DNA from: Marinobacter persicus
GTDB lineage: Bacteria > Pseudomonadota > Gammaproteobacteria > Pseudomonadales > Oleiphilaceae
DNA: 64,000 bases
NCBI RefSeq assembly: GCF_002934325.1
Contig: NZ_PTIV01000010.1
Span: forward strand, 43,310-107,309
Reading direction: 5' to 3'
Shown here: positions 1 to 64,000 of the stretch, one piece after another
How positions within the stretch are numbered: the first letter of the stretch is position 1
How the letters are laid out: every line of letters starts with the position of its first letter
The notes under the pieces: model-generated
Databases searched by the model: none
The model's input: the letters and a program-made list of their open reading frames with translations, nothing else
What the model was told of the DNA's origin: nothing
Translations under genes and position numbers: made by a program

Positions 1-51
1 TCAGACACTTCACAAAAGGCCTCCTGAGCCCGAACGAATCACCTGGAGTTA

Positions 52-888
52 ATGCCCTTGCAAACCCAACGATTCCACCTCAAACACACAGCGCTGGCCC
101 TGGCTTTCGCCACATTCGCGACAGGTTCCGCGCTGGCCCAGACGCAACCCGAGGGCGCCCTGCCCGAAGAGATCCCTGAGCATTATTACCGGGCCGAACT
201 GGTGATTCTGGAACGCGTGATTGACCCTGCCCTGGTTGAGGAGAAAATGGCCGGCAAGCAGGTGGAGCCTCCGGTCAGCTCCGACACCAACCTTTGGGTG
301 GAAGGCGAAAACAACACCCGTTCAACGGATCTGGAGCTGGTTGATACCAGCGAGCTTCACCTGAACCAGGCCGTGCAACGCCTGGAGCGCAGTGGCAACT
401 ACCAGGTACTGGCGGCGGCAGGCTGGTATCAGGGTTTCCCGCCCGATTATGACAGCGGCCCCATGCGGGTGGCGATGGGCGACTGGCTCGAAGCCGCAGA
501 TCAGCGGGAGGTGGATGGCTACATCAGCATCGAGCGCCGGCGTTACCTTCATGTCGGCGTCCACCTGAATCACTGGCAGGTGACGGAAGAAGCACTGCAG
601 GAGGCCCAAGCCCAGACAGAGGCCAATGCGGCCGCCACCGGGCCCACACAGGACGCGGCAACCGGCACACCCGCAGGACAGTCACAACCGACAGAGAACG
701 ATCAGGGTCAGCCGAACCCAACGACCGTACCAACTGATTCAGCAGTCCCGGTAAACCCGGAGTTGGTCACCTGGATTCGGGAAACCCGCCGGATGCGCAG
801 CGGGGAGATTCACTTTATCGACTCCCCCACCATCGGCGTACTGGTGTATTTCGAGCCTATTGAGCAGACGGAGCAGGAAGAGGAGTAA
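52..888 (+). CDS. csiV: CsiV family protein, secreted
   Basis: A 278-residue exported protein. The first ~29 residues form a signal peptide (positive QRFHLKH, hydrophobic ALALAFATFATGSALA, then AQT). The mature part has the CsiV-type blocks YYRAELVILERV near residue 45, LHLNQAVQRL, GWYQGF and a C-terminal EIHFIDSPTIGVLVYFEPI; a low-complexity Ala/Gln/Thr/Pro linker sits at about residues 185-235. In Pseudomonas the csiV-type gene lies next to the methylthioinosine phosphorylase gene, as here, and usually follows mfd, which would be off the left edge. The start is supported by CTGGAG seven bases upstream. The family is named for peptidoglycan binding in cell-shape work; the exact role here is inferred. 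The 3' end overlaps the convergent neighbour by 32 bases. Confidence 0.65.
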   Translation: MPLQTQRFHLKHTALALAFATFATGSALAQTQPEGALPEEIPEHYYRAELVILERVIDPALVEEKMAGKQVEPPVSSDTNLWVEGENNTRSTDLELVDTSELHLNQAVQRLERSGNYQVLAAAGWYQGFPPDYDSGPMRVAMGDWLEAADQREVDGYISIERRRYLHVGVHLNHWQVTEEALQEAQAQTEANAAATGPTQDAATGTPAGQSQPTENDQGQPNPTTVPTDSAVPVNPELVTWIRETRRMRSGEIHFIDSPTIGVLVYFEPIEQTEQEEE

Positions 889-1651
889 GCTGGCCGAGGC
901 CGGCAACCGACTGTTCCAGTATCTGCTTGACCCCGGACATGCCCTGGTTGATCGCCTCTTCGATCTCCGCCATGGTGATGATGTCCTCGGTCTTGCCCGC
1001 GGCCCAGTTGACCACCAGCCCCAGACACACGTACCGCATGCCCAGCTCGGCCGCCAACACGGCCTCGGGCATGCCAGTCATACCCACCAGATCGCACCCA
1101 TCCCGCTCAAGGCGCCGAATCTCTGCCGCAGTTTCCAGTCGGGGGCCCTGGGTGGCGCCGTAAACGCCAAAATCCGAGAATGACACGTCGAGCTCCCGCG
1201 CAGCGGCAATCAGCTGCTCACGGGCGGAATCATCATAGGGATGGGTAAAGTCAATGTGGGTAACATGCTCCAGATCGCCTTCGAAAAAGGTGCTGGCGCG
1301 GCCCCAGGTGTAGTCAATCAACTGGTCGGGCACGACAACCTGCGCCGGCCCCATCTCTGAATGAATCCCACCAACAGCATTGACACCCACCACGGTACGA
1401 ACACCGGCGTCGTACAGGGCCTGTATGTTGGCCCGGTAATTAACCTGGTGCGGCGGGATACGATGCGGGTTGCCGTGACGGGCCAGAAAAATCACCGGCT
1501 GCTTGCCCAGGCTGCCAAATACCAGCTTGTCGGAAGGCTCGCCCCACTGATTCGGGGTGGCCTGCTCACGCTCAATTGCCAGATCTTTGAGGGTGGTCAA
1601 GCCGGTTCCCCCAATAATTCCAACCGGCGGGGTCTGTTCAGACGGATTCAT
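857..1651 (-). CDS. S-methyl-5'-thioinosine phosphorylase (MTAP/PNP family)
   Basis: Cytoplasmic purine-salvage enzyme of the MTAP branch of family 2 nucleoside phosphorylases, 264 residues. It opens with VGIIGGTGLTTL (phosphate loop, residues 10-21), then FLARHGNPHRIPPHQVNYRAN and TQGPRLET, with MTGMPEAVLAAELGM near residue 191. Where MTA phosphorylases carry a purine-binding Asp, this protein reads VVNWAAG (Asn215), as expected for the 6-oxopurine enzyme that cleaves methylthioinosine to hypoxanthine and methylthioribose-1-phosphate, known from P. aeruginosa PA3004. The start codon overlaps the stop of the mscS-like gene (ATGA), so it is the last gene of the psrA operon. The substrate is inferred from the residue pattern and gene order. 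Confidence 0.8.
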   Translation of the reverse strand: MNPSEQTPPVGIIGGTGLTTLKDLAIEREQATPNQWGEPSDKLVFGSLGKQPVIFLARHGNPHRIPPHQVNYRANIQALYDAGVRTVVGVNAVGGIHSEMGPAQVVVPDQLIDYTWGRASTFFEGDLEHVTHIDFTHPYDDSAREQLIAAARELDVSFSDFGVYGATQGPRLETAAEIRRLERDGCDLVGMTGMPEAVLAAELGMRYVCLGLVVNWAAGKTEDIITMAEIEEAINQGMSGVKQILEQSVAGLGQLTPLPAPSAQ

Positions 1652-2874
1652 TCACCTTCTCCTGACTCGGATTCACCATCAGACGGGGCATCACCCGATT
1701 TCGTGTTGTCACTCGACTTCCTGGCCTCGGCCGGCTCTCTGGAGTCCCGTGTTTGATCTCGCTCCTCACTGGCCAACCGGACCCCATCGGGCAGATGCAG
1801 CGTACGGGTCGGGAAGGCCACCTCGGCACCGTAACTCTCGATAATGTCACTGATCCTCAACAGGATCTCCTCCTTCACCTGATGGAAGCGGACCCAAACT
1901 GTGGTCTTGGTAAAGGTGTACACCATGATATCCAGTGAGGAGGCGTTGAACGTGAGGAAATTGACGATCAGGGTCTGATCGGTATCAATTTCGTCGTGGT
2001 TCTCCAGCATGTCGCGGATATCATCCACGATCTTCTTCATGGAGCGGACATCGGCATAGCGAATACCGATAGTCTCGTAGATACGACGGTTATGCATGCG
2101 AGAGGGGTTTTCCACCGCAATCGTGGTAAAGGTGGAGTTGGGCACATACAGTGGCCGCTGATCAAAGGTACGAATGGTCGTCAGGCGCCAGCCAATCTGC
2201 TCCACGGTGCCCTCAATCTCACGGTCGGGGGAGCGAATCCAGTCGCCGACCTTGAAAGGCCGGTCCAGGTGAATAATGAACCCGCCAAAGAAGTTGGCCA
2301 ACAGGTCTTTGGCGGCAAAGCCGATGGCAATACCACCCACGCCACCAAAGGCCAGTACACCGGAAATACTGAAGCCCAGTGTCTGCAGGGCCGTCAGGAT
2401 GGCGGTGATCGCAATGACCGCCCGCAGCAGTTTGCTGATGGCATTCACCGTGGTGAAGTCCATCGGCTTACGCATTTTCAACGGCGATACCAGCGTACGC
2501 TCAACCTGTTTGACCAGGCCAAACAACGCCCAGACCACCACCAGGATAAAACCTACCTGCAGCATGGTGGCGTTCGCCTTGAACACCTCCGCCTCGGAAA
2601 ACCGATGGGCAACTTCCGCGGCCCAGTAAACACCCTGCAGCCAGACAAAGGCCACCATCGGCCTGCGGGCCGCATGCAATATCGCGTCATCCCAGAGGTT
2701 GCTGGTTTTGGCGAACTTTTTCTCCAGCCGAAGGATAATCCGACTGACCGCAAAGGAAACAATGGCCGTGGACAGGACCACCACGAAAACCAGAATGCCC
2801 GCCCGCCAGGCTTCTGACAGCAAGCCGAACTCTTTGATCCAGCTGTTCAGGTGGCTCACCATTTCGCCGATCAT
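1648..2874 (-). CDS. MscS-family mechanosensitive channel
   Basis: Inner-membrane protein of 408 residues. Hydrophobic segments appear at about 20-40, 72-88, 102-124 and 148-175. The pore helix with its Gly/Ala pattern (GVLAFGGVGGIAIGFAAKDLLANFFGG, around residues 173-199) is the MscS signature and is followed by the beta domain (PFKVGDWI) and the alpha/beta cytoplasmic domain. The C-terminal ~45 residues are a charged, disordered Asp/Ser/Glu tail. MscS proteins gate on membrane tension after osmotic downshock; whether this one does so or has a specialised role is unknown. It lies between the L,D-transpeptidase gene (22-base gap) and the phosphorylase gene (4-base overlap). Confidence 0.85.
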   Translation of the reverse strand: MIGEMVSHLNSWIKEFGLLSEAWRAGILVFVVVLSTAIVSFAVSRIILRLEKKFAKTSNLWDDAILHAARRPMVAFVWLQGVYWAAEVAHRFSEAEVFKANATMLQVGFILVVVWALFGLVKQVERTLVSPLKMRKPMDFTTVNAISKLLRAVIAITAILTALQTLGFSISGVLAFGGVGGIAIGFAAKDLLANFFGGFIIHLDRPFKVGDWIRSPDREIEGTVEQIGWRLTTIRTFDQRPLYVPNSTFTTIAVENPSRMHNRRIYETIGIRYADVRSMKKIVDDIRDMLENHDEIDTDQTLIVNFLTFNASSLDIMVYTFTKTTVWVRFHQVKEEILLRISDIIESYGAEVAFPTRTLHLPDGVRLASEERDQTRDSREPAEARKSSDNTKSGDAPSDGESESGEGE

Positions 2875-2896
2875 GCTCTTCCTCTGAAACGTCCGT

Positions 2897-3397
2897 TCAC
2901 TGAATTATGACCCGCATACCGGGCTCGACCTGTTCAAACAGTTCAGCAATATCATGATTGCGCATGCGGATACAGCCATGACTCCGGGCAACACCCATCG
3001 GCTCGGTATCCGGAGTGCCATGAATGTATATGAAGCGTCGGAAGGTATCCACACCGGGGCCACGATTCACTCCCCACTCCCGACCACAGAGCCAGAGAAT
3101 GCGGGTCAGTATCCAGTCCCGTTGCGGATGGGCGCGCGCCAGGTCCGGGGAGTAGCATTCCCCCGTGGGGCGCCGGGCGATGAAGACCGTATTCAGGGGA
3201 GCATTTCCGCCAATCCTGGCCCGGATGTAGTGCTCACCCCTGGGGGTACAGCCGCTGCCGTCCTGTTCGCCAGCCCCATTCAAGGCCGTGGAGACCGGGT
3301 AACACTGCCCGACCGTACCGTCAGCGGCCACCAGCTCCAGCGTCTGGGCCTCCAGGTTGATTCGAATGAGTGCACTGCCGGGAAATGTGATCGTCAC
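2897..3397 (-). CDS. L,D-transpeptidase (YkuD) family protein
   Basis: A 166-residue protein consisting almost only of a YkuD catalytic domain: the YIHGTPD block (His126) and the active-site block SHGCIRMRNHDI (Cys142) are intact. The family forms or edits 3-3 peptidoglycan cross-links or attaches lipoproteins in the periplasm. The N-terminus, MTITFPGSALIRINLEAQTL, is not a recognisable signal peptide, so either export is non-classical, the true start differs, or the enzyme acts in the cytoplasm. The ATG overlaps the psrA stop (ATGA), which fixes this start and shows translational coupling. Small stand-alone proteins of this type are common next to psrA or nagZ in related bacteria (inference). 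Confidence 0.8.
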   Translation of the reverse strand: MTITFPGSALIRINLEAQTLELVAADGTVGQCYPVSTALNGAGEQDGSGCTPRGEHYIRARIGGNAPLNTVFIARRPTGECYSPDLARAHPQRDWILTRILWLCGREWGVNRGPGVDTFRRFIYIHGTPDTEPMGVARSHGCIRMRNHDIAELFEQVEPGMRVIIQ

Positions 3398-4059
3398 TGG
3401 GTGACCGGTGGTAGTGTCTGCATTTTGTCGGGGGCCTTCATGCCTGCCGCCAGGAAAGGCACCAGGCGGGCCGCGATTTCCTGGACGCTGGTCTCCACCC
3501 CGATCTTGGTCTCCAGGATATCAATCAGCGCATCGCTACTGGACATGGTAAAGGCCGTTGCCCCCAGCATGAACTGGATGCGCCAGTAACGGTCCACGGC
3601 TGACAGCTCCGGCGTCGCTTCCTTCAGCAGGCGCATGAACCGCCCGAAGGTGTCACTGTATTCCTGCTCCAGGAATTTACGCAAATGGCCCTGGGACTGA
3701 GTGTAGGCGAGGCCCAGCAGGCGCATGAAAATGGAGATTCCCCGTTCATTGCGTTGCGGCATGCGCGCGGCACTCTCCGCCAGGGCCCACAGCAGCCTGT
3801 CGAGTGTGGGCACGGCACCTTCGGCCTCCGCCTCGAGGTCGTCAAAGACTTCATCGAGCGTGGCCGAATACGGCGTCAGGAAGCGGGCAAATACCGCGTG
3901 AATCAGGGCATTCTTGGAGCCAAAGTGATAGTTCACCGCAGCAAGGTTTACCTTCGCCTTGCTGGTGATCATTCTCAGGGATGTTTCCGAGAAGCCTCGA
4001 TCTGCAAACAGGACCTCAGCGGCATCAAGAATTCGGTCAACGGTATCGGACTGAGCCAT
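3394..4059 (-). CDS. psrA: TetR-family transcriptional regulator PsrA
   Basis: A 221-residue TetR regulator. Residues 1-60 hold the helix-turn-helix (RILDAAEVLFADRGFSETSL ... AAVNYHFGSK), and the rest is the C-terminal ligand domain. The N-terminal 50 residues and FMRLLGLAYTQSQGHLRKFL closely resemble P. aeruginosa PsrA, which senses long-chain fatty acids, controls beta-oxidation and activates rpoS. An operator matching the published PsrA consensus (GAAAC-N4-GTTTG) lies about 30 bases upstream of the start, so autorepression is likely. psrA is the first gene of an operon with the L,D-transpeptidase, mscS and phosphorylase genes; in Pseudomonas nagZ and lexA flank it, and neither is present here. 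Confidence 0.88.
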   Translation of the reverse strand: MAQSDTVDRILDAAEVLFADRGFSETSLRMITSKAKVNLAAVNYHFGSKNALIHAVFARFLTPYSATLDEVFDDLEAEAEGAVPTLDRLLWALAESAARMPQRNERGISIFMRLLGLAYTQSQGHLRKFLEQEYSDTFGRFMRLLKEATPELSAVDRYWRIQFMLGATAFTMSSSDALIDILETKIGVETSVQEIAARLVPFLAAGMKAPDKMQTLPPVTQ

Positions 4060-4083
4060 GGGTGCGGGGCCTTAAGGGAATTT

Positions 4084-4105
4084 GTTTGAAACCTACGTTT
4101 GAAAC
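4084..4105. promoter_or_regulatory. PsrA operator, two GTTTGAAAC repeats
   Basis: GTTTGAAAC occurs at 4084-4092 and again at 4097-4105, separated by CTAC. The centre, GAAAC-CTAC-GTTTG (4088-4101), matches the known PsrA consensus (C/G)AAAC-N2-4-GTTT(G/C) without mismatch. It lies 29 bases before the psrA ATG, where a bound repressor would block its own promoter. The function is inferred from the consensus. Confidence 0.8.
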
Positions 4106-4114
4106 GCTCCGGTG

Positions 4115-5029
4115 TCAAGCGCCGCTCTGTGGTTCTGCCGCCACGTCCTGCCAACCGTTATCAATGGCCTGCTGGTTACTGTCAAAAAAAGCCTTCTGCA
4201 CCCGGGTGTAGGCTTTTTCCGCTTCCAGCAGGTAGATCAGGTACAGGCGCACACGGTCCCGGCGAGTCAGCCACAGTGGCAGCATGTGGTGTTCCGACAT
4301 CTGAACCAGTTGCCGGAACCGTGGGTGGCGTAGCGCGTGGTTATAATCCGCCATGCGCACGCATTGCCACACCAGGCCGTCTTTGCCTTCCAGGTGCTCG
4401 GCGTGTTTGCGGGCATCCCTCATCATTCGTTGGCGTTTGAACAGCAGGTCCAGGTAGGAGGGCTTGGCGGAGTACAACCGCCGCACAAAAGGCACACCCA
4501 ATAGCAGGATAATCACGAAAGCGCCAAAGCCGCCACCGGCCAGCCAGGCAGGCACATAGCCGGTCAATCCACTGAGGAATACCGAGGCCGCCGCCAATGC
4601 ACTGAACACCCAAAGATCCCGATTACGCCGGGCTGCGGCCATTTCGAAGTTATCGGGCCAGTCAGCCATCGACAGCAGGTTGAAGTCCAGCAACAGCACC
4701 CGGTCACACTGTTTCAACAACAACCGACGCTGCCGTTGACTGGACTCTGCCAGGGACTGTTCGATGTCCTGCGATTCAGACTCACCGGCTTCTTCACTCT
4801 CCTCATCCTGCTCGGTGATCTCTTCCTGTTCTTCTTCAACGTCCACTGTGTTTTCGGCGTCAGGACCGGCCTGCGACTCTGCCGGAGCCTTGGAAGGATC
4901 ATGGTTCTGCGGGGCCACTGACGTACCAGCTTGAACCGCCGGCTCCTTTACCGGGTCAGCTGCGCGCCCCGGGTGCAGGACTGCCCCCGGAGTCTCGGTT
5001 TTGCTGTCAGCCGCGGTATTTTGTGCCAT
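4115..5029 (-). CDS. Hypothetical protein, acidic N-terminus and two membrane segments
   Basis: Family not recognised. From the chosen ATG (MAQNTAADSK) the product has 304 residues. Residues ~1-105 are low-complexity and very acidic (many Glu/Asp, e.g. EEEQEEITEQDEESEEAGES), probably disordered. Two hydrophobic segments follow (about residues 138-158 and 163-182: VFSALAAASVFLSGLTGYVP and GGGFGAFVIILLLGVPFV), then a charged, helical C-terminal domain of ~115 residues. The frame stays open 108 bases further upstream, to an ATG at 5137, but that extension (MGSGATEYQTP) is Arg/Lys-rich and unlike a conserved N-terminus, and it would run into the ribE leader; I therefore prefer 5029, although its ribosome site is weak. 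It ends only 10 bases from the PsrA operator. Confidence 0.6.
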   Translation of the reverse strand: MAQNTAADSKTETPGAVLHPGRAADPVKEPAVQAGTSVAPQNHDPSKAPAESQAGPDAENTVDVEEEQEEITEQDEESEEAGESESQDIEQSLAESSQRQRRLLLKQCDRVLLLDFNLLSMADWPDNFEMAAARRNRDLWVFSALAAASVFLSGLTGYVPAWLAGGGFGAFVIILLLGVPFVRRLYSAKPSYLDLLFKRQRMMRDARKHAEHLEGKDGLVWQCVRMADYNHALRHPRFRQLVQMSEHHMLPLWLTRRDRVRLYLIYLLEAEKAYTRVQKAFFDSNQQAIDNGWQDVAAEPQSGA

Positions 5030-5155
5030 GCCAGTGTATGCCTGTCTGTCTTCTTTAATAAAGTATCGACGTTTCAGGGCAATTCTTGAACGCCCTTTTT
5101 TACAAGGGGTCTGGTATTCTGTCGCCCCAGAACCCATTTACGCAGGAGATCCGCC

Positions 5156-5770
5156 ATGTTCACAGGTATTGTTCAGGGTGTCGCCGAAATTGATCACATC
5201 ACCGAAGCTCCAGGCCTTAATACCCTGGCGATCCGGTTTCCTGAAGGCACGGTGGAGCATGTAACAACCGGCGCCTCTGTTGCGATCAACGGCACCTGCC
5301 TGACCGTTACCCGTCAGGAGAGCAATATACTGTTTTTTGACGCCATGCAGGAAACCCTGCGGCTAACCACCCTGGGTGACCTGGGCGAAGGTGATGGCGT
5401 GAATTTCGAGCGGGCAGCCCGAATCGGCGACGAGATCGGCGGGCACCTGCTCAGCGGTCACATTCATACTACCGCCGACATCGTGGAAATTGTTCATTCC
5501 GAGAACAACGTCACGCTCTGGTTCGAGGTACCACACGACTGGGCAAAATACGTGTTCGCCAAGGGCTACATCGCCATTAACGGCGCCAGCCTGACCATTG
5601 GTGAAGTGGCCGGCAACCGTTTCAATGTCCACCTGATTCCCGAAACCCTACGGGCCACCACGTTTGGCACCGCCCGGGAGGGCCAGCGCGTCAATATCGA
5701 GATCGACAGCCAGACCCAGACCATTGTCGACACCCTGGCGCGGATGGGCTACGACCAGCCCGCCCGGTAA
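5156..5770 (+). CDS. ribE: Riboflavin synthase, alpha subunit
   Basis: A 204-residue enzyme that dismutates two 6,7-dimethyl-8-ribityllumazine molecules into riboflavin. It has the two tandem lumazine-binding barrels: MFTGIVQ at the start, GASVAINGTCLTV, and GGHLLSGHIHTT in the first half; KGYIAINGASLTIGEV and FNVHLIPETLRATTF in the second, ending with IEIDSQTQTIVDTLARM. Length and motifs match E. coli riboflavin synthase. GGAGAT seven bases before the ATG supports the start. It is alone on this strand, away from other rib genes, and I see no FMN riboswitch fold in the short leader. Confidence 0.92.
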   Translation: MFTGIVQGVAEIDHITEAPGLNTLAIRFPEGTVEHVTTGASVAINGTCLTVTRQESNILFFDAMQETLRLTTLGDLGEGDGVNFERAARIGDEIGGHLLSGHIHTTADIVEIVHSENNVTLWFEVPHDWAKYVFAKGYIAINGASLTIGEVAGNRFNVHLIPETLRATTFGTAREGQRVNIEIDSQTQTIVDTLARMGYDQPAR

Positions 5771-5780
5771 TTTACCGGGC
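5762..5780. terminator. Palindrome spanning the convergent stop codons of ribE and rsmC
   Basis: GCCCGGTAA (5762-5770) and TTACCGGGC (5772-5780) are perfect inverted copies with one base between them. Each arm contains a stop codon: TAA of ribE and, on the other strand, TAA of rsmC. In RNA from either strand this folds into a GC-based hairpin. There is no U-tract after it, so it may act as a weak bidirectional terminator or a 3'-end stabiliser. Confidence 0.55.
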
Positions 5781-6833
5781 CCTGGCCGCCTTTCTGAACG
5801 CCCGGTAGACGGTAAAACGCCGATCCTGGGCGAGTTTTTCCACCGGGCCCACGTAACGCTGGATCAGTGCCTCGTACGGCAGGAAGCTGTTCGCCACCAG
5901 GCGCAGCTCTCCCCCGGCTTCCAGGTGCCGGGCAACCTGGGCCAGGAACTGCTCGGTCATGGAGGTGTCTGTTTTCACCCCACTGTGGAAGGGCGGGTTG
6001 CTGACCACCGCCTGCCATCGGCCTTCGATCCCGGCCAAGCCATCGGAAGGGATAATCTCGCCCTGCACCTGGTTCCGTTCGTAGGTCGCCCGGGCACAGG
6101 TAACCGCCTGGGCCTGGACATCGATACCATCGACAATGCCGGGCGTTTCCCCCCTGGTTTTCCGGAAGGCTTGCAGCCAGCTGCCGATCACGCCGGCCCC
6201 ACAGGCAAAGTCCAGCACCCGATCTCCCTTGAGAGGCTGTTCCGCGAGATTTTCCAGTAACAAGCGGGTACCGGCATCGAGTTCCGCCTGGCTGAAAATA
6301 CCCGGCATTCCGGCCACTGGCCACTCAATTCCGGCGCAGCTCAGCGACTGCCACTGGACCCACTCCATCATGTCAAAGCGATCCAGGGGCTGATGATTGC
6401 TGCCCGCCCACACCTGGCAATGGCGGGCGCTGTCGACCTTGCCGGCGTCCTCGGTGGCAAGCTGGAAGGGCTTGGCAGCACCGGCAATGCCTTCTTTCTT
6501 GCCTCCAATCAGTACCAGCCGGGCACCTTCGCGCCCCAGGTAGCGAGCCATGGCAAGGCGCAGTTCCAGTTCCGCCCTTACCTTGGGCATAAACACAATC
6601 ACGGTATCGCAGCAGCCAGATTCCAGCCCGGCGCACTGGTAGCCAAAGCAAGCCTGCCAGCCTGCCTGGTCCGCCAGCCGGGCGAACACACCGGCGTGTT
6701 CACTCATGGCAATGCCGGGAGCCGGACATAGCGGCAGCAGTGCCGGGTCTGTCACACCCAGCAGAGCTACCTGGCCTTCCAGCAAATCGGCATTACGAAG
6801 CAACACTTCATGGGTATTGGAGAGTGTTGCCAT
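5772..6833 (-). CDS. rsmC: 16S rRNA (guanine1207-N2)-methyltransferase RsmC
   Basis: A 353-residue SAM-dependent methyltransferase. The C-terminal Rossmann domain shows [12 protein letters not shown] (SAM loop, residues 206-217) and the catalytic [10 protein letters not shown] (residues 277-286), with the RsmC hallmark [21 protein letters not shown] between the degenerate N-terminal domain and the catalytic domain, and [16 protein letters not shown] near the C-terminus; all align by eye with E. coli RsmC (343 residues). It methylates G1207 of 16S rRNA in the small subunit. Its ATG shares one base with the gdhB stop (TGATG), so the two genes are translationally coupled, although no functional link is known. 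Confidence 0.88.
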
Positions 6834-9800
6834 CAGTGAATAACCGCCTCCGGCGTCTGGTGCATGGTCGCCTGGGCAAGATCCAACAGCTCCCGCAAGG
6901 CCACGGAGAACATCGCGTACTCAGGTTCACGCACGCCTTTGAGTTCAGCCAGCATGCTGTTCCAGCGCTCAATCATCGACTGGTACTTCTGCTCCCAAAG
7001 CTGAACACTTTCCGGAATGTTCTCGGCCTTCTCGGCACTAATCAGCACACCGGTTGTAAGGGCACGCTGCTGCCACTCCAGGTCTTCCCGGAAGCTCTCA
7101 CGCGCCAGGGCCTGCCAGTGGGAACTCGGCTGAAGGTTGGCGATGGCCTCGCCAAACCAGTTCAGGTCAAGGCGGTCTCCCAGGTCGTAATAGAGGTTGG
7201 CCACGGATTTCAGAGGCATACCGGTTGTTTCCTGGGCCTCGATGATGCCCAGGGAAGAATACAGGTAACCGGTGCCAGCCAGTACCGAGGCCAGGTCCTT
7301 CGGAATGCCCGCTTCGGCAAGTTCATCGTGGCGGCTCTCCCAGCTGGCCCGGGCCTGGTCCCCAAGGTACTCCGGCAGGCCGGAAGTAATGGCCCAGACA
7401 CCGTCGGCAAAGCGCTCAATGTGACTCTGGATGTTCAGTTCTGCCCGACGGTTGCGCAACAGCCAGCGCACGGCACGGCGAATCAGGCGCATCAGGTTCT
7501 GCATCAACTCCAGCTGCAGCTTGGCGGAGACGTGATAATCCAGGGATTCGATCTTGTCCCACCAGCTGTCCAGACGGAACACATCCCGGGCGATGATCCA
7601 CGCCAGCGCGATGGACGGTGCATCGGCGCCCGTAGACTGGTTCAGCCGCTCCACAAAGGTGATACCCATGTGATTCACCATATCGTTGGCGATCTGGGTG
7701 GCGATGATTTCCCGGCGCAGCTGGTGCTCACCCAGCTCCTTCGAGAACTTCTGGTTCAGGGCCTGGGGGAACACTTTGTACATTTCACCGGCCAGCAGCG
7801 GATCGTCCGGCAGGTTGCTGTCGATCAGTGTCTGCTTCAGGTCACCTTTGACGTAGGAAATCAGCACCGACAGCTCCGGCCGGGTCAGCCCCTTGTTGGC
7901 CAGCTTGCGCTCGCTCAAGGTTTCATCGTCCGGCAGGAATTCCAGGCTCCGGTTCAGTTTGCCCTCGCTTTCCAGGGTATTCATCAGGCGCCGGTATTCC
8001 TCCAGCCGGGTAGAGGTATCTGCACTGGCGATACTCAGGGCCTGGGTCTGGCGATAGTTATTCTTCAACACCAGGGCCGCGACGTCATCGGTCATTTCCT
8101 CCAGCATGACGTTACGCTGCTTGCCGGTCAGGTCGCCCATGGCCACTGCCCGGTTGAGCAGGATCTTCATGTTGACTTCGTGGTCCGAGCAATCCACACC
8201 GCCGGAGTTGTCGATGAAATCGGTATTCAGGCGGCCACCCTTGAGGGCATATTCAATGCGCCCCAGCTGGGTAATCCCCAGGTTGCCACCTTCGCCAACG
8301 ACCTTGCAGCGCAGTTCCTTGCCATTGATGCGCAGGGCATCGTTGGCCTTGTCGCCGACATCCGCGTGGCTTTCATCGCTACCCTTCACGTAAGTGCCGA
8401 TGCCACCTACCCAGAGCAGGTCCACCTGGGCCTTGAGGATATGGCCAATCAACATGTTCGGCGGAACCCGGTCGGCCTTGATGCCCAGCAGCTTTTTCAT
8501 TTCTGGACTGACCGGAATGGATTTGGCGCTGCGGCTGAACACGCCACCACCCTTGGAAATCAACTTGGGATCGTAGTCGGTCCAGGCGGAGCGTGGCATC
8601 TCGAACAGGCGCTTGCGCTCCTTGTAGCTCTTCTCGGCATCCGGTTCGGGATCGACAAAGATGTGAACATGGTTGAAGGCCGCCACCAGGCGGGTCTTCT
8701 CGGAGGACAACAGGCCATTGCCGAACACGTCACCGCCCATATCACCAATACCAATGGCGGTGAACTCGTCCACGGCCGGGTTAATACCCATTTCCCGGAA
8801 ATGCCGCTCGACAGACACCCAGGCACCGCGGGCGGTAATGCCCATTTTCTTGTGGTCATAGCCGTTGGAGCCGCCGGAGGCAAAGGCATCGCCCATCCAG
8901 AAGCCATACTCGGCGGCCAGACCATTCGCGATATCGGAGAAAGTCGCCGTGCCTTTGTCGGCAGCCACTACCAGATAGTGGTCGTCTTCATCCTGGCGCA
9001 CGACTTTCTCCGGTGGCTGAATACCACCGTCCACCAGGTTATCGGTGATGTCCAGCAGACCCCGGATAAATGTCTTGTAGGCAGAGATACCCTCGGCCTG
9101 GAAGGCCTCCCGGTCGGAGGGATCGGGCAGCTGCTTGGCCACGAACCCGCCTTTGGCGCCAACCGGCACAATGACGGCGTTTTTGACCTGCTGGGCTTTC
9201 ACCAGGCCCAGGATTTCAGTGCGGTAGTCCTCGAAGCGATCGGACCAGCGCAGACCACCCCGGGCAACTTTGCCGCCCCGCAGGTGCACACCTTCCACCC
9301 GGGGGGAGTAGACAAAGATCTCGTACGCCGGCAATGGCAGCGGCACATCAGGAATCCGTGTCGGATCGAACTTCACACTGATGTAGGGTTTGGGCTGCCC
9401 GTCAGCATCCGGCTGGTAATAGTTGGTTCTCAGGGTCGCCTGCATCAGTTCCAGGTACAGGCGCAACACGCGGTCTTCGCTGAGATTCTCGACCTCATCC
9501 AGACCGGCGTTAAATTCGATTTCCAGCTTCTGCTGGGCGGCCTCGCTCTTCGCCCGGCTCTGGAAGCGATCCGGATTGAAGCGGGTATCAAAGTACTCCA
9601 GCAACGTGCGGGTCAGGTTAACGTGGTTAACCAGCGTGTTGGAGATAAAGGTCTGACTGTTGGAGATGCGAATCTGGCGCATGTAACGGGCGTAGGTACG
9701 CAACAGGGCAATCTCACGCCAGCTCATGTAGGACGACAACAGCAGACGGTTAAAGGCGTCACTCTCTGCTTCGCCATACCAGACCTTGCGGAACAGGTCC

Positions 9801-11716
9801 TCAAAGATCGGCCGGACACGATGAATGTCCACCACCGCGCCAGTCTCGGTCTGCAGGGTGAAATCGTGAATCCAGACAATCTTGCCGCCGTGGTCACGCA
9901 CCTCGAAGGGGTGTTCCCCCAGTACGCGGAAGCCCAGGTTGTCGAAAATCGGCATGACATCGGACAGCGGCAGCGGCTCATCCGGATAGAAGAGTTTGAA
10001 ATGCAGAATGCTTTCATCCTCTTCCAGGGCCCGGTAAAAGCTCATGGCCAGATCGTCATTGCTCGCTGAACTGGAGATATGGTCCAGGTCGATCGCGGCA
10101 CGCCGGGCCGAGAACATGTCTTTGTAGCTGGCCGGGAAACCACCACCCCAGATCCGGTACAGCTCATTGCCCTGCTCTTCGCCATAGGCTTCGCTCAGGG
10201 CTTCGCTCAAGCCATCCCGCCAGGATTGTGCGAGCTCGATCACCCGGTTACGAATCTTGGTGACCGGCACCTCGCGGTTCTCCATCTGGGGCACGCGGAT
10301 GGTGAACTGGACGCGGGCCAGCACCGATTCCGAGAAATGGGTGACAAATTCAATGTCTTCCGCTTCCAGCTCCTCAATCAACACCCGCTCAACTTTCAGG
10401 CGCAATTCCGTGTTGTAGATATCCCGGGGGAAGAACGCCAGGCAGGTGACAAACTGGCCGTAGACATCTTCCCGCATGAACAGCTCGATGCGCCGACGCT
10501 CCTGGATGTAGAGGATGCTCTTGGCCACCTTGAGCAGTTCGTTGGACTCAATCTGGAACAACTCATCCCGGGGATACAGGGTCAGGATCTGTTCCAGTTC
10601 ACGACCGGCGTAGTCGTCCGCCAGGAAACCGGAACGCTCCATGACCGCCCGGGATTTACGGCGCAGCAAGGGGATCTCGACGGGCCGCTCGTTGTAGACC
10701 CGGGCGGTATAAAGGCCCAGGAACCGGCGCTCACCCACAACCTCGCCTTTGCTGTCGAATTTTTTCACCGCGATGTAATCGGGGTAAGCCGGACGGTGAA
10801 CCCGCGAGCGCTGGGCCGATTTCGCGAAGATGAAGACATCATCGGTACGCGTCATCTCATGCCGTGTGCGCTGGGGCAGCTCATTCAGGCGCACCTTGTC
10901 AGAGCGCTCGTTGTTCACTCGCAGGATACCCAACTCTGAATTGTCGACCCGGCGCACTTCCATGCCATTCTTGTCTGACACGAAATCGTATTCGTCATAG
11001 CCCAGGAAGGTGAAATGATCGTCCGCCATCCACTTCAGAAACGCCTGGGCTTCTTCGCGGTCGTCTTTGGAGATACCGGCCGTGGTGCCCTCCAGTTCCT
11101 TGCAGATCTCCCGGACACGATCCTGCATGACACCGAAATCGCCCACCGCGATCCGCACTTCATGCAGAACGGCCTGAAGTTCTTCCTCCAGTGAGCGTAA
11201 GTCCTTGGGATCGCTGTGACGGTCAATCTCAAGAACAATAAACGCTTCAAAGCCGGCTCGTTCAGAGGCTTTCTTCGCAGGGTTGGGATACAGCTTTTTC
11301 AGCTTGCCACCGGTGTCCCGTTCAACCTGGAAAATGGAATGTTGCAGTGAATGCGTACCGATGTCCCGGCGATTGATCGCCATCCGCAGGGAATCGATCA
11401 GAAACGGCATGTTCGGATGCAAAATGAAGATGACCGTGTGGGTGGACTGCCAACCGTCACTTTCCAGTTCCGGATTGAAAACGGCCACCGGCGTTTCTTC
11501 GGCATCGCGCTTCTGAAGGAACTGCCAGGCCGCCAGGACTGCACCGTAAGTATCTGAAAAACGGCGACTGACCAGTTCTTCCAGTGGAATATGGGCGTAA
11601 TGCTGACGGGCAAACTCAGTGACCTTTTTCGCCTCGGTCTTGGGAAGCTTGTCCGTGAACGCATCAGCCAGTTGTTCGAAAAACTGTTCCTTGCTGGCGA
11701 TAGTCAGCGCATTCAT
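6833..11716 (-). CDS. gdhB: NAD-specific glutamate dehydrogenase, large (180 kDa) type
   Basis: A 1627-residue enzyme of the GdhB/GDH2 family that oxidises glutamate to 2-oxoglutarate and ammonium with NAD+. The length is typical of the L_180 class. The long N-terminal half carries the regulatory ACT-like region; the catalytic core is recognised by [61 protein letters not shown] and [20 protein letters not shown]. In Pseudomonas the enzyme is used in arginine and glutamate catabolism. The gene is the first of a two-gene unit with rsmC, and its upstream region also serves the divergent moxR operon. Confidence 0.93.
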
Positions 11717-11880
11717 ATTCCAACCTCTGGTTTTTTATGTGAAATAAGGGTAATTCATTCATGCTGCCATAAGCATAGTCAAGCCCTTGATTTTTGCCGA
11801 GATGCCACGAAAACTGCGGCAATTACCTAGACGCTTTTTCGTCTTCTGCAACTGACCAGCAACCAAGGGCTTAACACCTC
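11717..11880. other. Divergent promoter region between gdhB and moxR
   Basis: A 164-base AT-richer gap between two divergent transcription units. AAGCCCTTG (11781-11789) reappears inverted as CAAGGGCTT (11864-11872), the second copy just before the moxR start. I see no clear -35/-10 pair, and the moxR ATG lacks a strong Shine-Dalgarno. Both promoters should be here by position only. Confidence 0.4.
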
Positions 11881-12843
<963 letters not shown>

Positions 12844-12847
12844 TCCC

Positions 12848-13807
12848 ATGGACCTGACGCAGGTAGAGCCAATGTCCGCCCCCAGTGAAGCGACTCACGT
12901 TACATTGAGCGACCTGGTCCGACTCCAGGCCGACGCCCGTGCCCTGCGCCTGCCTTCGGTAAAACCGGCGCGCAGCCGCCAGGCAGGCCTGAAACAGTCA
13001 CGCCAACGAGGCCGGGGCATGACCTTTGCCGAGGTGCGCCCCTATCAGCCGGGCGACGACATTCGCAGCATCGACTGGCGGGTAACTGCTCGGCGCCAGT
13101 CCCCACACACCAAGATCTACGAAGAAGAGCGGGAACGGCCAGTCCTGCTGGTTGCCGACCTGGGTCCCACCCTGTTTTTTGCCAGTACCGGCGCCTACAA
13201 ACAGGTACGTTGCGCGCAACTCAGTGCCCTGCTTGCCTGGCTGGCGCTAAGGGCCGGTGACCAGGTGGGCGGACTGGTGTTCAACGAAACCACCCTGGAA
13301 GTCGTCCGGCCCGCCCGCCGGAAAAAATCGGTGCTGCGGCTGCTGGATCACCTGGCGCGTCAACAGCACCAGCCGGGATCGGCACCTGCAAACGCCACCC
13401 CTGCCAACCGGCTGGACGTCGCTCTGGCCGAAGCGCGTCGGGTGGCGCATACAGGGAGCAGGATTTTCGTCATCAGCGACTTCATGACGCCTGGTGAGAA
13501 CACCCGGAACCTGTTGGGCCAGCTTGGCCGACATAACACCGTTACCGCGATCCGCATTCAGGACCCACTGGAAAAGCAGTTGCCCGAAAAGGGCCGATAC
13601 GCCGTTGCCGGGCCGGATGGTCCGCTCTGGTTTGACGCCGGCAACCCGGTGTTCCGGGAAGCCTGGCAGCAAAAAGTGGATAGCCATGAGCAGCAACTCA
13701 ACGAGTGCTTTCGCACCACCGGCGTGGGTTTTACCACGGTCGTTACCGGCGAAGCGCCCACTGAATCGTTACGACGGCTGCTCGGGCCAGGGGGGCGCAT
13801 CCCGTGA
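12848..13807 (+). CDS. DUF58 domain-containing protein
   Basis: A 319-residue protein of the DUF58 family. The family signature YQPGDDIRSIDWRVTARR lies near residues 65-82, followed by the VWA-like fold (PVLLVADLGPTLFFAST, FVISDFMTP). DUF58 proteins almost always sit directly after moxR, as here, and are thought to bridge the ATPase and the VWA membrane proteins; no enzyme activity is established. The stop overlaps the GTG start of the next gene, so translation is coupled. I did not see membrane segments, which suggests the form without the N-terminal anchor. Confidence 0.88.
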   Translation: MDLTQVEPMSAPSEATHVTLSDLVRLQADARALRLPSVKPARSRQAGLKQSRQRGRGMTFAEVRPYQPGDDIRSIDWRVTARRQSPHTKIYEEERERPVLLVADLGPTLFFASTGAYKQVRCAQLSALLAWLALRAGDQVGGLVFNETTLEVVRPARRKKSVLRLLDHLARQQHQPGSAPANATPANRLDVALAEARRVAHTGSRIFVISDFMTPGENTRNLLGQLGRHNTVTAIRIQDPLEKQLPEKGRYAVAGPDGPLWFDAGNPVFREAWQQKVDSHEQQLNECFRTTGVGFTTVVTGEAPTESLRRLLGPGGRIP

Positions 13808-14268
13808 ACGGTCAGGATCCGCTCTCGCAATTGCGCGATATCCAGTTGCCTGAAACCGGCGGCTGGTGGCCGCCCGCACCCGGTTGGTGGGTCCTTGCGA
13901 TCCTGCTATTCCTGTTAGTGGTGGGCTCCCTGCTCTGGTGGCGCCGCCGGCGTCGCCACACCCAATGGCACCGGGACGCGATGGCCGAACTCCGGCAACT
14001 GGAACAACGCGCCGAGCCCCACCCCGACTGGTTTGGCGAGCTCAATACCCTACTCAAGCGGGCCGCCCGACACGCTTTCCCAGAGCGACGGCCGGAATCA
14101 TTGAGTGGCAACGCCTGGCGTGATTTCCTGCTTGAAACCATGCCACTGGGTACCGGCGACGAAGAAGCCATCCAGGCCATGATCACCGCCTGCTGGCAGC
14201 CAGTCCCGACCCTGCCGCCCACAGAGGCCACGGACATCGCCAAAGCCTGGCTGGAGGCGCGATCATGA
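13804..14268 (+). CDS. DUF4381 domain-containing membrane protein
   Basis: A 154-residue protein with one membrane segment at about residues 28-46 (WWVLAILLFLLVVGSLLWW), an Arg-rich cytoplasmic flank (RRRRRH) and a helical C-terminal domain (LKRAARHAFPERRPESLSGNAWRDFL) typical of DUF4381. The N-terminus PLSQLRDIQLPETGGWWPPAPGWW is the family hallmark. Translation begins with GTG overlapping the DUF58 stop (GTGA), and the end overlaps the batA start. It is found almost only in moxR/bat operons; the function is unknown. Confidence 0.85.
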   Translation: MNGQDPLSQLRDIQLPETGGWWPPAPGWWVLAILLFLLVVGSLLWWRRRRRHTQWHRDAMAELRQLEQRAEPHPDWFGELNTLLKRAARHAFPERRPESLSGNAWRDFLLETMPLGTGDEEAIQAMITACWQPVPTLPPTEATDIAKAWLEARS

Positions 14269-15276
14269 TCACGCTGGCCTACCCCTGGTTATTGTTGCTG
14301 GTGTTATTGCCCTGGTTGCCCTTTGTCCGCAGGCCGCATCGGCAGAGCGTCGAGGCACCGGTGTTGCCGATCGGTCACTGGTTAACGTCCATGCCCGGTG
14401 TCAGCACCCATGGCCAGGGCACACCCCGGTGGCGGCGGGCACTGATGCTTCTTGCCTGGCTCTGCCTGGTGCTGGCCCTGGCACGCCCCCAACATGTGGG
14501 TGAACAGACGCAACTGCCGGTCACCGGTCGCGATCTGATGCTGCTGGTGGACATCTCGCCCAGTATGGAAGAGCGGGACATGATCCAGCAGGGGCGAAGC
14601 CTGAACCGGCTGCAGGCGGTCAAACGGGTACTGGACGATTTCATCACCCGGCGCGAAGGCGACCGTCTGGGGCTGATTCTGTTTGGCACCCGACCTTACG
14701 TGCAAGCCCCGCTGACGTTTGACCGTGAAACCGTAAGAACGCTGCTGCATGAAGCCGGACTGGGCATGGCCGGCCGCGCCACCGCCATTGGCGATGCAGT
14801 CGGCCTGGCCGTCAAAAGGCTGCGTGAACGTCCCCGGGAACAACGGGTGGCTATCCTGCTGACAGACGGCGCCAATACCGCTGGTGAAGTCACTCCGGAC
14901 AAGGCAGCTGAGATCGCCCGCGCGGCAGCTGTGCGGCTTTACACCGTGGGCATTGGCGCAGAATCCATGATCCAGCGGGGCATCTTTGGCAACCAGCGGA
15001 TAAACCCATCCCGGGACCTCGACGAGGGCCTGCTCACACGTATGGCCCAGCAAACTGGAGGCCGGTATTTCCGGGCACGCAACCTGGAGGAACTGGAAGG
15101 GATTTACGATACCATCAACCAGCTGGAACCGATTGAACAGGACGGACAGACCTACCGCCCGGTTAAAGACCTGTATGTCTGGCCCGCCGGCCTGGCCACC
15201 CTGCTGGGGCTGTTGTTGCTGGCCAGCCGCCTGGGCGGTGGGCACCGGCGCAACAGGGCCAACGCGGAGGCCAGCC

Positions 15277-15284
<8 letters not shown>
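14265..15284 (+). CDS. batA: BatA-like VWA domain membrane protein
   Basis: A 339-residue aerotolerance-type protein. Membrane segments lie at residues ~2-20 and 59-74 and near the C-terminus (WPAGLATLLGLLLLASRL). The central von Willebrand factor A domain has an intact MIDAS: DISPS at residues 96-100 (Asp96, Ser98, Ser100), the Thr in AGRATAIGDAVGLAV and Asp in ILLTDGANTAG. In Bacteroides the Bat proteins affect oxygen tolerance; in proteobacteria the cluster is linked to envelope stress. The start overlaps the DUF4381 stop by 4 bases and the end overlaps the next start by 8 bases. Confidence 0.88.
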
Positions 15285-17000
<1,716 letters not shown>

Positions 17001-17007
<7 letters not shown>

Positions 17008-18374
17008 AAAACGTACTCTGCACCCTGCTCACTCTGGCAAGCCTGCTCGCGGCATCCCTGCCGGTCACGGCGCAAAGCCGGGACGCCTTCCTTGAGCTCT
17101 CCGCGGACAAAGCCGAAGTCTATGTCCAGGAACAGCTGATCCTCAGTGTGCAGCTGTATTTCTCCGGAGCATTGGTCCAGGGCGAACTGTCCGAACCCTC
17201 GCACCCGAATGCCATCATTGAAAGGCTTGGCAGCCAGCGGGAATCGGTGCAGTTCCGGGACGGCGTCCGGTATCAGGTCATCGAACGGCGTTATGCCATT
17301 TTCCCCCAACGCCCGGGTACGCTCACACTGCCGGCCATCCACTTCGAAGGCCATGTCCGTGATTCCTCAAGGCGACTGCAGGCGGTTAAAGACCGTCAAC
17401 AACTTTACGATGTACCGGTGAAGCCAATACCCGATGCTTATCCAGCCAACACACCATGGCTGCCCGCCCGCGATGTAACCTTAACCAGTGACGGCCTGCC
17501 GGCATCGAAGGAACTGGAGGCAGGACGAAACCTGACACGTCAGCTCACCCTGGAGGTGAACGGACTGCCAGCAGAAGCCCTGCCTGCATTCCCGCAAACC
17601 GGCTCGCCGGCAATCCGTCAGTACCCGGATCAGCCGGAACGGCACACACAGGCCTCGCCCGACGGGCTGCAGGGAATTCTCCAGCAAAGCTTTGCGCTGG
17701 TTCCGGTAGAAGCCGGGCCGGCTTCGGTGCCGGAGTTGACGGTGTATTGGTGGAATACCCAAACCGATCGGCTTGAACAGGCAGCATTACCTGCCCGGAA
17801 CTACCAGATCAGCGGTTCCCAGCCGTCGTTGGAAGCGCCGGCCCCAGCCGACACACCGACCATGGATGCGGAGGATGCGCCGGGCACCAACAAAGAGGCG
17901 GAAAATCACGACATGTCAGTCTGGTTCTGGAGCACCCTTCTGTTCGCTGGCCTGTGGCTGGCAACGCTCGTGCTCTGGTGGCGTACCAGGGGACCAGCGG
18001 ATAAAGCACGGAGAAAGCCCGCTCAGCAAACCCATGAAACGGACAAACAGGCCTATGAGCGATTGATCCAGGCGATCAAAGACAGCTCTCCCCGCACCTC
18101 CGCACTTCTGGTGCACTGGGCCATCCAAAAGTACGCCGGAAAACGCTTTGTCACTACCCAGGATGTGCTTCGTTACTTAAGGGATGCGGAGCTGGAAGCC
18201 GCCTTGACGGCCTTTGAGGAAAGCCTGTTCTCGATGAAGGGCCAGGACCAGCCAGTGCCGAAGGCACAAAGAGAGCGCCTGATTCAGGCAATCGAGAAGG
18301 CAAAGCGAGGAAACGCCGGGACGACAAAGCCCACTGGCCTGCCGCCTCTCTACCCGCCGGGACTGTCAGGGTGA
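17001..18374 (+). CDS. batD: BatD family protein
   Basis: A 457-residue protein with a signal peptide (residues 1-25, MVKNVLCTLLTLASLLAASL then PVTAQ), a periplasmic region with BatD-type beta domains (DKAEVYVQEQLILSVQLYFSG; PGTLTLPAIHFEGHV; the second domain near ELTVYWWN), one membrane segment at about residues 307-326 (WFWSTLLFAGLWLATLVLWW) and a cytoplasmic helical tail. It is the last gene of the moxR/bat operon and overlaps the BatB/C gene by 7 bases. BatD proteins have no known enzyme activity; a structural or signalling role across the inner membrane is the usual view. It converges on ccmI, with a small CTGTCA/TGACAG stem at its stop codon. Confidence 0.85.
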
Positions 18375-18398
18375 CAGCCTCGACGGGTACAACATTCA

Positions 18399-19667
18399 TC
18401 AGTTGGTGAGCTGCTCGTCAATGACCAGCAGTACAGGCTGCCCCTGTTCTCCAGGAGCCATAACGCTGGCCTGCACCTGACCCTGCCAGTCACCCGGCTG
18501 AGGCTGCACACTGCCGGTGCGGCTCAGGCGCGCAACGACGGTCACCTCTTGCTGTCCGGAAATGGCGGCTTGAGGCGACATCGCGTAATTGTCATCCAGG
18601 CGAATGTCCGCCGGCAGATTACCAGCCGTCATCCGCGCCACCGCCAGCGGTGGGCCGTCCGATGCGCCAACCGGCCGGGCAAAAATGAACAATGTAGTGT
18701 CGTCTGAAACCTGCTGTTTCACGTCCTCGGCCAGGGAAACGCGCAGATCTACCCCTTCGCTGGCCACCGGTTCAGGCGCCTGGGGCACCGGGGGTGTTTC
18801 ACCCAACCGGCGATAGGCTTCAGCAACACCCTCGCGGATAGAGGCCACCTGGGGGTGATCCGGGGCAACTTCCAGAATGCGCTCCCAGGACTCGATTGCC
18901 TCCCGATAGTTTTCCTGGCCAAACGCATAAATGCCTTCCAGGCCCAGCGAATTCACTTCGTCAGGGTTCAATGCCTTGGCTGCCTCAATGGTATCCACCA
19001 CCTCCGGCGTCATCTGCCCCTGGCTGGCAAAGAACTGTGCCTGGGCCGCCAGACCGAGTGCAGTGGCACGGGCATTGGCATTACCTTCAACCACATCCGC
19101 CAGCTGCTGATAGGCGCGGGATGCCTTTTCATACTGTTCTATACGCATGTAAGTCTGGCCCAACATGGCCCAGCCTTCAGCGTTATCGGGGCTTTCCTCC
19201 AGGCGATCACGCAACTGCTCCGCCAGCTCCGCCATACGCACGGCCTTGTTGCCGCCGGAGGCTTCCATCTCCTGCATGGTGATGAACTGTTCAACCTGGT
19301 CCATCGCGCCCCATTGCTGGTACCCCAGATAGGTACCCACTGGCAGAAAAACCAGGGCAATCAGCGCCACCACGATGGCACTGCGACGACCGGGCACGCG
19401 TTTCTCGGGTGCCTGGTTCTCCGGCACGTCATCAAGCATGGCACCGGCCAGTTCCTCTTTGAGCTGATCAAAGCTCTCATCGTCCAGAATGCCGGCTTCA
19501 TGTTCCCGCTCAAGCTCTTTCAGACGGGAACGGTACGCCAGCAGGTTCTGGTGTCGAAGGTCCGCTTCGATCCGCGCCTTGGGCCGGTGGAAAAACACCG
19601 GGTAAAGCACGAAAACAAGCGCAAAAAGAATGAATACCGTTGCGGCAATCCAGAATGTTTCGGTCAT
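18399..19667 (-). CDS. ccmI: Cytochrome c maturation protein CcmI
   Basis: A 422-residue inner-membrane protein. Segment 1 (MTETFWIAATVFILFALVFVLYPVFF) and a second membrane segment at about residues 94-112 (SAIVVALIALVFLPVGTYLG) flank the cytoplasmic leucine-zipper-like loop; the periplasmic C-terminal part carries TPR repeats (AEGWAMLGQTYMRIEQYEKA ... YREAIESWERILEVAPDHPQ) that hold apocytochrome c for the haem ligation complex with CcmF and CcmH. A C-terminal extension after residue ~300 (ADVKQQVSDDTTLFIFARP) is the usual proteobacterial CcmI end. Last gene of the ccm operon, 54 bases after ccmH. Confidence 0.88.
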   Translation of the reverse strand: MTETFWIAATVFILFALVFVLYPVFFHRPKARIEADLRHQNLLAYRSRLKELEREHEAGILDDESFDQLKEELAGAMLDDVPENQAPEKRVPGRRSAIVVALIALVFLPVGTYLGYQQWGAMDQVEQFITMQEMEASGGNKAVRMAELAEQLRDRLEESPDNAEGWAMLGQTYMRIEQYEKASRAYQQLADVVEGNANARATALGLAAQAQFFASQGQMTPEVVDTIEAAKALNPDEVNSLGLEGIYAFGQENYREAIESWERILEVAPDHPQVASIREGVAEAYRRLGETPPVPQAPEPVASEGVDLRVSLAEDVKQQVSDDTTLFIFARPVGASDGPPLAVARMTAGNLPADIRLDDNYAMSPQAAISGQQEVTVVARLSRTGSVQPQPGDWQGQVQASVMAPGEQGQPVLLVIDEQLTN

Positions 19668-19721
19668 GGGTCAGGTTTCGTTATTCGGTACGTGTAAAAA
19701 CCATTAGCGCGTGGAACGTTC

Positions 19722-20207
19722 TCAGCCCTTGGCCGATTCGTCGCTCTCACCCGCCAGGATACGTTCGGCCTTGCGTTTGTCTTCCTGGCTGAGGGTTTCG
19801 CCCTGCTGTTCACGCTGGCGCGACCGCATGACCACACCAACAACCACCAGGAACCCACCAATCACCGCTATCGCCGGAAAGGCCCAGAGCAGGATGGTGC
19901 GCCGGTCCACCGGCGGTTTGTACTGGACAAACTCACCGAAACGGCTCACCAGGGCGTCCACGATTTCCTCGTTGGAAGCGCCGTTTTTCATCATTCGGTA
20001 GACTTCATCCCGCATGTCCTGGGAGATCGCAGAATTGGAATCCGCAATGTTGTTGTTCTGGCACTTGGGGCAACGAAGTTCGGCAATCAGATTCTGGTAA
20101 CGCTGTTCCTCGGCTCGTGTATCAAAGTCGTAAACGTCTTTGACTTCAGCCTGAACCGTGAAACTCAGCGCGAAAAGAGCGAACAACAGGATCGGAAAAC
20201 GGCGCAT
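19722..20207 (-). CDS. ccmH: Cytochrome c maturation protein CcmH
   Basis: A 161-residue thiol-disulfide protein of the haem ligation complex. It has a signal sequence (FPILLFALFALSFTVQA), the family redox motif LRCPKCQNNNIADS near residue 45 (CxxC), the downstream MRDEVYRMMKNGASNEEIVDALVSRFGEFV helices and one membrane anchor at about residues 105-125 (ILLWAFPAIAVIGGFLVVVGVVM), then a charged tail. CcmH keeps apocytochrome CxxCH cysteines reduced in the periplasm. It begins on the last base of ccmG. Confidence 0.93.
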   Translation of the reverse strand: MRRFPILLFALFALSFTVQAEVKDVYDFDTRAEEQRYQNLIAELRCPKCQNNNIADSNSAISQDMRDEVYRMMKNGASNEEIVDALVSRFGEFVQYKPPVDRRTILLWAFPAIAVIGGFLVVVGVVMRSRQREQQGETLSQEDKRKAERILAGESDESAKG

Positions 20208-20743
20208 CAGCTATTACCCTTCGCTTTGTTGATCACTGGCAACAACTCCTGTTCCCAGACTTTCTGGTTCACAACTCCGACATGGCGATACTGGACCACG
20301 CCGTCGGCATCAATCACGAAGGTTTCGGGTGCGCCATAAACCCCCAGGTCAAAGCCCAGTTTGCCCTTGGGATCGAAGATAATGGTTTCGTAGGGATTGC
20401 CCAGCTGATTCAGGAAACGGAAGGCCGCCTCCCGCTCATCCTTGTAGTTGAGCCCAACAATCCGCACGCCCTTGTCCTTCGACAAACGCATCAGGTACTT
20501 GTGCTCGTCCCAGCAGGAGGGGCACCATTCCGCCCAAACATTCAGCAATGACACCTCACCCTTGAGCAGCGACGTATCCAGGCGGCGCTCCGGGTCATTC
20601 AGGCTTTCCAGGCTGAATTCAGGTACCGGCTTACCGATCAGTACCGACTCCAGCCGGGTGGGATCCTTGCCAATACCGGCGAAAAGGAACACGCCGACAG
20701 CGATCGCCACAATCAGCGGCAAAAACAGAAACAGGCGCTTCAT
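20207..20743 (-). CDS. ccmG: Thiol:disulfide interchange protein CcmG (DsbE)
   Basis: A 178-residue membrane-anchored periplasmic thioredoxin. Residues 4-24 are the anchor; the thioredoxin domain has NVWAEWCPSCWDEH with active cysteines 74 and 77, the acidic-patch Glu characteristic of DsbE proteins, and the cis-Pro loop GVYGAPETFVID. It donates reducing power to CcmH and apocytochrome c. It overlaps ccmF by 4 bases. Confidence 0.93.
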   Translation of the reverse strand: MKRLFLFLPLIVAIAVGVFLFAGIGKDPTRLESVLIGKPVPEFSLESLNDPERRLDTSLLKGEVSLLNVWAEWCPSCWDEHKYLMRLSKDKGVRIVGLNYKDEREAAFRFLNQLGNPYETIIFDPKGKLGFDLGVYGAPETFVIDADGVVQYRHVGVVNQKVWEQELLPVINKAKGNS

Positions 20744-22740
20744 GAGGTCACCTCAGCCGTTTTTCCCGAAGCATCCGGTTGAATCACCTTGGCTTCCTTC
20801 TCTTTGTTCACGCGGATCCGGTAACGCTTGTCGGCAATGGCCAGGAAGCCACCCAACGCCATCACCAGGGCACCCAACCACAGCCAACGCACCAGCGGTT
20901 TGTATTGCACCCGGATGGCCCAGGCTTCGTCGCTGATGCGCTCACCAATGGCCACAAACACATCCCGGAACAGACCGGCATCAATGTCGGCCTCGGTCAT
21001 CATGCTCATGCCAACCGTGTAGTTACGCTTTTCAGGATGCAGTTCGGACACCTGTTTGCCATCCAGGTACACATCGAAGCTGCCATATTCAGAGGTGTAG
21101 TTGGGGCCTTCACGCTGACCAATGTCGGTGAACACAATCCGGTAATCCCCCACCATGGCGGAATCCCCCGGTTGCATGCGTACATCCCGCTCAATACCGT
21201 AGTTCGAGACGATGGTGGCACCGGCCATCACCATGGCCACGCCCAGATGCCCGAGCACCATGCCCCAGTAGCTGCGAGACTGGCGACGCAGGCCATACAA
21301 CCGGCCATTACGCGACGACGACTTGTCCCAGATATCCCAGAAGGTGGCCACCGTCACCCAGACGGCTGTAAACACACCCAGGAAAGCCCAGGGCGTAAAG
21401 CCTCCATAACCGATCATGACAGCCGCCGTAATAGCGGTACTCAGGGCCAGGGGCCAAAGCAGCTTACGCGCCAGCCAGCCGCCGTCGGTTTTCTTCCAGC
21501 GGGAGAAAATTCCCACACCCAGCAGCAAGCCCGTCGCCACGGCCAACGGACTGAAGGTGGTATTGAAGAACGGCTCACCGATGGACAGCTTACCCATCTC
21601 CAGATAATCCAATACCAACGGATACAACGTGCCAATGCCCACCAACGCGGTGGCTGACACCAGCAACACGTTGTTGAACAGCAGGAAGACTTCCCGGGAG
21701 AGGGAGCCGTAACGGGAGCGCACGTGCACCACCGGCGCCCGGAACGCATAAAGCACCAGGCTGGCCACTACGGTAATACCCAGCAGCATCAGCAGGAAGC
21801 TGCCCCGCTCCGGGTCAGAGGCAAATGCATGCACGGAAGTAAGAACGCCGGAGCGAACCAGGAAGGTACCCAGCAGGCTCAAGGCAAAGCTGACAATCGC
21901 GAGCAACACGGTCCAGCTTTTGAACACACCACGTTTCTCGGTGACCGCCAGCGAATGCATCAGGGCGGTGCCGGACAGCCACGGCAACAGGGACGCGTTC
22001 TCGACCGGGTCCCAGAACCACCAGCCGCCCCAGCCAAGCTCGTAATAGGCCCACCAACTGCCGAGGGCTATACCGACGGTCAGGAATGCCCAGGCCACCG
22101 TCGTCCAGGGCCGCGACCAGCGCGCCCAGGCCGCATCCAGCCGACCATTAATCAACGCGGCAATGGCAAAGGCAAAGGCCACCGAGAAGCCCACATAGCC
22201 CATATAAAGCATGGGCGGGTGCATAATCAGGCCAATGTCCTGCAGCAGCGGGTTCAGGTCACGGCCATCGGCGGGAATATTGGGAAGCAGGCGATCAAAC
22301 GGGTTGGAGGTGATGATCACAAACAGGAAGAAACCGACAGCGATCATACCCAGCACGGAGAGCACCTGGGAGATCATCACCGACGGCAGTTTGCGACTGA
22401 ATATGGTAACGGCGAGGGTCCAGCCCGACAGCATCAGCGCCCATAACAGCAGCGAGCCTTCATGGCCGCCCCAAACGGCGCTGAACTTGTAATACCAGGG
22501 AAGCATGCTGTTGGAATTGTTGGCCACGTAGGCGACCGAGAAGTCATCCACCAGAAATGCGTGCGCCAGAATGGCAAAAGCCAGACCGGTGAACACGAAC
22601 ATGCCCGAAGCCAGTGGCCTGGCGAAGGCCTGGAGGCTATCTCGCCCGGTCAGGGCACCAACCAGGGGCACAACAGAGAGAAGCACTGCCAGCAACAGCG
22701 CAAGAATCAGTGCAAGCTGTCCGAGTTCCGGATACATCAA
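20740..22740 (-). CDS. ccmF: Haem lyase CcmF
   Basis: A 666-residue polytopic inner-membrane protein with about 15 hydrophobic segments. The tryptophan-rich WWD haem-handling motif GWGGWWFWDPVENASLLPWL is at about residues 234-253, preceded by the conserved KFSAVWGGHEGSLLLW. The large periplasmic domain (DVRMQPGDSAMVGDYRIVF) lies near the C-terminus. CcmF receives haem from CcmE and, with CcmH and CcmI, attaches it to apocytochromes c. Length and motifs are standard. Confidence 0.95.
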   Translation of the reverse strand: MMYPELGQLALILALLLAVLLSVVPLVGALTGRDSLQAFARPLASGMFVFTGLAFAILAHAFLVDDFSVAYVANNSNSMLPWYYKFSAVWGGHEGSLLLWALMLSGWTLAVTIFSRKLPSVMISQVLSVLGMIAVGFFLFVIITSNPFDRLLPNIPADGRDLNPLLQDIGLIMHPPMLYMGYVGFSVAFAFAIAALINGRLDAAWARWSRPWTTVAWAFLTVGIALGSWWAYYELGWGGWWFWDPVENASLLPWLSGTALMHSLAVTEKRGVFKSWTVLLAIVSFALSLLGTFLVRSGVLTSVHAFASDPERGSFLLMLLGITVVASLVLYAFRAPVVHVRSRYGSLSREVFLLFNNVLLVSATALVGIGTLYPLVLDYLEMGKLSIGEPFFNTTFSPLAVATGLLLGVGIFSRWKKTDGGWLARKLLWPLALSTAITAAVMIGYGGFTPWAFLGVFTAVWVTVATFWDIWDKSSSRNGRLYGLRRQSRSYWGMVLGHLGVAMVMAGATIVSNYGIERDVRMQPGDSAMVGDYRIVFTDIGQREGPNYTSEYGSFDVYLDGKQVSELHPEKRNYTVGMSMMTEADIDAGLFRDVFVAIGERISDEAWAIRVQYKPLVRWLWLGALVMALGGFLAIADKRYRIRVNKEKEAKVIQPDASGKTAEVTS

Positions 22741-22771
22741 GCTTCCCCAATTTCAGGTGTACGTTGAAAGA

Positions 22772-23242
22772 TTAATAGGAGGCGCTCTGTGCGGCTTTTT
22801 CCGCATCAGCCCGACTCTTCTCGGCACGCTCCAGGGAGTCCGCAACTTCCGGCGGCATATAGTTTTCATCGTGCTTGGCCAGGACCTGATCGGCCACGAA
22901 TAGCCCCTCGGAGTTCAGGCGGCCCATGGCAACGACGCCCTGCCCTTCCGCAAACAGGTCCGGCAGAATGCCGTCATACTGCACCGGTACCGACGCCGAG
23001 TAATCGGTTACCCGGAACTGTACCTTCAGACTGTCCGACTCACGCTGGACACTGCCCTCTTCCACCATGCCACCGGCCCGGATCCTGACATCCGTCGGCG
23101 CCTCCCCGGCGGCGATCTGGGTCGGGTCATAGAACAGGTTGATGTTCTGACGCAGGGCGTACGTGGTGAGGCCCACCGCGATAGCAATACCCGCCATCAG
23201 GAAGACCACAATCGTCAGTCGTTTTTTTCGAATTGGATGCAT
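22772..23242 (-). CDS. ccmE: Haem chaperone CcmE
   Basis: A 156-residue membrane-anchored periplasmic haem chaperone. The cytoplasmic Lys/Arg start (MHPIRKKRL) is followed by one membrane segment ([20 protein letters not shown]), an OB-fold and the haem-binding motif [14 protein letters not shown] with His124 as the covalent haem ligand and the conserved Tyr. It carries haem from CcmABCD to CcmF. Thirteen bases separate it from ccmD. Confidence 0.94.
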
Positions 23243-23255
23243 GAATTATCGCCTG

Positions 23256-23495
23256 TCAGTCCTGGGAAACTTCTACTCGTGTAAAGGTGGCTGACGCCTT
23301 TTGTCTGACATCCTGCCCGGAAGTTCCCTGCTGTTGCTCAAAACGGCGCTTGCACCCTTCGATGACGGCCCGGTTGCGCCTGGCCGACCAGAACATCATG
23401 CCGGCCACGAAGACCACAAACACCGCATAGCAGGTCCAGACATAGGGGCCGTGACCTTCCATTGCGAGAAATGCTGAAAAGGAGTCGAATGCCAT
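23256..23495 (-). CDS. ccmD: Haem exporter protein CcmD
   Basis: A 79-residue protein with a single membrane segment (YVWTCYAVFVVFVAGMMFW, about residues 18-36) preceded by the conserved GHGPYVW and followed by a basic stretch (SARRNRAVIEGCKRRF), the standard CcmD layout. It helps release holo-CcmE from the CcmABC transporter. It begins 3 bases after ccmC. Confidence 0.88.
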   Translation of the reverse strand: MAFDSFSAFLAMEGHGPYVWTCYAVFVVFVAGMMFWSARRNRAVIEGCKRRFEQQQGTSGQDVRQKASATFTRVEVSQD

Positions 23496-23498
23496 GGA

Positions 23499-24242
23499 TC
23501 AGCGCCCTCCCGCCATAATCATATCTTTTACCCAGCGGGTTCTCTGTTCCCGCACCAGAATCTCGGTTTTCATCCTCAGACAGGCCAGCCAGCCGAAAAG
23601 CAGGTACAGCCCCGCAATGGACAACAGCAAAGGCACCAACATTTCCGTTGGCATTGATGGCTCCTCAGTCAGCTTCAGGGTGGCGGGCTGGTGCAAGGTG
23701 TTCCACCACTCCACGGAGTATTTGATGATGGGGATGTTCACCACGCCCACCAGCACCAGGACCGCGACGGCGCGAGCGGCGGATTTTTCATCGTTGATGG
23801 CCCGGTCCAGGGCAATCACGCCCCCATAAAGGAACAGCAAAATCAACATGGAGGTCAGGCGTGCATCCCAGATCCACCAGGTGCCCCAGGTGGGCTTGCC
23901 CCAGACAGCGCCGGTAAACAGCGACAGAAAGGTAAACACCAGCCCTACCGGCGCCACGGCTTTCACGAACACATCCGCCAGTTTCATTCTCCAGACCAGG
24001 GTAACGACACCCGCCGCAGCCATCATGATGTACATGGACTGGGCCAGGAAAGCGGTGGGCACATGAATGAAGATAATCCGGTAGCTATTACCCTGAAGGT
24101 AATCCTTGGGCGCGAATGCCAGCCCCCACACCAGGCCGGCCAGCAACAACATCAACCCTGCCACCAGCAGCCAGGGCATAAACCGGGTTGCGATCCCGTA
24201 AAACCATTTGGGAGAACCCAGCTTGTGAAAAAATTGCCACAT
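23499..24242 (-). CDS. ccmC: Haem transporter subunit CcmC
   Basis: A 247-residue protein with six membrane segments. The WWD motif WGTWWIWDARLTSMLILLFLY (about residues 123-143) and flanking histidines (for example FIHVPTAFLAQSMY) are the hallmarks of CcmC, which loads haem onto CcmE on the periplasmic side. Start MWQFFHKLGSPKWFYGIATRF is typical. Fifty-six bases separate it from ccmB. Confidence 0.94.
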   Translation of the reverse strand: MWQFFHKLGSPKWFYGIATRFMPWLLVAGLMLLLAGLVWGLAFAPKDYLQGNSYRIIFIHVPTAFLAQSMYIMMAAAGVVTLVWRMKLADVFVKAVAPVGLVFTFLSLFTGAVWGKPTWGTWWIWDARLTSMLILLFLYGGVIALDRAINDEKSAARAVAVLVLVGVVNIPIIKYSVEWWNTLHQPATLKLTEEPSMPTEMLVPLLLSIAGLYLLFGWLACLRMKTEILVREQRTRWVKDMIMAGGR

Positions 24243-24298
24243 CAGTTGGTCACCGTCTTACTGTTTTACTGTTCATTGTTGCCAGCCTCACAGACCGG

Positions 24299-25024
24299 TC
24301 AGCTGTTGGACATACTGATCCGCAACGCCGCCGCCGATGCAAACGGAGCCAGAGTCAGTGCCAGCACCAGAAACGCCCCCATCAAAGCCAGATAGCCGGC
24401 CACCGGGGCGCCTTCTGACGCCGCTGCCACCGTTCCCGTGCCAAAAATAAGCACAGGAATGTACAGCGGAATGATCAGCAGTGACAAGAGCACACCCGCC
24501 GACCGCAATCCCAGCGTCAATGCCGCCCCAATGGCGCCGATCAGACTGAGAACCGGTGTGCCAATCAGCAGCGTTAGACACAGGATGGCAATAGAGTTCC
24601 CTTCCAGGTGCACCATTATGCCCAGTATCGGCGTCAGCAGCACCAATGGCAGACCTGTCAGCATCCAGTGCGCCAACGTTTTCGCCAGCACCAGCAGGAA
24701 AAGTGGCTGAGGCTGGAGCACCAGTTGTTCCAGGGTGCCATCATCAAAATCGTGCCGGAACAGGTGATCCAGGGACAGCAATACGGACAAGAGCGCGGCC
24801 ACCCACAGTATGCCGGCGCCCGACTGCCTGAGAAATTCCACTTCCGGGCTAACCCCCAAGGGGAATAGGGTTACCACCATGACAAAGAACAGCAGGGGGT
24901 TGAGCAGATCCTGGCGCTGACGGAAGGCAACGCGCACATCCCGGCTGAACACGGCGATCATGGCCTGCACGGGACCCACCCCGGTTTCCACCGGCTTCAG
25001 AACAGCATCCACCTTAGCATTCAT
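24299..25024 (-). CDS. ccmB: Haem ABC exporter permease CcmB
   Basis: A 241-residue membrane permease with six hydrophobic segments and the family start block VFSRDVRVAFRQRQDLLNPLLFF. The family is usually about 220 residues, which would match an internal ATG at 24961 (MIAVFSRDV); the longer start is kept because it is coupled to the ccmA stop (11-base overlap) and has a GGGG element upstream. It pairs with the CcmA ATPase and CcmC. Confidence 0.9.
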   Translation of the reverse strand: MNAKVDAVLKPVETGVGPVQAMIAVFSRDVRVAFRQRQDLLNPLLFFVMVVTLFPLGVSPEVEFLRQSGAGILWVAALLSVLLSLDHLFRHDFDDGTLEQLVLQPQPLFLLVLAKTLAHWMLTGLPLVLLTPILGIMVHLEGNSIAILCLTLLIGTPVLSLIGAIGAALTLGLRSAGVLLSLLIIPLYIPVLIFGTGTVAAASEGAPVAGYLALMGAFLVLALTLAPFASAAALRISMSNS

Positions 25025-25652
25025 GGTTCTGCCCCTGTCCCAGCGTGATCCGATTCATCCCCGGCAACTGCAAATCGTGGTGGGTTGTCACCAGGACCGC
25101 CCCACCTTCGGCCGCCCGTTGCTGCAGCAAGGCTTCGATGGCCTGAACACCACTGGCATCAATGGCGGTAAAAACCTCATCCAGCAGCCACAGGGGCTCG
25201 TCGGCAATCAGTAACCGGGCCAATGCCACACGTCGCTGCTGGCCGGCAGACAGATTACGGCAGGGCACACGTTCAAAGCCGGCCAGCCCTGTCCCGGCCA
25301 GTGCCTGGGATAACAGTTTGTCGCTCACCGGGCGTCGACCCGCCATTAAGGCCCGCAGATTTTCCATCGGCGTCAGCAACGGTTTGATACCCGGACGATG
25401 CCCCAGGTACAGGGTGTTGCGCAGGAAAGATTCCCGCTGGCGCGAGCGCGGCTCTCCACACCACAACAAATCACCGGACCAGGCATCATTCAGCCCCGCC
25501 AGGATTCTCAACAAGGTGGTTTTACCAGTACCGTTAGGCCCCTCGACACGGGTCACCGTACCGGGCAGTATGGAGAAAGACAGGTTTTGGAAAAGCAAAC
25601 GTTCGTCACGTTCGCATTCAAGATTGATAGCCTGTAGTAACGGCTCGGACAT
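25014..25652 (-). CDS. ccmA: Haem ABC exporter ATP-binding protein CcmA
   Basis: A 212-residue ABC ATPase. Walker A is GPNGTGKTT (residues 38-46), the signature is LSAGQQRRVALARLL and Walker B is LWLLDEVFTAID. It powers release of haem-loaded CcmE from CcmC/CcmD. It is the first gene of the nine-gene ccm operon, which runs A-B-C-D-E-F-G-H-I without interruption. Confidence 0.94.
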   Translation of the reverse strand: MSEPLLQAINLECERDERLLFQNLSFSILPGTVTRVEGPNGTGKTTLLRILAGLNDAWSGDLLWCGEPRSRQRESFLRNTLYLGHRPGIKPLLTPMENLRALMAGRRPVSDKLLSQALAGTGLAGFERVPCRNLSAGQQRRVALARLLIADEPLWLLDEVFTAIDASGVQAIEALLQQRAAEGGAVLVTTHHDLQLPGMNRITLGQGQNHEC

Positions 25653-25730
25653 CTGGGCCCCGTTTTCAGAGCGAGGGATGCACAGCAGGCATCAGGTGCA
25701 TGGAAAAGGCATTCTTTGCCGGTGCGGCGC

Positions 25731-25736
25731 ATTATA
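25731..25736 (-). promoter_or_regulatory. Candidate -10 box of the ccm operon
   Basis: On the minus strand the sequence reads TATAAT exactly, 79 bases before the ccmA ATG. No good -35 hexamer stands 16-18 bases upstream (GAGTAA at 17), so activator help or a different promoter is possible. Confidence 0.35.
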
Positions 25737-25782
25737 ACGAAAGCATGGCAGGATTACTCGTGCCTCACATCAAATCGGCCAT

Positions 25783-27162
25783 ATGAAACTGAACGGTGGA
25801 CAACCCCCGAACACCCAGATACCGGAACTGACAACCCGGCAGACCGCGACGACGCGCCCCACGGGCCCACTCACCGCTGGCACCGATGCCAGTGTGCGCA
25901 TCGATCCGTCCCTGACCGCCCGCCAGCAACTGGCCCAACTGCAAATGGCCAACCGGGAAACCGCATTGGCACGCGTCGCCGAGGTACTGCAACAGAAAGG
26001 TGGCGGTCATGAGCTGATCCTGGAGCTGAAAGGACGCTCACTGGCAGTGAACACGGGCAACCGGCCTCCTGACTTATCGGTGGGCGATCTGGTCAAAGTC
26101 ATGCGCGCCAATAATGAACTGCAGCTGATGGGCAAGCTGGCGGCGAGCCAGGAGTCCACCATTGCCCGTGCCCTCGCCCAACGCCTGCCCTGGCAACAGA
26201 ATCTGCAGAGCGGACTGGCGCAGCTGGTGAAAGCCATGGAAGTCGGGATCAAACCACAGCCGCAGCCCGGGCAACTGCCCAGCACCACCCCGGCACAACC
26301 CTTGCCGGTTGCGGCCCGTCAAGCGCTGGAAGGCGTGCTTTCCCAGCTCCCCCAGGCCAACAAACTGCCCCCTGGTTCTGGCAGCCAGCAGAATGTCGCC
26401 AGTCAGGTGAAACAGTGGTTATCGGAAAGCGGCGCTTTTGCCGAATCCAGGCTGCTGCAAAGCAACCCATCGTCGCCGGCGCCCAACGACCTAAAACTGG
26501 CGCTGACCCGGGCCGTGGCCTCCCTGTTGGCGAGCCAGAACCAGGGCGCGGAGCACTTTAACCGACTAACTCCCACAGCCAGCCGGGAATTCCTGCAGGC
26601 GCCGCTACAGTTCCCGCAAACCACGACGCCTTCGGCGCAAACATCCAGCGAGCCAACCAGTACCGGACAGATGCTGCGACTGTTGGCAGGCATGCTCAAC
26701 CGCATCACCGTCAATCAGCTGCATAGCCAAACCCTGACCGCCCGCGCTGGTGCTGATCCGGGCACACCGGTAAATACGCAGCTCATTGACCTGCCCTGGC
26801 TCAATCCCCAGCAGGAACCCAAAATCGCGCAGCTGCGACTGGAGCAATATGAGCATTCCCGGGAAGACAACGATAAGCCACAACAGCGCACCAGCATCAG
26901 TGAATGGCGACTGACGCTATCGATGGACATGGACGAAGCCGGCCCCCTGCATTTCGATGTCAGCTTCCGCCCGCCGTCGGTCAGCGCGCAGGTCTGGGCC
27001 GAGAAGCAGTCAACCCTGAGGCAGGTTCACCAGGAACTGCCATTATTGCGCAAGAGCCTGACTGATCTGGGTCTGGAGGTGGGGGAACTCGATTGCCGGC
27101 GCGGCTGTCCACAGCAGACACAAACCCGGCTGGAACACCGACTGGTGGATACCAAGGCATGA
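25783..27162 (+). CDS. FliK-like hook-length control domain protein (second copy)
   Basis: A 459-residue protein whose N-terminal ~330 residues are Gln/Pro/Ala/Thr-rich and probably disordered, and whose C-terminal part shows the FliK C-terminal (Flg_hook) pattern: WRLTLSMDMDEAGPLHFDVSFRPPSVSAQVWAE, then LPLLRKSLTDLGLEVGELDCRRG. This is not the flagellar fliK of the main cluster (53053-54357). Its stop overlaps the start of a free-standing FlhB C-terminal domain protein, giving a linked pair. The start has no convincing ribosome site and may be wrong. A role as an alternative substrate-specificity switch for the flagellar export gate is inferred. Confidence 0.75.
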   Translation: MKLNGGQPPNTQIPELTTRQTATTRPTGPLTAGTDASVRIDPSLTARQQLAQLQMANRETALARVAEVLQQKGGGHELILELKGRSLAVNTGNRPPDLSVGDLVKVMRANNELQLMGKLAASQESTIARALAQRLPWQQNLQSGLAQLVKAMEVGIKPQPQPGQLPSTTPAQPLPVAARQALEGVLSQLPQANKLPPGSGSQQNVASQVKQWLSESGAFAESRLLQSNPSSPAPNDLKLALTRAVASLLASQNQGAEHFNRLTPTASREFLQAPLQFPQTTTPSAQTSSEPTSTGQMLRLLAGMLNRITVNQLHSQTLTARAGADPGTPVNTQLIDLPWLNPQQEPKIAQLRLEQYEHSREDNDKPQQRTSISEWRLTLSMDMDEAGPLHFDVSFRPPSVSAQVWAEKQSTLRQVHQELPLLRKSLTDLGLEVGELDCRRGCPQQTQTRLEHRLVDTKA

Positions 27163-27461
27163 GCAGACAAGACACCGATCACACCCCGGCAGCAGTCGCC
27201 CTGAAATACGACGGCGAGCGGGCGCCCATCATTTCCGCCACGGGCACCTGGGAGTTGGCCGAAGAGATCATTCGCATCGCCCGGGAACACGAAGTGCCTC
27301 TGTACGAGAACGCCGAACTGGCCGGCATCCTCGCCCGATTGTCACTGAATGACGAAATTCCCGAAGAGCTGTACCGGGTAATTGCAGAAATTCTCGCCTT
27401 TGCATTCCATATTCGTGGGCGCACCCCCGAAGATGCCGCCCCCGCCGACTCTACTGACTAA
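27159..27461 (+). CDS. Free-standing FlhB C-terminal domain protein (FlhX-like)
   Basis: A 100-residue protein from the ATG that overlaps the preceding stop (ATGA). Residues 8-97 align with the part of FlhB that follows its autocleavage site: AAVALKYDGERAPIISATG against YAVALKYDQDSMGAPVVVAKG, then IIRIAREHEVPLYENAELAGILARL and EIPEELYRVIAEILAFAF. The N-P-T-H cleavage motif itself and the membrane domain are absent, so the protein starts about where processed FlhB-CC would start. FlhX in Helicobacter, a protein of this kind, can replace the FlhB-CC fragment. Only 4 bases overlap the convergent ATPase gene. Confidence 0.85.
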   Translation: MSRQDTDHTPAAVALKYDGERAPIISATGTWELAEEIIRIAREHEVPLYENAELAGILARLSLNDEIPEELYRVIAEILAFAFHIRGRTPEDAAPADSTD

Positions 27462-28561
27462 TGAATCAGTGAGCGTAGTGCCCAGGCCTGCTGCCAGTGG
27501 GCTGATTTGCGCGGTGCCACGGCGGTCTCAAAATAATGCTTCAGGCGCCGCCGGTCTTCCGGCTCATCCTTTAACGCCGAACCAATCAGGTGATGCATCA
27601 GGTGTTCGACCGTCATGATGCCATCGCCGTAATACCAGGCATTGAGGCTGGCGGCATGGGCCACCGACACCGCCTCCGCGGTGGACAGGGCCGAGCCCGC
27701 CAGACGATCAGTGCTTCGCCCATCCAGGGTCTGGCCGTTGCGAAGTTCGTGAAACATGGTCACCAACACTTCCACCACCGGCTCTTCCAGCGCCACCTCA
27801 ACACCAGCCTGCCGGTTGGCTTTAGCCACCTCGCGGTGAACCACTTCAACCTCATCCGCCAGATTACGAATTGGCCGAATTTCCTCAAAATCCATCCGGC
27901 GTTTGAGCGCGGCACTCATGGTGTGGACACCGGTATCCACGCTGTTGGAGGTGGCAACTAGATTGAAGCCTTCACGGGCCAGGATGACACCGTCATCGCC
28001 GCCAAGCTCCGGAATAACCACCACGCGGTCCGACAGCACAGACAGCATGGCGTCCTGCAAGGCCTGGGGACAACGGGCTATTTCCTCAAAACGCACCAGA
28101 CGCCCTTCCATCATGCCCCGCAACAATGGCGTGGGGATCAGCGCCCGACGGGTTGGTCCTTCGGCGCGCAGCAATGCCTCATTCCAGCTGTACAGCATCT
28201 GGCTGACCTGGCTAATGGCTCCGCCCTGCAGGGTCAGGGTGGAATTGGCGGAAACCGCAGCCGCCAGCAGTTCCGAGAGCCAGGACTTGGCGGTTCCCGG
28301 CGGGCCAACCAACAAGCAGCCCCGGTTGGTACACAGGGAGATGACGATTCGGGTAATCAAGGCCCGATCCGCCACAAATTTGCGCTCAATGCCCAGCTTC
28401 TCGTCGCCGCAGAGAAACTTCTCGACCGAGCGGGGCGACATCTGCCAGCCCGGCGGCACCGGCCCGGAATCCTGAGCCACCAGCCGGTCGAGCTCGTCCC
28501 GATACACCACTTCGGCGGGCTGGCGCTGCACCCCATTCGCCGGCTTGTCTTCGCGTTTCAT
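27458..28561 (-). CDS. Orphan MoxR-like AAA ATPase
   Basis: A 367-residue AAA ATPase: Walker A GPPGTAKS (residues 86-93), Walker B RLVRFEEIARCP (155-165), sensor 1 FNLVATSNSVDTG (199-211), arginine finger in ALKRRMDFEEI (218-227), and a C-terminal lid with RSTDRLAGSALSTAEAVSVAH and DGIMTVEHLMHHLIGSALKDEPED. The long WNEALLRAEGPTRRALIPTPLLRGM insert resembles the MoxR subgroup that in other bacteria travels with VWA, SWIM and DUF5682 genes; none of these is adjacent. Its ATG overlaps the stop of the methyltransferase-ATPase fusion gene (ATGA), so the two are made together. Substrate and pathway are unknown. Confidence 0.8.
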   Translation of the reverse strand: MKREDKPANGVQRQPAEVVYRDELDRLVAQDSGPVPPGWQMSPRSVEKFLCGDEKLGIERKFVADRALITRIVISLCTNRGCLLVGPPGTAKSWLSELLAAAVSANSTLTLQGGAISQVSQMLYSWNEALLRAEGPTRRALIPTPLLRGMMEGRLVRFEEIARCPQALQDAMLSVLSDRVVVIPELGGDDGVILAREGFNLVATSNSVDTGVHTMSAALKRRMDFEEIRPIRNLADEVEVVHREVAKANRQAGVEVALEEPVVEVLVTMFHELRNGQTLDGRSTDRLAGSALSTAEAVSVAHAASLNAWYYGDGIMTVEHLMHHLIGSALKDEPEDRRRLKHYFETAVAPRKSAHWQQAWALRSLIH

Positions 28562-30837
28562 GGGTTACTCCTCCGGCCACCGCGTATTTCCGGCGCCATG
28601 CGTTCCCGGGGCAGAATGCGCGGCAGTTCCGATAAGGGGATAATGCCTTCAATCACGTGGTCCAGGGCGCTGTCACGCATGGTCACCAGCCCGGCATCCA
28701 GCGCCCGCCAGCGAAGTTCACCGATGGGGGGCTGGCTGGAAATGGTGTTACGAATATCCGTGTCTACCTCCATGTATTCCACAATGGCAATCCGCCCCTG
28801 CGTGCCTCGACCATTGCATTTATCGCAGCCCTCGCCCTCATAACAGGTAAAGCCCACCGGGGGCCCGTCCGGGAACACTTCCGACAGGATGACCGGATCG
28901 GGCTTGGCCGGCTTGCGGCAGTGCGTGCAGATGCGCTTGGCGAGACGCTGGGCAATCACCGCCAGCAGTTCGCCGGCGATGGAATTCGGGTGAATGCCCA
29001 GATCATAGAGACGCTGCAGGGAATCAACCGCATCGTTACAGTGCAGCGTTGAGAGCACCACGTGGCCGGTCTGCGAGGCGCGAATGGCTTCCAGGGCGGT
29101 CTCCTGGTCACGAATCTCCCCGATCAGGATCACGTCAGGGTCTTCCCGCACAAACGCCCGCATGGCGTCGGCGAAGCTGAAGCCGATCTCCGAGCGCACT
29201 CGGGTCTGCTGGATATTGTCGATGGAATACTCAATGGGATCTTCCACAGTAATCACTTTTCGGCGACCATCGTCCGCCAGGGTCTGAAGCCCGGCGTAAA
29301 GCGTGGTGGATTTGCCGGAACCGGTTGGCCCTACCACCAGCACCAGTCCCGCCGGGTTATCCAGCAGCCGCTGGTAACGGACACCGACCACCGGAGACAT
29401 GCCCAGTTCGGCAATGGTCATGGCCCGACCGGTCTGGGGCAACAGGCGGATAATGGCGTTCTCACCATGGAGAGAAGGCTGAGTCTGGATGCGCAGATCG
29501 TAAGTGGCATCGCCCAGCTGCAATCGGGAACGACCACCCTGGGGCAGCCGGTGCTCGGCAATGTTCAACTCCGCGCGCAATTTGATGACGTTGATCACGC
29601 CACGGATTTCCCGGGCCGACAGCTGGTATTGCGGCAACTCGTGAAGGTCGCCGTCCACCCGCAGGCGGATGCGTACCCGATCCTCATACTGTTCAATGTG
29701 GATGTCACTGGCCTTCTCGCTAACGGCATCCAGCAGGATCGCCTCGTAAACCGAAACCAGGTAGGGGCTGATATGCTTGTTGATCTCCTTACCCAAAAGA
29801 TCTTTGCCGTTTTCGCCTTTGTCCGGAGAAGGCTGGAGGCCGGCATTCTGCTCGGCAACGAAACGGCTCCCTTTCACCGTCAGGTCCAGGGCCGACCAGA
29901 TCCTGCGAAAATCGGTCGGCGTTACCAGCAGGCAGACAATCCGGTGCTTGGGAGTGAGCCTTTCCAGTTGATCTGTGCGGACATCGGGATCGTCGGTAAC
30001 GACCGTCATCGAGCCATCTTCTTCCGCCACGGGAATCGTCCGTGAAAGGTCGAGAAACGTTCGGGAAAAACGCCTGAAGAGATCGGAATTGAGGTGATTG
30101 AGAACATCATCGGCTTCAGCAAAAACCAGGCCCCGCTGCTCAGCCAGGGACCGGTAGAGATCGATTTCCTCGAGATTTAGCGAGCGCCGAAGCACATCCA
30201 GAACACGCTCATTGCGGCTGGAGGCCTCAGCGCGGGCCTTGTCCAGCTCACTGTCGTTGACCAGACCCAGGTCAATCAGGATCTGTTCCGAATTGCGATT
30301 AAAGTCCACCCAGCCCAGAGTCCGGCAACGCTCCAGCTTGTCACCGTCCCGCCGGTACATTGCAACGCTGGGTACCGGCCCTGCCCGCCCCTCCAGGCAG
30401 ACCAGGTGGCCACCTTCCCGCAGGTTGGCGGTCAGGACTTTCACATTGGGCAGAAAGGTGGTGCACAGCACCCAATCGCAGGGTTCGTCCGTGCTCACCC
30501 CTTTATCGGCCGAGGCCTGGATTACGTCGATATTATGCAACCCGCGCCTGAAGAAGCGTTCACGAGCCGTATCGGCAAGCACGGGGTTACGGTCCACGTA
30601 AATCACACGGTGAGCCAACTGTGACAGTACGGCAGTCAGGTAGCCGGAGCCGCCGCCCACGTGCATCACCACCTGGTCGGGCTCAATCTCGGGCATCAGG
30701 CCCAGCAGATGGTGGACGGTTTCCTGGCGGGGAATGGAGTGGCCGGTAATGGAAGGTGCCAGGTCGGCGCCGGCCACGAAGTCATGACGGAAGACACTGT
30801 TGAGGGCTGCTTCGGCCCTCGGATAAATCGGTTTCAT
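28558..30837 (-). CDS. Fusion: PCMT-like methyltransferase, MshEN-like domain and GspE/PilB-type ATPase
   Basis: A 759-residue protein in three parts. Residues ~5-178 resemble protein-L-isoaspartate methyltransferase: SAM loop VMHVGGGSGYLTAVL (57-71), YVDRNPVLADTARERFFRRGLHNI-type region, DWVLCTTFLPNV (121-131) and LREGGHLVCLEG (139-150); but the Ser of the catalytic ISQP block appears as Pro (SIPRQ, 34-38). Residues ~183-320 look like a GspE N-terminal/MshEN domain (ILIDLGLVNDSELDKARAEA). Residues ~355-750 form a complete secretion/pilus ATPase: Walker A GPTGSGKST (503-511), EDPIEY, Walker B DVILIGEIRD (568-577), His box TGHVVLSTLH and zinc cysteines 637, 640, 671, 674. No pilin, platform or secretin gene is near. 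Function unknown. Confidence 0.85.
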   Translation of the reverse strand: MKPIYPRAEAALNSVFRHDFVAGADLAPSITGHSIPRQETVHHLLGLMPEIEPDQVVMHVGGGSGYLTAVLSQLAHRVIYVDRNPVLADTARERFFRRGLHNIDVIQASADKGVSTDEPCDWVLCTTFLPNVKVLTANLREGGHLVCLEGRAGPVPSVAMYRRDGDKLERCRTLGWVDFNRNSEQILIDLGLVNDSELDKARAEASSRNERVLDVLRRSLNLEEIDLYRSLAEQRGLVFAEADDVLNHLNSDLFRRFSRTFLDLSRTIPVAEEDGSMTVVTDDPDVRTDQLERLTPKHRIVCLLVTPTDFRRIWSALDLTVKGSRFVAEQNAGLQPSPDKGENGKDLLGKEINKHISPYLVSVYEAILLDAVSEKASDIHIEQYEDRVRIRLRVDGDLHELPQYQLSAREIRGVINVIKLRAELNIAEHRLPQGGRSRLQLGDATYDLRIQTQPSLHGENAIIRLLPQTGRAMTIAELGMSPVVGVRYQRLLDNPAGLVLVVGPTGSGKSTTLYAGLQTLADDGRRKVITVEDPIEYSIDNIQQTRVRSEIGFSFADAMRAFVREDPDVILIGEIRDQETALEAIRASQTGHVVLSTLHCNDAVDSLQRLYDLGIHPNSIAGELLAVIAQRLAKRICTHCRKPAKPDPVILSEVFPDGPPVGFTCYEGEGCDKCNGRGTQGRIAIVEYMEVDTDIRNTISSQPPIGELRWRALDAGLVTMRDSALDHVIEGIIPLSELPRILPRERMAPEIRGGRRSNP

Positions 30838-30874
30838 TCAGCAGCGTCCTTAAAGCCGGATAGGCTTAGGGGAA

Positions 30875-31270
30875 TCAGGCCGCCTGACGTTTCTTCAGTG
30901 CTGAAACCAGTTCGGCCTCGGGGCGGGAAATTCCGCACGTGTCCATAAGATCGTCGATATCGGCACCAAGATCAACCAGGCGCGCTGCTTCGTCATAGGA
31001 AATCCGGAGGGGATCGTTCTGGCGCATTTCGTCCAGGGCATTGCGCAGTTCGAACAACTGACGCTCACAGGCCACCAAACGCTGACCCACGCCCATGCTG
31101 CCACTGGTGGTGGCATGCAATTCACGCCCAAGCGTGTCGCAACGATCTTTGACATTCGCCTGCAAGGCCCGGATCCGGCGGCCGTTGACAATGCCCTGCA
31201 GCAGCACCAGACCCAGAGCGACAGCGGTAAGGCTCCATGGGAGCCAGGAAGGAATGGCAGCAATGCTCAT
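30875..31270 (-). CDS. DUF2802 domain-containing membrane protein
   Basis: A 131-residue protein with one N-terminal membrane segment (PWSLTAVALGLVLLQGIV, about residues 10-27), a helical middle and a C-terminal block typical of DUF2802: RISYDEAARLVDLGADIDDLMDTCGISRPEAELVSAL, which looks like a small helix-turn-helix. The family is found just downstream of cheW in Pseudomonas-type chemotaxis clusters, as here (65-base gap). The role is unknown; a link to polar chemotaxis arrays is a guess from position. Confidence 0.82.
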   Translation of the reverse strand: MSIAAIPSWLPWSLTAVALGLVLLQGIVNGRRIRALQANVKDRCDTLGRELHATTSGSMGVGQRLVACERQLFELRNALDEMRQNDPLRISYDEAARLVDLGADIDDLMDTCGISRPEAELVSALKKRQAA

Positions 31271-31335
31271 AATGGACGTCTCCGTTGGTTAGTGACCGGC
31301 GTGGACGTCCATCGTAAGCGCTGCAAAGTCCTGCT

Positions 31336-31824
31336 TTACAGCGATGCGATTTCAGCCCACTCCTGATCTGACAGCATCTTGTCGAATTCGACGAGAATAA
31401 TCAGCTCGCCGTTCTTGTTGCACACACCCTGAATGAATTTGGCGCTTTCTTCGTTGCCGACATTCGGGGCCGTTTCAATCTCGCTGGCCTTGAGGTAAAC
31501 CACCTCGGCCACGGAATCCACCAGAATACCCATCACCTGACTGGACGATTCCATCACCACGATGCGGGAGGCGTCGGTGATTTCCGCGTCGGCCAGCCCG
31601 AAACGGCGCCGGGTATCGATCACGGTGACCACGTTGCCCCGCAGGTTAATGATGCCCAGCACGTAATCCGGTGCGCCGGGTACCGGGGCGATCTCGGTGT
31701 ACCGCAGTACCTCCTGGATCTGCATGACATCAATGCCATAAGTCTCTTCATCCAGCCGGAAGGTCACGTACTGCAGTACCTGATCATCCTGGGCCTGATT
31801 TTGCTGTCCGCTCGGGGATGCCAT
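31336..31824 (-). CDS. cheW: Chemotaxis coupling protein CheW
   Basis: A 162-residue CheW: YVTFRLDEETYGIDVMQIQEVLRYTEIAPVPGAPDYVLGIINLRGNVVTVIDTRRRFGL is the canonical core (in pieces near residues 23-80), with the VMESSSQVMGILVDSVAEVV block in the second SH3-like subdomain. It links receptors to CheA in the arrays. It follows parP by a 130-base gap that holds a strong inverted repeat and a possible sigma-54 promoter. Confidence 0.93.
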   Translation of the reverse strand: MASPSGQQNQAQDDQVLQYVTFRLDEETYGIDVMQIQEVLRYTEIAPVPGAPDYVLGIINLRGNVVTVIDTRRRFGLADAEITDASRIVVMESSSQVMGILVDSVAEVVYLKASEIETAPNVGNEESAKFIQGVCNKNGELIILVEFDKMLSDQEWAEIASL

Positions 31825-31905
31825 AACGCTCTCTCCTTACTCGGCTGCCCGGCGGGCAACCTGATCGTCAAAAATTCATCATCAGTGCCCAATACTATAA
31901 TTAAG

Positions 31906-31935
31906 GGCACAAACCGTGCCAGCATTGCACGGTTT
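31906..31935 (-). promoter_or_regulatory. Inverted repeat with possible sigma-54 promoter upstream of cheW
   Basis: AAACCGTGC (31911-31919) and GCACGGTTT (31927-31935) are perfect inverted 9-base arms with a 7-base loop. On the minus strand TGGCACGGTTTGTGCC (31921 down to 31906) fits the sigma-54 layout TGGCACG-N4-xTGC with GG-N10-GC spacing, only the first T of TTGC being G. The same bases could form a terminator-like stem, but no U-tract follows. Both readings are tentative. Confidence 0.4.
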
Positions 31936-31954
31936 CATTCAGTAACTGACCTGT

Positions 31955-32773
31955 TCAACTCAGGTCGAGATGGTGTTCACGTTCCGCACGCACCAGCAAC
32001 TGGGCCATCGCACGCACGTCAATCAGCGCACACATGTGGTCCACCACCGTGCCGGCCAGCCAGGGCCGCTTGCTGCGCCCGGTGCGCCAGCGCACTTCGT
32101 CAGGCCGCAAGGTAAAGGACTGGGCAACGTCATCACAGGCCAGCCCCCACTCACTGTCGTCCAGGCGAATCACGAAGCGGTAATTTTCGCGGGTATTATC
32201 TGGCACCCGCCCCGCCATGATCCACTCCGCACTGTCCACAACCCGCAGGTTCTGTTCGCGGTCCGGACGAATGCCCATGTACCAGCGCGGGCTGCCAGGA
32301 ATCGGACGGATTTCATCGTCCCGTTCCAGGCGGTGAATTGCGCCCAGCAACACCAGCGGCACCGCTAACTTGAGCCCGGCGACGGTAAAAATCAAACACT
32401 CAAACGGTTCCTCCGACCAGTCGGGCCGGTCCTCCGTTTCGACGGGAACCGGTTGCGCCTGCAGCTCCTGCTCAGGCTCGGCTGGCGGAGCCTCAACTTC
32501 CGGTTCTACTTTCGCGGGCCTGGCTGTTTCTGTCTTGATCGCCGGCTCGGGCTCGGCTTTCTGCTCCACTGGTGCAGGCCTTGGACGTGGGACGGTCCGA
32601 AGCCTGCGAGCCGGCCGCTCCGGTTCTGGCTCAGGCTTCGGCTCGGGTTTTGGTTCCGGCTTCGCCTGCTCCTCTTCCAGAGCCGTGCTGGTCGCGGTGT
32701 GCAGCAGGTCGTCCAGATAGCTGGCTATCGCCGCTTCCGGCTCCGCCAACTGCGTCATTTTTTTGTCAGCCAT
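31955..32773 (-). CDS. parP: CheW-domain protein ParP-like
   Basis: A 272-residue protein. Residues ~1-30 are helical; ~38-120 form a Pro/Glu/Lys low-complexity linker (KPEPKPEPKPEPEPERPARR and further EPE blocks); the C-terminal ~140 residues are a CheW-like domain (ECLIFTVAGLKLAVPLVLLGAIHRL, PIPGSPRWYMGIRPDREQNLRVVDSAEWIM). In Vibrio, ParP with this layout ties CheA arrays to the pole through ParC, whose gene directly precedes this one here with an 8-base overlap. The name rests on domain layout and on that linkage. Confidence 0.78.
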   Translation of the reverse strand: MADKKMTQLAEPEAAIASYLDDLLHTATSTALEEEQAKPEPKPEPKPEPEPERPARRLRTVPRPRPAPVEQKAEPEPAIKTETARPAKVEPEVEAPPAEPEQELQAQPVPVETEDRPDWSEEPFECLIFTVAGLKLAVPLVLLGAIHRLERDDEIRPIPGSPRWYMGIRPDREQNLRVVDSAEWIMAGRVPDNTRENYRFVIRLDDSEWGLACDDVAQSFTLRPDEVRWRTGRSKRPWLAGTVVDHMCALIDVRAMAQLLVRAEREHHLDLS

Positions 32774-33563
32774 CCTGCGGCTCCTTGAGCTTCTCCGTCC
32801 ACTTCAGGAGATCGTCAAGCAAATGACTGTAGGCTCTCACGCCATGGGTATTGGGATCCAGCATAGAGGGAATCATTCCCTGCTGGCTGGCATCCCGGAA
32901 TTTGGTATCCACCGGAATCGCAAACCGCCACAAGCTGTCGGTGTAGGTCTTGCGCAACAGATTCAGGCTCTTTACGGATGCCTGGGTCCGGCGGTCATAC
33001 AGCGTTGGTACGATGGTATAGGACAACTGGTTCTTCTGGGAGCGCATGATCATCTGCAGGGTATGCAGCATGCGCTCCAGGCCCTTGATGGCCAGAAACT
33101 CCGTCTGCACCGGAATCACCAGATGCTGGGCCGCCGCCAGGGCGTTGACCATCAACACCCCCAGCGATGGCGTGTTATCGAGGATCACATAATCAAAATC
33201 GTCCCACAGCTGTGCCAGGGCCCGGGAAATGATCAACCCCATGCCTCCCACGCCCACCATTTTCCGCTCCAGGGTCGCCAGGGCGGTGCTTGCCGGCAGC
33301 AGTGACAGGCCAGGGCAACTGGTCTCGGTAATCAACTGCGCAGGCAGCCCCTCCGGCACCTTGCCTTCGTGCTGGAACAGATCAAACACACTGTGAGCGA
33401 TGGTATCGGGGTCATAACCGAACCAACTGGTCAATGAGCCATGCGGGTCCAGGTCGGCCACCAGCACCCGCTTGCCTTGCTGGGCCAACAGCCCCGCAAG
33501 CGCCACCACGGACGTTGTCTTACCAACACCACCTTTTTGATTCGCTACGGCCCAGATTCGCAC
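32766..33563 (-). CDS. parC: ParA-family ATPase ParC-like, chemotaxis array positioning
   Basis: A 265-residue ParA/MinD ATPase with the deviant Walker A KGGVGKTTS near residue 11 (ANQKGGVGKTTSVVALAGLL), VLVADLDPHGSLTSWFG (switch/Walker A') and DYVILDNTPSLGVL (Walker B). Its place between motD and the ParP-like gene in a chemotaxis operon identifies it as the ATPase that directs chemoreceptor arrays to the pole (ParC in Vibrio, PA1462 in Pseudomonas), not a chromosome-partition ParA: no parB gene and no parS cluster are adjacent. Confidence 0.82.
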   Translation of the reverse strand: MRIWAVANQKGGVGKTTSVVALAGLLAQQGKRVLVADLDPHGSLTSWFGYDPDTIAHSVFDLFQHEGKVPEGLPAQLITETSCPGLSLLPASTALATLERKMVGVGGMGLIISRALAQLWDDFDYVILDNTPSLGVLMVNALAAAQHLVIPVQTEFLAIKGLERMLHTLQMIMRSQKNQLSYTIVPTLYDRRTQASVKSLNLLRKTYTDSLWRFAIPVDTKFRDASQQGMIPSMLDPNTHGVRAYSHLLDDLLKWTEKLKEPQDG

Positions 33564-33746
33564 TCTTGATACTCCAGCTACAGATCAACGCGGCACAACG
33601 TGCCAACGCATACTTCTTAACGGCAGGACAGGGCGTAACTTGAAAGCCCGGACCACCACTCAGTGGCAATTCCTTGCCGATTCAATAAAGTTGGAAAAGA
33701 AGTAATACAGGAAGTGTGCCAATTTCAGGTTTACCACGCACTGATA

Positions 33747-34535
33747 TTAGCGCATGGCACCACGAATACTGGCTCCCTTGGAAATCAGCAATACCACACG
33801 CCGGTTACGACGACGCCCTTCCTCGGTGTCATTCCGGGCGACCGGCTGATACGGGCCGTACCCCACTGCCGCCATCCGCTCGGGCTCGATGCCTTCCATC
33901 GCAAGCATTCGAACCACCGTCGCGGCCCGGGCGGCAGACAGCTCCCAGTTCGACGGGTACCGGCCGGTACGAATGGGCTGGTTGTCCGTGAAGCCTTCTA
34001 TTTTCACGGCATTGTCGTGGTTCCTCAGCACACCGGCAATTTTTTCGATCACCCCAAAAGCGTCGTAATGGGGCTCGGCATCGCCACTGCTGAACAGCAG
34101 GCTGTTGGGCAGGTTCAGCTCCAGCCATTCGTCACTGGTTTCCAGAGAAACCACACCCTGGTTGATCAGTTCGTCAAATTCCAACTCAAGCTGGTTGGCC
34201 ATGGTTTGCAGCACCTGCGCCCGGTCGGGCGAATCCAGCTCCGGCATCTGAACATCGTCTGTGGCTTTGTCGGAATCGGTTTCGGGAGCCGTTGTCTCCG
34301 GTGGCGCTGGCTGGACCTGATTATCACCCACGGGGATCGGCTGCATGGAACGCTGGGGAGTATTGAAAACACCGGTGAACGTATCAGACAAGACTTTGTA
34401 CTTGCCTTCATTCACCGAGGAAACCGAGTACATGACCACGAAAAAAGCGAACAGAAGTGTGATGAAATCCGCGTAGGAAATCAGCCAACGTTCTTTATTA
34501 TGGAGATCATCCTGTGACTGTCGGCGTCGACGCAT
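33747..34535 (-). CDS. motD: Flagellar motor protein MotD (MotB family)
   Basis: A 262-residue stator protein. An Arg-rich cytoplasmic start (MRRRRQ) precedes one membrane segment, ISYADFITLLFAFFVVMYSV, whose Asp23 is the proton-conducting residue. The OmpA peptidoglycan-binding domain lies at about 130-255 (EGFTDNQPIRTGRYPSNWELSAARA, MAAVGYGPYQPVARNDTEEGRRRNRRV). An acidic Pro/Thr linker (residues 70-105) joins them. Together with MotC it forms the second stator of Pseudomonas-type flagella. A 26-base gap separates it from motC. Confidence 0.9.
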   Translation of the reverse strand: MRRRRQSQDDLHNKERWLISYADFITLLFAFFVVMYSVSSVNEGKYKVLSDTFTGVFNTPQRSMQPIPVGDNQVQPAPPETTAPETDSDKATDDVQMPELDSPDRAQVLQTMANQLELEFDELINQGVVSLETSDEWLELNLPNSLLFSSGDAEPHYDAFGVIEKIAGVLRNHDNAVKIEGFTDNQPIRTGRYPSNWELSAARAATVVRMLAMEGIEPERMAAVGYGPYQPVARNDTEEGRRRNRRVVLLISKGASIRGAMR

Positions 34536-34561
34536 AGGCTGCTATCCCGTCCCCAGGCCGT

Positions 34562-35305
34562 TTATTGCAGGAAGCCCCGCAGCCTCAGCTCAATGGATTT
34601 CGGGTTTTCGCCCTCGGCAATGGCGATGATGCCATCGATCATCATGTCTTCATAACGGGTGCGATCCCGGATGATACCCCGTAGTTTGTTGGCCACGGGG
34701 AAGAACAGGAGGTTGGCGAGAGCCACGCCATAGATGGTGGCGACAAAGGCTGTGGCGATGCCACTGCCCAGGGATTCAGGGTCTTCCAGGTTGGTCATCA
34801 CCTGGATCAGACCCATCACCGCACCAATGATACCGATGGTTGGCGAATAACCGCCCATGGCTTCATACACACGGGCAGATTCCAGATCGCGCTCTTCCCG
34901 GGATTCGAGATCCACTTCGAGGATACTGCGAATCGCCTCTGGCTCGGCACCGTCCACCAGTAGTTGAAGACCTTTACGGGCAAATTGCTCCGGTTCTTTC
35001 TCGGACATGCCCTCAAGACCAAGCAGCCCCTGCTTGCGGGCCTTCACGCTCCAGTCGATGACCTTGCCGATGCCGTCTTCCATGGAAATATAGGGCGGAA
35101 CCAGAACCCAGCGCACCTGTGCCGAGGCACGCTTGAGTACAGGCCAGGAGGTTTGCAGAATGGTGGCCGCCAGGGTACCACCCACCACGATCAGCCCTGC
35201 CGGACCGTTAAACAGGGAGCTTAGCGCGCCCCCTTCCAGCACATTGCCGCCCAAAATAGCGACAAACGCCAGGACAATCCCAAGCAGGCTGAGAATATCC
35301 ATCAA
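34562..35305 (-). CDS. motC: Flagellar motor protein MotC (MotA family)
   Basis: A 247-residue stator subunit with four membrane segments (DILSLLGIVLAFVAILGG; GLIVVGGTLAATILQTSW; and two near residues 155-210: YSPTIGIIGAVMGLIQVM, GIATAFVATIYGVALANLLFFP), with the proton-channel prolines in the last two and the charged cytoplasmic loop carrying LESREERDLESARVYEAMGG. The start overlaps the cheB stop by 4 bases. Confidence 0.92.
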   Translation of the reverse strand: MMDILSLLGIVLAFVAILGGNVLEGGALSSLFNGPAGLIVVGGTLAATILQTSWPVLKRASAQVRWVLVPPYISMEDGIGKVIDWSVKARKQGLLGLEGMSEKEPEQFARKGLQLLVDGAEPEAIRSILEVDLESREERDLESARVYEAMGGYSPTIGIIGAVMGLIQVMTNLEDPESLGSGIATAFVATIYGVALANLLFFPVANKLRGIIRDRTRYEDMMIDGIIAIAEGENPKSIELRLRGFLQ

Positions 35306-36474
35306 CTCACGCCTTCAACCAGCCGTGGGCCGACATCCTGAAGTGGCAGAATTTCGTCACTGAGCCCTGCCTTGGCGACCGCCATGGGCATGCCGTAAAT
35401 CACTGACGTTTTCTCATCCTGGGACCAGATCACCGAACCGGTCTGTTTCATCAGGCGACAGCCGTCTTTACCGTCTGCCCCCATGCCGGTCAGGATCACA
35501 CCCAGCGTCTTGCCGGGGAAACTGCGCGCCAGTGAGCCGAAGGTCACATCCACACAAGGCTTGTAATTAAGCCGTTCATCGCTGGCCAGGATGCGAACAC
35601 GAGCCTGACCACCGCGATTTTCAACCATCATCTGCTTGCCACCGGGCGCGAGCAGCGCCAGCCCCGGACGCAGCACGTCACCGTCTTCGGCTTGGCGCAC
35701 CTCAATCCGGCACAACCGGTTCAGCCTTTCGGCAAAGGCGGGGGTAAAACTGGCTGGCATGTGCTGAACAAGCACAATGGGCGCCGGGAACGACGCCGGC
35801 AGCTCAGTCAGCACTTTCTGCAGCGCAACCGGGCCGCCCGTGGAGGTACCAATGGCGACCACCTGATAATGCTTGGTCGGTGTTTTCGGCCCGGATCGAC
35901 GCGGCGCTTCCGGCTCTGGAGTCTCCGGACGGGCTGTTTCCCTGGTCGGTGACATTGGCCGGGCAGCCGCCGGTCGTGCCGGGCGAGAGGGAGCAGCGGG
36001 CCGCCGCGCTTCCGGGCGGGCGGGCGAAGAAGCCGGAGCCGCGCTGCTTCGCGCAGGCGCGGTTCTGGCGCCCGGCCGACTGCCGGAGACGTCCATCACC
36101 CGCTGGATCAGGATTTTCTGAAGCTGACTGCTATCGCGGGCGATTTCCTCAAAGTTCTTGGGCAGGAAATCCACGGCGCCAGCCTCGAGGGCATCCAGGG
36201 TTACCCGGGCGCCTTCGTAGGTCAGCGAGGAAAACATCAGAACCGGGGTCGGGCATTTTTTCATGATTTCCCGAACCGCCGAGATGCCATCCATTACCGG
36301 CATCTCGTAATCCATGGTAATCACATCGGGGCGAAGCTTTTCGGCCAGCTCCACACCTTCGCGTCCGTTCGAGGCAGTGCCCACCACCTTGATCTGACCC
36401 GAAGCCGTAAGGATTTCCGCCAGTCGCTTGCGGAAGAAACCTGAATCGTCAACGACCAGGACAGAAACTGTCAT
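35302..36474 (-). CDS. cheB: Chemotaxis protein-glutamate methylesterase CheB
   Basis: A 390-residue methylesterase/deamidase that resets chemoreceptors. The receiver domain has VDDSGFFRKRL and the phospho-acceptor Asp55 (DVITMDYEMPVMDG); the C-terminal catalytic domain has the triad blocks IGTSTGGPVALQKVL (Ser), LVQHMPASFTPAFAERLN (His) and LTGMGADGKDGC (Asp). The linker (about residues 130-200) is Ala/Pro/Arg-rich and unusually long (~60 residues), hence disordered. It is coupled to motC and 62 bases after cheA. Confidence 0.94.
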   Translation of the reverse strand: MTVSVLVVDDSGFFRKRLAEILTASGQIKVVGTASNGREGVELAEKLRPDVITMDYEMPVMDGISAVREIMKKCPTPVLMFSSLTYEGARVTLDALEAGAVDFLPKNFEEIARDSSQLQKILIQRVMDVSGSRPGARTAPARSSAAPASSPARPEARRPAAPSRPARPAAARPMSPTRETARPETPEPEAPRRSGPKTPTKHYQVVAIGTSTGGPVALQKVLTELPASFPAPIVLVQHMPASFTPAFAERLNRLCRIEVRQAEDGDVLRPGLALLAPGGKQMMVENRGGQARVRILASDERLNYKPCVDVTFGSLARSFPGKTLGVILTGMGADGKDGCRLMKQTGSVIWSQDEKTSVIYGMPMAVAKAGLSDEILPLQDVGPRLVEGVS

Positions 36475-36536
36475 CCATTTCTCCTAAACAATCCCGGACT
36501 TCTGCCCGATTGAAATCAGCCGTAATCGTGTACCGC

Positions 36537-38639
36537 TCAGCCGTAGTGATGCAACAGGCTGGGCACGTCAATAATCAGTGCAATGCGGCCATCGCCGGTG
36601 ATGGTGGCGCCGGCCATGCCCGGCGTGCCCTGCAAGGCACGACCCAATGGCTTGATCACCACCTCTTCCTGACCGATCAACTGGTCCACCACAAAGCCAA
36701 CCTGCCTAGTGCCCATGGCCACAATCACCACGTGGGCGTCCCTGGGCGGCTCTTCTCCGGCCGAGGCCGGCACCAGCCAGCGCTTGACGTGAAACAGAGG
36801 GAAGACCTTCTCGCGCACCACAATGCATTCCTTGCCGTCCACGATGTTGGTTTTGGTGAGATCCAGGTGGAAGATTTCCACAACGTTCACCAACGGCAGG
36901 GCAAAGGACTGATCGCCCAGCATGATCATCAGCGTCGGCATAATCGCAAGGGTCAACGGCACCTTGATGATGATGTTGGAGCCCTTGCCCTTGATCGATT
37001 CGATGTTGATCTGGCCGTTGAGCTGGCTGATCTTGGTTTTCACCACGTCCATGCCCACACCGCGGCCAGAGACGTCGGAAATCTGGTCCTTGGTGGAGAA
37101 ACCAGCGGCCAGGATCAGGTTATAGCATTCACTCTCGGTCAGGCGTGACGCTGCATCTTCATCGTACACACCCTTCTCGACGGCCTTGCGGCGAAGCACC
37201 TCGGGGTCCATACCGGCGCCGTCATCGGAAATCGACAGCAGAATGTGGTCCCCTTCCTGCTCGGCAGACAGGGTGACCGTGCCTTTTCTCGGCTTGCCGT
37301 TTTTCTCCCGCACATCCGGATCTTCGATACCGTGATCCACGGAATTACGAACCAAGTGCACCAGGGGGTCAGCCAAGGCTTCGACCAGGTTTTTGTCCAG
37401 GTCGGTGTCTTCGCCATGCATGACCAGATCCACTTCCTTTTTCAGGCTGCGGGACAGGTCCCGCACCACCCGAGGGAAACGGCCAAAAACTTTCTTGATC
37501 GGCTGCATACGGGTCTGCATCACCGCCGATTGCAGGTCCGAGGTGACCACATCCAGGTTGGACACGGCCTTGTGCATCTCGCTGTCTTCGCTCTCGGAAC
37601 CCAGGCGCTGCAGGCGGTTACGCACCAGTACCAGCTCACCCACCATGTTCATGATGTCATCAAGCCGGCTGGTATCAACACGCACCGTGGTGTCGCCCTT
37701 GGGCGCCGCTTCACGACCACCGGACTTGGCCGCAGGCGCTGGTTTCTTTTCCTCTTTTTTCGGTTCCGGCTTGGGCTCGGGCTTTTTCGGAGCAGCCGGC
37801 TTCGGCGCCGGAGACGCATCCTGCGCACTAGGACCTGCACCTTTGCCATGCAACTGGTCGAGCAGATCCTCAAACTCGTCGTCGCTGATCAGATCATCGC
37901 CGTCACCGGATGAGGCATCGGCCTGCTTGGGCTTATCACTGGATTGTGCCGCTGGGCCGCTGGCGTCTTTGGCAGCCGAGGCACCGGAGAATTTACCTTC
38001 TCCGTGCAACTGGTCGAGCAGGGCTTCGAATTCATCTTCAGAGATTTCATCGTCCGCCCCATCCTGGCTGCTATCTGGGCTGTTCCCAGAAGAGGCAGGG
38101 GCGTCACCACCCTTGTCATCACCGAGCGCATCGAGCAACTGCTCAAATTCATCGTCGGTGATATCGCCGTCGTTCTCGGCGGATTCCTGACCGGCGCCCG
38201 ATGATTGGCTGGCCGTGTTGGCTGCTGGAGCCGGTTGTGCGTCTTCGCTTTCCGGCTGGGCGTACTGCTTCAATGCTTCGATCAGCTCATCCGGAGCCGG
38301 ATCCGGTTCCTCGCGGTTGCGGACCTGGTCGAACATCTCATTGACGTTATCGAGGGCCTCAAGGACCACGTCCATGAGATCAGACGTCACTTCACGCTTA
38401 TGGTTACGCAAGATGTCGAACACGTTCTCTGCCGCGTGACAGCAGTTCACCAGGGCGTCCAGCTGCAGGAAGCCAGCACCGCCCTTAACCGTGTGGAAAC
38501 CACGGAAAATGGCGTTGAGCAGATCAGCGTCATCCGGATGCTGCTCCAGATCCACCAGCTGTTCTGACAGATTTTCGAGAATCTCGCCGGCCTCAACCAG
38601 GAAATCCTGGAGGATATCTTCGTCCGCTTCTAACGCCAT
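36537..38639 (-). CDS. cheA: Chemotaxis histidine kinase CheA
   Basis: A 700-residue kinase. HPt domain with His49 in IFRGFHTVKGGAGFL; linker ~120-320 low-complexity with three near-identical motifs at residues 160-172, 199-211 and 251-263 (ITDDEFEQLLDAL, ISEDEFEALLDQL, ISDDEFEDLLDQL), then P3 dimerisation helix (TSRLDDIMNMVGELVLVRNRL), P4 ATPase (NSVDHGIEDP, DDGAGMDP, GRGVGMDVV, GKGSNIIIKVPLTLAIM) and P5 CheW-like domain to the end. There is no separate P2 domain of the E. coli kind; the three motifs look like CheY docking peptides and may replace it (inference). It follows cheZ by 20 bases. Confidence 0.94.
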   Translation of the reverse strand: MALEADEDILQDFLVEAGEILENLSEQLVDLEQHPDDADLLNAIFRGFHTVKGGAGFLQLDALVNCCHAAENVFDILRNHKREVTSDLMDVVLEALDNVNEMFDQVRNREEPDPAPDELIEALKQYAQPESEDAQPAPAANTASQSSGAGQESAENDGDITDDEFEQLLDALGDDKGGDAPASSGNSPDSSQDGADDEISEDEFEALLDQLHGEGKFSGASAAKDASGPAAQSSDKPKQADASSGDGDDLISDDEFEDLLDQLHGKGAGPSAQDASPAPKPAAPKKPEPKPEPKKEEKKPAPAAKSGGREAAPKGDTTVRVDTSRLDDIMNMVGELVLVRNRLQRLGSESEDSEMHKAVSNLDVVTSDLQSAVMQTRMQPIKKVFGRFPRVVRDLSRSLKKEVDLVMHGEDTDLDKNLVEALADPLVHLVRNSVDHGIEDPDVREKNGKPRKGTVTLSAEQEGDHILLSISDDGAGMDPEVLRRKAVEKGVYDEDAASRLTESECYNLILAAGFSTKDQISDVSGRGVGMDVVKTKISQLNGQINIESIKGKGSNIIIKVPLTLAIMPTLMIMLGDQSFALPLVNVVEIFHLDLTKTNIVDGKECIVVREKVFPLFHVKRWLVPASAGEEPPRDAHVVIVAMGTRQVGFVVDQLIGQEEVVIKPLGRALQGTPGMAGATITGDGRIALIIDVPSLLHHYG

Positions 38640-38659
38640 GCGTCACCCTCTTTTATTAT

Positions 38660-39445
38660 TCAGAAACCGAGACTGGACAGCAGGTCGTCTACATCGTCCT
38701 GCCCGGATACCACATCTTCACGCTCTTCAGCCTTAACCTGGGGCCCAACCCCTTTTTCGGCCGATTCCTCTTTTTCTTCAATGTCGTGGATCGTTCCGGT
38801 CAACTGATCCACATGGCCGGCCATGACAACGAGGCTCAGCAGATTCTCTTCCACTTCCTTTACCAGGCCCGTCACCTTCTGGATCACCTGTCCGGTCAGA
38901 TCCTGAAAATCCTGGGCCAGCAGGATTTCCGACAAGCTGCGGTACAACACATCGGAGTCGGCCGTCATGCTGACAAAAAACCGGTCAATGCGGCCGTACA
39001 GTTCACGAAACTCCGCTGGTGCCATTTCCCGACGGCGCAGACGTTGCCACTCATCACGAAGTTCTATGGCTTCATCACGCATGGTGTGAGCCAGGGGCAT
39101 GCTTTCCTCGACCAGGTCCATGGTCCGGTTGGCGGCCTGGTTGGTCATTTCCACGACATAATTCAGCCGGTCCGAAGCGTCTGACATTTTTGACAGGGCT
39201 TCCTGCTGTTCGGCACTGCGCGGATCGATCTGGAAATTGCGAATGGCCTCGTGCAGGCTTCGGGTCAGCCGCCCCACTTCCTGGTAAAGGCTTTGATCCC
39301 GGACATCACTCAATTCATTGATGATGGACATCGCCTTGGCGTAGTCGCCGGCATTGACACTTTCTGCCAGTTCCGAGGTCTGCTGCTCCAGCTTTTCTGT
39401 GACCTCCGGGTCCAGGCCCGGCTGGTTGTTTTGGCTGTCACTCAT
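38660..39445 (-). CDS. cheZ: Chemotaxis phosphatase CheZ
   Basis: A 261-residue all-helical phosphatase. The family core ILLAQDFQDLTGQVIQKV carries the catalytic Gln that positions water on phospho-CheY, and the C-terminal peptide DVDDLLSSLGF docks on CheY through an acidic-hydrophobic helix. It stands directly after cheY (20-base gap), as in Pseudomonas. Confidence 0.93.
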   Translation of the reverse strand: MSDSQNNQPGLDPEVTEKLEQQTSELAESVNAGDYAKAMSIINELSDVRDQSLYQEVGRLTRSLHEAIRNFQIDPRSAEQQEALSKMSDASDRLNYVVEMTNQAANRTMDLVEESMPLAHTMRDEAIELRDEWQRLRRREMAPAEFRELYGRIDRFFVSMTADSDVLYRSLSEILLAQDFQDLTGQVIQKVTGLVKEVEENLLSLVVMAGHVDQLTGTIHDIEEKEESAEKGVGPQVKAEEREDVVSGQDDVDDLLSSLGF

Positions 39446-39465
39446 GGCAGCTATCCGGCCTCTGG

Positions 39466-39849
39466 TTAGTGGATTCGGTCAAAGATTTTTTCGATCTTTT
39501 CCTTGAGCGTGGCCGCAGTGAAGGGCTTGACCACGTAACCGTTCACGCCAGCCTGGGCAGCGGCAATGATCTGATCGCGCTTGGCCTCGGCGGTGACCAT
39601 CAGGATCGGCAGATCCTTGAGTTGCTCATCCGCACGAACCGCTTTAAGCAGATCAAAGCCGGACATGCCGGGCATGTTCCAGTCCGTCACCAGAAAGTCG
39701 TATTTGCCGCTTTTGAGCATAGGCAATGCGGTGTTGCCATCGTCAGCCTCATCGGTATTGGTGAAGCCAAGATCACGCAACAGGTTTTTGACGATTCGAC
39801 GCATTGTGGAGAAATCGTCCACAATGAGTATTTTCATATTCTTGTCCAA
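39466..39849 (-). CDS. cheY: Chemotaxis response regulator CheY
   Basis: A 127-residue single-domain receiver: acidic pair at Asp11-Asp12 ([16 protein letters not shown]), phospho-acceptor Asp56 (VTDWNMP), Thr in MVTAEAKRD and Lys in [10 protein letters not shown]. It binds FliM and FliN of the motor switch when phosphorylated. First gene of a chemotaxis operon continuing through cheZ, cheA, cheB, motC, motD, parC, parP and cheW. A GTTTCAC/GTGAAAC stem lies in the 66-base gap to fliA. Confidence 0.95.
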
Positions 39850-39915
39850 TGGGACCTCCAGTCAGTAACACCCGGATTTCATTCTGCGTTTCACTGGAAC
39901 AGGTGAAACCCCGTC

Positions 39916-40656
39916 TTAATCTTTGTCGTCGTGCCAACCCGAAAGCCGTCCGCGCAACCTTAGTGCCGCCTGGCTATGGATCTGGCTGACCCGACTTTCA
40001 CTGACCCCGAGCACGGCGCCTATTTCCTTCAGGTTGAGCTCTTCCTGGTAGTAAAGGCTCAGCACCAGTTTTTCCCGCTCGGGAAGCCCTTCAATGGCTT
40101 CGGCCAGATGTTGCCGAAAGGCATTGGATGAAATACCTTCCAGCGGATTGTCGCTGGTCTCTACTTCCTGTAACGGCAGCTCGCCCGATTCATTTAATTC
40201 ATCAAGACTGAAGAGGCGGCCGCTGTTCGAATCGGCCAGGGAGGCGTGGTAGTCATCAAGCTCCATCCCCAGCTCTTCGGCAACCTCAACGTCCTGCGCC
40301 TCACGACCGGTGCGATCTTCCACTGCTTTAATGGCAGCCGCAATCTTGCGGGCATTGCGATGGACCGAACGCGGCACCCAGTCGCCCTTGCGGATCTCGT
40401 CAACCATGGCACCGCGAATGCGAATACCGGCGTAGGTTTCAAACGTGGCGCCCTTACCGGAAGAATAACGCTGAGCCGCTTCCAACAACCCGATCATGCC
40501 AGCCTGCATAAGGTCTTCAAGCTGCACGGACGCCGGCAACCGACCCATCAGGTGAAGCGCAATTTTCTTGACCAGCGGCGCATGCTCTTCAATTAATTCT
40601 GAAGGCGTTTTGGCGCTTGTTTGCTGGTACAAACCCAGGTGTTTTGCCAACGTCAT
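39916..40656 (-). CDS. fliA: Flagellar sigma factor FliA (sigma-28)
   Basis: A 246-residue sigma factor. Region 2 (LEDLMQAGMIGLLEAAQRYSSGKGATFETYAGIRIRGAMVDEIR) and region 4 (LKEIGAVLGVSESRVSQIHSQAALRLRGRL) are typical, and the N-terminus LIEEHAPLVKKIALHLMGRLP is the sigma-28 start. It transcribes late flagellar and chemotaxis genes once FlgM is exported. I found no clear TAAAGTTT-N11-GCCGATAA promoter in the window's gaps. Confidence 0.94.
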   Translation of the reverse strand: MTLAKHLGLYQQTSAKTPSELIEEHAPLVKKIALHLMGRLPASVQLEDLMQAGMIGLLEAAQRYSSGKGATFETYAGIRIRGAMVDEIRKGDWVPRSVHRNARKIAAAIKAVEDRTGREAQDVEVAEELGMELDDYHASLADSNSGRLFSLDELNESGELPLQEVETSDNPLEGISSNAFRQHLAEAIEGLPEREKLVLSLYYQEELNLKEIGAVLGVSESRVSQIHSQAALRLRGRLSGWHDDKD

Positions 40657-40693
40657 GTAACCGGCTTCTTAAAGCAATGGATTCCGTTCGGAG

Positions 40694-41506
40694 TCAGGCT
40701 TCGATCAGCCGCTCCACAAAAAATTCCAGATGCCCCCGAGGTGTCGTCGGCAGGGGCCAGTTGTCCACTTTCTGCGCCAGCGTGCGAATAGCCGACGATG
40801 CACGCGCCCTCGGATAAGCCTCCAGAAAGGCTTTCTGGCGCTGGACCGCTTTTTTCACGGCCTCATCATAAGGCACTATGCCGACGTATTGTAGCGCCAC
40901 ATCCAGAAACCTTTCGGTGACTCGGGTCAGTTTATCAAACAGCACCCGCCCTTCCTGGTCGTTACGAACCTGATTGGCCACGATACGGAAACGGTTGGTG
41001 CCGTAGTCACGATTCATCAGTTTGATCAACGCGTAACAGTCGGTGATTGAGGTGGGCTCGTCGCAGACAACCAGAAGCACCTCCTGGGACGCCCGCAGGA
41101 AACTGACCACGGATTCAGAGATACCGGCGGCTGTATCGACAATCAGAACGTCAATCTGGTCCCCCAGCTCGCTGAACGCGTTGATCAATCCCGCATGCTC
41201 CATCGCACTCAACTGCGTCATGCGTTGGGTGCCGGAGGAAGCCGGCACAATTTTGATGCCACCTGGCCCGTTGACCAGAACGTCCTTAAGGTCGCACTCG
41301 CCATTGAGCACGTCCTGAAGGTTGCGCTTGGCCTTGATCCCCAACAGCACGTCAATGTTGGCCAGACCGAGATCCGCATCCAGAATCACGACTCTCCTAC
41401 CCTTTTCGGCCAGCGCAATACCCAGATTGACTGACACGTTGCTTTTCCCGACGCCGCCTTTGCCGCCGGAAACCGCGATTACCTGAACCGGATGTGGTCT
41501 GCTCAT
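40694..41506 (-). CDS. fleN: Flagellar number regulator FleN (FlhG)
   Basis: A 270-residue MinD-like ATPase with SGGKGGVGKSNVSVNLG at residues 14-30, VVILDADLGLANIDVLLG and DVLIVDTAAGISESVVSFL. FleN binds the master regulator FleQ and limits flagella to one per cell together with FlhF. It sits between flhF and fliA exactly as in Pseudomonas. The fleQ gene is not in the window. Confidence 0.93.
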   Translation of the reverse strand: MSRPHPVQVIAVSGGKGGVGKSNVSVNLGIALAEKGRRVVILDADLGLANIDVLLGIKAKRNLQDVLNGECDLKDVLVNGPGGIKIVPASSGTQRMTQLSAMEHAGLINAFSELGDQIDVLIVDTAAGISESVVSFLRASQEVLLVVCDEPTSITDCYALIKLMNRDYGTNRFRIVANQVRNDQEGRVLFDKLTRVTERFLDVALQYVGIVPYDEAVKKAVQRQKAFLEAYPRARASSAIRTLAQKVDNWPLPTTPRGHLEFFVERLIEA

Positions 41507-41575
41507 ACTGTTCTCAGTCTCTCACTACGTTCTTGTAGGCATGCCTGCCGGGTTGTTGTTCTGCTGCCAGTGCTG

Positions 41576-42877
41576 TTACGCACCCTCGGCAACCGCCTGT
41601 GAATGCTGCATGGCCCGCAGCCGCTCGACACCGAGCCGAACCAGGGGAACGGCCTGGGCCCGGTGCAGGTCTTCGGGAATTTTCTGGCCATCGGTATACC
41701 AGGCCACCGGAAGACCGGTTTCCATCACAAAACCAAGCGATTCACCCAACGTGAGGGCCTCATCAATCTTGGTCATCACGCAGCCGGCAAGGTTTGCCAT
41801 CTTATAGCAATGCCAAACGGATTTCATGATTCTTGGCTGGCTGGTAGCCGAGACCACAAGGTGGCTGCGAATGTTGTGGTGGCTGCGTGCCAATTCAGCC
41901 AGTTGCTCTTGGTAGCCGCGGTCAGCACTGGTCAGGCCGGCGGTGTCGATCAACACCAGGTGACGGTCTGACAGCTCATCGAGAATGTCGTCCAGCGAAT
42001 GGGTTTCATCAACCACCCGCACCGGGACATTCAGGATGCGACCGAAGACAAACAGCTGTTCGTGTGCCGCCACCCGGTAGCGGTCGGTGGTAACCAGCGC
42101 CAGGGAATCCGGGCCGTGTTCAAGCACATAGCGAGCCGCCAGTTTGCCAATTGTGGTGGTTTTGCCAGAGCCGGTTGGCCCGACCAGGGCGTAGACACCG
42201 CCAGCCTCAAGCCAGCTTTCCCGTGCCGTGCGCACACCGGTGGCCAGCATTTTCAGGGACTGCTTCCAGGCATCTTCCAGCCGGGCGTTGCGATTCTGCT
42301 GAGCCAGGCTACCGGCCAGTTCATGGCCCAGACCGAATTCCTGCAGCCGCTCGGACAGACGCTGCTGCACCGCATTGCCAGGCCCTTCCGGCTTTTTACG
42401 CTCGGCCTGGGCGGACGAGTTGCTTACCAGCTCGCGCAGCGACTTGATTTCCGCTTTCATGCTGGCCAGTTCGTCGGAATAGCCGCTATCCGTCGCCGGC
42501 TTCTGCGGAGCTTGGGCAACCGGCATTTCTTCATCCAGCGCCGCATCGTTAAAGGCCACACCGGTGTATTGGGCGCCGGCGGCGGCCCGCTTCTCACGGA
42601 CTTCCTGGATACGGCTCCGGGAACGGGTCAGCTCGCTTTCCAGGTGGCGGTGCTGGTCGGCCTGCATTTCGGCCAGCCGGGCACCGTTGGTGGCTTCCCC
42701 TGCTTTTTCGCCCAGCCGCTGACGCGCCATATTTTCGTCATAATCCAGGGCCGTCACAATTTCGACGCCGCCATCCACCCGACGATTGGACAGAATAACG
42801 GCATCCGGGCCCATTTCGTTACTGACCTGCTTCAGGGCCTCTGCCATGGTCTGCGCGAAAAACCGTTTTACTTTCAT
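41576..42877 (-). CDS. flhF: Flagellar biosynthesis GTPase FlhF
   Basis: A 433-residue SRP-type GTPase. The N-terminal basic domain (MKVKRFFAQTMAEALKQVSNEMG) precedes a ~100-residue low-complexity region and the NG domain with P-loop GPTGSGKTTTIGKLAARY, VTTDRYRVAAHEQL, VLIDTAGL and MTKIDEALTLGESLG. It places the flagellum at the pole. AGGAT nine bases before the ATG supports the start. Confidence 0.95.
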   Translation of the reverse strand: MKVKRFFAQTMAEALKQVSNEMGPDAVILSNRRVDGGVEIVTALDYDENMARQRLGEKAGEATNGARLAEMQADQHRHLESELTRSRSRIQEVREKRAAAGAQYTGVAFNDAALDEEMPVAQAPQKPATDSGYSDELASMKAEIKSLRELVSNSSAQAERKKPEGPGNAVQQRLSERLQEFGLGHELAGSLAQQNRNARLEDAWKQSLKMLATGVRTARESWLEAGGVYALVGPTGSGKTTTIGKLAARYVLEHGPDSLALVTTDRYRVAAHEQLFVFGRILNVPVRVVDETHSLDDILDELSDRHLVLIDTAGLTSADRGYQEQLAELARSHHNIRSHLVVSATSQPRIMKSVWHCYKMANLAGCVMTKIDEALTLGESLGFVMETGLPVAWYTDGQKIPEDLHRAQAVPLVRLGVERLRAMQHSQAVAEGA

Positions 42878-42932
42878 AGTGCTTCATCCTCCACCGGCTG
42901 CCGGTTTGGCTGCCCGCCCTGCCCTGAGGCCC

Positions 42933-45104
42933 TTACTGGCCTACAGAGGCGACGATCGTGATCTGTTTGTTATCCGGCACTTCCTGGTACGAGAGCACAT
43001 GCAAGCGCTCTACTCCGTAGCTGGCAAACTTCGCCAGCACTGGCCGCAAGGGCCCGGAGACCAGCAGGATGGCTGGCTTGCCCATCATTTCCTGGCGCTG
43101 AACGCTGTCTTGCAGTGAGCGTTGCAGCTTTTCCACCATGTTGGGCTCGAGCACCAGGCCAATATCTTCCTGTCCGCCGGATTGTTGACTCTGTTGAACA
43201 GACTTTAGCAATAACTGTTCCAAGTCTGGATCCAATGTGATCACGGGGATCTCTTTTTCGTTGCCACAGATGCTCTGGACAATCATCCGACGCAAGGCCT
43301 GGCGCGCCACAGTGGTAAGAATCTTGGGGTCCTGGCTCTTCGGATGAACGTTCACAATAGCCTCGGCAATCGAGCGCATATCGCGAATCGGCACTTCTTC
43401 TTTCAGCAGGTTCTGCAGCACCTTCAACAAAATACTGACGGTGATGGTGGTCGGCACCAGCTCTTCGGCCAGTTTGGGCGAAATCTTCTCGAGCTGGTCC
43501 AGCCACTTCTGGGCTTCCTCGTGGCCAATCAGCTCGTGGGCGTGGCTCTGCAGGATCTGGTTCAGGTGGGTCGCTACCACAGTGCTGGCATCCACCACGG
43601 TGTAGCCGAGGGTCTGGGCCTGGTCTTTCTGGTCGGGCTCAATCCAGGTGGCCTCCAACCCAAACGCCGGATCCTTGCCGGCAATACCTTCCACCTTGCC
43701 GAACACCTGGCCCGGGTCGATGGCCAGTTCCCGCTCGGGGTGTATCTCAGCCTCGGCAATGGTGACGCCCATCAGGGTGATTCGATAAACATTGGGCATC
43801 AGGTCAAGGTTGTCGCGAATGTGCACCGAGGGCATCAAAAAGCCCAGGTCCTGGGACAGCTTCTTGCGCACACCCTTGATCCGGCTGAGCAGCTGACCAC
43901 CCTGGGATTTGTCCACCAGCGGAATCAGGCGATAGCCCACCTCCAGCCCCACGATGTCGACGGTAGCTACATCGTCCCAGCCCAGCTCGCGGGTCTCACC
44001 CGGCGCCGGCAGGGCTTGTCCGTCACCACCCTGGTCGGCAGAAGTCTCCGTACCCTGGCGCTGCGCCGAGCCTGCCGACGCACCTCGGCCAGCCCACGTG
44101 CCTTCCTCCTCAACAGTCTGACGCTGCTTCTTCCAGATAAACCAGGCGGCACCTCCGGCAATGCCACCCAGGCCAAGGAAAGCGATGTGCGGCATACCCG
44201 GGATCAGACCCAGAATAATCAGGATGGTTGCGGCAATAGCCAACACCTTGGGGGCACTGAACATCTGCTCGATGATCTGCCCGCCCATGTCCTGGCTGGA
44301 GGTGACACGGGTCACCATGATGGCGGCGGAGGTGGACAGCAACAGTGACGGAATCTGGGCTACCAGGCCGTCACCAATGGTCAGCAGGGCGTAACGCTCC
44401 ACCGCCAGCCCGAAATCCAGGCCATGCTGCATCATGCCGATGGCAATACCACCAATAATGTTGATGGCCAGAATCAACAGACCGGCGACGGCATCGCCTT
44501 TCACGAATTTGGAAGCACCGTCCATGGACCCGTAGAAGTCCGCTTCCTGGGCAATTTCTTCCCGACGGTGCTTGGCTTCATCCTGATTGATCAGACCGGC
44601 GTTCAGGTCGGCATCGATGGCCATCTGCTTGCCGGGCATGGCGTCGAGGGTAAAGCGGGCACTTACTTCGGATACCCGGCCGGCACCCTTGGTCACCACC
44701 AGGAAGTTGATGATCATCAGGATGGCGAACACCACCAGACCCACGGCGTAGTTACCGCCGATCAACACTTCACCGAAGGATTCAATCACCTTACCGGCGG
44801 CATCCCCGCCCTCGTGCCCTTCCAGCAATACGATCCGGGTGGACGCCACGTTCAGGCCCAGCCGCAGCAGTGTGGCAACCAGCAGGACGGTGGGGAACGA
44901 GGCAAACTCCATCGGCCGCAAGGCGTACACACACACCAGCAGAATGACGATGGAAAGCGTGATGTTGAAAGTGAAGAACACGTCCAGCAGGAACGCGGGC
45001 ATGGGCAGAATCATCATGCCCAGCAACCCCATCAGCATCAGCGGAACACCAAAGTTCCCCCGCGTCAGGGTTTTGACGTTATTCAGGACTAATGATCTGT
45101 CCAT
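42933..45104 (-). CDS. flhA: Flagellar export gate protein FlhA
   Basis: A 723-residue export gate. The first ~330 residues hold eight membrane segments with the FHIPEP region RPMEFASFPTVLLVATLLRLGLNVASTR and TKGAGRVSEVSARFTLDAMPGKQMAIDADLNAG; a ~50-residue Gln/Gly/Ala linker (residues 340-380) leads to the cytoplasmic ring domain (ESQGGQLLSRIKGVRKKL). Probably transcribed from the sigma-54 site 84 bases upstream; it opens the flhA-flhF-fleN-fliA unit. It is separated from flhB by upp-uraA on the other strand. Confidence 0.95.
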   Translation of the reverse strand: MDRSLVLNNVKTLTRGNFGVPLMLMGLLGMMILPMPAFLLDVFFTFNITLSIVILLVCVYALRPMEFASFPTVLLVATLLRLGLNVASTRIVLLEGHEGGDAAGKVIESFGEVLIGGNYAVGLVVFAILMIINFLVVTKGAGRVSEVSARFTLDAMPGKQMAIDADLNAGLINQDEAKHRREEIAQEADFYGSMDGASKFVKGDAVAGLLILAINIIGGIAIGMMQHGLDFGLAVERYALLTIGDGLVAQIPSLLLSTSAAIMVTRVTSSQDMGGQIIEQMFSAPKVLAIAATILIILGLIPGMPHIAFLGLGGIAGGAAWFIWKKQRQTVEEEGTWAGRGASAGSAQRQGTETSADQGGDGQALPAPGETRELGWDDVATVDIVGLEVGYRLIPLVDKSQGGQLLSRIKGVRKKLSQDLGFLMPSVHIRDNLDLMPNVYRITLMGVTIAEAEIHPERELAIDPGQVFGKVEGIAGKDPAFGLEATWIEPDQKDQAQTLGYTVVDASTVVATHLNQILQSHAHELIGHEEAQKWLDQLEKISPKLAEELVPTTITVSILLKVLQNLLKEEVPIRDMRSIAEAIVNVHPKSQDPKILTTVARQALRRMIVQSICGNEKEIPVITLDPDLEQLLLKSVQQSQQSGGQEDIGLVLEPNMVEKLQRSLQDSVQRQEMMGKPAILLVSGPLRPVLAKFASYGVERLHVLSYQEVPDNKQITIVASVGQ

Positions 45105-45187
45105 GCTGGAATGTTCTCCGGTTTCTGTGTTTTCAGTCGGGTGTTGAGTCGAAAACCTGGCACTTACCGTTATTCAGGAGGTTCTCC

Positions 45188-45203
45188 GGCAATATTCATA
45201 CCA
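45188..45203 (-). promoter_or_regulatory. Probable sigma-54 promoter of flhA
   Basis: Minus-strand TGGTATGAATATTGCC has the exact GG-N10-GC spacing and the TTGC -12 element; the -24 reads TGGT instead of TGGC. It is 84 bases before the flhA ATG. FleQ/sigma-54 control of flhA is known in Pseudomonas. Confidence 0.55.
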
Positions 45204-45323
45204 GGCCATAGAAAATTGCCGAATTCAGGGCGATCAACGCCTGACGCGAGCAGGCAGATACGGTATCCTTCGGCCGTTTAACTGATCAAAATCCAAGCTC
45301 GCAAATTCGCAACAGGTGACCCC

Positions 45324-45962
45324 ATGCCGATCCACGAAGTGAAGCACCCCCTGATCCAGCACAAACTCGGCCTGATGCGCCGCGCCGACATCAGCACCAA
45401 GAACTTTCGCGAACTGGCGCAGGAAGTTGGCGCCCTGCTGACGTACGAGGCCACCAAGGATTTCAACCTGCAGGAGCAAACCATTGAAGGTTGGGCGGGC
45501 CCGGTGACCGTGGAACAGATTCACGGCAAGAAAATCACCATTGTACCGATTCTGCGGGCGGGCCTGGGCATGCTCGATGGCGTACTGAGCCTGATTCCGG
45601 TCGCCAGAGTAAGCGTGGTTGGCCAGATTCGCAACGAAACAACGCTGGAAGCCGAAACCTATCTGGAAAAACTGGTGGGCGAGATGGATCAGCGCACCGC
45701 GCTGATTGTTGATCCGATGCTGGCCACTGGTGGCTCGATGATTTCCACCATCGACCTGCTCAAGAAAGCCGGCAGCACGGAAATCCGGGCACTGGTACTG
45801 GTCGCGGCTCCCGAAGGCGTGGAAAAGGTTCTGGAAAAACACCCGGACGTGTCCATCTACACCGCTTCCGTGGATGACTGCCTGAATGAGAAAGGCTATA
45901 TCCTGCCGGGGCTGGGCGATGCTGGCGACAAAATCTTCGGCACCAAGCAGAAGGACGAATAA
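45324..45962 (+). CDS. upp: Uracil phosphoribosyltransferase
   Basis: A 212-residue salvage enzyme converting uracil and PRPP to UMP. Family features: [47 protein letters not shown] loop [15 protein letters not shown] and the uracil-binding C-terminus [16 protein letters not shown]. An AGGTGA eight bases before the ATG supports the start. Its stop lies 2 bases from the uraA start, so uptake and salvage are co-expressed. The pair is transcribed against the surrounding flagellar genes. Confidence 0.95.
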
Positions 45963-45964
45963 TC

Positions 45965-47221
45965 ATGCAGGACCATCTCAAGGACCCAGTCTGGAAACAG
46001 GCCATTGCCGGTTCACAGATGCTGCTGGTGGCCTTCGGTGCACTGGTACTGATGCCACTGATTACCGGCCTGGACCCAAACGTAGCCCTGTTTACCGCCG
46101 GCGTCGGCACACTGATCTTCCACGTGGTGACCGGCGGGCAAATTCCGATTTTCCTGGCATCGTCCTTTGCCTTCATTGCACCGATCATTGCCGCCAAGGG
46201 CAAGTTCGGAATTGAGGAGACCCTGGGCGGGCTGATGGCCGCCGGTATCCTCTACGTTATCCTGTCCGGCGCGATTCGCCTGCGCGGCACGGGCTTTGTC
46301 ACCCGCCTGCTGCCACCGGTGGTGATTGCGCCGGTGATCATGACCATCGGCCTGGGTCTCGCGCCGTTGGCGGTTCACATGGCCTCCGGCCGCACCGGCG
46401 ACGGTAGCTCGCAATTGATCCCCTATGACACCGCCATCTGGATCTCCATGATTTCCCTGGCCGTGACCATCATCATGTCGGTCTGGGCCAAGGGCATTTT
46501 CCGCCTGATCCCGATCATGATCGGTGTGATCGTGGGCTACATTATTTCCTGGTTCACCGGCGTCGTCGACACCACGGCTGTTGAGCAAGCCCCCTGGTTC
46601 GCGGTACCGAACTTTACGACCCCGGCATTCAGTTGGAGCGCGATCCTGTTCATGATTCCGGTGGCCATTGCGCCAGCTATCGAACACATCGGGGATGTTC
46701 TGGCCATTGGTAACGTCACCCGGAAGAACTACCTGGAAAAGCCGGGCCTGCACCGCACCTTGCTGGGCGATGGCCTGGCCACCAGCGCTGCCTCCATGCT
46801 TGGCGGGCCGCCCAATACCACCTATTCAGAGGTGACCGGTGCGGTCATGCTGACCAAGAACTTCAACCCCAAAGTCATGTGGTGGGCCGCTGGCGTGGCC
46901 ATCGTCCTGGCTTTCATCGGCAAGTTCGGCGCAGCCCTACAGACCATTCCGGTGCCGGTCATGGGCGGCATCCTGTGCCTGCTGTTCGGCTCCATCGCGG
47001 TGGTGGGTCTGAACACGCTGATTCGTCACAACGTGGATCTGTCGATTTCACGAAATCTGGTGATTGTGGGTGTGACCCTGGTGTTCGGCATCGGCAACAT
47101 GGTGCTGGGGCACCTGGAAGGCATCGCCCTATGCGCGGTAGCTGCGGTCATCCTGAACCTGGTGCTACCGGGTGAGAAGGAGGCCTGGGGTAAGCGCATG
47201 CACGAAAAGCGCGTTGACTGA
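45965..47221 (+). CDS. uraA: Uracil permease, NCS2 family
   Basis: A 418-residue transporter with about 12-14 membrane segments. NCS2 marks include ASSFAFIAPIIAA near the start, the proposed substrate/proton motif AIEHIGDVLAIGNV (Glu-His) around residue 240, and MLGGPPNTTYSEVTGAVMLTKNFNPK. It imports uracil with protons into the cytoplasm for Upp. Convergent with flhB; a GC hairpin lies in the 159-base gap. Confidence 0.92.
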   Translation: MQDHLKDPVWKQAIAGSQMLLVAFGALVLMPLITGLDPNVALFTAGVGTLIFHVVTGGQIPIFLASSFAFIAPIIAAKGKFGIEETLGGLMAAGILYVILSGAIRLRGTGFVTRLLPPVVIAPVIMTIGLGLAPLAVHMASGRTGDGSSQLIPYDTAIWISMISLAVTIIMSVWAKGIFRLIPIMIGVIVGYIISWFTGVVDTTAVEQAPWFAVPNFTTPAFSWSAILFMIPVAIAPAIEHIGDVLAIGNVTRKNYLEKPGLHRTLLGDGLATSAASMLGGPPNTTYSEVTGAVMLTKNFNPKVMWWAAGVAIVLAFIGKFGAALQTIPVPVMGGILCLLFGSIAVVGLNTLIRHNVDLSISRNLVIVGVTLVFGIGNMVLGHLEGIALCAVAAVILNLVLPGEKEAWGKRMHEKRVD

Positions 47222-47228
47222 AGCTTTG

Positions 47229-47256
47229 TGCCGGCCCTCTTTTCCGGGGGCCGGCA
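47229..47256. terminator. Hairpin terminator between convergent uraA and flhB
   Basis: TGCCGGCCC (47229-47237) and GGGCCGGCA (47248-47256) are perfect arms with a 10-base loop, starting 8 bases after the uraA stop. On the plus strand it is followed by TGCTTTTC, a modest U-run; on the minus strand there is no clear U-tract, so it should mainly end uraA transcription. Confidence 0.75.
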
Positions 47257-47380
47257 TGCTTTTCAGCATTCCCTTCGTTTTTCCAGATTACTGATTGCCT
47301 CTGCCCTAGCCTGCCAGCTCGGGAGACATCAGAGCCAGTCAGCCCTGATGTTTCGGCTTTTCTGGTATCGCCAAACCAAA

Positions 47381-48517
47381 TCAAATATCACGCCGCATAT
47401 CCTTGGGAATCGGGAAGTCCGGCATGGTGGGTTTGGCTGCGTAGCCCTTGCGGAACTGACGTAGCTGGAACACATAAGCCAGCACCTGGGCGATGGCCAT
47501 GTAGAGGCCGTCGGGGATTTCCTCGCCGACGTCGGTGTTGTGGTAAACCGCCCGGGTCAGCGGTGGCGTGCGCAACAGCTCGACTTTGTGCTCCCGGGCA
47601 ATTTCCATGATCTTGAAGGCGACCTCATCCGCGCCCTTGGCCACCACCACTGGCGCGCCCATGCTATCCTGGTCGTATTTCAGTGCCACGGCATAGTGGG
47701 TCGGGTTGGTGATGACCACGTCGGCTTCCGGCACGTCCTGCATCATGCGCCGGTTAGCCATTTCCCGCTGCAACTGGCGAATCTTGCCTTTGACCTCGGG
47801 CTTACCTTCGGTGTCCTTGAACTCGTCCTTCACTTCCTGCTTGGTCATGCGCAGCTTTTTCGTGTGATCGTAGATCTGGAAGGGTACATCAATCGCAGCA
47901 ATTGCAATGGTGGCCGCCGACAGCAGCAGGAAGCTCCAGCCCAAAGTCCACAGCACGTGCACCATGGCAGGAATGGCGGGCTCTTCTGCAATGCTGAGCA
48001 GGTCCTCGGTGCGGGCGTTCAGGATCAGTATCGCGACCACCATGACCAGCCCAACCTTGGCAATCGCCTTCACCAGCTCGATCAACGAGCGCATGGAGAA
48101 CATGCGTCCCAGCCCCTTGATCGGGTTCATGCGGTTAAATTTTGGCTGGATGGCCTTGCCGCTGAACAGCAACCCGCCAATAGCGATAGAGCCGGCTACC
48201 GCCGCAATCACCAGCACGGCCATAAAAGGCGCCAATGCCCAGGCAGCTTCCTTGGCCGAAGCAAGCAGCTGGATGCTCATGTGGCGGGTATCAAACATGG
48301 CCGAACGTTCAATCACAAAGGCATCGCGCATGATGCCCTCCAGGGCCGCCCCCAACTGACCACCAAACACCAGAAGCCCAATAGCCCCGGCCATCAACAC
48401 CGCCATGGTTCCCAGCTCTTTCGACCGGGCGGTCTGGCCGTCTTCCCGGGCTTTCTCAAGGCGTCGGGGCGTCGGCTCTTCCGTTTTTTCCTGACTGTTG
48501 TCGTTCTCTTCAGCCAT
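47381..48517 (-). CDS. flhB: Flagellar export protein FlhB
   Basis: A 378-residue export-gate and substrate-specificity protein. Start MAEENDNSQEKTEEPTPRRLEKAREDGQ is typical; four membrane segments follow between residues 35 and 210; the cytoplasmic autocleavage site is N271-P272-T-H (TNPTHYAVALKYD), with the FlhB-CC fragment after it. A short free-standing copy of that fragment is encoded at 27159-27461. Last gene of the fliLMNOPQR-flhB unit, 14 bases after fliR. Confidence 0.95.
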   Translation of the reverse strand: MAEENDNSQEKTEEPTPRRLEKAREDGQTARSKELGTMAVLMAGAIGLLVFGGQLGAALEGIMRDAFVIERSAMFDTRHMSIQLLASAKEAAWALAPFMAVLVIAAVAGSIAIGGLLFSGKAIQPKFNRMNPIKGLGRMFSMRSLIELVKAIAKVGLVMVVAILILNARTEDLLSIAEEPAIPAMVHVLWTLGWSFLLLSAATIAIAAIDVPFQIYDHTKKLRMTKQEVKDEFKDTEGKPEVKGKIRQLQREMANRRMMQDVPEADVVITNPTHYAVALKYDQDSMGAPVVVAKGADEVAFKIMEIAREHKVELLRTPPLTRAVYHNTDVGEEIPDGLYMAIAQVLAYVFQLRQFRKGYAAKPTMPDFPIPKDMRRDI

Positions 48518-48531
48518 GATTCACCAGCCTG

Positions 48532-49317
48532 TCAGGGTTGCCCCTGAAGGCCCCGCATGAATTGGAAGGTTTCCCGGGTATACTCTTCGAAGTGTGGCAG
48601 AAAATTGGCATGCAGCACCCAGATAGCAAACAGGCCAAAAATCAGACTGATCGGGAAGCCGAGTGCGAAGATGTTCATCTGCGGCGCGGCCCGGGTCATC
48701 ACACCGAAGGAAATGGTAACGATCAAGACGGCCGTCATAGCCGGCAGTGCCAGCAGCATCGCGGAGGCAAACATCCAACTGATGCGATGGGCAATTTTCC
48801 ATACTCCACCCTGGCCCAGGCCTTCCATGCCAATGGGCAGGGTGTAGAAGCTTTCGATAAACACCTCGAAGGCCACCAGGTGACCGTTCATCACCAGAAA
48901 CAACAGGGTAATCGTGATGGTGTAGATCTGGGACAGGACCGGCACGTTTACGCCGTTTGCGGGGTCCACCATGGACGCGAAACCAAGGCCCATCTGCATG
49001 GCGATCATCTGGCCGGCGACAACAAACAGTTGCCAGAGGGCAGTCAGGGCAAAGCCCATCCCTACCCCGATCAGGACCTGCTGCAGCGTAATAACCACCG
49101 CGTCGGCGCTAAGGGCCTCCACCTGGGGCACTTCGGGAATCATCGGAGAGATCAGCACCGTCATCATCAACGCCAGCCCCAGGCGGACACGGGCCGGCAC
49201 CAGTTGGGTACCAAAAATAGGGATGACCATCAGGAAACTACCCAGGCGGAACAGCGGCCAGAAGTACTGGCCCACCCACTGACCTATCAGGTCTGCACTG
49301 ACTTCCGCTGGAATCAT
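48532..49317 (-). CDS. fliR: Flagellar export protein FliR
   Basis: A 261-residue export-gate protein with six hydrophobic segments and the family blocks LFRLGSFLMVIPIFG, MGLGFASMVDPANGVNVPVLSQIY and ALPAMTAVLIVTISFGVMTRAAPQMNIFALGFP. It completes the FliPQR core in the inner membrane. Three bases follow fliQ. Confidence 0.94.
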   Translation of the reverse strand: MIPAEVSADLIGQWVGQYFWPLFRLGSFLMVIPIFGTQLVPARVRLGLALMMTVLISPMIPEVPQVEALSADAVVITLQQVLIGVGMGFALTALWQLFVVAGQMIAMQMGLGFASMVDPANGVNVPVLSQIYTITITLLFLVMNGHLVAFEVFIESFYTLPIGMEGLGQGGVWKIAHRISWMFASAMLLALPAMTAVLIVTISFGVMTRAAPQMNIFALGFPISLIFGLFAIWVLHANFLPHFEEYTRETFQFMRGLQGQP

Positions 49318-49320
49318 CCG

Positions 49321-49590
49321 TCAGCCAATCAGGTAGGGAATACGGGAAATCAGGCCGTTGGCATGATCCAGGAGCTGGGTCAGCATCCATGGCCCCATCA
49401 CGATGATCACGATGAGCGTGATCAGCAAACGGGGCAGGAAACTCAGGGTCTGCTCGTTAATCTGGGTTGCGGCCTGGAAGGTACTGACCACCAGGCCGAT
49501 GGCCAACCCCGGCCCGATAATCATGGTGGCCAGCATTACGATCAGCCACAGAGCTTCCCGGATGATGTCGATAACGGTGTCCGGAGTCAT
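49321..49590 (-). CDS. fliQ: Flagellar export protein FliQ
   Basis: An 89-residue protein with two membrane helices and the family pattern ALWLIVMLATMIIGPGLAIGLVVSTFQAATQINEQTLSFLPRLL. Four copies assemble around FliP and FliR in the export gate. Nine bases after fliP. Confidence 0.95.
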   Translation of the reverse strand: MTPDTVIDIIREALWLIVMLATMIIGPGLAIGLVVSTFQAATQINEQTLSFLPRLLITLIVIIVMGPWMLTQLLDHANGLISRIPYLIG

Positions 49591-49599
49591 TGATGCCTC

Positions 49600-50376
49600 C
49601 TATATTCCATAGCTCGCGGCCAGAGTCCCCATAATCAGGGCCCAACCATCCACCAGCACGAACAGCATGATCTTGAACGGCAAAGAAATGATGATGGGTG
49701 ACAGCATCATCATACCCATGGCCATCAGAACACTGGCCACCACCATGTCGATAATCAGGAACGGTATAAACAGTATAAAGCCGATCTGGAACGCGGTTTT
49801 CAGCTCACTGGTCACAAACGCCGGCATCAGTACCCAGAAGGACACATCCTCCGGGGTCGCGTACTGCACGTCGGCAATGCGCATGAACAGCCCCAGATCG
49901 TCTTCCCGGGTCTGTTCCAGCATAAAATTCTTGAACGGCTGACTGGCCAGCTTTACTGCTTCCAGCGAGGTGACCTCCTCCTGCAGGTAGGGCTGCAGGC
50001 CTACCTCGTTGGCCTCCTCCAGCACCGGCTTCATGATGAAAATGCTCAGGAACAGGGCCAGCCCCAGAAGGATCTGGTTCGAAGGCGTGGCCTGCAGGCC
50101 AAGGGCCTGACGCAGGATGGCAAACACGACAATGATGCGGGTGAAGGACGTCATCATCATCAGCATCGCCGGCAGGAAGGTCAGCGCCGTCATCAGCGCC
50201 AGGATCTGCAGGGTTACGCTGTATTCCTGGGCTCCACCATCTTCACCAGGGGTCACGGTGAACGCTGGAATCCCCGGGATACCCGTGGGTTCCTGTGCCA
50301 GTGCCAGCGGCGCCCAGGCCATTCCGGCCAGTATTACGAGTAGCGGAATCAGTCGTCGGAGAGTCGCGGCAAGCAT
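49600..50376 (-). CDS. fliP: Flagellar export protein FliP
   Basis: A 258-residue protein with a cleavable signal peptide ([17 protein letters not shown]) and four membrane segments. Family signatures: [38 protein letters not shown] and the C-terminal [44 protein letters not shown]. Forms the export-gate core with FliQ and FliR. Five bases after fliO. Confidence 0.95.
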
Positions 50377-50381
50377 GGAGA

Positions 50382-50831
50382 CTAGTCTTTCCTTTTCGGA
50401 GCGGTCCAGGATTTGCCGATCATGCTCTGCAAGCGGCGGGCAAAATCACTATCGGGCGGATTGCCGGCATCAACCACCGGTTCTTCAAACACCTGCAGGG
50501 TGCGAATAGCGCTGGGGGTGATGCCAAGCAGGATTTGCTGGCCACCCACTTCTACCAGGGCAATCCGTTCCCGGGCGCCGATGGCCATGACCGACACCAC
50601 CCGTATGGCGTTGTTGTTCATGCCCGTCATGCCGCTCATGCGGCGAATCAGCCACGCGCAGCCATAGATGATGGCGATCACCGCCAGCAAACCGGCACCC
50701 AGACTCAACACAGTAGCCAGGGTGTCCGGTGCGCGGGCCGCATTTTCCGCGCCGCCCTCATCGGGACTCAGCTGCGCCATCACGGGCGCGCTGGCCAGTA
50801 CCATGGCTATCAACCCCCAAACGCGTGCCAT
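50382..50831 (-). CDS. fliO: Flagellar biosynthesis protein FliO
   Basis: A 149-residue assembly factor for FliP. A signal-like N-terminus ([17 protein letters not shown]) is followed by one membrane segment at about residues 41-65 ([21 protein letters not shown]) and the cytoplasmic FliO domain ([31 protein letters not shown]). One base separates it from fliN. Confidence 0.92.
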
Positions 50832-50832
50832 G

Positions 50833-51330
50833 TTATTTCTGCAACCGGCGGATACGCTCGCCCGGGCTGATCACGTCGGTCAGGCGGATACCGAACTTCT
50901 CGTTCACCATCACCACCTCGCCGTGGGCGATCAGGGTGCCGTTGACCAGCACGTCCAGCGGCTCACCCGCCAGACGATCCAACTCAATCACCGAGCCCTG
51001 GTTCAGCTGCAACAGGTTGCGAATGGGAATCTGGGTATTGCCCACTTCCATGGAAATGGTAACCGGGATGTCCATGATGACATCCATATCGGGTGCACCG
51101 CCCTCTCCCGTTGAGCCCGAATCGGGGCCAAACTCTTCCATGGGTGCGGCGCGGACGTTGTCGTGGTTCGAATCATCATCGCCCCCACCCTCGGCTTCCG
51201 CCATGGCAGCCGCCCATTCGTCTTCCCGTGAATCGTCGTCACCGGATTCGCCCATGGCCGCTTCCCATTCAGCCGCCAGTTTTTCGTCTTCGCTGAGTTC
51301 CTGATCGTCTTTCTTGTCGTCATCAGCCAT
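50833..51330 (-). CDS. fliN: Flagellar motor switch protein FliN
   Basis: A 165-residue C-ring protein. The C-terminal SpoA domain (ISMEVGNTQIPIRNLLQLNQGSVIELDRLAGEPLDVLVNGTLIAHGEVVMVNEKFGIRLTDV) is intact. The N-terminal ~80 residues are acidic and disordered, with LSEDEKLAAEWEAAM, which resembles the FliM CheY-docking peptide. Its start overlaps fliM by 8 bases. Confidence 0.94.
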   Translation of the reverse strand: MADDDKKDDQELSEDEKLAAEWEAAMGESGDDDSREDEWAAAMAEAEGGGDDDSNHDNVRAAPMEEFGPDSGSTGEGGAPDMDVIMDIPVTISMEVGNTQIPIRNLLQLNQGSVIELDRLAGEPLDVLVNGTLIAHGEVVMVNEKFGIRLTDVISPGERIRRLQK

Positions 51331-52321
51331 TGCGATTCACCTTCAATTGTTTCTTCACCTTGGGCAGCTTCACCCGTTCATGGATTCTCAGCGCCAGTTT
51401 GTCGTCTCGGGTTCCCAACGTGGCCTTGTAGACCGGAATGCCGTTTGCGGTGACGGTCAGATGTTCCGGAATTTCTACCGGTATGACATCACCTGCTTTC
51501 AGCCCCGCAATTTCCCGCAGGGAAATACGGCGGCGGCACACCGTTGTGTTGATCGGAACTTCCACTTCCTTGATATCTTCACGCAGGGCATTCACCCAGC
51601 GTTCATCCACATCATCGATGTCACTCTGTACACCGGCGTCCAGCACATCACGAATCGGCTCGATCATGGAGTACGGCAGGGCGAAGTGCAGTTCACCGCC
51701 ACCGCCATCCAGCTCAATGTGGAACGTGCTGACCACCACCACTTCACTGGGGCTGACAATGTTGGCCATGGCCGGATTGACTTCCGAGCTCAGGTATTCG
51801 AACTCCACCGGCAGTACCGCATGCCAGGCTTCCTTCATGTCGTGGAAAACCTGCTCCAGCACCATCTGCACGATGCGGGTTTCCGTGGGGGTGAACTCCC
51901 GGCCCTCGATCTTGGCATGACGGCCTTCCCCGCCGAAAAAGTTGTCCACCAACTTGAACACCAGCTTGGCGTCCAGAACAAACAGTGAGGTGCCGCGCAG
52001 AGGGCGGACCTTGCACAGGTTCAGACTGGTCGGTACGTAAAGGGTGTGCCCATACTCACCGAACTTCATGATCTGCACACCGCCGGTGGATACGTCGGCA
52101 TTACGACGCAAGAGGTTGAACAGGCTGATGCGGGTATAGCGGGCAAAACGCTCGTTGATCATCTCGAGCGTGGGCATCCGACCACGAACAATCCGATCCT
52201 GACTGGCCAGATCGTACTGTTTTACGCCTGTGTCGTCGGTTTCTTCATAGGTATCAATGTCCCCGTCATCCACACCGTGGAGAAGGGCATCAATCTCGTC
52301 CTGCGACAACAAGTCCTGCAT
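51323..52321 (-). CDS. fliM: Flagellar motor switch protein FliM
   Basis: A 332-residue C-ring protein. Residues 5-14, LSQDEIDALL, are the canonical phospho-CheY docking peptide; the middle domain (MINERFARYTRISLFNLLRR, GGEGRHAKIEGREFTPTETRIVQMV) binds FliG, and the C-terminal SpoA domain binds FliN. It lies 41 bases after fliL. Confidence 0.95.
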   Translation of the reverse strand: MQDLLSQDEIDALLHGVDDGDIDTYEETDDTGVKQYDLASQDRIVRGRMPTLEMINERFARYTRISLFNLLRRNADVSTGGVQIMKFGEYGHTLYVPTSLNLCKVRPLRGTSLFVLDAKLVFKLVDNFFGGEGRHAKIEGREFTPTETRIVQMVLEQVFHDMKEAWHAVLPVEFEYLSSEVNPAMANIVSPSEVVVVSTFHIELDGGGGELHFALPYSMIEPIRDVLDAGVQSDIDDVDERWVNALREDIKEVEVPINTTVCRRRISLREIAGLKAGDVIPVEIPEHLTVTANGIPVYKATLGTRDDKLALRIHERVKLPKVKKQLKVNRNG

Positions 52322-52362
52322 AGCTGGTCCTGCCCTGACTGTATTTCACCCTACCCGGGCGA

Positions 52363-52869
52363 TCATTGAACGACAAAGTTTCTGAACAACACCCGCTCAA
52401 TGGTCGGTTCTTGTTCCTGTTCGAGCACCTGGTTAACCCTTTCCGACATGCGTTCCGCCAGTGCCTGTCGTCCTTCAGGACGACGCAGTTCGGTGAAATC
52501 GGTATTGCTGAGCAACATGGTCAATTCACTGCGCAGCAGTGGCATATGAAGCTCCACCGCCTCCAGGGCCTGAGGATCCTTCGCTTCAAACGACAGATAT
52601 ACCTGCGCGTACCGCTGTCGGCCTTCGGCCCGGAGAGAGGTCACCAACGCGTCTTCCAGGTCGGTGTAGTTGCTTGGGATAAACTCCGGCTCGGCATTCT
52701 CCGCCGTTTCATCCGAACCCATGCCAGGCAGACTGCCATTCAGAAACCAGAGGGTCCCCGCCACCGACAGGCCGATCGCCAATATCAGGATGACCACCAG
52801 CATGATAATGAGCTTGAGTTTGCCCTTTTTCTTGGGGGCTTCTTCCTCGGGTGTGGTGTTTTCTGCCAT
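52363..52869 (-). CDS. fliL: Flagellar basal body protein FliL
   Basis: A 168-residue stator-associated protein. A Lys-rich cytoplasmic start (KKKGKLK) leads into one membrane segment (LIIMLVVILILAIGLSVAGTLWFL) and a periplasmic domain with FVTSLRAEGRQRYAQVYLSFEAKD-type beta pattern and the end VNQVLEQEQEPTIERVLFRNFVVQ. First gene of the fliLMNOPQR-flhB operon, with a strong sigma-54 promoter 63 bases upstream. Confidence 0.92.
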   Translation of the reverse strand: MAENTTPEEEAPKKKGKLKLIIMLVVILILAIGLSVAGTLWFLNGSLPGMGSDETAENAEPEFIPSNYTDLEDALVTSLRAEGRQRYAQVYLSFEAKDPQALEAVELHMPLLRSELTMLLSNTDFTELRRPEGRQALAERMSERVNQVLEQEQEPTIERVLFRNFVVQ

Positions 52870-52931
52870 GTTGTCCGCTTCGTCGATTTTCCGTCGCCCT
52901 GAGAGGTCAGGGGATCCTGTTAAGACTTTGA

Positions 52932-52948
52932 AGCAAGGGGCGAGCCAA
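52932..52948 (-). promoter_or_regulatory. Sigma-54 promoter of the fliL operon
   Basis: Minus-strand TTGGCTCGCCCCTTGCT keeps TGGC at -24 and TTGCT at -12 with exact GG-N10-GC spacing. Transcription would start near 52921, about 50 bases before the fliL ATG. A TAAATTG core like that of FleQ boxes lies further upstream at 53027-53033. Confidence 0.82.
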
Positions 52949-52949
52949 G

Positions 52950-53006
52950 TTGCCCATGCTCTCGGATTCAGGAAGGCAGTTTAGCGCCGCCAGAGAGCAT
53001 GGGCAA
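52950..53006. repeat. Perfect 14-base inverted repeat upstream of fliL
   Basis: TTGCCCATGCTCTC (52950-52963) and GAGAGCATGGGCAA (52993-53006) are exact inverted copies around a 29-base spacer, ending 2 bases before the -24 element of the fliL promoter. It could be a paired activator site, an mRNA stem after fliK, or both. Confidence 0.95.
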
Positions 53007-53052
53007 AGGGGATTGCGGTGAACCGGTAAATTGGTCGGAATTCGATCAATCT

Positions 53053-54357
53053 TTAGGCAAACAAATCAACCTCACCTTTCCAGGAAAGATCCAGATGAGA
53101 GGCTTGAACCTCATCCATGTCGGACTCTCCCTGGGCCAGCATTCCGCCACCCTGACCGGACCCACCGGTACCGGCTTCGTCGCCCTGCTCACTGGTTTGC
53201 TGTTCGGACTGGCTGGAAACATCAAACTGCCCAAGCTCCACTCCCTGTTCGCCCAGCATGTCGCGCAAGCGGTGGGAGTTCAGTTCCAGCTGTTCCCGGA
53301 CTACCGGGTTAGCAGCATGCACAGTGACATGAGCCTGTTCGTTATGCATGCGCACTTTGACTTCCATCGGCCCCATGTCTGGTGGCGTGAGATGGATTTC
53401 AGCCTCCTTCATATTGCGGGCCGTCAGGAAGCTCAGTTTACCCATTACCTTGTCTCCCCACTCAGCCTGCCCGACCGGCACATCGACCGAGGTGGCATAG
53501 CTGCGCAAGGGAACCGCATTTTCGGCCGTCAGTTTACCGGCTTGCAGGTTACCTGGCTGGAGTGATTGGGCCGCCTGATCCAGCGTTGTCTGGAATTTGG
53601 GGACACTGACCAGGCTGGCCGCATCAATCGGGCGCGACGTGTCGCTGCCCACGTTGGCCGAGAGCAGGTCCGTTAGCTGTGCACCAGGTGGCAATACTTT
53701 GCCAGCACTGCCTGCTGGCTGCCCCGGCTGATTGGACTGGCCATTCAGCATGCCCTGAAGAAACGACTTGCCGGTCATTTGTGAGTTCACAGCAACGGCA
53801 TTTTCGGCACCAGAGGCGGTGTTTGCCGCGCCGGTCATCGTCTGCAGCATGGCGAACGTTACCGGCGGCATGGCGGCATCAGGGTCCTCTATAGCTATTT
53901 CAGCACCCTCGGAAATGTCTTTGGTTTCCGTATCGGTCGAAGCCGTCTCTTTCTTCTCTGTGGCCTTTTCGGCGTTTTCAGTGGACTTTCCGTCAGCCTT
54001 CGATGCCTCGGACTTGTCAGCTTTATCGTTTTTCTCCGCAGCTTTATCGCTCGACTTTTTATCCACTTTCCGGTCGTTACGCGGTTCATCCGCGCGACGG
54101 TTATCCGACTCCTGGGCACGCTGCTCCGCACGCTTTTCCTGCAGCCGATCCGCCTCTTCCCGGCGGTCGGCCTGCTTCTGGTCCAGGCGCTTTTGCTCCA
54201 GACGCTTGTGCTCCATGCGCTGCTGTTCGGCACGAGACACTTCATCAAAGCGACTCTTGCCGGTATCCGGATCACGGCTACTTTGGCCTGCCCGGGAACC
54301 GGGCACATCCTGTGGTGAGCCGGAAGCCGGCACTTGGGAGAGAATGTTCTGCTGCAT
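53053..54357 (-). CDS. fliK: Flagellar hook-length control protein FliK
   Basis: A 434-residue ruler protein. Residues ~20-140 are extremely charged and repetitive (EHKRLEQKRLDQKQADRREEADR; KADKSEASKADGKSTENAEKATEKK), followed by an Ala/Gln/Gly-rich middle; the FliK C-terminal domain begins near residue 310 with EWGDKVMGKLSFLTARNMKEAEIHLTPPDMGPMEVKVRMHNEQAHVTVHAANPVVREQLE. It measures the hook and switches FlhB export from hook to filament proteins. Has its own sigma-54 promoter. Confidence 0.92.
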   Translation of the reverse strand: MQQNILSQVPASGSPQDVPGSRAGQSSRDPDTGKSRFDEVSRAEQQRMEHKRLEQKRLDQKQADRREEADRLQEKRAEQRAQESDNRRADEPRNDRKVDKKSSDKAAEKNDKADKSEASKADGKSTENAEKATEKKETASTDTETKDISEGAEIAIEDPDAAMPPVTFAMLQTMTGAANTASGAENAVAVNSQMTGKSFLQGMLNGQSNQPGQPAGSAGKVLPPGAQLTDLLSANVGSDTSRPIDAASLVSVPKFQTTLDQAAQSLQPGNLQAGKLTAENAVPLRSYATSVDVPVGQAEWGDKVMGKLSFLTARNMKEAEIHLTPPDMGPMEVKVRMHNEQAHVTVHAANPVVREQLELNSHRLRDMLGEQGVELGQFDVSSQSEQQTSEQGDEAGTGGSGQGGGMLAQGESDMDEVQASHLDLSWKGEVDLFA

Positions 54358-54416
54358 GGCAACCTCTTGCCGCTTTTTTCTCAGAAAGCCCTTAACGGGC
54401 GATTTTCTTAAGTACC

Positions 54417-54433
54417 AGCAAGAGCAATGCCAA
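54417..54433 (-). promoter_or_regulatory. Sigma-54 promoter of fliK
   Basis: Minus-strand TTGGCATTGCTCTTGCT has TGGC, TTGCT and exact GG-N10-GC spacing, 60 bases before the fliK ATG. It fits class III FleR/sigma-54 control of fliK known in Pseudomonas. Confidence 0.82.
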
Positions 54434-54456
54434 TGACATCAACCTTGTCTTTGATC

Positions 54457-54795
54457 TCAGAGTTGCTCAAAGCAGGAGGCAACCTCCGCGAACTCCGCTT
54501 CAACACCATCCAGTAACCGGGCGGCGGCCGACAGATCAGCCGCCTTGCCGGCCCGCTCCAGCTGCGCACACAGCTCACTGAGATGCGTTGCGCCCATATT
54601 GATGCAACTGCCCTTGAAACTATGGGCCGTTTTCGCCAGCTGGTCGGAATCTTCCTGCTCCAGCACCTGGTGCAAGTGACGAAGACGAGCCCGGGAATCA
54701 GCAAGGAAGGTATCAACCAGCACGCCAAAGTCGTCTTCCATTACATCTCGAAGTTCCGCCAGGGCGGCTTCGTCCAGGTGGGGTTGGTCAATCAT
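54457..54795 (-). CDS. hptB: Histidine phosphotransfer protein HptB
   Basis: A 112-residue HPt module from the ATG at 54795 (MIDQPHLDEAALAEL), chosen because GGAGGGAAG precedes it and the ATG overlaps the hsbR stop by 8 bases; the frame runs further upstream inside hsbR but that part is not HPt-like. The phospho-His lies in LAKTAHSFKGSCINMGATHL (about residue 54). In Pseudomonas HptB passes phosphate from hybrid kinases to HsbR and so steers the HsbA switch between swarming and biofilm formation. Confidence 0.88.
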   Translation of the reverse strand: MIDQPHLDEAALAELRDVMEDDFGVLVDTFLADSRARLRHLHQVLEQEDSDQLAKTAHSFKGSCINMGATHLSELCAQLERAGKAADLSAAARLLDGVEAEFAEVASCFEQL

Positions 54796-56569
54796 CGTCT
54801 TCCCTCCCAGGTTGCCAGTCATAAACAATTTCCACCCGATTACCCTCGCCATGCACGTGGAAATGGGTCGCCATGCGACGCAGCAATTCCAGGCCGCGAC
54901 CGGCGTAGGAACTGCCCGGAATGGACCGGGTTTTGGACGCCCTCGCCGAATGCTCCGCAAAATCAAAGCCAGCACCGCTGTCTTCGCAGATCACCCTCAG
55001 GCGCCCACCGGGGTCTCGGGATTCGTGACTGAGCGAAAATCGAATGAAGTGGCCATCGGTATCAGATAGCCGGCGTTGGCGCTCCTCGTAATAAAGTGCA
55101 AAGCCCCGGGGCGAGCTCTTCCAGTCCGAGGACAGCGCCAGCACACCGTGCTCCAGAGCGTTGTTGTAGAGTTCTGACAGCAGGGTATACACCTCCCCGC
55201 TTCGACTGCGCAGCCCCGGCACCTCCATGCAGATGTGCAGCAGCAGGGGCAACGGGTTGAACTCAGACAGGGTTCTCTCCCGGATTTCGTAGACACACTG
55301 CCAGTCCGCCGGCCCAATGGGCTCAGCGTCTGGCGGTTTCCGAGCCGAGGGCCTGGCCTGCTCCAGTTCCGGGATGGCCACACAACAAAGCGTCAGGTCA
55401 TCCGCCGCCTCGGGCTGTCCCGTGAACTCCCGGACCCGGTGCATCAAGGCGTCAAAGGCATCAGACGGCGAACTCAGCCCGGCCAGCACCTGCCGAACGC
55501 CGGATTCCCCCAACAATTCCCCTTGCTCATTGGCACTCTCGGGGAATCCGTCGGTCATCAACAGAACATGATCACCAGGCGTAACCTGAAAAACCACCAT
55601 CGATGTGGAGAAGTTTTCCGCGTTCTGTACGCCCAGCGGCAGATTGCGGGAAGGGATGGCGACCCGCTCGCCCGAGCCTCGCAGGAGCCAGGCATCCGGC
55701 AGGCCACCGTTCCAGGCGCGAACCAATCCCTGGCGGGAATCGGTTTCAAGCATGGCGCCGCAACAGAACATGCCAACCGGCAATATGCGCCTGAGCTTGG
55801 CGTTGATTTCACGCAGAATGGCCGCAGCCCCAAATCCCTGCCCCACCATGCCGTAAAAGATCTCTGCCACTGGCATGGCCCCAATGGCGGCCGGAAGACC
55901 GTGGCCGGTAAAATCTCCAAGGAACACCAGACTACCGCCACCCGGCCGGGTAGCAGCAAAAAGGACGTCGCCATTAAAGACCGACATGGGAGAGGCGTGA
56001 TAGCGAATATTCGGTGAATCCAGGCTCCCGGTGTGGGCAATGTTGTCAAATACCCGGCGGGCGGTCTTTTGCTCCGCCAGCATCTGTTCGTTTTTCTGGC
56101 GCACCTGATCAACCTGTTCCGCCAGGGCCTGATGCAGGCGGCGCATGCGGTCCAACGCATTCAGCTTGGCATCGAGAATGACACGATTGAAGGGTTTAAT
56201 CAGGAAGTCATCACCGCCCGCCTCCAGGCAACGGGCCAGTTCTTTGGGATCTGTCAGGGCCGTCAAAAAGATCACCGGCACCAGGCGCTCACCCGCCATT
56301 GACTTGATTTGCCGGGCGGCGGACAGGCCATCCAACTCTGGCATCATGGCATCCAGCAAGACAATATCGGGATCGACTTCGTGAAACTGGTCCACAGCAG
56401 CGGTCCCGTCAAACACCTCAAACACCTCATGTCCAAGCTTCTGCAGCAACGCACAGAGGATCATCCGGTCGGGCTTGTTATCCTCCGCGACCAGTATCCG
56501 AAGCCTGGAGGGTTCAGCAGATCCGGAAAAGCTGTTCAAAGTTTGAGATGGAGAGAATTCGCCGGACAT
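54788..56569 (-). CDS. hsbR: Response regulator, PP2C phosphatase and kinase HsbR
   Basis: A 593-residue three-domain regulator: receiver at ~22-140 (DPDIVLLDAMMPELDGLSAAR, phospho-Asp in LLDAMMP), SpoIIE/PP2C phosphatase at ~185-390 (DVLFAATRPGGGSLVFLGDFTGHGLPAAIG, MTDGFPESANEQGELLG), and an anti-sigma-type HATPase at ~450-590 (LYNNALEHGVL, CEDSGAGFDF, GRGLELLRRMATHFHVHG). In P. aeruginosa HsbR (PA3346) dephosphorylates or phosphorylates HsbA depending on its receiver state. It begins 56 bases inside hsbA; the ATG has a weak ribosome site, and no better in-frame ATG exists before the receiver. Confidence 0.88.
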   Translation of the reverse strand: MSGEFSPSQTLNSFSGSAEPSRLRILVAEDNKPDRMILCALLQKLGHEVFEVFDGTAAVDQFHEVDPDIVLLDAMMPELDGLSAARQIKSMAGERLVPVIFLTALTDPKELARCLEAGGDDFLIKPFNRVILDAKLNALDRMRRLHQALAEQVDQVRQKNEQMLAEQKTARRVFDNIAHTGSLDSPNIRYHASPMSVFNGDVLFAATRPGGGSLVFLGDFTGHGLPAAIGAMPVAEIFYGMVGQGFGAAAILREINAKLRRILPVGMFCCGAMLETDSRQGLVRAWNGGLPDAWLLRGSGERVAIPSRNLPLGVQNAENFSTSMVVFQVTPGDHVLLMTDGFPESANEQGELLGESGVRQVLAGLSSPSDAFDALMHRVREFTGQPEAADDLTLCCVAIPELEQARPSARKPPDAEPIGPADWQCVYEIRERTLSEFNPLPLLLHICMEVPGLRSRSGEVYTLLSELYNNALEHGVLALSSDWKSSPRGFALYYEERQRRLSDTDGHFIRFSLSHESRDPGGRLRVICEDSGAGFDFAEHSARASKTRSIPGSSYAGRGLELLRRMATHFHVHGEGNRVEIVYDWQPGREDDD

Positions 56570-56819
56570 CGCTATTGCAGTTCTCTATGGAGATCCGGGC
56601 GGAGTCGCCACCGGCATGGTCCCGCAGCAGCAGCAGCATGCCCAGCGCAGAACTGTCCAGGTAGGTGGTATCGGAAAGATCGACAACATAGCGTTTGATG
56701 GCGGGGTCGGCCTGTTCGTAGGCATCGCGGAACGCCTGATGGGTGCTGAAATCAAAACGGCCATCGACCCGGATTACCAACGTTTGCCCGTCATCCACAC
56801 GATGCGCTGCTATTGGCAT
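56514..56819 (-). CDS. hsbA: STAS anti-sigma factor antagonist HsbA
   Basis: A 101-residue STAS protein. The phosphorylatable serine is in VVDLSDTTYLDSSALGMLLLLRDHAG (DSSALG, about residue 57), as in SpoIIAA-type antagonists. In Pseudomonas HsbA binds the anti-sigma factor FlgM or the diguanylate cyclase HsbD depending on phosphorylation. It is the first gene of an hsbA-hsbR-hptB unit placed inside the flagellar cluster. A 131-base gap separates it from fliJ, with no recognised promoter motif. Confidence 0.85.
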   Translation of the reverse strand: MPIAAHRVDDGQTLVIRVDGRFDFSTHQAFRDAYEQADPAIKRYVVDLSDTTYLDSSALGMLLLLRDHAGGDSARISIENCNSDVRRILSISNFEQLFRIC

Positions 56820-56950
56820 TACCTAACCCCCCGAAAAATGACGACAATTGTTATCCTTTAACGCGACTTCCGCCACTTACTGTCTGAGGACAAGCATAGC
56901 TGACATGTGAGATTTTGCATGCATCAATACCACCACTCAATGGAACAGCG

Positions 56951-57394
56951 TTAGCGTTGGCGCCTGGCAAAAGCGCGCCCTGCGGCCTCGTCCGCCAGCT
57001 TCTGCTCTTTCAGATCCTGCTCTCGTTGTTCCTGCTGCCGACAGGTTTCAATGTACTTCTCCATGCCCCGGCGGCGCTCCCACGCTTGCAGCCATTCCTG
57101 GCGACGGGCTTCAAACACCTGCTCGGCCTGCTGCAGCTGCTTTTCCTGCTGCCGAATGACCTGATCCAGCTGTGCGATGAATGCCTGCCAGGCCTGCAGG
57201 CGGTTGACCGAGACCACCCCCTGCTGGCTGGCCCGTATCTGGTTGCGATATTCCTGCTGGTACTGCTCCAGGTTCTTCACCTGCTCGCGATGCGCTTCCA
57301 CCTGTTGCCGGGCCTCACCCATGCGGTCCAGGGCCTCCTGTTCCTTGCGCTCTTCCAGCGCCAGGACTGGCTGTAATCGTTGGGAACGACGCAT
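56951..57394 (-). CDS. fliJ: Flagellar export chaperone FliJ
   Basis: A 147-residue coiled-coil protein rich in Glu, Gln, Arg and Lys with no Pro in the helical core (LEERKEQEALDRMGEARQQVEAHREQVKNLEQYQQEY), as in FliJ. It couples the FliI ATPase to FlhA. Its ATG shares one base with the fliI stop (TGATG). Confidence 0.9.
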   Translation of the reverse strand: MRRSQRLQPVLALEERKEQEALDRMGEARQQVEAHREQVKNLEQYQQEYRNQIRASQQGVVSVNRLQAWQAFIAQLDQVIRQQEKQLQQAEQVFEARRQEWLQAWERRRGMEKYIETCRQQEQREQDLKEQKLADEAAGRAFARRQR

Positions 57395-58776
57395 CAGCCA
57401 TTACCCTTCTGGTTGTTTGGCGGCCGTTTCGGGCGATCCTGACCACGTCTTTCCGGCACCACTGCCATCAACTGATCAATACTTTCCTGCAGCGGCGCAC
57501 TCTCATTCAGGCCCTGTTGCAGGAACTGGCGCATATTGCCAATGTGCTGGATCGCAAAGTCGGTTTCCGGGTCCGAGCCTTTTACGTAGGCGCCAACACT
57601 GATCAAATCACGGGCCTGCTGGTAGCGGGAATATACCTGTTTGAAACGCTGGGCCCGAGCCATGTGCTCAGGATCGGTCACCTGGGGCATGACCCGGCTA
57701 ATGGAGGCTTCCACGTCGATAGCCGGATAGTGGCCTTCTTCGGCCAGGCGTCGGGACAGCACGATGTGGCCATCGAGAATGGCCCGGGTAGCATCGGCGA
57801 TGGGATCCTGCTGATCGTCGCCTTCGGTGAGGACGGTGTAGAACGCGGTGATGGAACCGCCACCAGGGCGGCCATTGCCGGTTCGCTCCACCAACTGCGG
57901 CAGTTTGGCAAACACCGACGGCGGGTAACCCTTGGTGGCCGGTGGCTCGCCCACGGCCAGGGCGATTTCCCGCTGGGCCTGGGCATAGCGGGTCAGCGAA
58001 TCCATCAACAGCAGGACACGCTTGCCCTGGTCCCGGTAATACTCGGCAATACGGGTGGTCAGCATGGCGGCCCGAAGGCGCATCAGGGGGGAGTCGTCCG
58101 CTGGTGAGGCAACCACCACGGAACGGGCCAGGCCTTCATCGCCCAGGATATCCTCGATGAATTCCTTGACCTCCCGGCCCCGCTCGCCGATCAGGCCCAC
58201 CACGGTGATGTCGGCGTTGGTAAAACGGGTCATCATGCCCAGCAGCATACTCTTACCGACGCCACTGCCGGCAAACAGACCCAGGCGCTGGCCCTGGCCC
58301 ACCGTCAGCAGGGAGTTAATGGCGCGGATGCCCACATCCATGGACTGGCGCACCGGCGCCCGGTCCAACGGGTTGATAATGTCTCCAGACAGATGAACCC
58401 GGGCCTCGGCCTGCAGCGGGCCCTTGCCATCCAGCGGATCGCCGGCACCATTGACCACGCGGCCAAGCATTTGCGGGCCCACGGGCACGCGGCTGGTGGC
58501 GGATAAGGGCACGACCCTGGCGCCAGGTTTCAAGCCTTCAATGGCCGTCAGTGGCATGAGGTAAACCTTGTCTTCCTCAAAGCCCACCACTTCGGCCTCG
58601 ACATTGCCAGTGGCTTCACCCTGAATCACGCAGCGGTCGCCCACCACCATGGGGCAACCCACGCATTCCAGGGTCAGGCCCACCATGCGGGTAAGACGGC
58701 CAGACAGCTCCGGGGCGGGTTCGGGTGGAATAGCGTCCTGTAATTGACGCAGACGGTCAGCCAGCCGGGAGGTCAT
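57394..58776 (-). CDS. fliI: Flagellar export ATPase FliI
   Basis: A 460-residue ATPase from the ATG at 58776, picked for the GGAGGA element nine bases upstream; the frame extends to 58848 but that region overlaps fliH and is not FliI-like. Walker A is GSGVGKSM (residues 170-177), Walker [36 protein letters not shown], and the arginine-finger region [11 protein letters not shown] follows. It energises export together with FliH and FliJ. Confidence 0.94.
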
Positions 58777-59644
58777 CGTCCTCCTCCGGCTCATCGCCTG
58801 ACTGGGGACTGGAGGATAGGGGCTCCATGGCAGACGATTCGAGCACATCCCGATGGAAATCGGTCAGCTCACCCATCTGCATGCCTGTATCCGCAGCGAT
58901 GGCATCCACGGGTTCACCAAACTGCTCTTCCAACATGTTTTGGATGGCATGCTGGAAGCGCTTTTCCACGGTGTAGTCCACCAGGCTATGACGGGTCTGA
59001 ACTTTGCAACCACCGGGCAACAGGCTGTCGTCTTCTATCAGGTTGGGCGTGACTTCCAGGCGCTCGGTCACTTCACGAACCGGCTCCAGGTCATCCGGAT
59101 GGATGTGAATACGCAGGTTTTCGGTAGTGGAAGGCAGGGCCGCCAATGCCTGGCGCACCACCTGACGAATCTGTGAGGAATCCAGGGTCAATTCCCGATA
59201 GACCACTGACCGTGCCAGGGCCGTGGTGAGGTTTACCAGCGCCGTTTCAAGCTCTTCTTCATGGCGCTTGATCGGCAACACCAATTCCCCCATGAGGTGT
59301 TCCAACCGATCCATGGTGGCGGCCATTTGCTGACGGGTATCTTCAACCCCCTGCTGTCGCCCCTGCTCGCGGCCCTCTTCCTGGCCAGCGGCAAAGCCTT
59401 CCTCACGACCATCGGCCCGGCCCTGCTCCAGGCCACTCTTGTAGCCTTCCTCACGACCTTCCTTGAAACCGTCGTCCTGCGCGGCCTGGCGAATTTCCTG
59501 CAACTCGCCGGCGGTCATGGGTTTGACTTCCGCTTCCTGGGCCACTTCGTTGCCCTGTTCGTCAAGCAGGGGCAACTCCCACCTTTCCCAGGCGGTCATC
59601 TGTTCTTTGGGTCGGGTTTTGCGATCCTGGTCCGAGTCTCTCAT
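58757..59644 (-). CDS. fliH: Flagellar export ATPase regulator FliH
   Basis: A 295-residue FliI-binding protein. The central part has the glycine-spaced GxxxG-type helix ([42 protein letters not shown], about residues 58-98) typical of FliH, and the C-terminal FliH domain ([33 protein letters not shown]) follows; the tail is acidic. Overlaps fliG by one base (TAATG). Confidence 0.92.
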
Positions 59645-60666
59645 TACATCATTTCTTCACCGGCACCGCCGAGGGAAATCTCGCCGGCTTCCGCCATACG
59701 ACGGGCAATGGTGATGATGTCCTTCTGGGCTGCTTCCACTTCGCTGACCTTGACCGGACCTTTCGCCTCGAGGTCATCCTGCAGCAATTCGGCCGCCCGC
59801 TTGGACATGTTGTTGAAGATCTTGTCCTTGACGCCATCGTCGGCGCCTTTCAGCGCGACAACCAGCACCTCGGAGGATACTTCACGCAGCAGCGCCTGAA
59901 TACCACGATCGTCCACATCCTTGAGGTTATCGAAGACAAACATGAGGTCTTCGATGGTGGTGGCCAGGTCCGGGTCCATGTCCTTGATGGAATCCATCAG
60001 ACCACCTTCGATGCTGCGATCCATAAAGTTCATGATGTCTGCCGCCCGCTTGACGCCGCCAATACGGCTCGTCTGGGCCGCGGAACCACCGGAGAACTGC
60101 TTCTCCAGAATCGAGTTGAGTTCCTGCAGCGCCTGGGGCTGAATGCTTTCCAGCGAGGCAACGCGCATCATCACATCCAGTCGGACCTTTTCATCCAGTG
60201 TCGCCAGAATTTCCGCGGCCTGGTCCGGGTCCAGGTAGGAGATAACGATGGCCTGAATCTGGGGGTGCTCGTAACGGATGACATCGCCCACCGCCTTGGG
60301 CTCCATCCATTTCAGCGTATCAAGCCCAGTGGTGTCACCACCGATCAGAATTCGGTCAATCAGCCCGGAGGCTTTGTCGTCCCCCAGTGCCTGAGTAAGC
60401 ATGGTGCGAATGTAATCGTCATTGCCCACACCCAGGCCGGTTTGCCCACCCACGGCATCCACGAATTGGGACAGCACGTACTCCACTTCGTCCTTGCTGA
60501 TATCCTGCATCTGGGCCATGGCCACACCGACCCGCTGAACCTCCTTGGGGCCCATGTGTTTAAGCACTTCGGCGGCATCCGCCTCACCCAGGGACATCAG
60601 CAGGATAGCGGCCTGCTCGACACGAGGGATCTTACGCATTGCCTTCTGGCCATTCTCATCCGTCAT
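59644..60666 (-). CDS. fliG: Flagellar motor switch protein FliG
   Basis: A 340-residue rotor protein. N-terminal domain binds FliF (EQAAILLMSLGEADAAEVLKHMGPKEVQRVG); the middle domain has VLATLDEKVRLDVMMRVASLESIQPQAL with the EHPQ motif (IRYEHPQIQAIVISYL); the C-terminal torque helix has LMFVFDNLKDVDDRGIQALLREV with the conserved charged residues that meet the stator. Overlaps fliF by 11 bases. Confidence 0.95.
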   Translation of the reverse strand: MTDENGQKAMRKIPRVEQAAILLMSLGEADAAEVLKHMGPKEVQRVGVAMAQMQDISKDEVEYVLSQFVDAVGGQTGLGVGNDDYIRTMLTQALGDDKASGLIDRILIGGDTTGLDTLKWMEPKAVGDVIRYEHPQIQAIVISYLDPDQAAEILATLDEKVRLDVMMRVASLESIQPQALQELNSILEKQFSGGSAAQTSRIGGVKRAADIMNFMDRSIEGGLMDSIKDMDPDLATTIEDLMFVFDNLKDVDDRGIQALLREVSSEVLVVALKGADDGVKDKIFNNMSKRAAELLQDDLEAKGPVKVSEVEAAQKDIITIARRMAEAGEISLGGAGEEMM

Positions 60667-62371
60667 CGACGTTCACCCATTGACGCAATACTTGTGATAC
60701 CCGAGCCGGGTCTTCAGCAATCAGACCCTTGAGGGCATTCAGGTGCCTATCATAACCGTCGGTTGCGCCCGGCAAAAGCAGGTCATCCTGGGATGACATG
60801 GCATCGCGCAACGCACCGCCGCCTTCAATACCATCCAGCGAACCGTATTCATCATCGTCTCCGCTCCGCTGCTCACTGCGGCCACCGCCAGACAGCGCCT
60901 TCAGAGTCGGGCGCAACAAGCCCAGTACCAGAATCAGGATCACCAGGCCGGCCAGCACCTGTTTCATCAGGTCCCAGAACCAGGGCTGCTCCCAGAACGC
61001 CGGCTCTTCAAACTCCACGGTTTCTTCCGGGGCAAATGCAGTGTTCATCACCGTCACACTGTCGCCCCGAGCGGCGGAGTAGCCAACCGCATCGCGCACC
61101 AGCATGCTCAGGCGCTGCAACTCTTGCTCACTCCAAGGCTCGTAGCTGACTTCACCGGTTTCCGGGTCCACCACTTTCTTGTCATCCACGGCCAGGGCCA
61201 CGGTCACACGGTTAACGGCACCCAACTCCTTGCGGGTGTAGCTGACGGTGCGATCCACTTCGTAGTTACGGGTTGCTTCGCGGCGCACATTCGTGGGCTG
61301 GGCATTGCCGCCGTCCTGGCCATTCTGGCCGTTCTGGGCATTGTTGGCCTGCTCCGGCGCAGACGCCGCTCCCGGAGGCTGGTTGGACAGGGCTCCCGGA
61401 ACGCCGCCATTGCTGCCATTAACGGTTTGCTCGGTCAGCTCACGTTCGCTGCGAATGGCTTGCTGCTCCGGATTAAACAGCTCCTCTGCGCGCTCAACAG
61501 ACGAGAAATCCAGGTCTGCGCTCACCTCTGTCCGATAACGGCCATCACCCACGATAGGTGAAATCATGGAAGCAACACGACGGGTCAGGCGCTCCTCGAG
61601 TTTGGCGGTGTACTCGTACTGGTCCTTCATCTGGTCCACTTCTGTCTTCGGCTCATTGCCGGTCAGAAGGTTGCCGTTCTGGTCAACGACCGTCACTTGT
61701 TCGCGCTTCATCATGGGCACACTGCCCGCGACAAGGTTAACAATGGCGCGGATCTGCTCCTGCTCCGGCCGACGACCGGCAAACAGGTCGAGAAATACCG
61801 ACGCACTGGGTTCACGGGCGTCACGGATAAAGACAGAACGCTCCGGAATGGCCAGGTGAACCCGGGAACTCTTGACGCCACGCATACTGCCAATGGTGCG
61901 GGCCAGCTCGCCTTCCAGGCCACGGCGATAAGTGATGGTTTCCATAAACTGGGAGGTACCCAGGCCCCGCTCCTGGTCCATCAACTCATAACCAATGGTC
62001 TCCCGGTCGGTCACCCCTTCGGCCGCCAGTTTCAGGCGGGCATCATAGACTTTGTCCGACGGCACCAACAAAGCCCCGGAACGCGGGTCCATCTTGTACT
62101 CGATGCCGTTGCTTTCCAGGATACTGGACACATCCTGAGGGTTGTATGAGGACAGATCGCCCAACACCGGCTGGTAGTTGGGCTCCTGGGCCCAAAGCAC
62201 CACCGCGACGCCCAGAGCGACACTGGCGGCCAGGCCGACCATCAAGCCCACCTGGCGCAGCAGGTTCAGCCGATTGAAACCAAGCAGCATCTTGTTGCCG
62301 CTCTCAGGGGTTTCGCCTTCGCTGCTTGCAGGCAGGTCAGAAGCGTTGGTTTGTGCGGGTACGCTTGCCAT
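60656..62371 (-). CDS. fliF: Flagellar MS-ring protein FliF
   Basis: A 571-residue MS-ring protein. Two membrane segments: residues ~40-62 (VGLMVGLAASVALGVAVVLW) and ~468-490 (VLAGLVILILVLGLL). The periplasmic YscJ-type domain (SSYNPQDVSSILESNGIEYKMD; VKSSRVHLAIPERSVFIRD) and a low-complexity Asn/Gln/Gly loop (around 330-370) lie between; the C-terminus binding FliG ends VSQVLRQWVNVDDG. Sixteen bases after fliE. Confidence 0.95.
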   Translation of the reverse strand: MASVPAQTNASDLPASSEGETPESGNKMLLGFNRLNLLRQVGLMVGLAASVALGVAVVLWAQEPNYQPVLGDLSSYNPQDVSSILESNGIEYKMDPRSGALLVPSDKVYDARLKLAAEGVTDRETIGYELMDQERGLGTSQFMETITYRRGLEGELARTIGSMRGVKSSRVHLAIPERSVFIRDAREPSASVFLDLFAGRRPEQEQIRAIVNLVAGSVPMMKREQVTVVDQNGNLLTGNEPKTEVDQMKDQYEYTAKLEERLTRRVASMISPIVGDGRYRTEVSADLDFSSVERAEELFNPEQQAIRSERELTEQTVNGSNGGVPGALSNQPPGAASAPEQANNAQNGQNGQDGGNAQPTNVRREATRNYEVDRTVSYTRKELGAVNRVTVALAVDDKKVVDPETGEVSYEPWSEQELQRLSMLVRDAVGYSAARGDSVTVMNTAFAPEETVEFEEPAFWEQPWFWDLMKQVLAGLVILILVLGLLRPTLKALSGGGRSEQRSGDDDEYGSLDGIEGGGALRDAMSSQDDLLLPGATDGYDRHLNALKGLIAEDPARVSQVLRQWVNVDDG

Positions 62372-62386
62372 GCTACTGCTCCGTTA

Positions 62387-62764
62387 TCAAATCGGCATGT
62401 TCATAATGTCTTCATACGCCCTGACCACACGGTTGCGCACCTGGGTCAGCGCCTCGAAGGACACGGAAGATTTTTCGGCGGCGATCATCACCCGGGTGAT
62501 GTCCACGTTCGGGTCGCCCATATCGTAAGCGGTTCTCAACTCGCTGGTCTGCTGCTGAAGCTCGTTGACGTTGTTCACAGCGTTGCCAAGCATATCACCA
62601 AAGCTTGGTGTTTCGCGGGTTTGCTGCACATCGCGAGGGCTATCGACACGACCGCGAACGTTCTGATTCGGCTCAATCTGCTGGTTCTGCTGATTTTGCA
62701 TCATCTGGGAACGCAGATTCCGGATGTCGGACAGTACGCTGTTGATGTCGGCACGCTGGACCAT
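62387..62764 (-). CDS. fliE: Flagellar hook-basal body protein FliE
   Basis: A 125-residue protein from the ATG at 62764 (MVQRADINSVL), preceded by GGGAGAG; an upstream in-frame ATG at 62836 would put the start inside the sigma-54 promoter and is rejected. The C-terminal half is conserved: SFGDMLGNAVNNVNELQQQTSEL and VMIAAEKSSVSFEALTQVRNRVVRAYEDIMNM. The N-terminal part is Gln/Asn-rich. It links the MS ring to the rod. First gene of fliEFGHIJ. Confidence 0.93.
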   Translation of the reverse strand: MVQRADINSVLSDIRNLRSQMMQNQQNQQIEPNQNVRGRVDSPRDVQQTRETPSFGDMLGNAVNNVNELQQQTSELRTAYDMGDPNVDITRVMIAAEKSSVSFEALTQVRNRVVRAYEDIMNMPI

Positions 62765-62835
62765 GTTTCTCTCCCGGTGACCCCCAAAGGGGTGCCTGTT
62801 CATCTTTTCATGACAGAGGTTGTTACAGGGGATCA

Positions 62836-62851
62836 AGCAATCAGAAGGCCA
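62836..62851 (-). promoter_or_regulatory. Sigma-54 promoter of fliEFGHIJ
   Basis: Minus-strand TGGCCTTCTGATTGCT has TGGC at -24 and TTGCT at -12 with exact GG-N10-GC spacing, 72 bases before the fliE ATG. Enhancer binding by FleQ is likely given the FleQ-box-like palindrome ~65 bases further upstream. Confidence 0.82.
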
Positions 62852-62915
62852 ACATTTATTTATCGTTCATTTTCAAATACTTGAACAACACAAAAGACGA
62901 CATAAAATCTTCTGC

Positions 62916-62929
62916 GTCGGAGAATTGAC
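62916..62929. promoter_or_regulatory. FleQ-box-like palindrome
   Basis: GTCGGAGAATTGAC matches the FleQ consensus GTCANTAAATTGAC at 10 of the 13 specified bases, with the conserved outer GTC and ATTGAC halves. It lies at enhancer distance from the fliE sigma-54 promoter. The assignment rests on the consensus only. Confidence 0.5.
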
Positions 62930-62958
62930 GGCTCGGGAGAACCACAAAGGCGAGAAAC

Positions 62959-62984
62959 AAAAAAGTGGCACCCCGCAGGGTGCC
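62959..62984 (-). terminator. Rho-independent terminator after fleR
   Basis: Minus strand: stem GGCACCC/GGGTGCC (arms at 62978-62984 and 62967-62973 on the plus strand, 4-base loop) followed by ACTTTTTTG. It lies 36 bases after the fleR stop and separates fleR from fliE transcription. Confidence 0.88.
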
Positions 62985-63020
62985 CGAAGGAGTAGAAGTT
63001 ATATTTAAGCGATTTCGCGA

Positions 63021-63908
63021 TCAGGCCGTGGCCAGCTCGGCATCCAGATCAATGCCAGCATCACGCATCTGGGCCAGCTTGTAGCGCAGGGTGCGGGGGC
63101 TGATACCCAACTGCTCGGCCGCGCGATTACGTCGGCCACCTTCATTACGCAGTGTCTGGATGATGATGCGGAACTCCTGCTGACGCAGGTCGTTACCCAG
63201 TGAACCACTGCCATCGCTTGCGTCTTCCTCCGCAGGAGCCTGCTGTGCCGCCTGCTCTTCCGCAGTGTAAATCGGCACTTCCGGCGCGGTGGCCGCCACC
63301 GGCTCGGCGGCCTGCAGGTCCGGCTTGCCGGTGATGCCCAGCTCCAGGCAAAGGTCACCGGCGTGAATAACGTTGCCCTGCATCAACACCAGCGCCCGCT
63401 GGATGGCGTTATCCAGTTCACGCACGTTTCCGGGCCAGGCATGGGTGGTCAGTGCCTTGCGGGCATCTTCGGCCAGGCTGATACCGGTCAGCTTCATCTT
63501 GCGGGCATGCTTGCGCAGCAAGGACTTGGCCAGCGGCAGGATATCCAGGGGCCGCTCGCGCAGCGGCTGCCAGTGCATCGGGAAGACGGTCAGGCGGTAG
63601 TAGAGGTCTTCCCGGAACTTGCCTTCACGCACGTAATCACCAAGATCACGGTTGGTGGTGGCAATCACCCGTACATCCAGGGAAATGGTCTTGCGACCGC
63701 CTACCCGCTCCACTTCACGCTCCTGCAAGACCCGCAGCAACTTGGACTGCAGGTTCATGTCCATCTCGGAAATTTCATCCAGCAGGATGGTACCGCCATT
63801 GGCCTGTTCAAATTTACCGGGTGAGGAGGACACTGCACCGGTGAATGCGCCTTTCTCATGGCCAAACAGGATGGCTTCCAGCATGTTCTCGGGGATGGCT
63901 GCGCAGTT
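63021..63908 (-). pseudogene. fleR: Flagellar sigma-54 activator FleR, 3' part only
   Basis: The visible part covers ~296 residues of FleR: from NCAAIPENM in the AAA+ domain through [35 protein letters not shown] (GAFTGA loop that contacts sigma-54, Walker B DEISEMD), [11 protein letters not shown] and the C-terminal Fis helix-turn-helix ([29 protein letters not shown]). The receiver domain and Walker A, ~180 residues, are missing. Immediately before NCAAIP the expected (F)xAI is replaced by unrelated residues and an in-frame stop appears at 63936-63938. Either the gene is interrupted or the window ends in a rearranged or chimeric stretch. FleR drives class III flagellar genes, so loss would block motility. 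Confidence 0.8.
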
Positions 63909-64000
63909 ACTAATCCGAAATAAAGTAAGCGAACATTACCCGGAGATATAAGCCAGGTCCGGATGACCGAAAAACGATTTCAATAGCTTTGGCAATTTCT
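63909..64000. other. Foreign or rearranged sequence at the right edge
   Basis: Ninety-two bases that do not continue fleR. By hand count about 40% GC, well below the neighbouring genes. TAATCCGAAAT and TAAGCGAACAT (63911 onward) resemble two imperfect copies of one site. On the minus strand one frame stays open from the edge to a TAG at 63910-63912, which would be the C-terminus of an unknown protein. I cannot name an element: too little is visible. Confidence 0.5.

Follow-up and report, generated by a model that had tools for sequence, protein, structure and literature searches.

A gene of Marinobacter persicus joins a methyltransferase-derived head to a secretion/pilus motor and forms, with the adjoining NorQ/CbbQ-like MoxR gene, a two-gene cassette in gammaproteobacteria. 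The fusion (FUS) lies in a stretch of 64,000 nucleotides, here called the window, and its parts are listed in Table 1. We tentatively read the pair, at a confidence somewhat short of even, as an extra extension motor of the T4P/T2S superfamily that, equipped with a repair head lacking its catalytic Ser and with a MoxR ATPase, may drive or prime a shared platform.

Table 1. Features of the fusion gene and its neighbour, in window positions
Feature	Positions	Strand	Residues or length	Remarks
Fusion gene (FUS)	28558..30837	minus	759 aa	PIMT-derived head, MshEN module, T2SSE motor
PIMT-fold head	30298..30837	minus	1-180	
GHSIP loop	30730..30744	minus	32-36	Place of the PIMT catalytic Ser (TISQP), here Pro36; from E. 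coli Pcm alignment
SAM-binding motif I, HVGGGSGY	30640..30663	minus	59-66	G61, G63 and G65 invariant in 78 diverse fusions
MshEN module	29848..30297	minus	181-330	Pfam match; c-di-GMP motif degenerate
Extension-type secretion/pilus ATPase	28603..29766	minus	358-745	
Walker A, GPTGSGKS	29308..29331	minus	503-510	Key residues invariant, position 510 varies (78 diverse fusions)
Zinc tetracysteine	28816..28929	minus	C637, C640, C671, C674	Invariant in 78 diverse fusions
MoxR-type AAA_5 ATPase	27458..28561	minus	367 aa	4-base overlap with FUS (ATGA); near-constant neighbour

The fusion gene, its MoxR partner and their spread

Frame and domain order agree with the three-domain fusion described in a first-pass annotation, down to the exact coordinates. 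The gene runs from an ATG at 30837 to a stop ending at 28558 with no internal stops. Matches to PCMT (E 1e-12, residues 39-147), MshEN (E 4.5e-10, residues 250-317) and T2SSE (E 1.1e-108, residues 361-738; 363.7 bits against a cut-off of 24.9) all lie above the Pfam gathering cut-offs, the PCMT match being in the head region for which that annotation had proposed a profile search. It had also named a frameshift as one finding that could overturn it. A merging of two genes by sequencing error is next to impossible and was rejected, since FUS is full length in 20/37 Marinobacter genomes, 19 of these without a stop, and in many other taxa, and no supporting point was found for the window copy. 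What speaks for an artefact comes from the myxococcal contig L184, where head and motor are two neighbouring frames (perhaps one gene split in two, a frameshift or distinct genes). The M. flavimaris copy (G009) is interrupted in frame by a TAG at codon 115, within the head. The PIMT-MshEN-T2SSE architecture extends as far as Myxococcota; the loci from the genus search and from the wider homologue search overlap in strain. No paper describing the fusion was found, as judged from titles and abstract openings. Anti-phage defence was rejected as a role, with shared-domain matches only (the best, to mad2, with E 1.6e-14 in the methyltransferase region) and none for the MoxR protein.

The partner gene, which is absent from the first-pass annotation, belongs to the MoxR-class AAA+ ATPases by its AAA_5 domain (Pfam E 1.1e-26) and its MoxR-class fold, with NorQ and CbbQ2 as the closest folds. 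FUS and the MoxR gene occur together in 75/76 loci. A VWA-domain gene is the usual, not universal, partner of MoxR-class AAA+ proteins. NorQ and CbbQ pair with such proteins (NorD and CbbO), whereas the constant partner of the MoxR ATPase described here is the motor, and the window shows no VWA gene next to the MoxR gene. A fusion-specific CoxE-type VWA partner encoded elsewhere was rejected because such genes occur in 59/61 genus genomes, with or without the fusion. Neither was a recurring substrate gene found beside the pair: among 22 clustered loci, most neighbours being without Pfam annotation, a third gene recurs in four at most. For the myxococcal relatives, whose neighbour genes were grouped by similarity without Pfam annotation, a MoxR homologue is present in only 1/17 fetched regions, several contigs ending nearby. 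MoxR therefore probably did not belong to the original design of the fusion. The distances of FUS and MoxR correlate at 0.96 (71 loci) and at 0.93 in a 31-locus subset that still includes six Marinobacter-labelled loci; lacking a control, this correlation is given no weight as evidence. One 846-aa fusion/MoxR chimera (P0076) looks like a product of recombination or assembly and was excluded from use.

A methyltransferase-derived head without the repair serine

The head has the complete PIMT fold, and in the alignment its residue 36 takes the place of Ser59 of E. coli Pcm. The replacement of the catalytic Ser by Pro, first noticed in the window copy, proved to be general, with Pro in 80/80 full-length homologues including that copy. 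The catalytic Ser is found in 0/28 gammaproteobacterial rows and 1/81 distant rows, compared to 15/16 control fusions; in 28/28 gammaproteobacterial rows it is replaced by Pro, and the following Gln is lost as well. For the Pcm alignment, every sixth of 79 close homologues was sampled, and P0093, which has Pro, is in neither group. A catalytic-pattern match in P0127 sits elsewhere in its head, outside the catalytic site. Unlike PIMT/Pcm, the head is also far below the NCBIfam PIMT equivalog cut-offs, with 56 and 73.7 bits against 159.05 and 188, while E. coli Pcm, used as control, passes both models (331.1 and 323 bits). Judged from these sequence features, the head appears to be past repairing isoaspartate and may instead be a SAM-responsive or purely docking module.

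The remaining cofactor site is partly kept. The ribose-binding acid is D or E in 80/80 close homologues, 28/28 gammaproteobacterial rows and 77/81 distant rows. Within Marinobacter, the motif I Glu of PIMT is His and the adenine-side GDG motif is lost (D in only 3/15 rows), so the head may bind SAM weakly or not at all in this genus. The catalytic-loop and SAM positions are more conserved than the remaining head (permutation about 3e-4) and purifying selection acts on the head, whose dN/dS lies at 0.04-0.11 across seven close pairs.

An inactive PIMT has reportedly been described by Yin and Harwood in 2019. In Paracoccus denitrificans complex I, a PIMT that has lost substrate and cofactor residues is judged catalytically dead and docks as a subunit on the machine, according to PMC11522691. 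This precedent, together with the lost GDG loop and the His of motif I in Marinobacter, favours a possible, if on balance unlikely, reading in which the head serves only as a structural dock, without SAM binding, and regulation comes from MoxR alone. However, the invariant motif I glycines and the near-universal ribose acid exceed what docking needs. The Paracoccus protein (CI-PIMT, 8qby chain t) is moreover a separate subunit, whereas the FUS head is fused, and its cofactor binding is obstructed, as stated in PMC11522691, while the FUS head keeps motif I. The retained SAM motifs and the nearly invariant loop around Pro36 would suit a head that remains an active methyltransferase but has acquired another target, be it a pilin, a platform protein or the motor itself. 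This is quite unlikely given the exchange of the repair Ser and loss of the next Gln, the missing GDG motif in Marinobacter and the absence of a recurring substrate gene beside the pair.

An intact motor and the question of its platform

FUS belongs to the T2SSE superfamily, passing the Pfam cut-off and carrying Walker A, Walker B, the His box and the tetracysteine. The key residues of Walker B and of the His box are as invariant over the 78 diverse fused proteins as those listed in Table 1, in line with the intact motor initially proposed. None of the named motor families takes it in. FUS reaches 399 bits against the required 675.65 for the PilB equivalog TIGR02538, and 404 against 630.25 for the GspE equivalog TIGR02533, whereas PilB and GspE of the same genome pass with 849.6 and 709.2 bits, respectively; the MshE-like motor of this genome (571.3 bits) is below the PilB cut-off. 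The TfpB equivalog NF053534 gives 341.4 bits against 850, a comparison without a positive control. The FUS motor and the genome's own PilB fall in separate clades of a quick motor tree, which contains few references for PilB, carries a long-branch warning and leaves out row P0105, for lack of a Walker A match. Fused and unfused motors intermingle in this tree (7 label changes), the unfused ones having been drawn from the best 120 of 7999 matches to a single fused motor used as query. The tree suggests that the FUS motor may be its own class of extension-type motor.

Secretion and pilus motors are known to read c-di-GMP via MshEN. The MshEN fold of FUS is assigned from Pfam alone, and the receptor pattern of two RLG-type motifs occurs in 0/80 close homologues; both motifs are present in 8/81 distant fusions.

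The M. persicus genome has four extension-type motors and three GspF/PilC-type platforms. GspE, the MshE-like motor and PilB each adjoin their own platform gene, all three on other contigs than FUS, and no pilus genes lie next to FUS between 19.7 and 46 kb of the window. The earlier remark that no dedicated machine is encoded beside the fusion thus stands. T2SSF proteins occur in 18/18 fusion-bearing genomes examined. Among genus genomes of known fusion status, platform-domain counts are alike (mean 6.35 in 20 fusion-bearing and 5.65 in 17 fusion-less genomes, p 0.33), and a dedicated extra platform protein was rejected on this ground. Since platform genes are present in the genus whether or not a genome carries the fusion, phylogenetic profiling picks no platform. 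Most likely, FUS is an additional, orphan extension motor working on a PilC or GspF platform that it shares with another motor. That it serves the type II secretion platform (GspF) and not the pilus platform (PilC) is unlikely: the nearly equal GspE and PilB scores would allow it, but the PilB-model match takes in the MshEN region (185-740) while the GspE-model match starts only at 361, and the GSPE_N1E domain of the genome's own GspE is not among the Pfam matches of FUS.

Genomic setting, proposed working and meaning

The first-pass annotation had also suggested a soluble motor with a possible tie to the neighbouring flagellar or chemotaxis genes. The position of the pair inside a chemotaxis-flagellar gene block in 38/45 Marinobacter-labelled loci favours this; nevertheless, the link is unsupported and such a role, very improbable by now, was rejected. 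The cassette is inserted in the chemotaxis-flagellar operon only in Marinobacter, and other genera carry the pair elsewhere. FUS is kept in 6/7 Marinobacter genomes without FlhA. Six named FlhA-less loci are spread over three branches of the FUS tree (which excludes L088, with an in-frame stop, and the FlhA-less genomes G060 and G725), and FUS and MoxR have diverged no more in them than in others. For the fusion-less genus genomes, the genes flanking the insertion are adjacent in 15/16 fetched (of 17), the contig of the sixteenth ending there.

Under the preferred reading of a motor for a shared platform, six FUS subunits would assemble into the ring typical of such motors, topped by six heads. 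This ring may dock on PilC, or else on GspF, as no dedicated platform accompanies FUS. The head, past isoaspartate repair, would act as the SAM-responsive or purely docking module. By analogy with other MoxR ATPases, which remodel or load their targets, the partner might remodel or load the motor via the head. A more specific version is a long shot: type IV filament motors of a class of their own would be gated by the methyl donor through a SAM-reading, dead-repair head, and in gammaproteobacteria this head would have taken over from the VWA adaptor by which a MoxR ring grips its target, giving a machine of two rings with one ATPase loading or resetting the other by SAM supply. The conservation of the pair could also reflect a task unrelated to pili.

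According to PMC11656802, a second extension motor of A. baylyi, TfpB, shares one pilus with PilB. FUS differs from both in its PIMT head, its degenerate c-di-GMP motif and its MoxR partner, as well as in having no pilus genes nearby between 19.7 and 46 kb of the window. The FUS family adds a methyltransferase-derived head to the motor beyond MshEN, accompanied in gammaproteobacteria by a MoxR ATPase. If the proposed reading is true, a pilus or secretion motor would be under the control of SAM or of an AAA+ activase. The flagellum-less Marinobacter lineages are natural controls, and the two-gene module lends itself readily to deletion. The family offers a tangible example for studying why bacteria retain more than one extension motor.

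Distribution of the fusion

The three-domain fusion described in the first-pass annotation was confirmed. It is a family, present beyond the window genome, and is full length in 20 of 37 genomes of the genus. Nineteen of the 20 copies in the genus are stop-free. The fusion of M. flavimaris carries an in-frame TAG at codon 115, inside the head; in strain LMG 23834 (loci L009 and L088), the frame is otherwise open beyond this codon. Full-length copies were found in none of the 21 searched genomes from other families of the order; across the class the fusion is rare, with a match in 1 of 368 other genomes (threshold E 1e-100). Named genome contigs, when scanned, contained 76 fusion loci, of which 45 bear the label Marinobacter and the remainder chiefly Wenzhouxiangella, Alishewanella, Rheinheimera, Alkalimonas and Halopseudomonas, with one Myxococcales bin. 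Within the phylum of this bin, relatives occur in 17 of 235 genomes; among the 18 matches, 8 extend into the head and 10 start at residue 136 or later, some of these at contig edges. On the myxococcal contig L184, a PCMT-like frame of 181 aa (E 5.4e-25) immediately precedes an MshEN-T2SSE frame of 645 aa. The two may be independent genes for head and motor, pieces of one split gene, or the outcome of a frameshift.

Coordinates of the fusion, the MoxR and FleN-like genes and the frames on the myxococcal contig
Feature	Sequence	Position	Strand	Remark
MoxR gene	window	27458-28561	-	367 aa
Fusion gene	window	28558-30837	-	759 aa
FleN-like MinD-type ATPase	window	40694-41506	-	upstream of the fusion in loci L076, L089, L092, L100, L106 and L139
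PCMT-like frame	L184	7784-8329		181 aa
MshEN-T2SSE frame	L184	8347-10284		645 aa

Protein searches yielded a first set of 91 proteins, a second set of 14 further distant T2SSE fusions, 16 PCMT-esterase fusions and the query, and a third set with the best 120 of 7999 motor relatives, both fused and unfused. Domain annotation of such fused proteins is already in databases; judged by title and start of abstract, no paper describing the fusion was found.

Motor and MshEN module

The motor is intact, yet of no known type. It scores below the cut-offs of the GspE (404 bits, cut-off 630), PilB (399 bits, cut-off 676) and TfpB (341 bits, cut-off 850) models. The GspE and PilB of M. persicus itself both pass on their respective models, with 709 and 850 bits, and its MshE-like motor passes neither of these two cut-offs. 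A quick tree built from 137 motor domains places 77 fused and 43 unfused relatives in a single clade (SH-aLRT 100, stem 1.19), separate from PilB, GspE, MshE-like, PilT and PilU of M. persicus and from HofB and GspE of E. coli; inside the clade, fused and unfused rows are interspersed.

The MshEN module was detected by profile. A c-di-GMP motif pattern of our own, built after the published consensus, matched none of the 80 close homologues; two matches each were seen in 8 of 81 distant fusions and in 14 of 43 unfused relatives. These counts suggest that c-di-GMP reading, if ancestral, was probably lost in the close homologues. The eight distant fusions (P0100, P0125, P0173, P0193, P0194, P0210, P0215 and P0234) combine both patterns with a dead PIMT head, and from this a two-signal motor may be the ancestral state.

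A PIMT-fold head

By its sequence, the head derives from a PIMT. In an alignment with E. coli Pcm, the equivalent of the catalytic Ser59 is Pro in 28/28 gammaproteobacterial rows; the 80 close full-length homologues likewise all have Pro. Of the 81 distant fused proteins, 55 have Pro and a single one, a row of doubtful alignment, has Ser. A control set of PCMTs fused to an erythromycin-esterase domain (P0108-P0123) kept the Ser in 15 of 16. As stated in PMC11522691, mutating this Ser in Drosophila PIMT abolishes activity. The dN/dS of the head is 0.04-0.11 (seven close pairs). Among 80 close homologues, conservation is higher at its 18 catalytic-loop and SAM positions than at the remaining 152 (0.90 vs 0.72, permutation ~3e-4).

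Of 81 distant rows, 80, 78 and 81 retain the first, second and third glycine of motif I, and 77 retain the ribose-binding acid; all four residues are kept in 28/28 gammaproteobacterial rows. Marinobacter-type rows have lost the GDG loop (D in 3/15), which counts against SAM binding; its acid is D or E in 13/13 other gammaproteobacterial rows.

MoxR partner, flagellar surroundings and proposed mechanism

The MoxR gene directly follows the fusion in 20/20 fusion-bearing loci of the genus, and it follows the fusion in 75 of the 76 named loci, the sole exception being the Myxococcales locus. Seventeen genomes of the genus lack the fusion. Of the 16 fetched, 15 have DUF2802 and an flhB-like gene adjacent, and the contig of the last stops there; the one remaining, 62% complete, has no DUF2802 match. 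The fusion belongs to a cassette of two genes, with MoxR as the other, and is not a flagellar gene. In loci L147 and L148, distant relatives of MoxR (43 and 40% identity) are clustered with DUF5682 genes, the former also with a DUF4132/HEAT protein and the latter with VWA_CoxE and DUF5691. GGDEF-EAL proteins near the pair in 4 of 22 clustered loci (L119, L124, L138 and L145), in varying places and strands, may be there by chance, given the size of that family.

The suggested link to the adjacent flagellar and chemotaxis genes was not supported. Of 108 genomes of the genus that are at least 95% complete, seven lack FlhA, and six of the seven carry the fusion. In the set of named loci, FlhA is missing from G002 (its contig matches L139) and from the genomes with L076, L089, L092, L100 and L106, and each of these has the pair. 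On a fusion tree of 46 rows these six named FlhA-less loci require three changes; 200 bootstrap trees gave a 5-95% range of 3-3, and in no tree was one change enough. The loci above 70% used for comparison were 38 Marinobacter loci defined by flagellar flanks rather than by FlhA, plus the partial locus L144. Median identity to the window copy hardly differs between the six and this set: 67.8% vs 67.8% for the head (n=38), 89.9% vs 91.3% for the motor and 79.8% vs 78.2% for MoxR (both n=39). In the six loci the fusion is flanked directly upstream by a fleN-like gene, and ccmA lies downstream of moxR; an upp-like gene is upstream in the three inspected (L076, L089 and L100). The MinD-type ATPase is called FleN-like here from its position. 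The six fusion-bearing FlhA-less genomes among the 108 all have this gene too. In the FlhA-less loci its identity to the window copy is 70-76%, against 87-91% for 11 flagellated genomes, as might be expected if its role had changed or shrunk.

The M. persicus genome has four extension-type motors against three platforms, each platform adjoining its own motor. Most likely, the fusion motor would form a hexameric ring and use a PilC or GspF platform in common with another motor, on the model of TfpB and PilB, which share one pilus in Acinetobacter baylyi (PMC11656802). The head would either regulate in response to SAM or provide a surface for docking; that a dead PIMT can be taken on as a docking subunit is shown by P. 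denitrificans complex I (PMC11522691). Remodelling or loading of the motor would fall to the MoxR ring, perhaps via the head. Among type IV filament motors the fusion is a class of its own, with a pseudo-repair-enzyme head and, in gammaproteobacteria, MoxR as partner.
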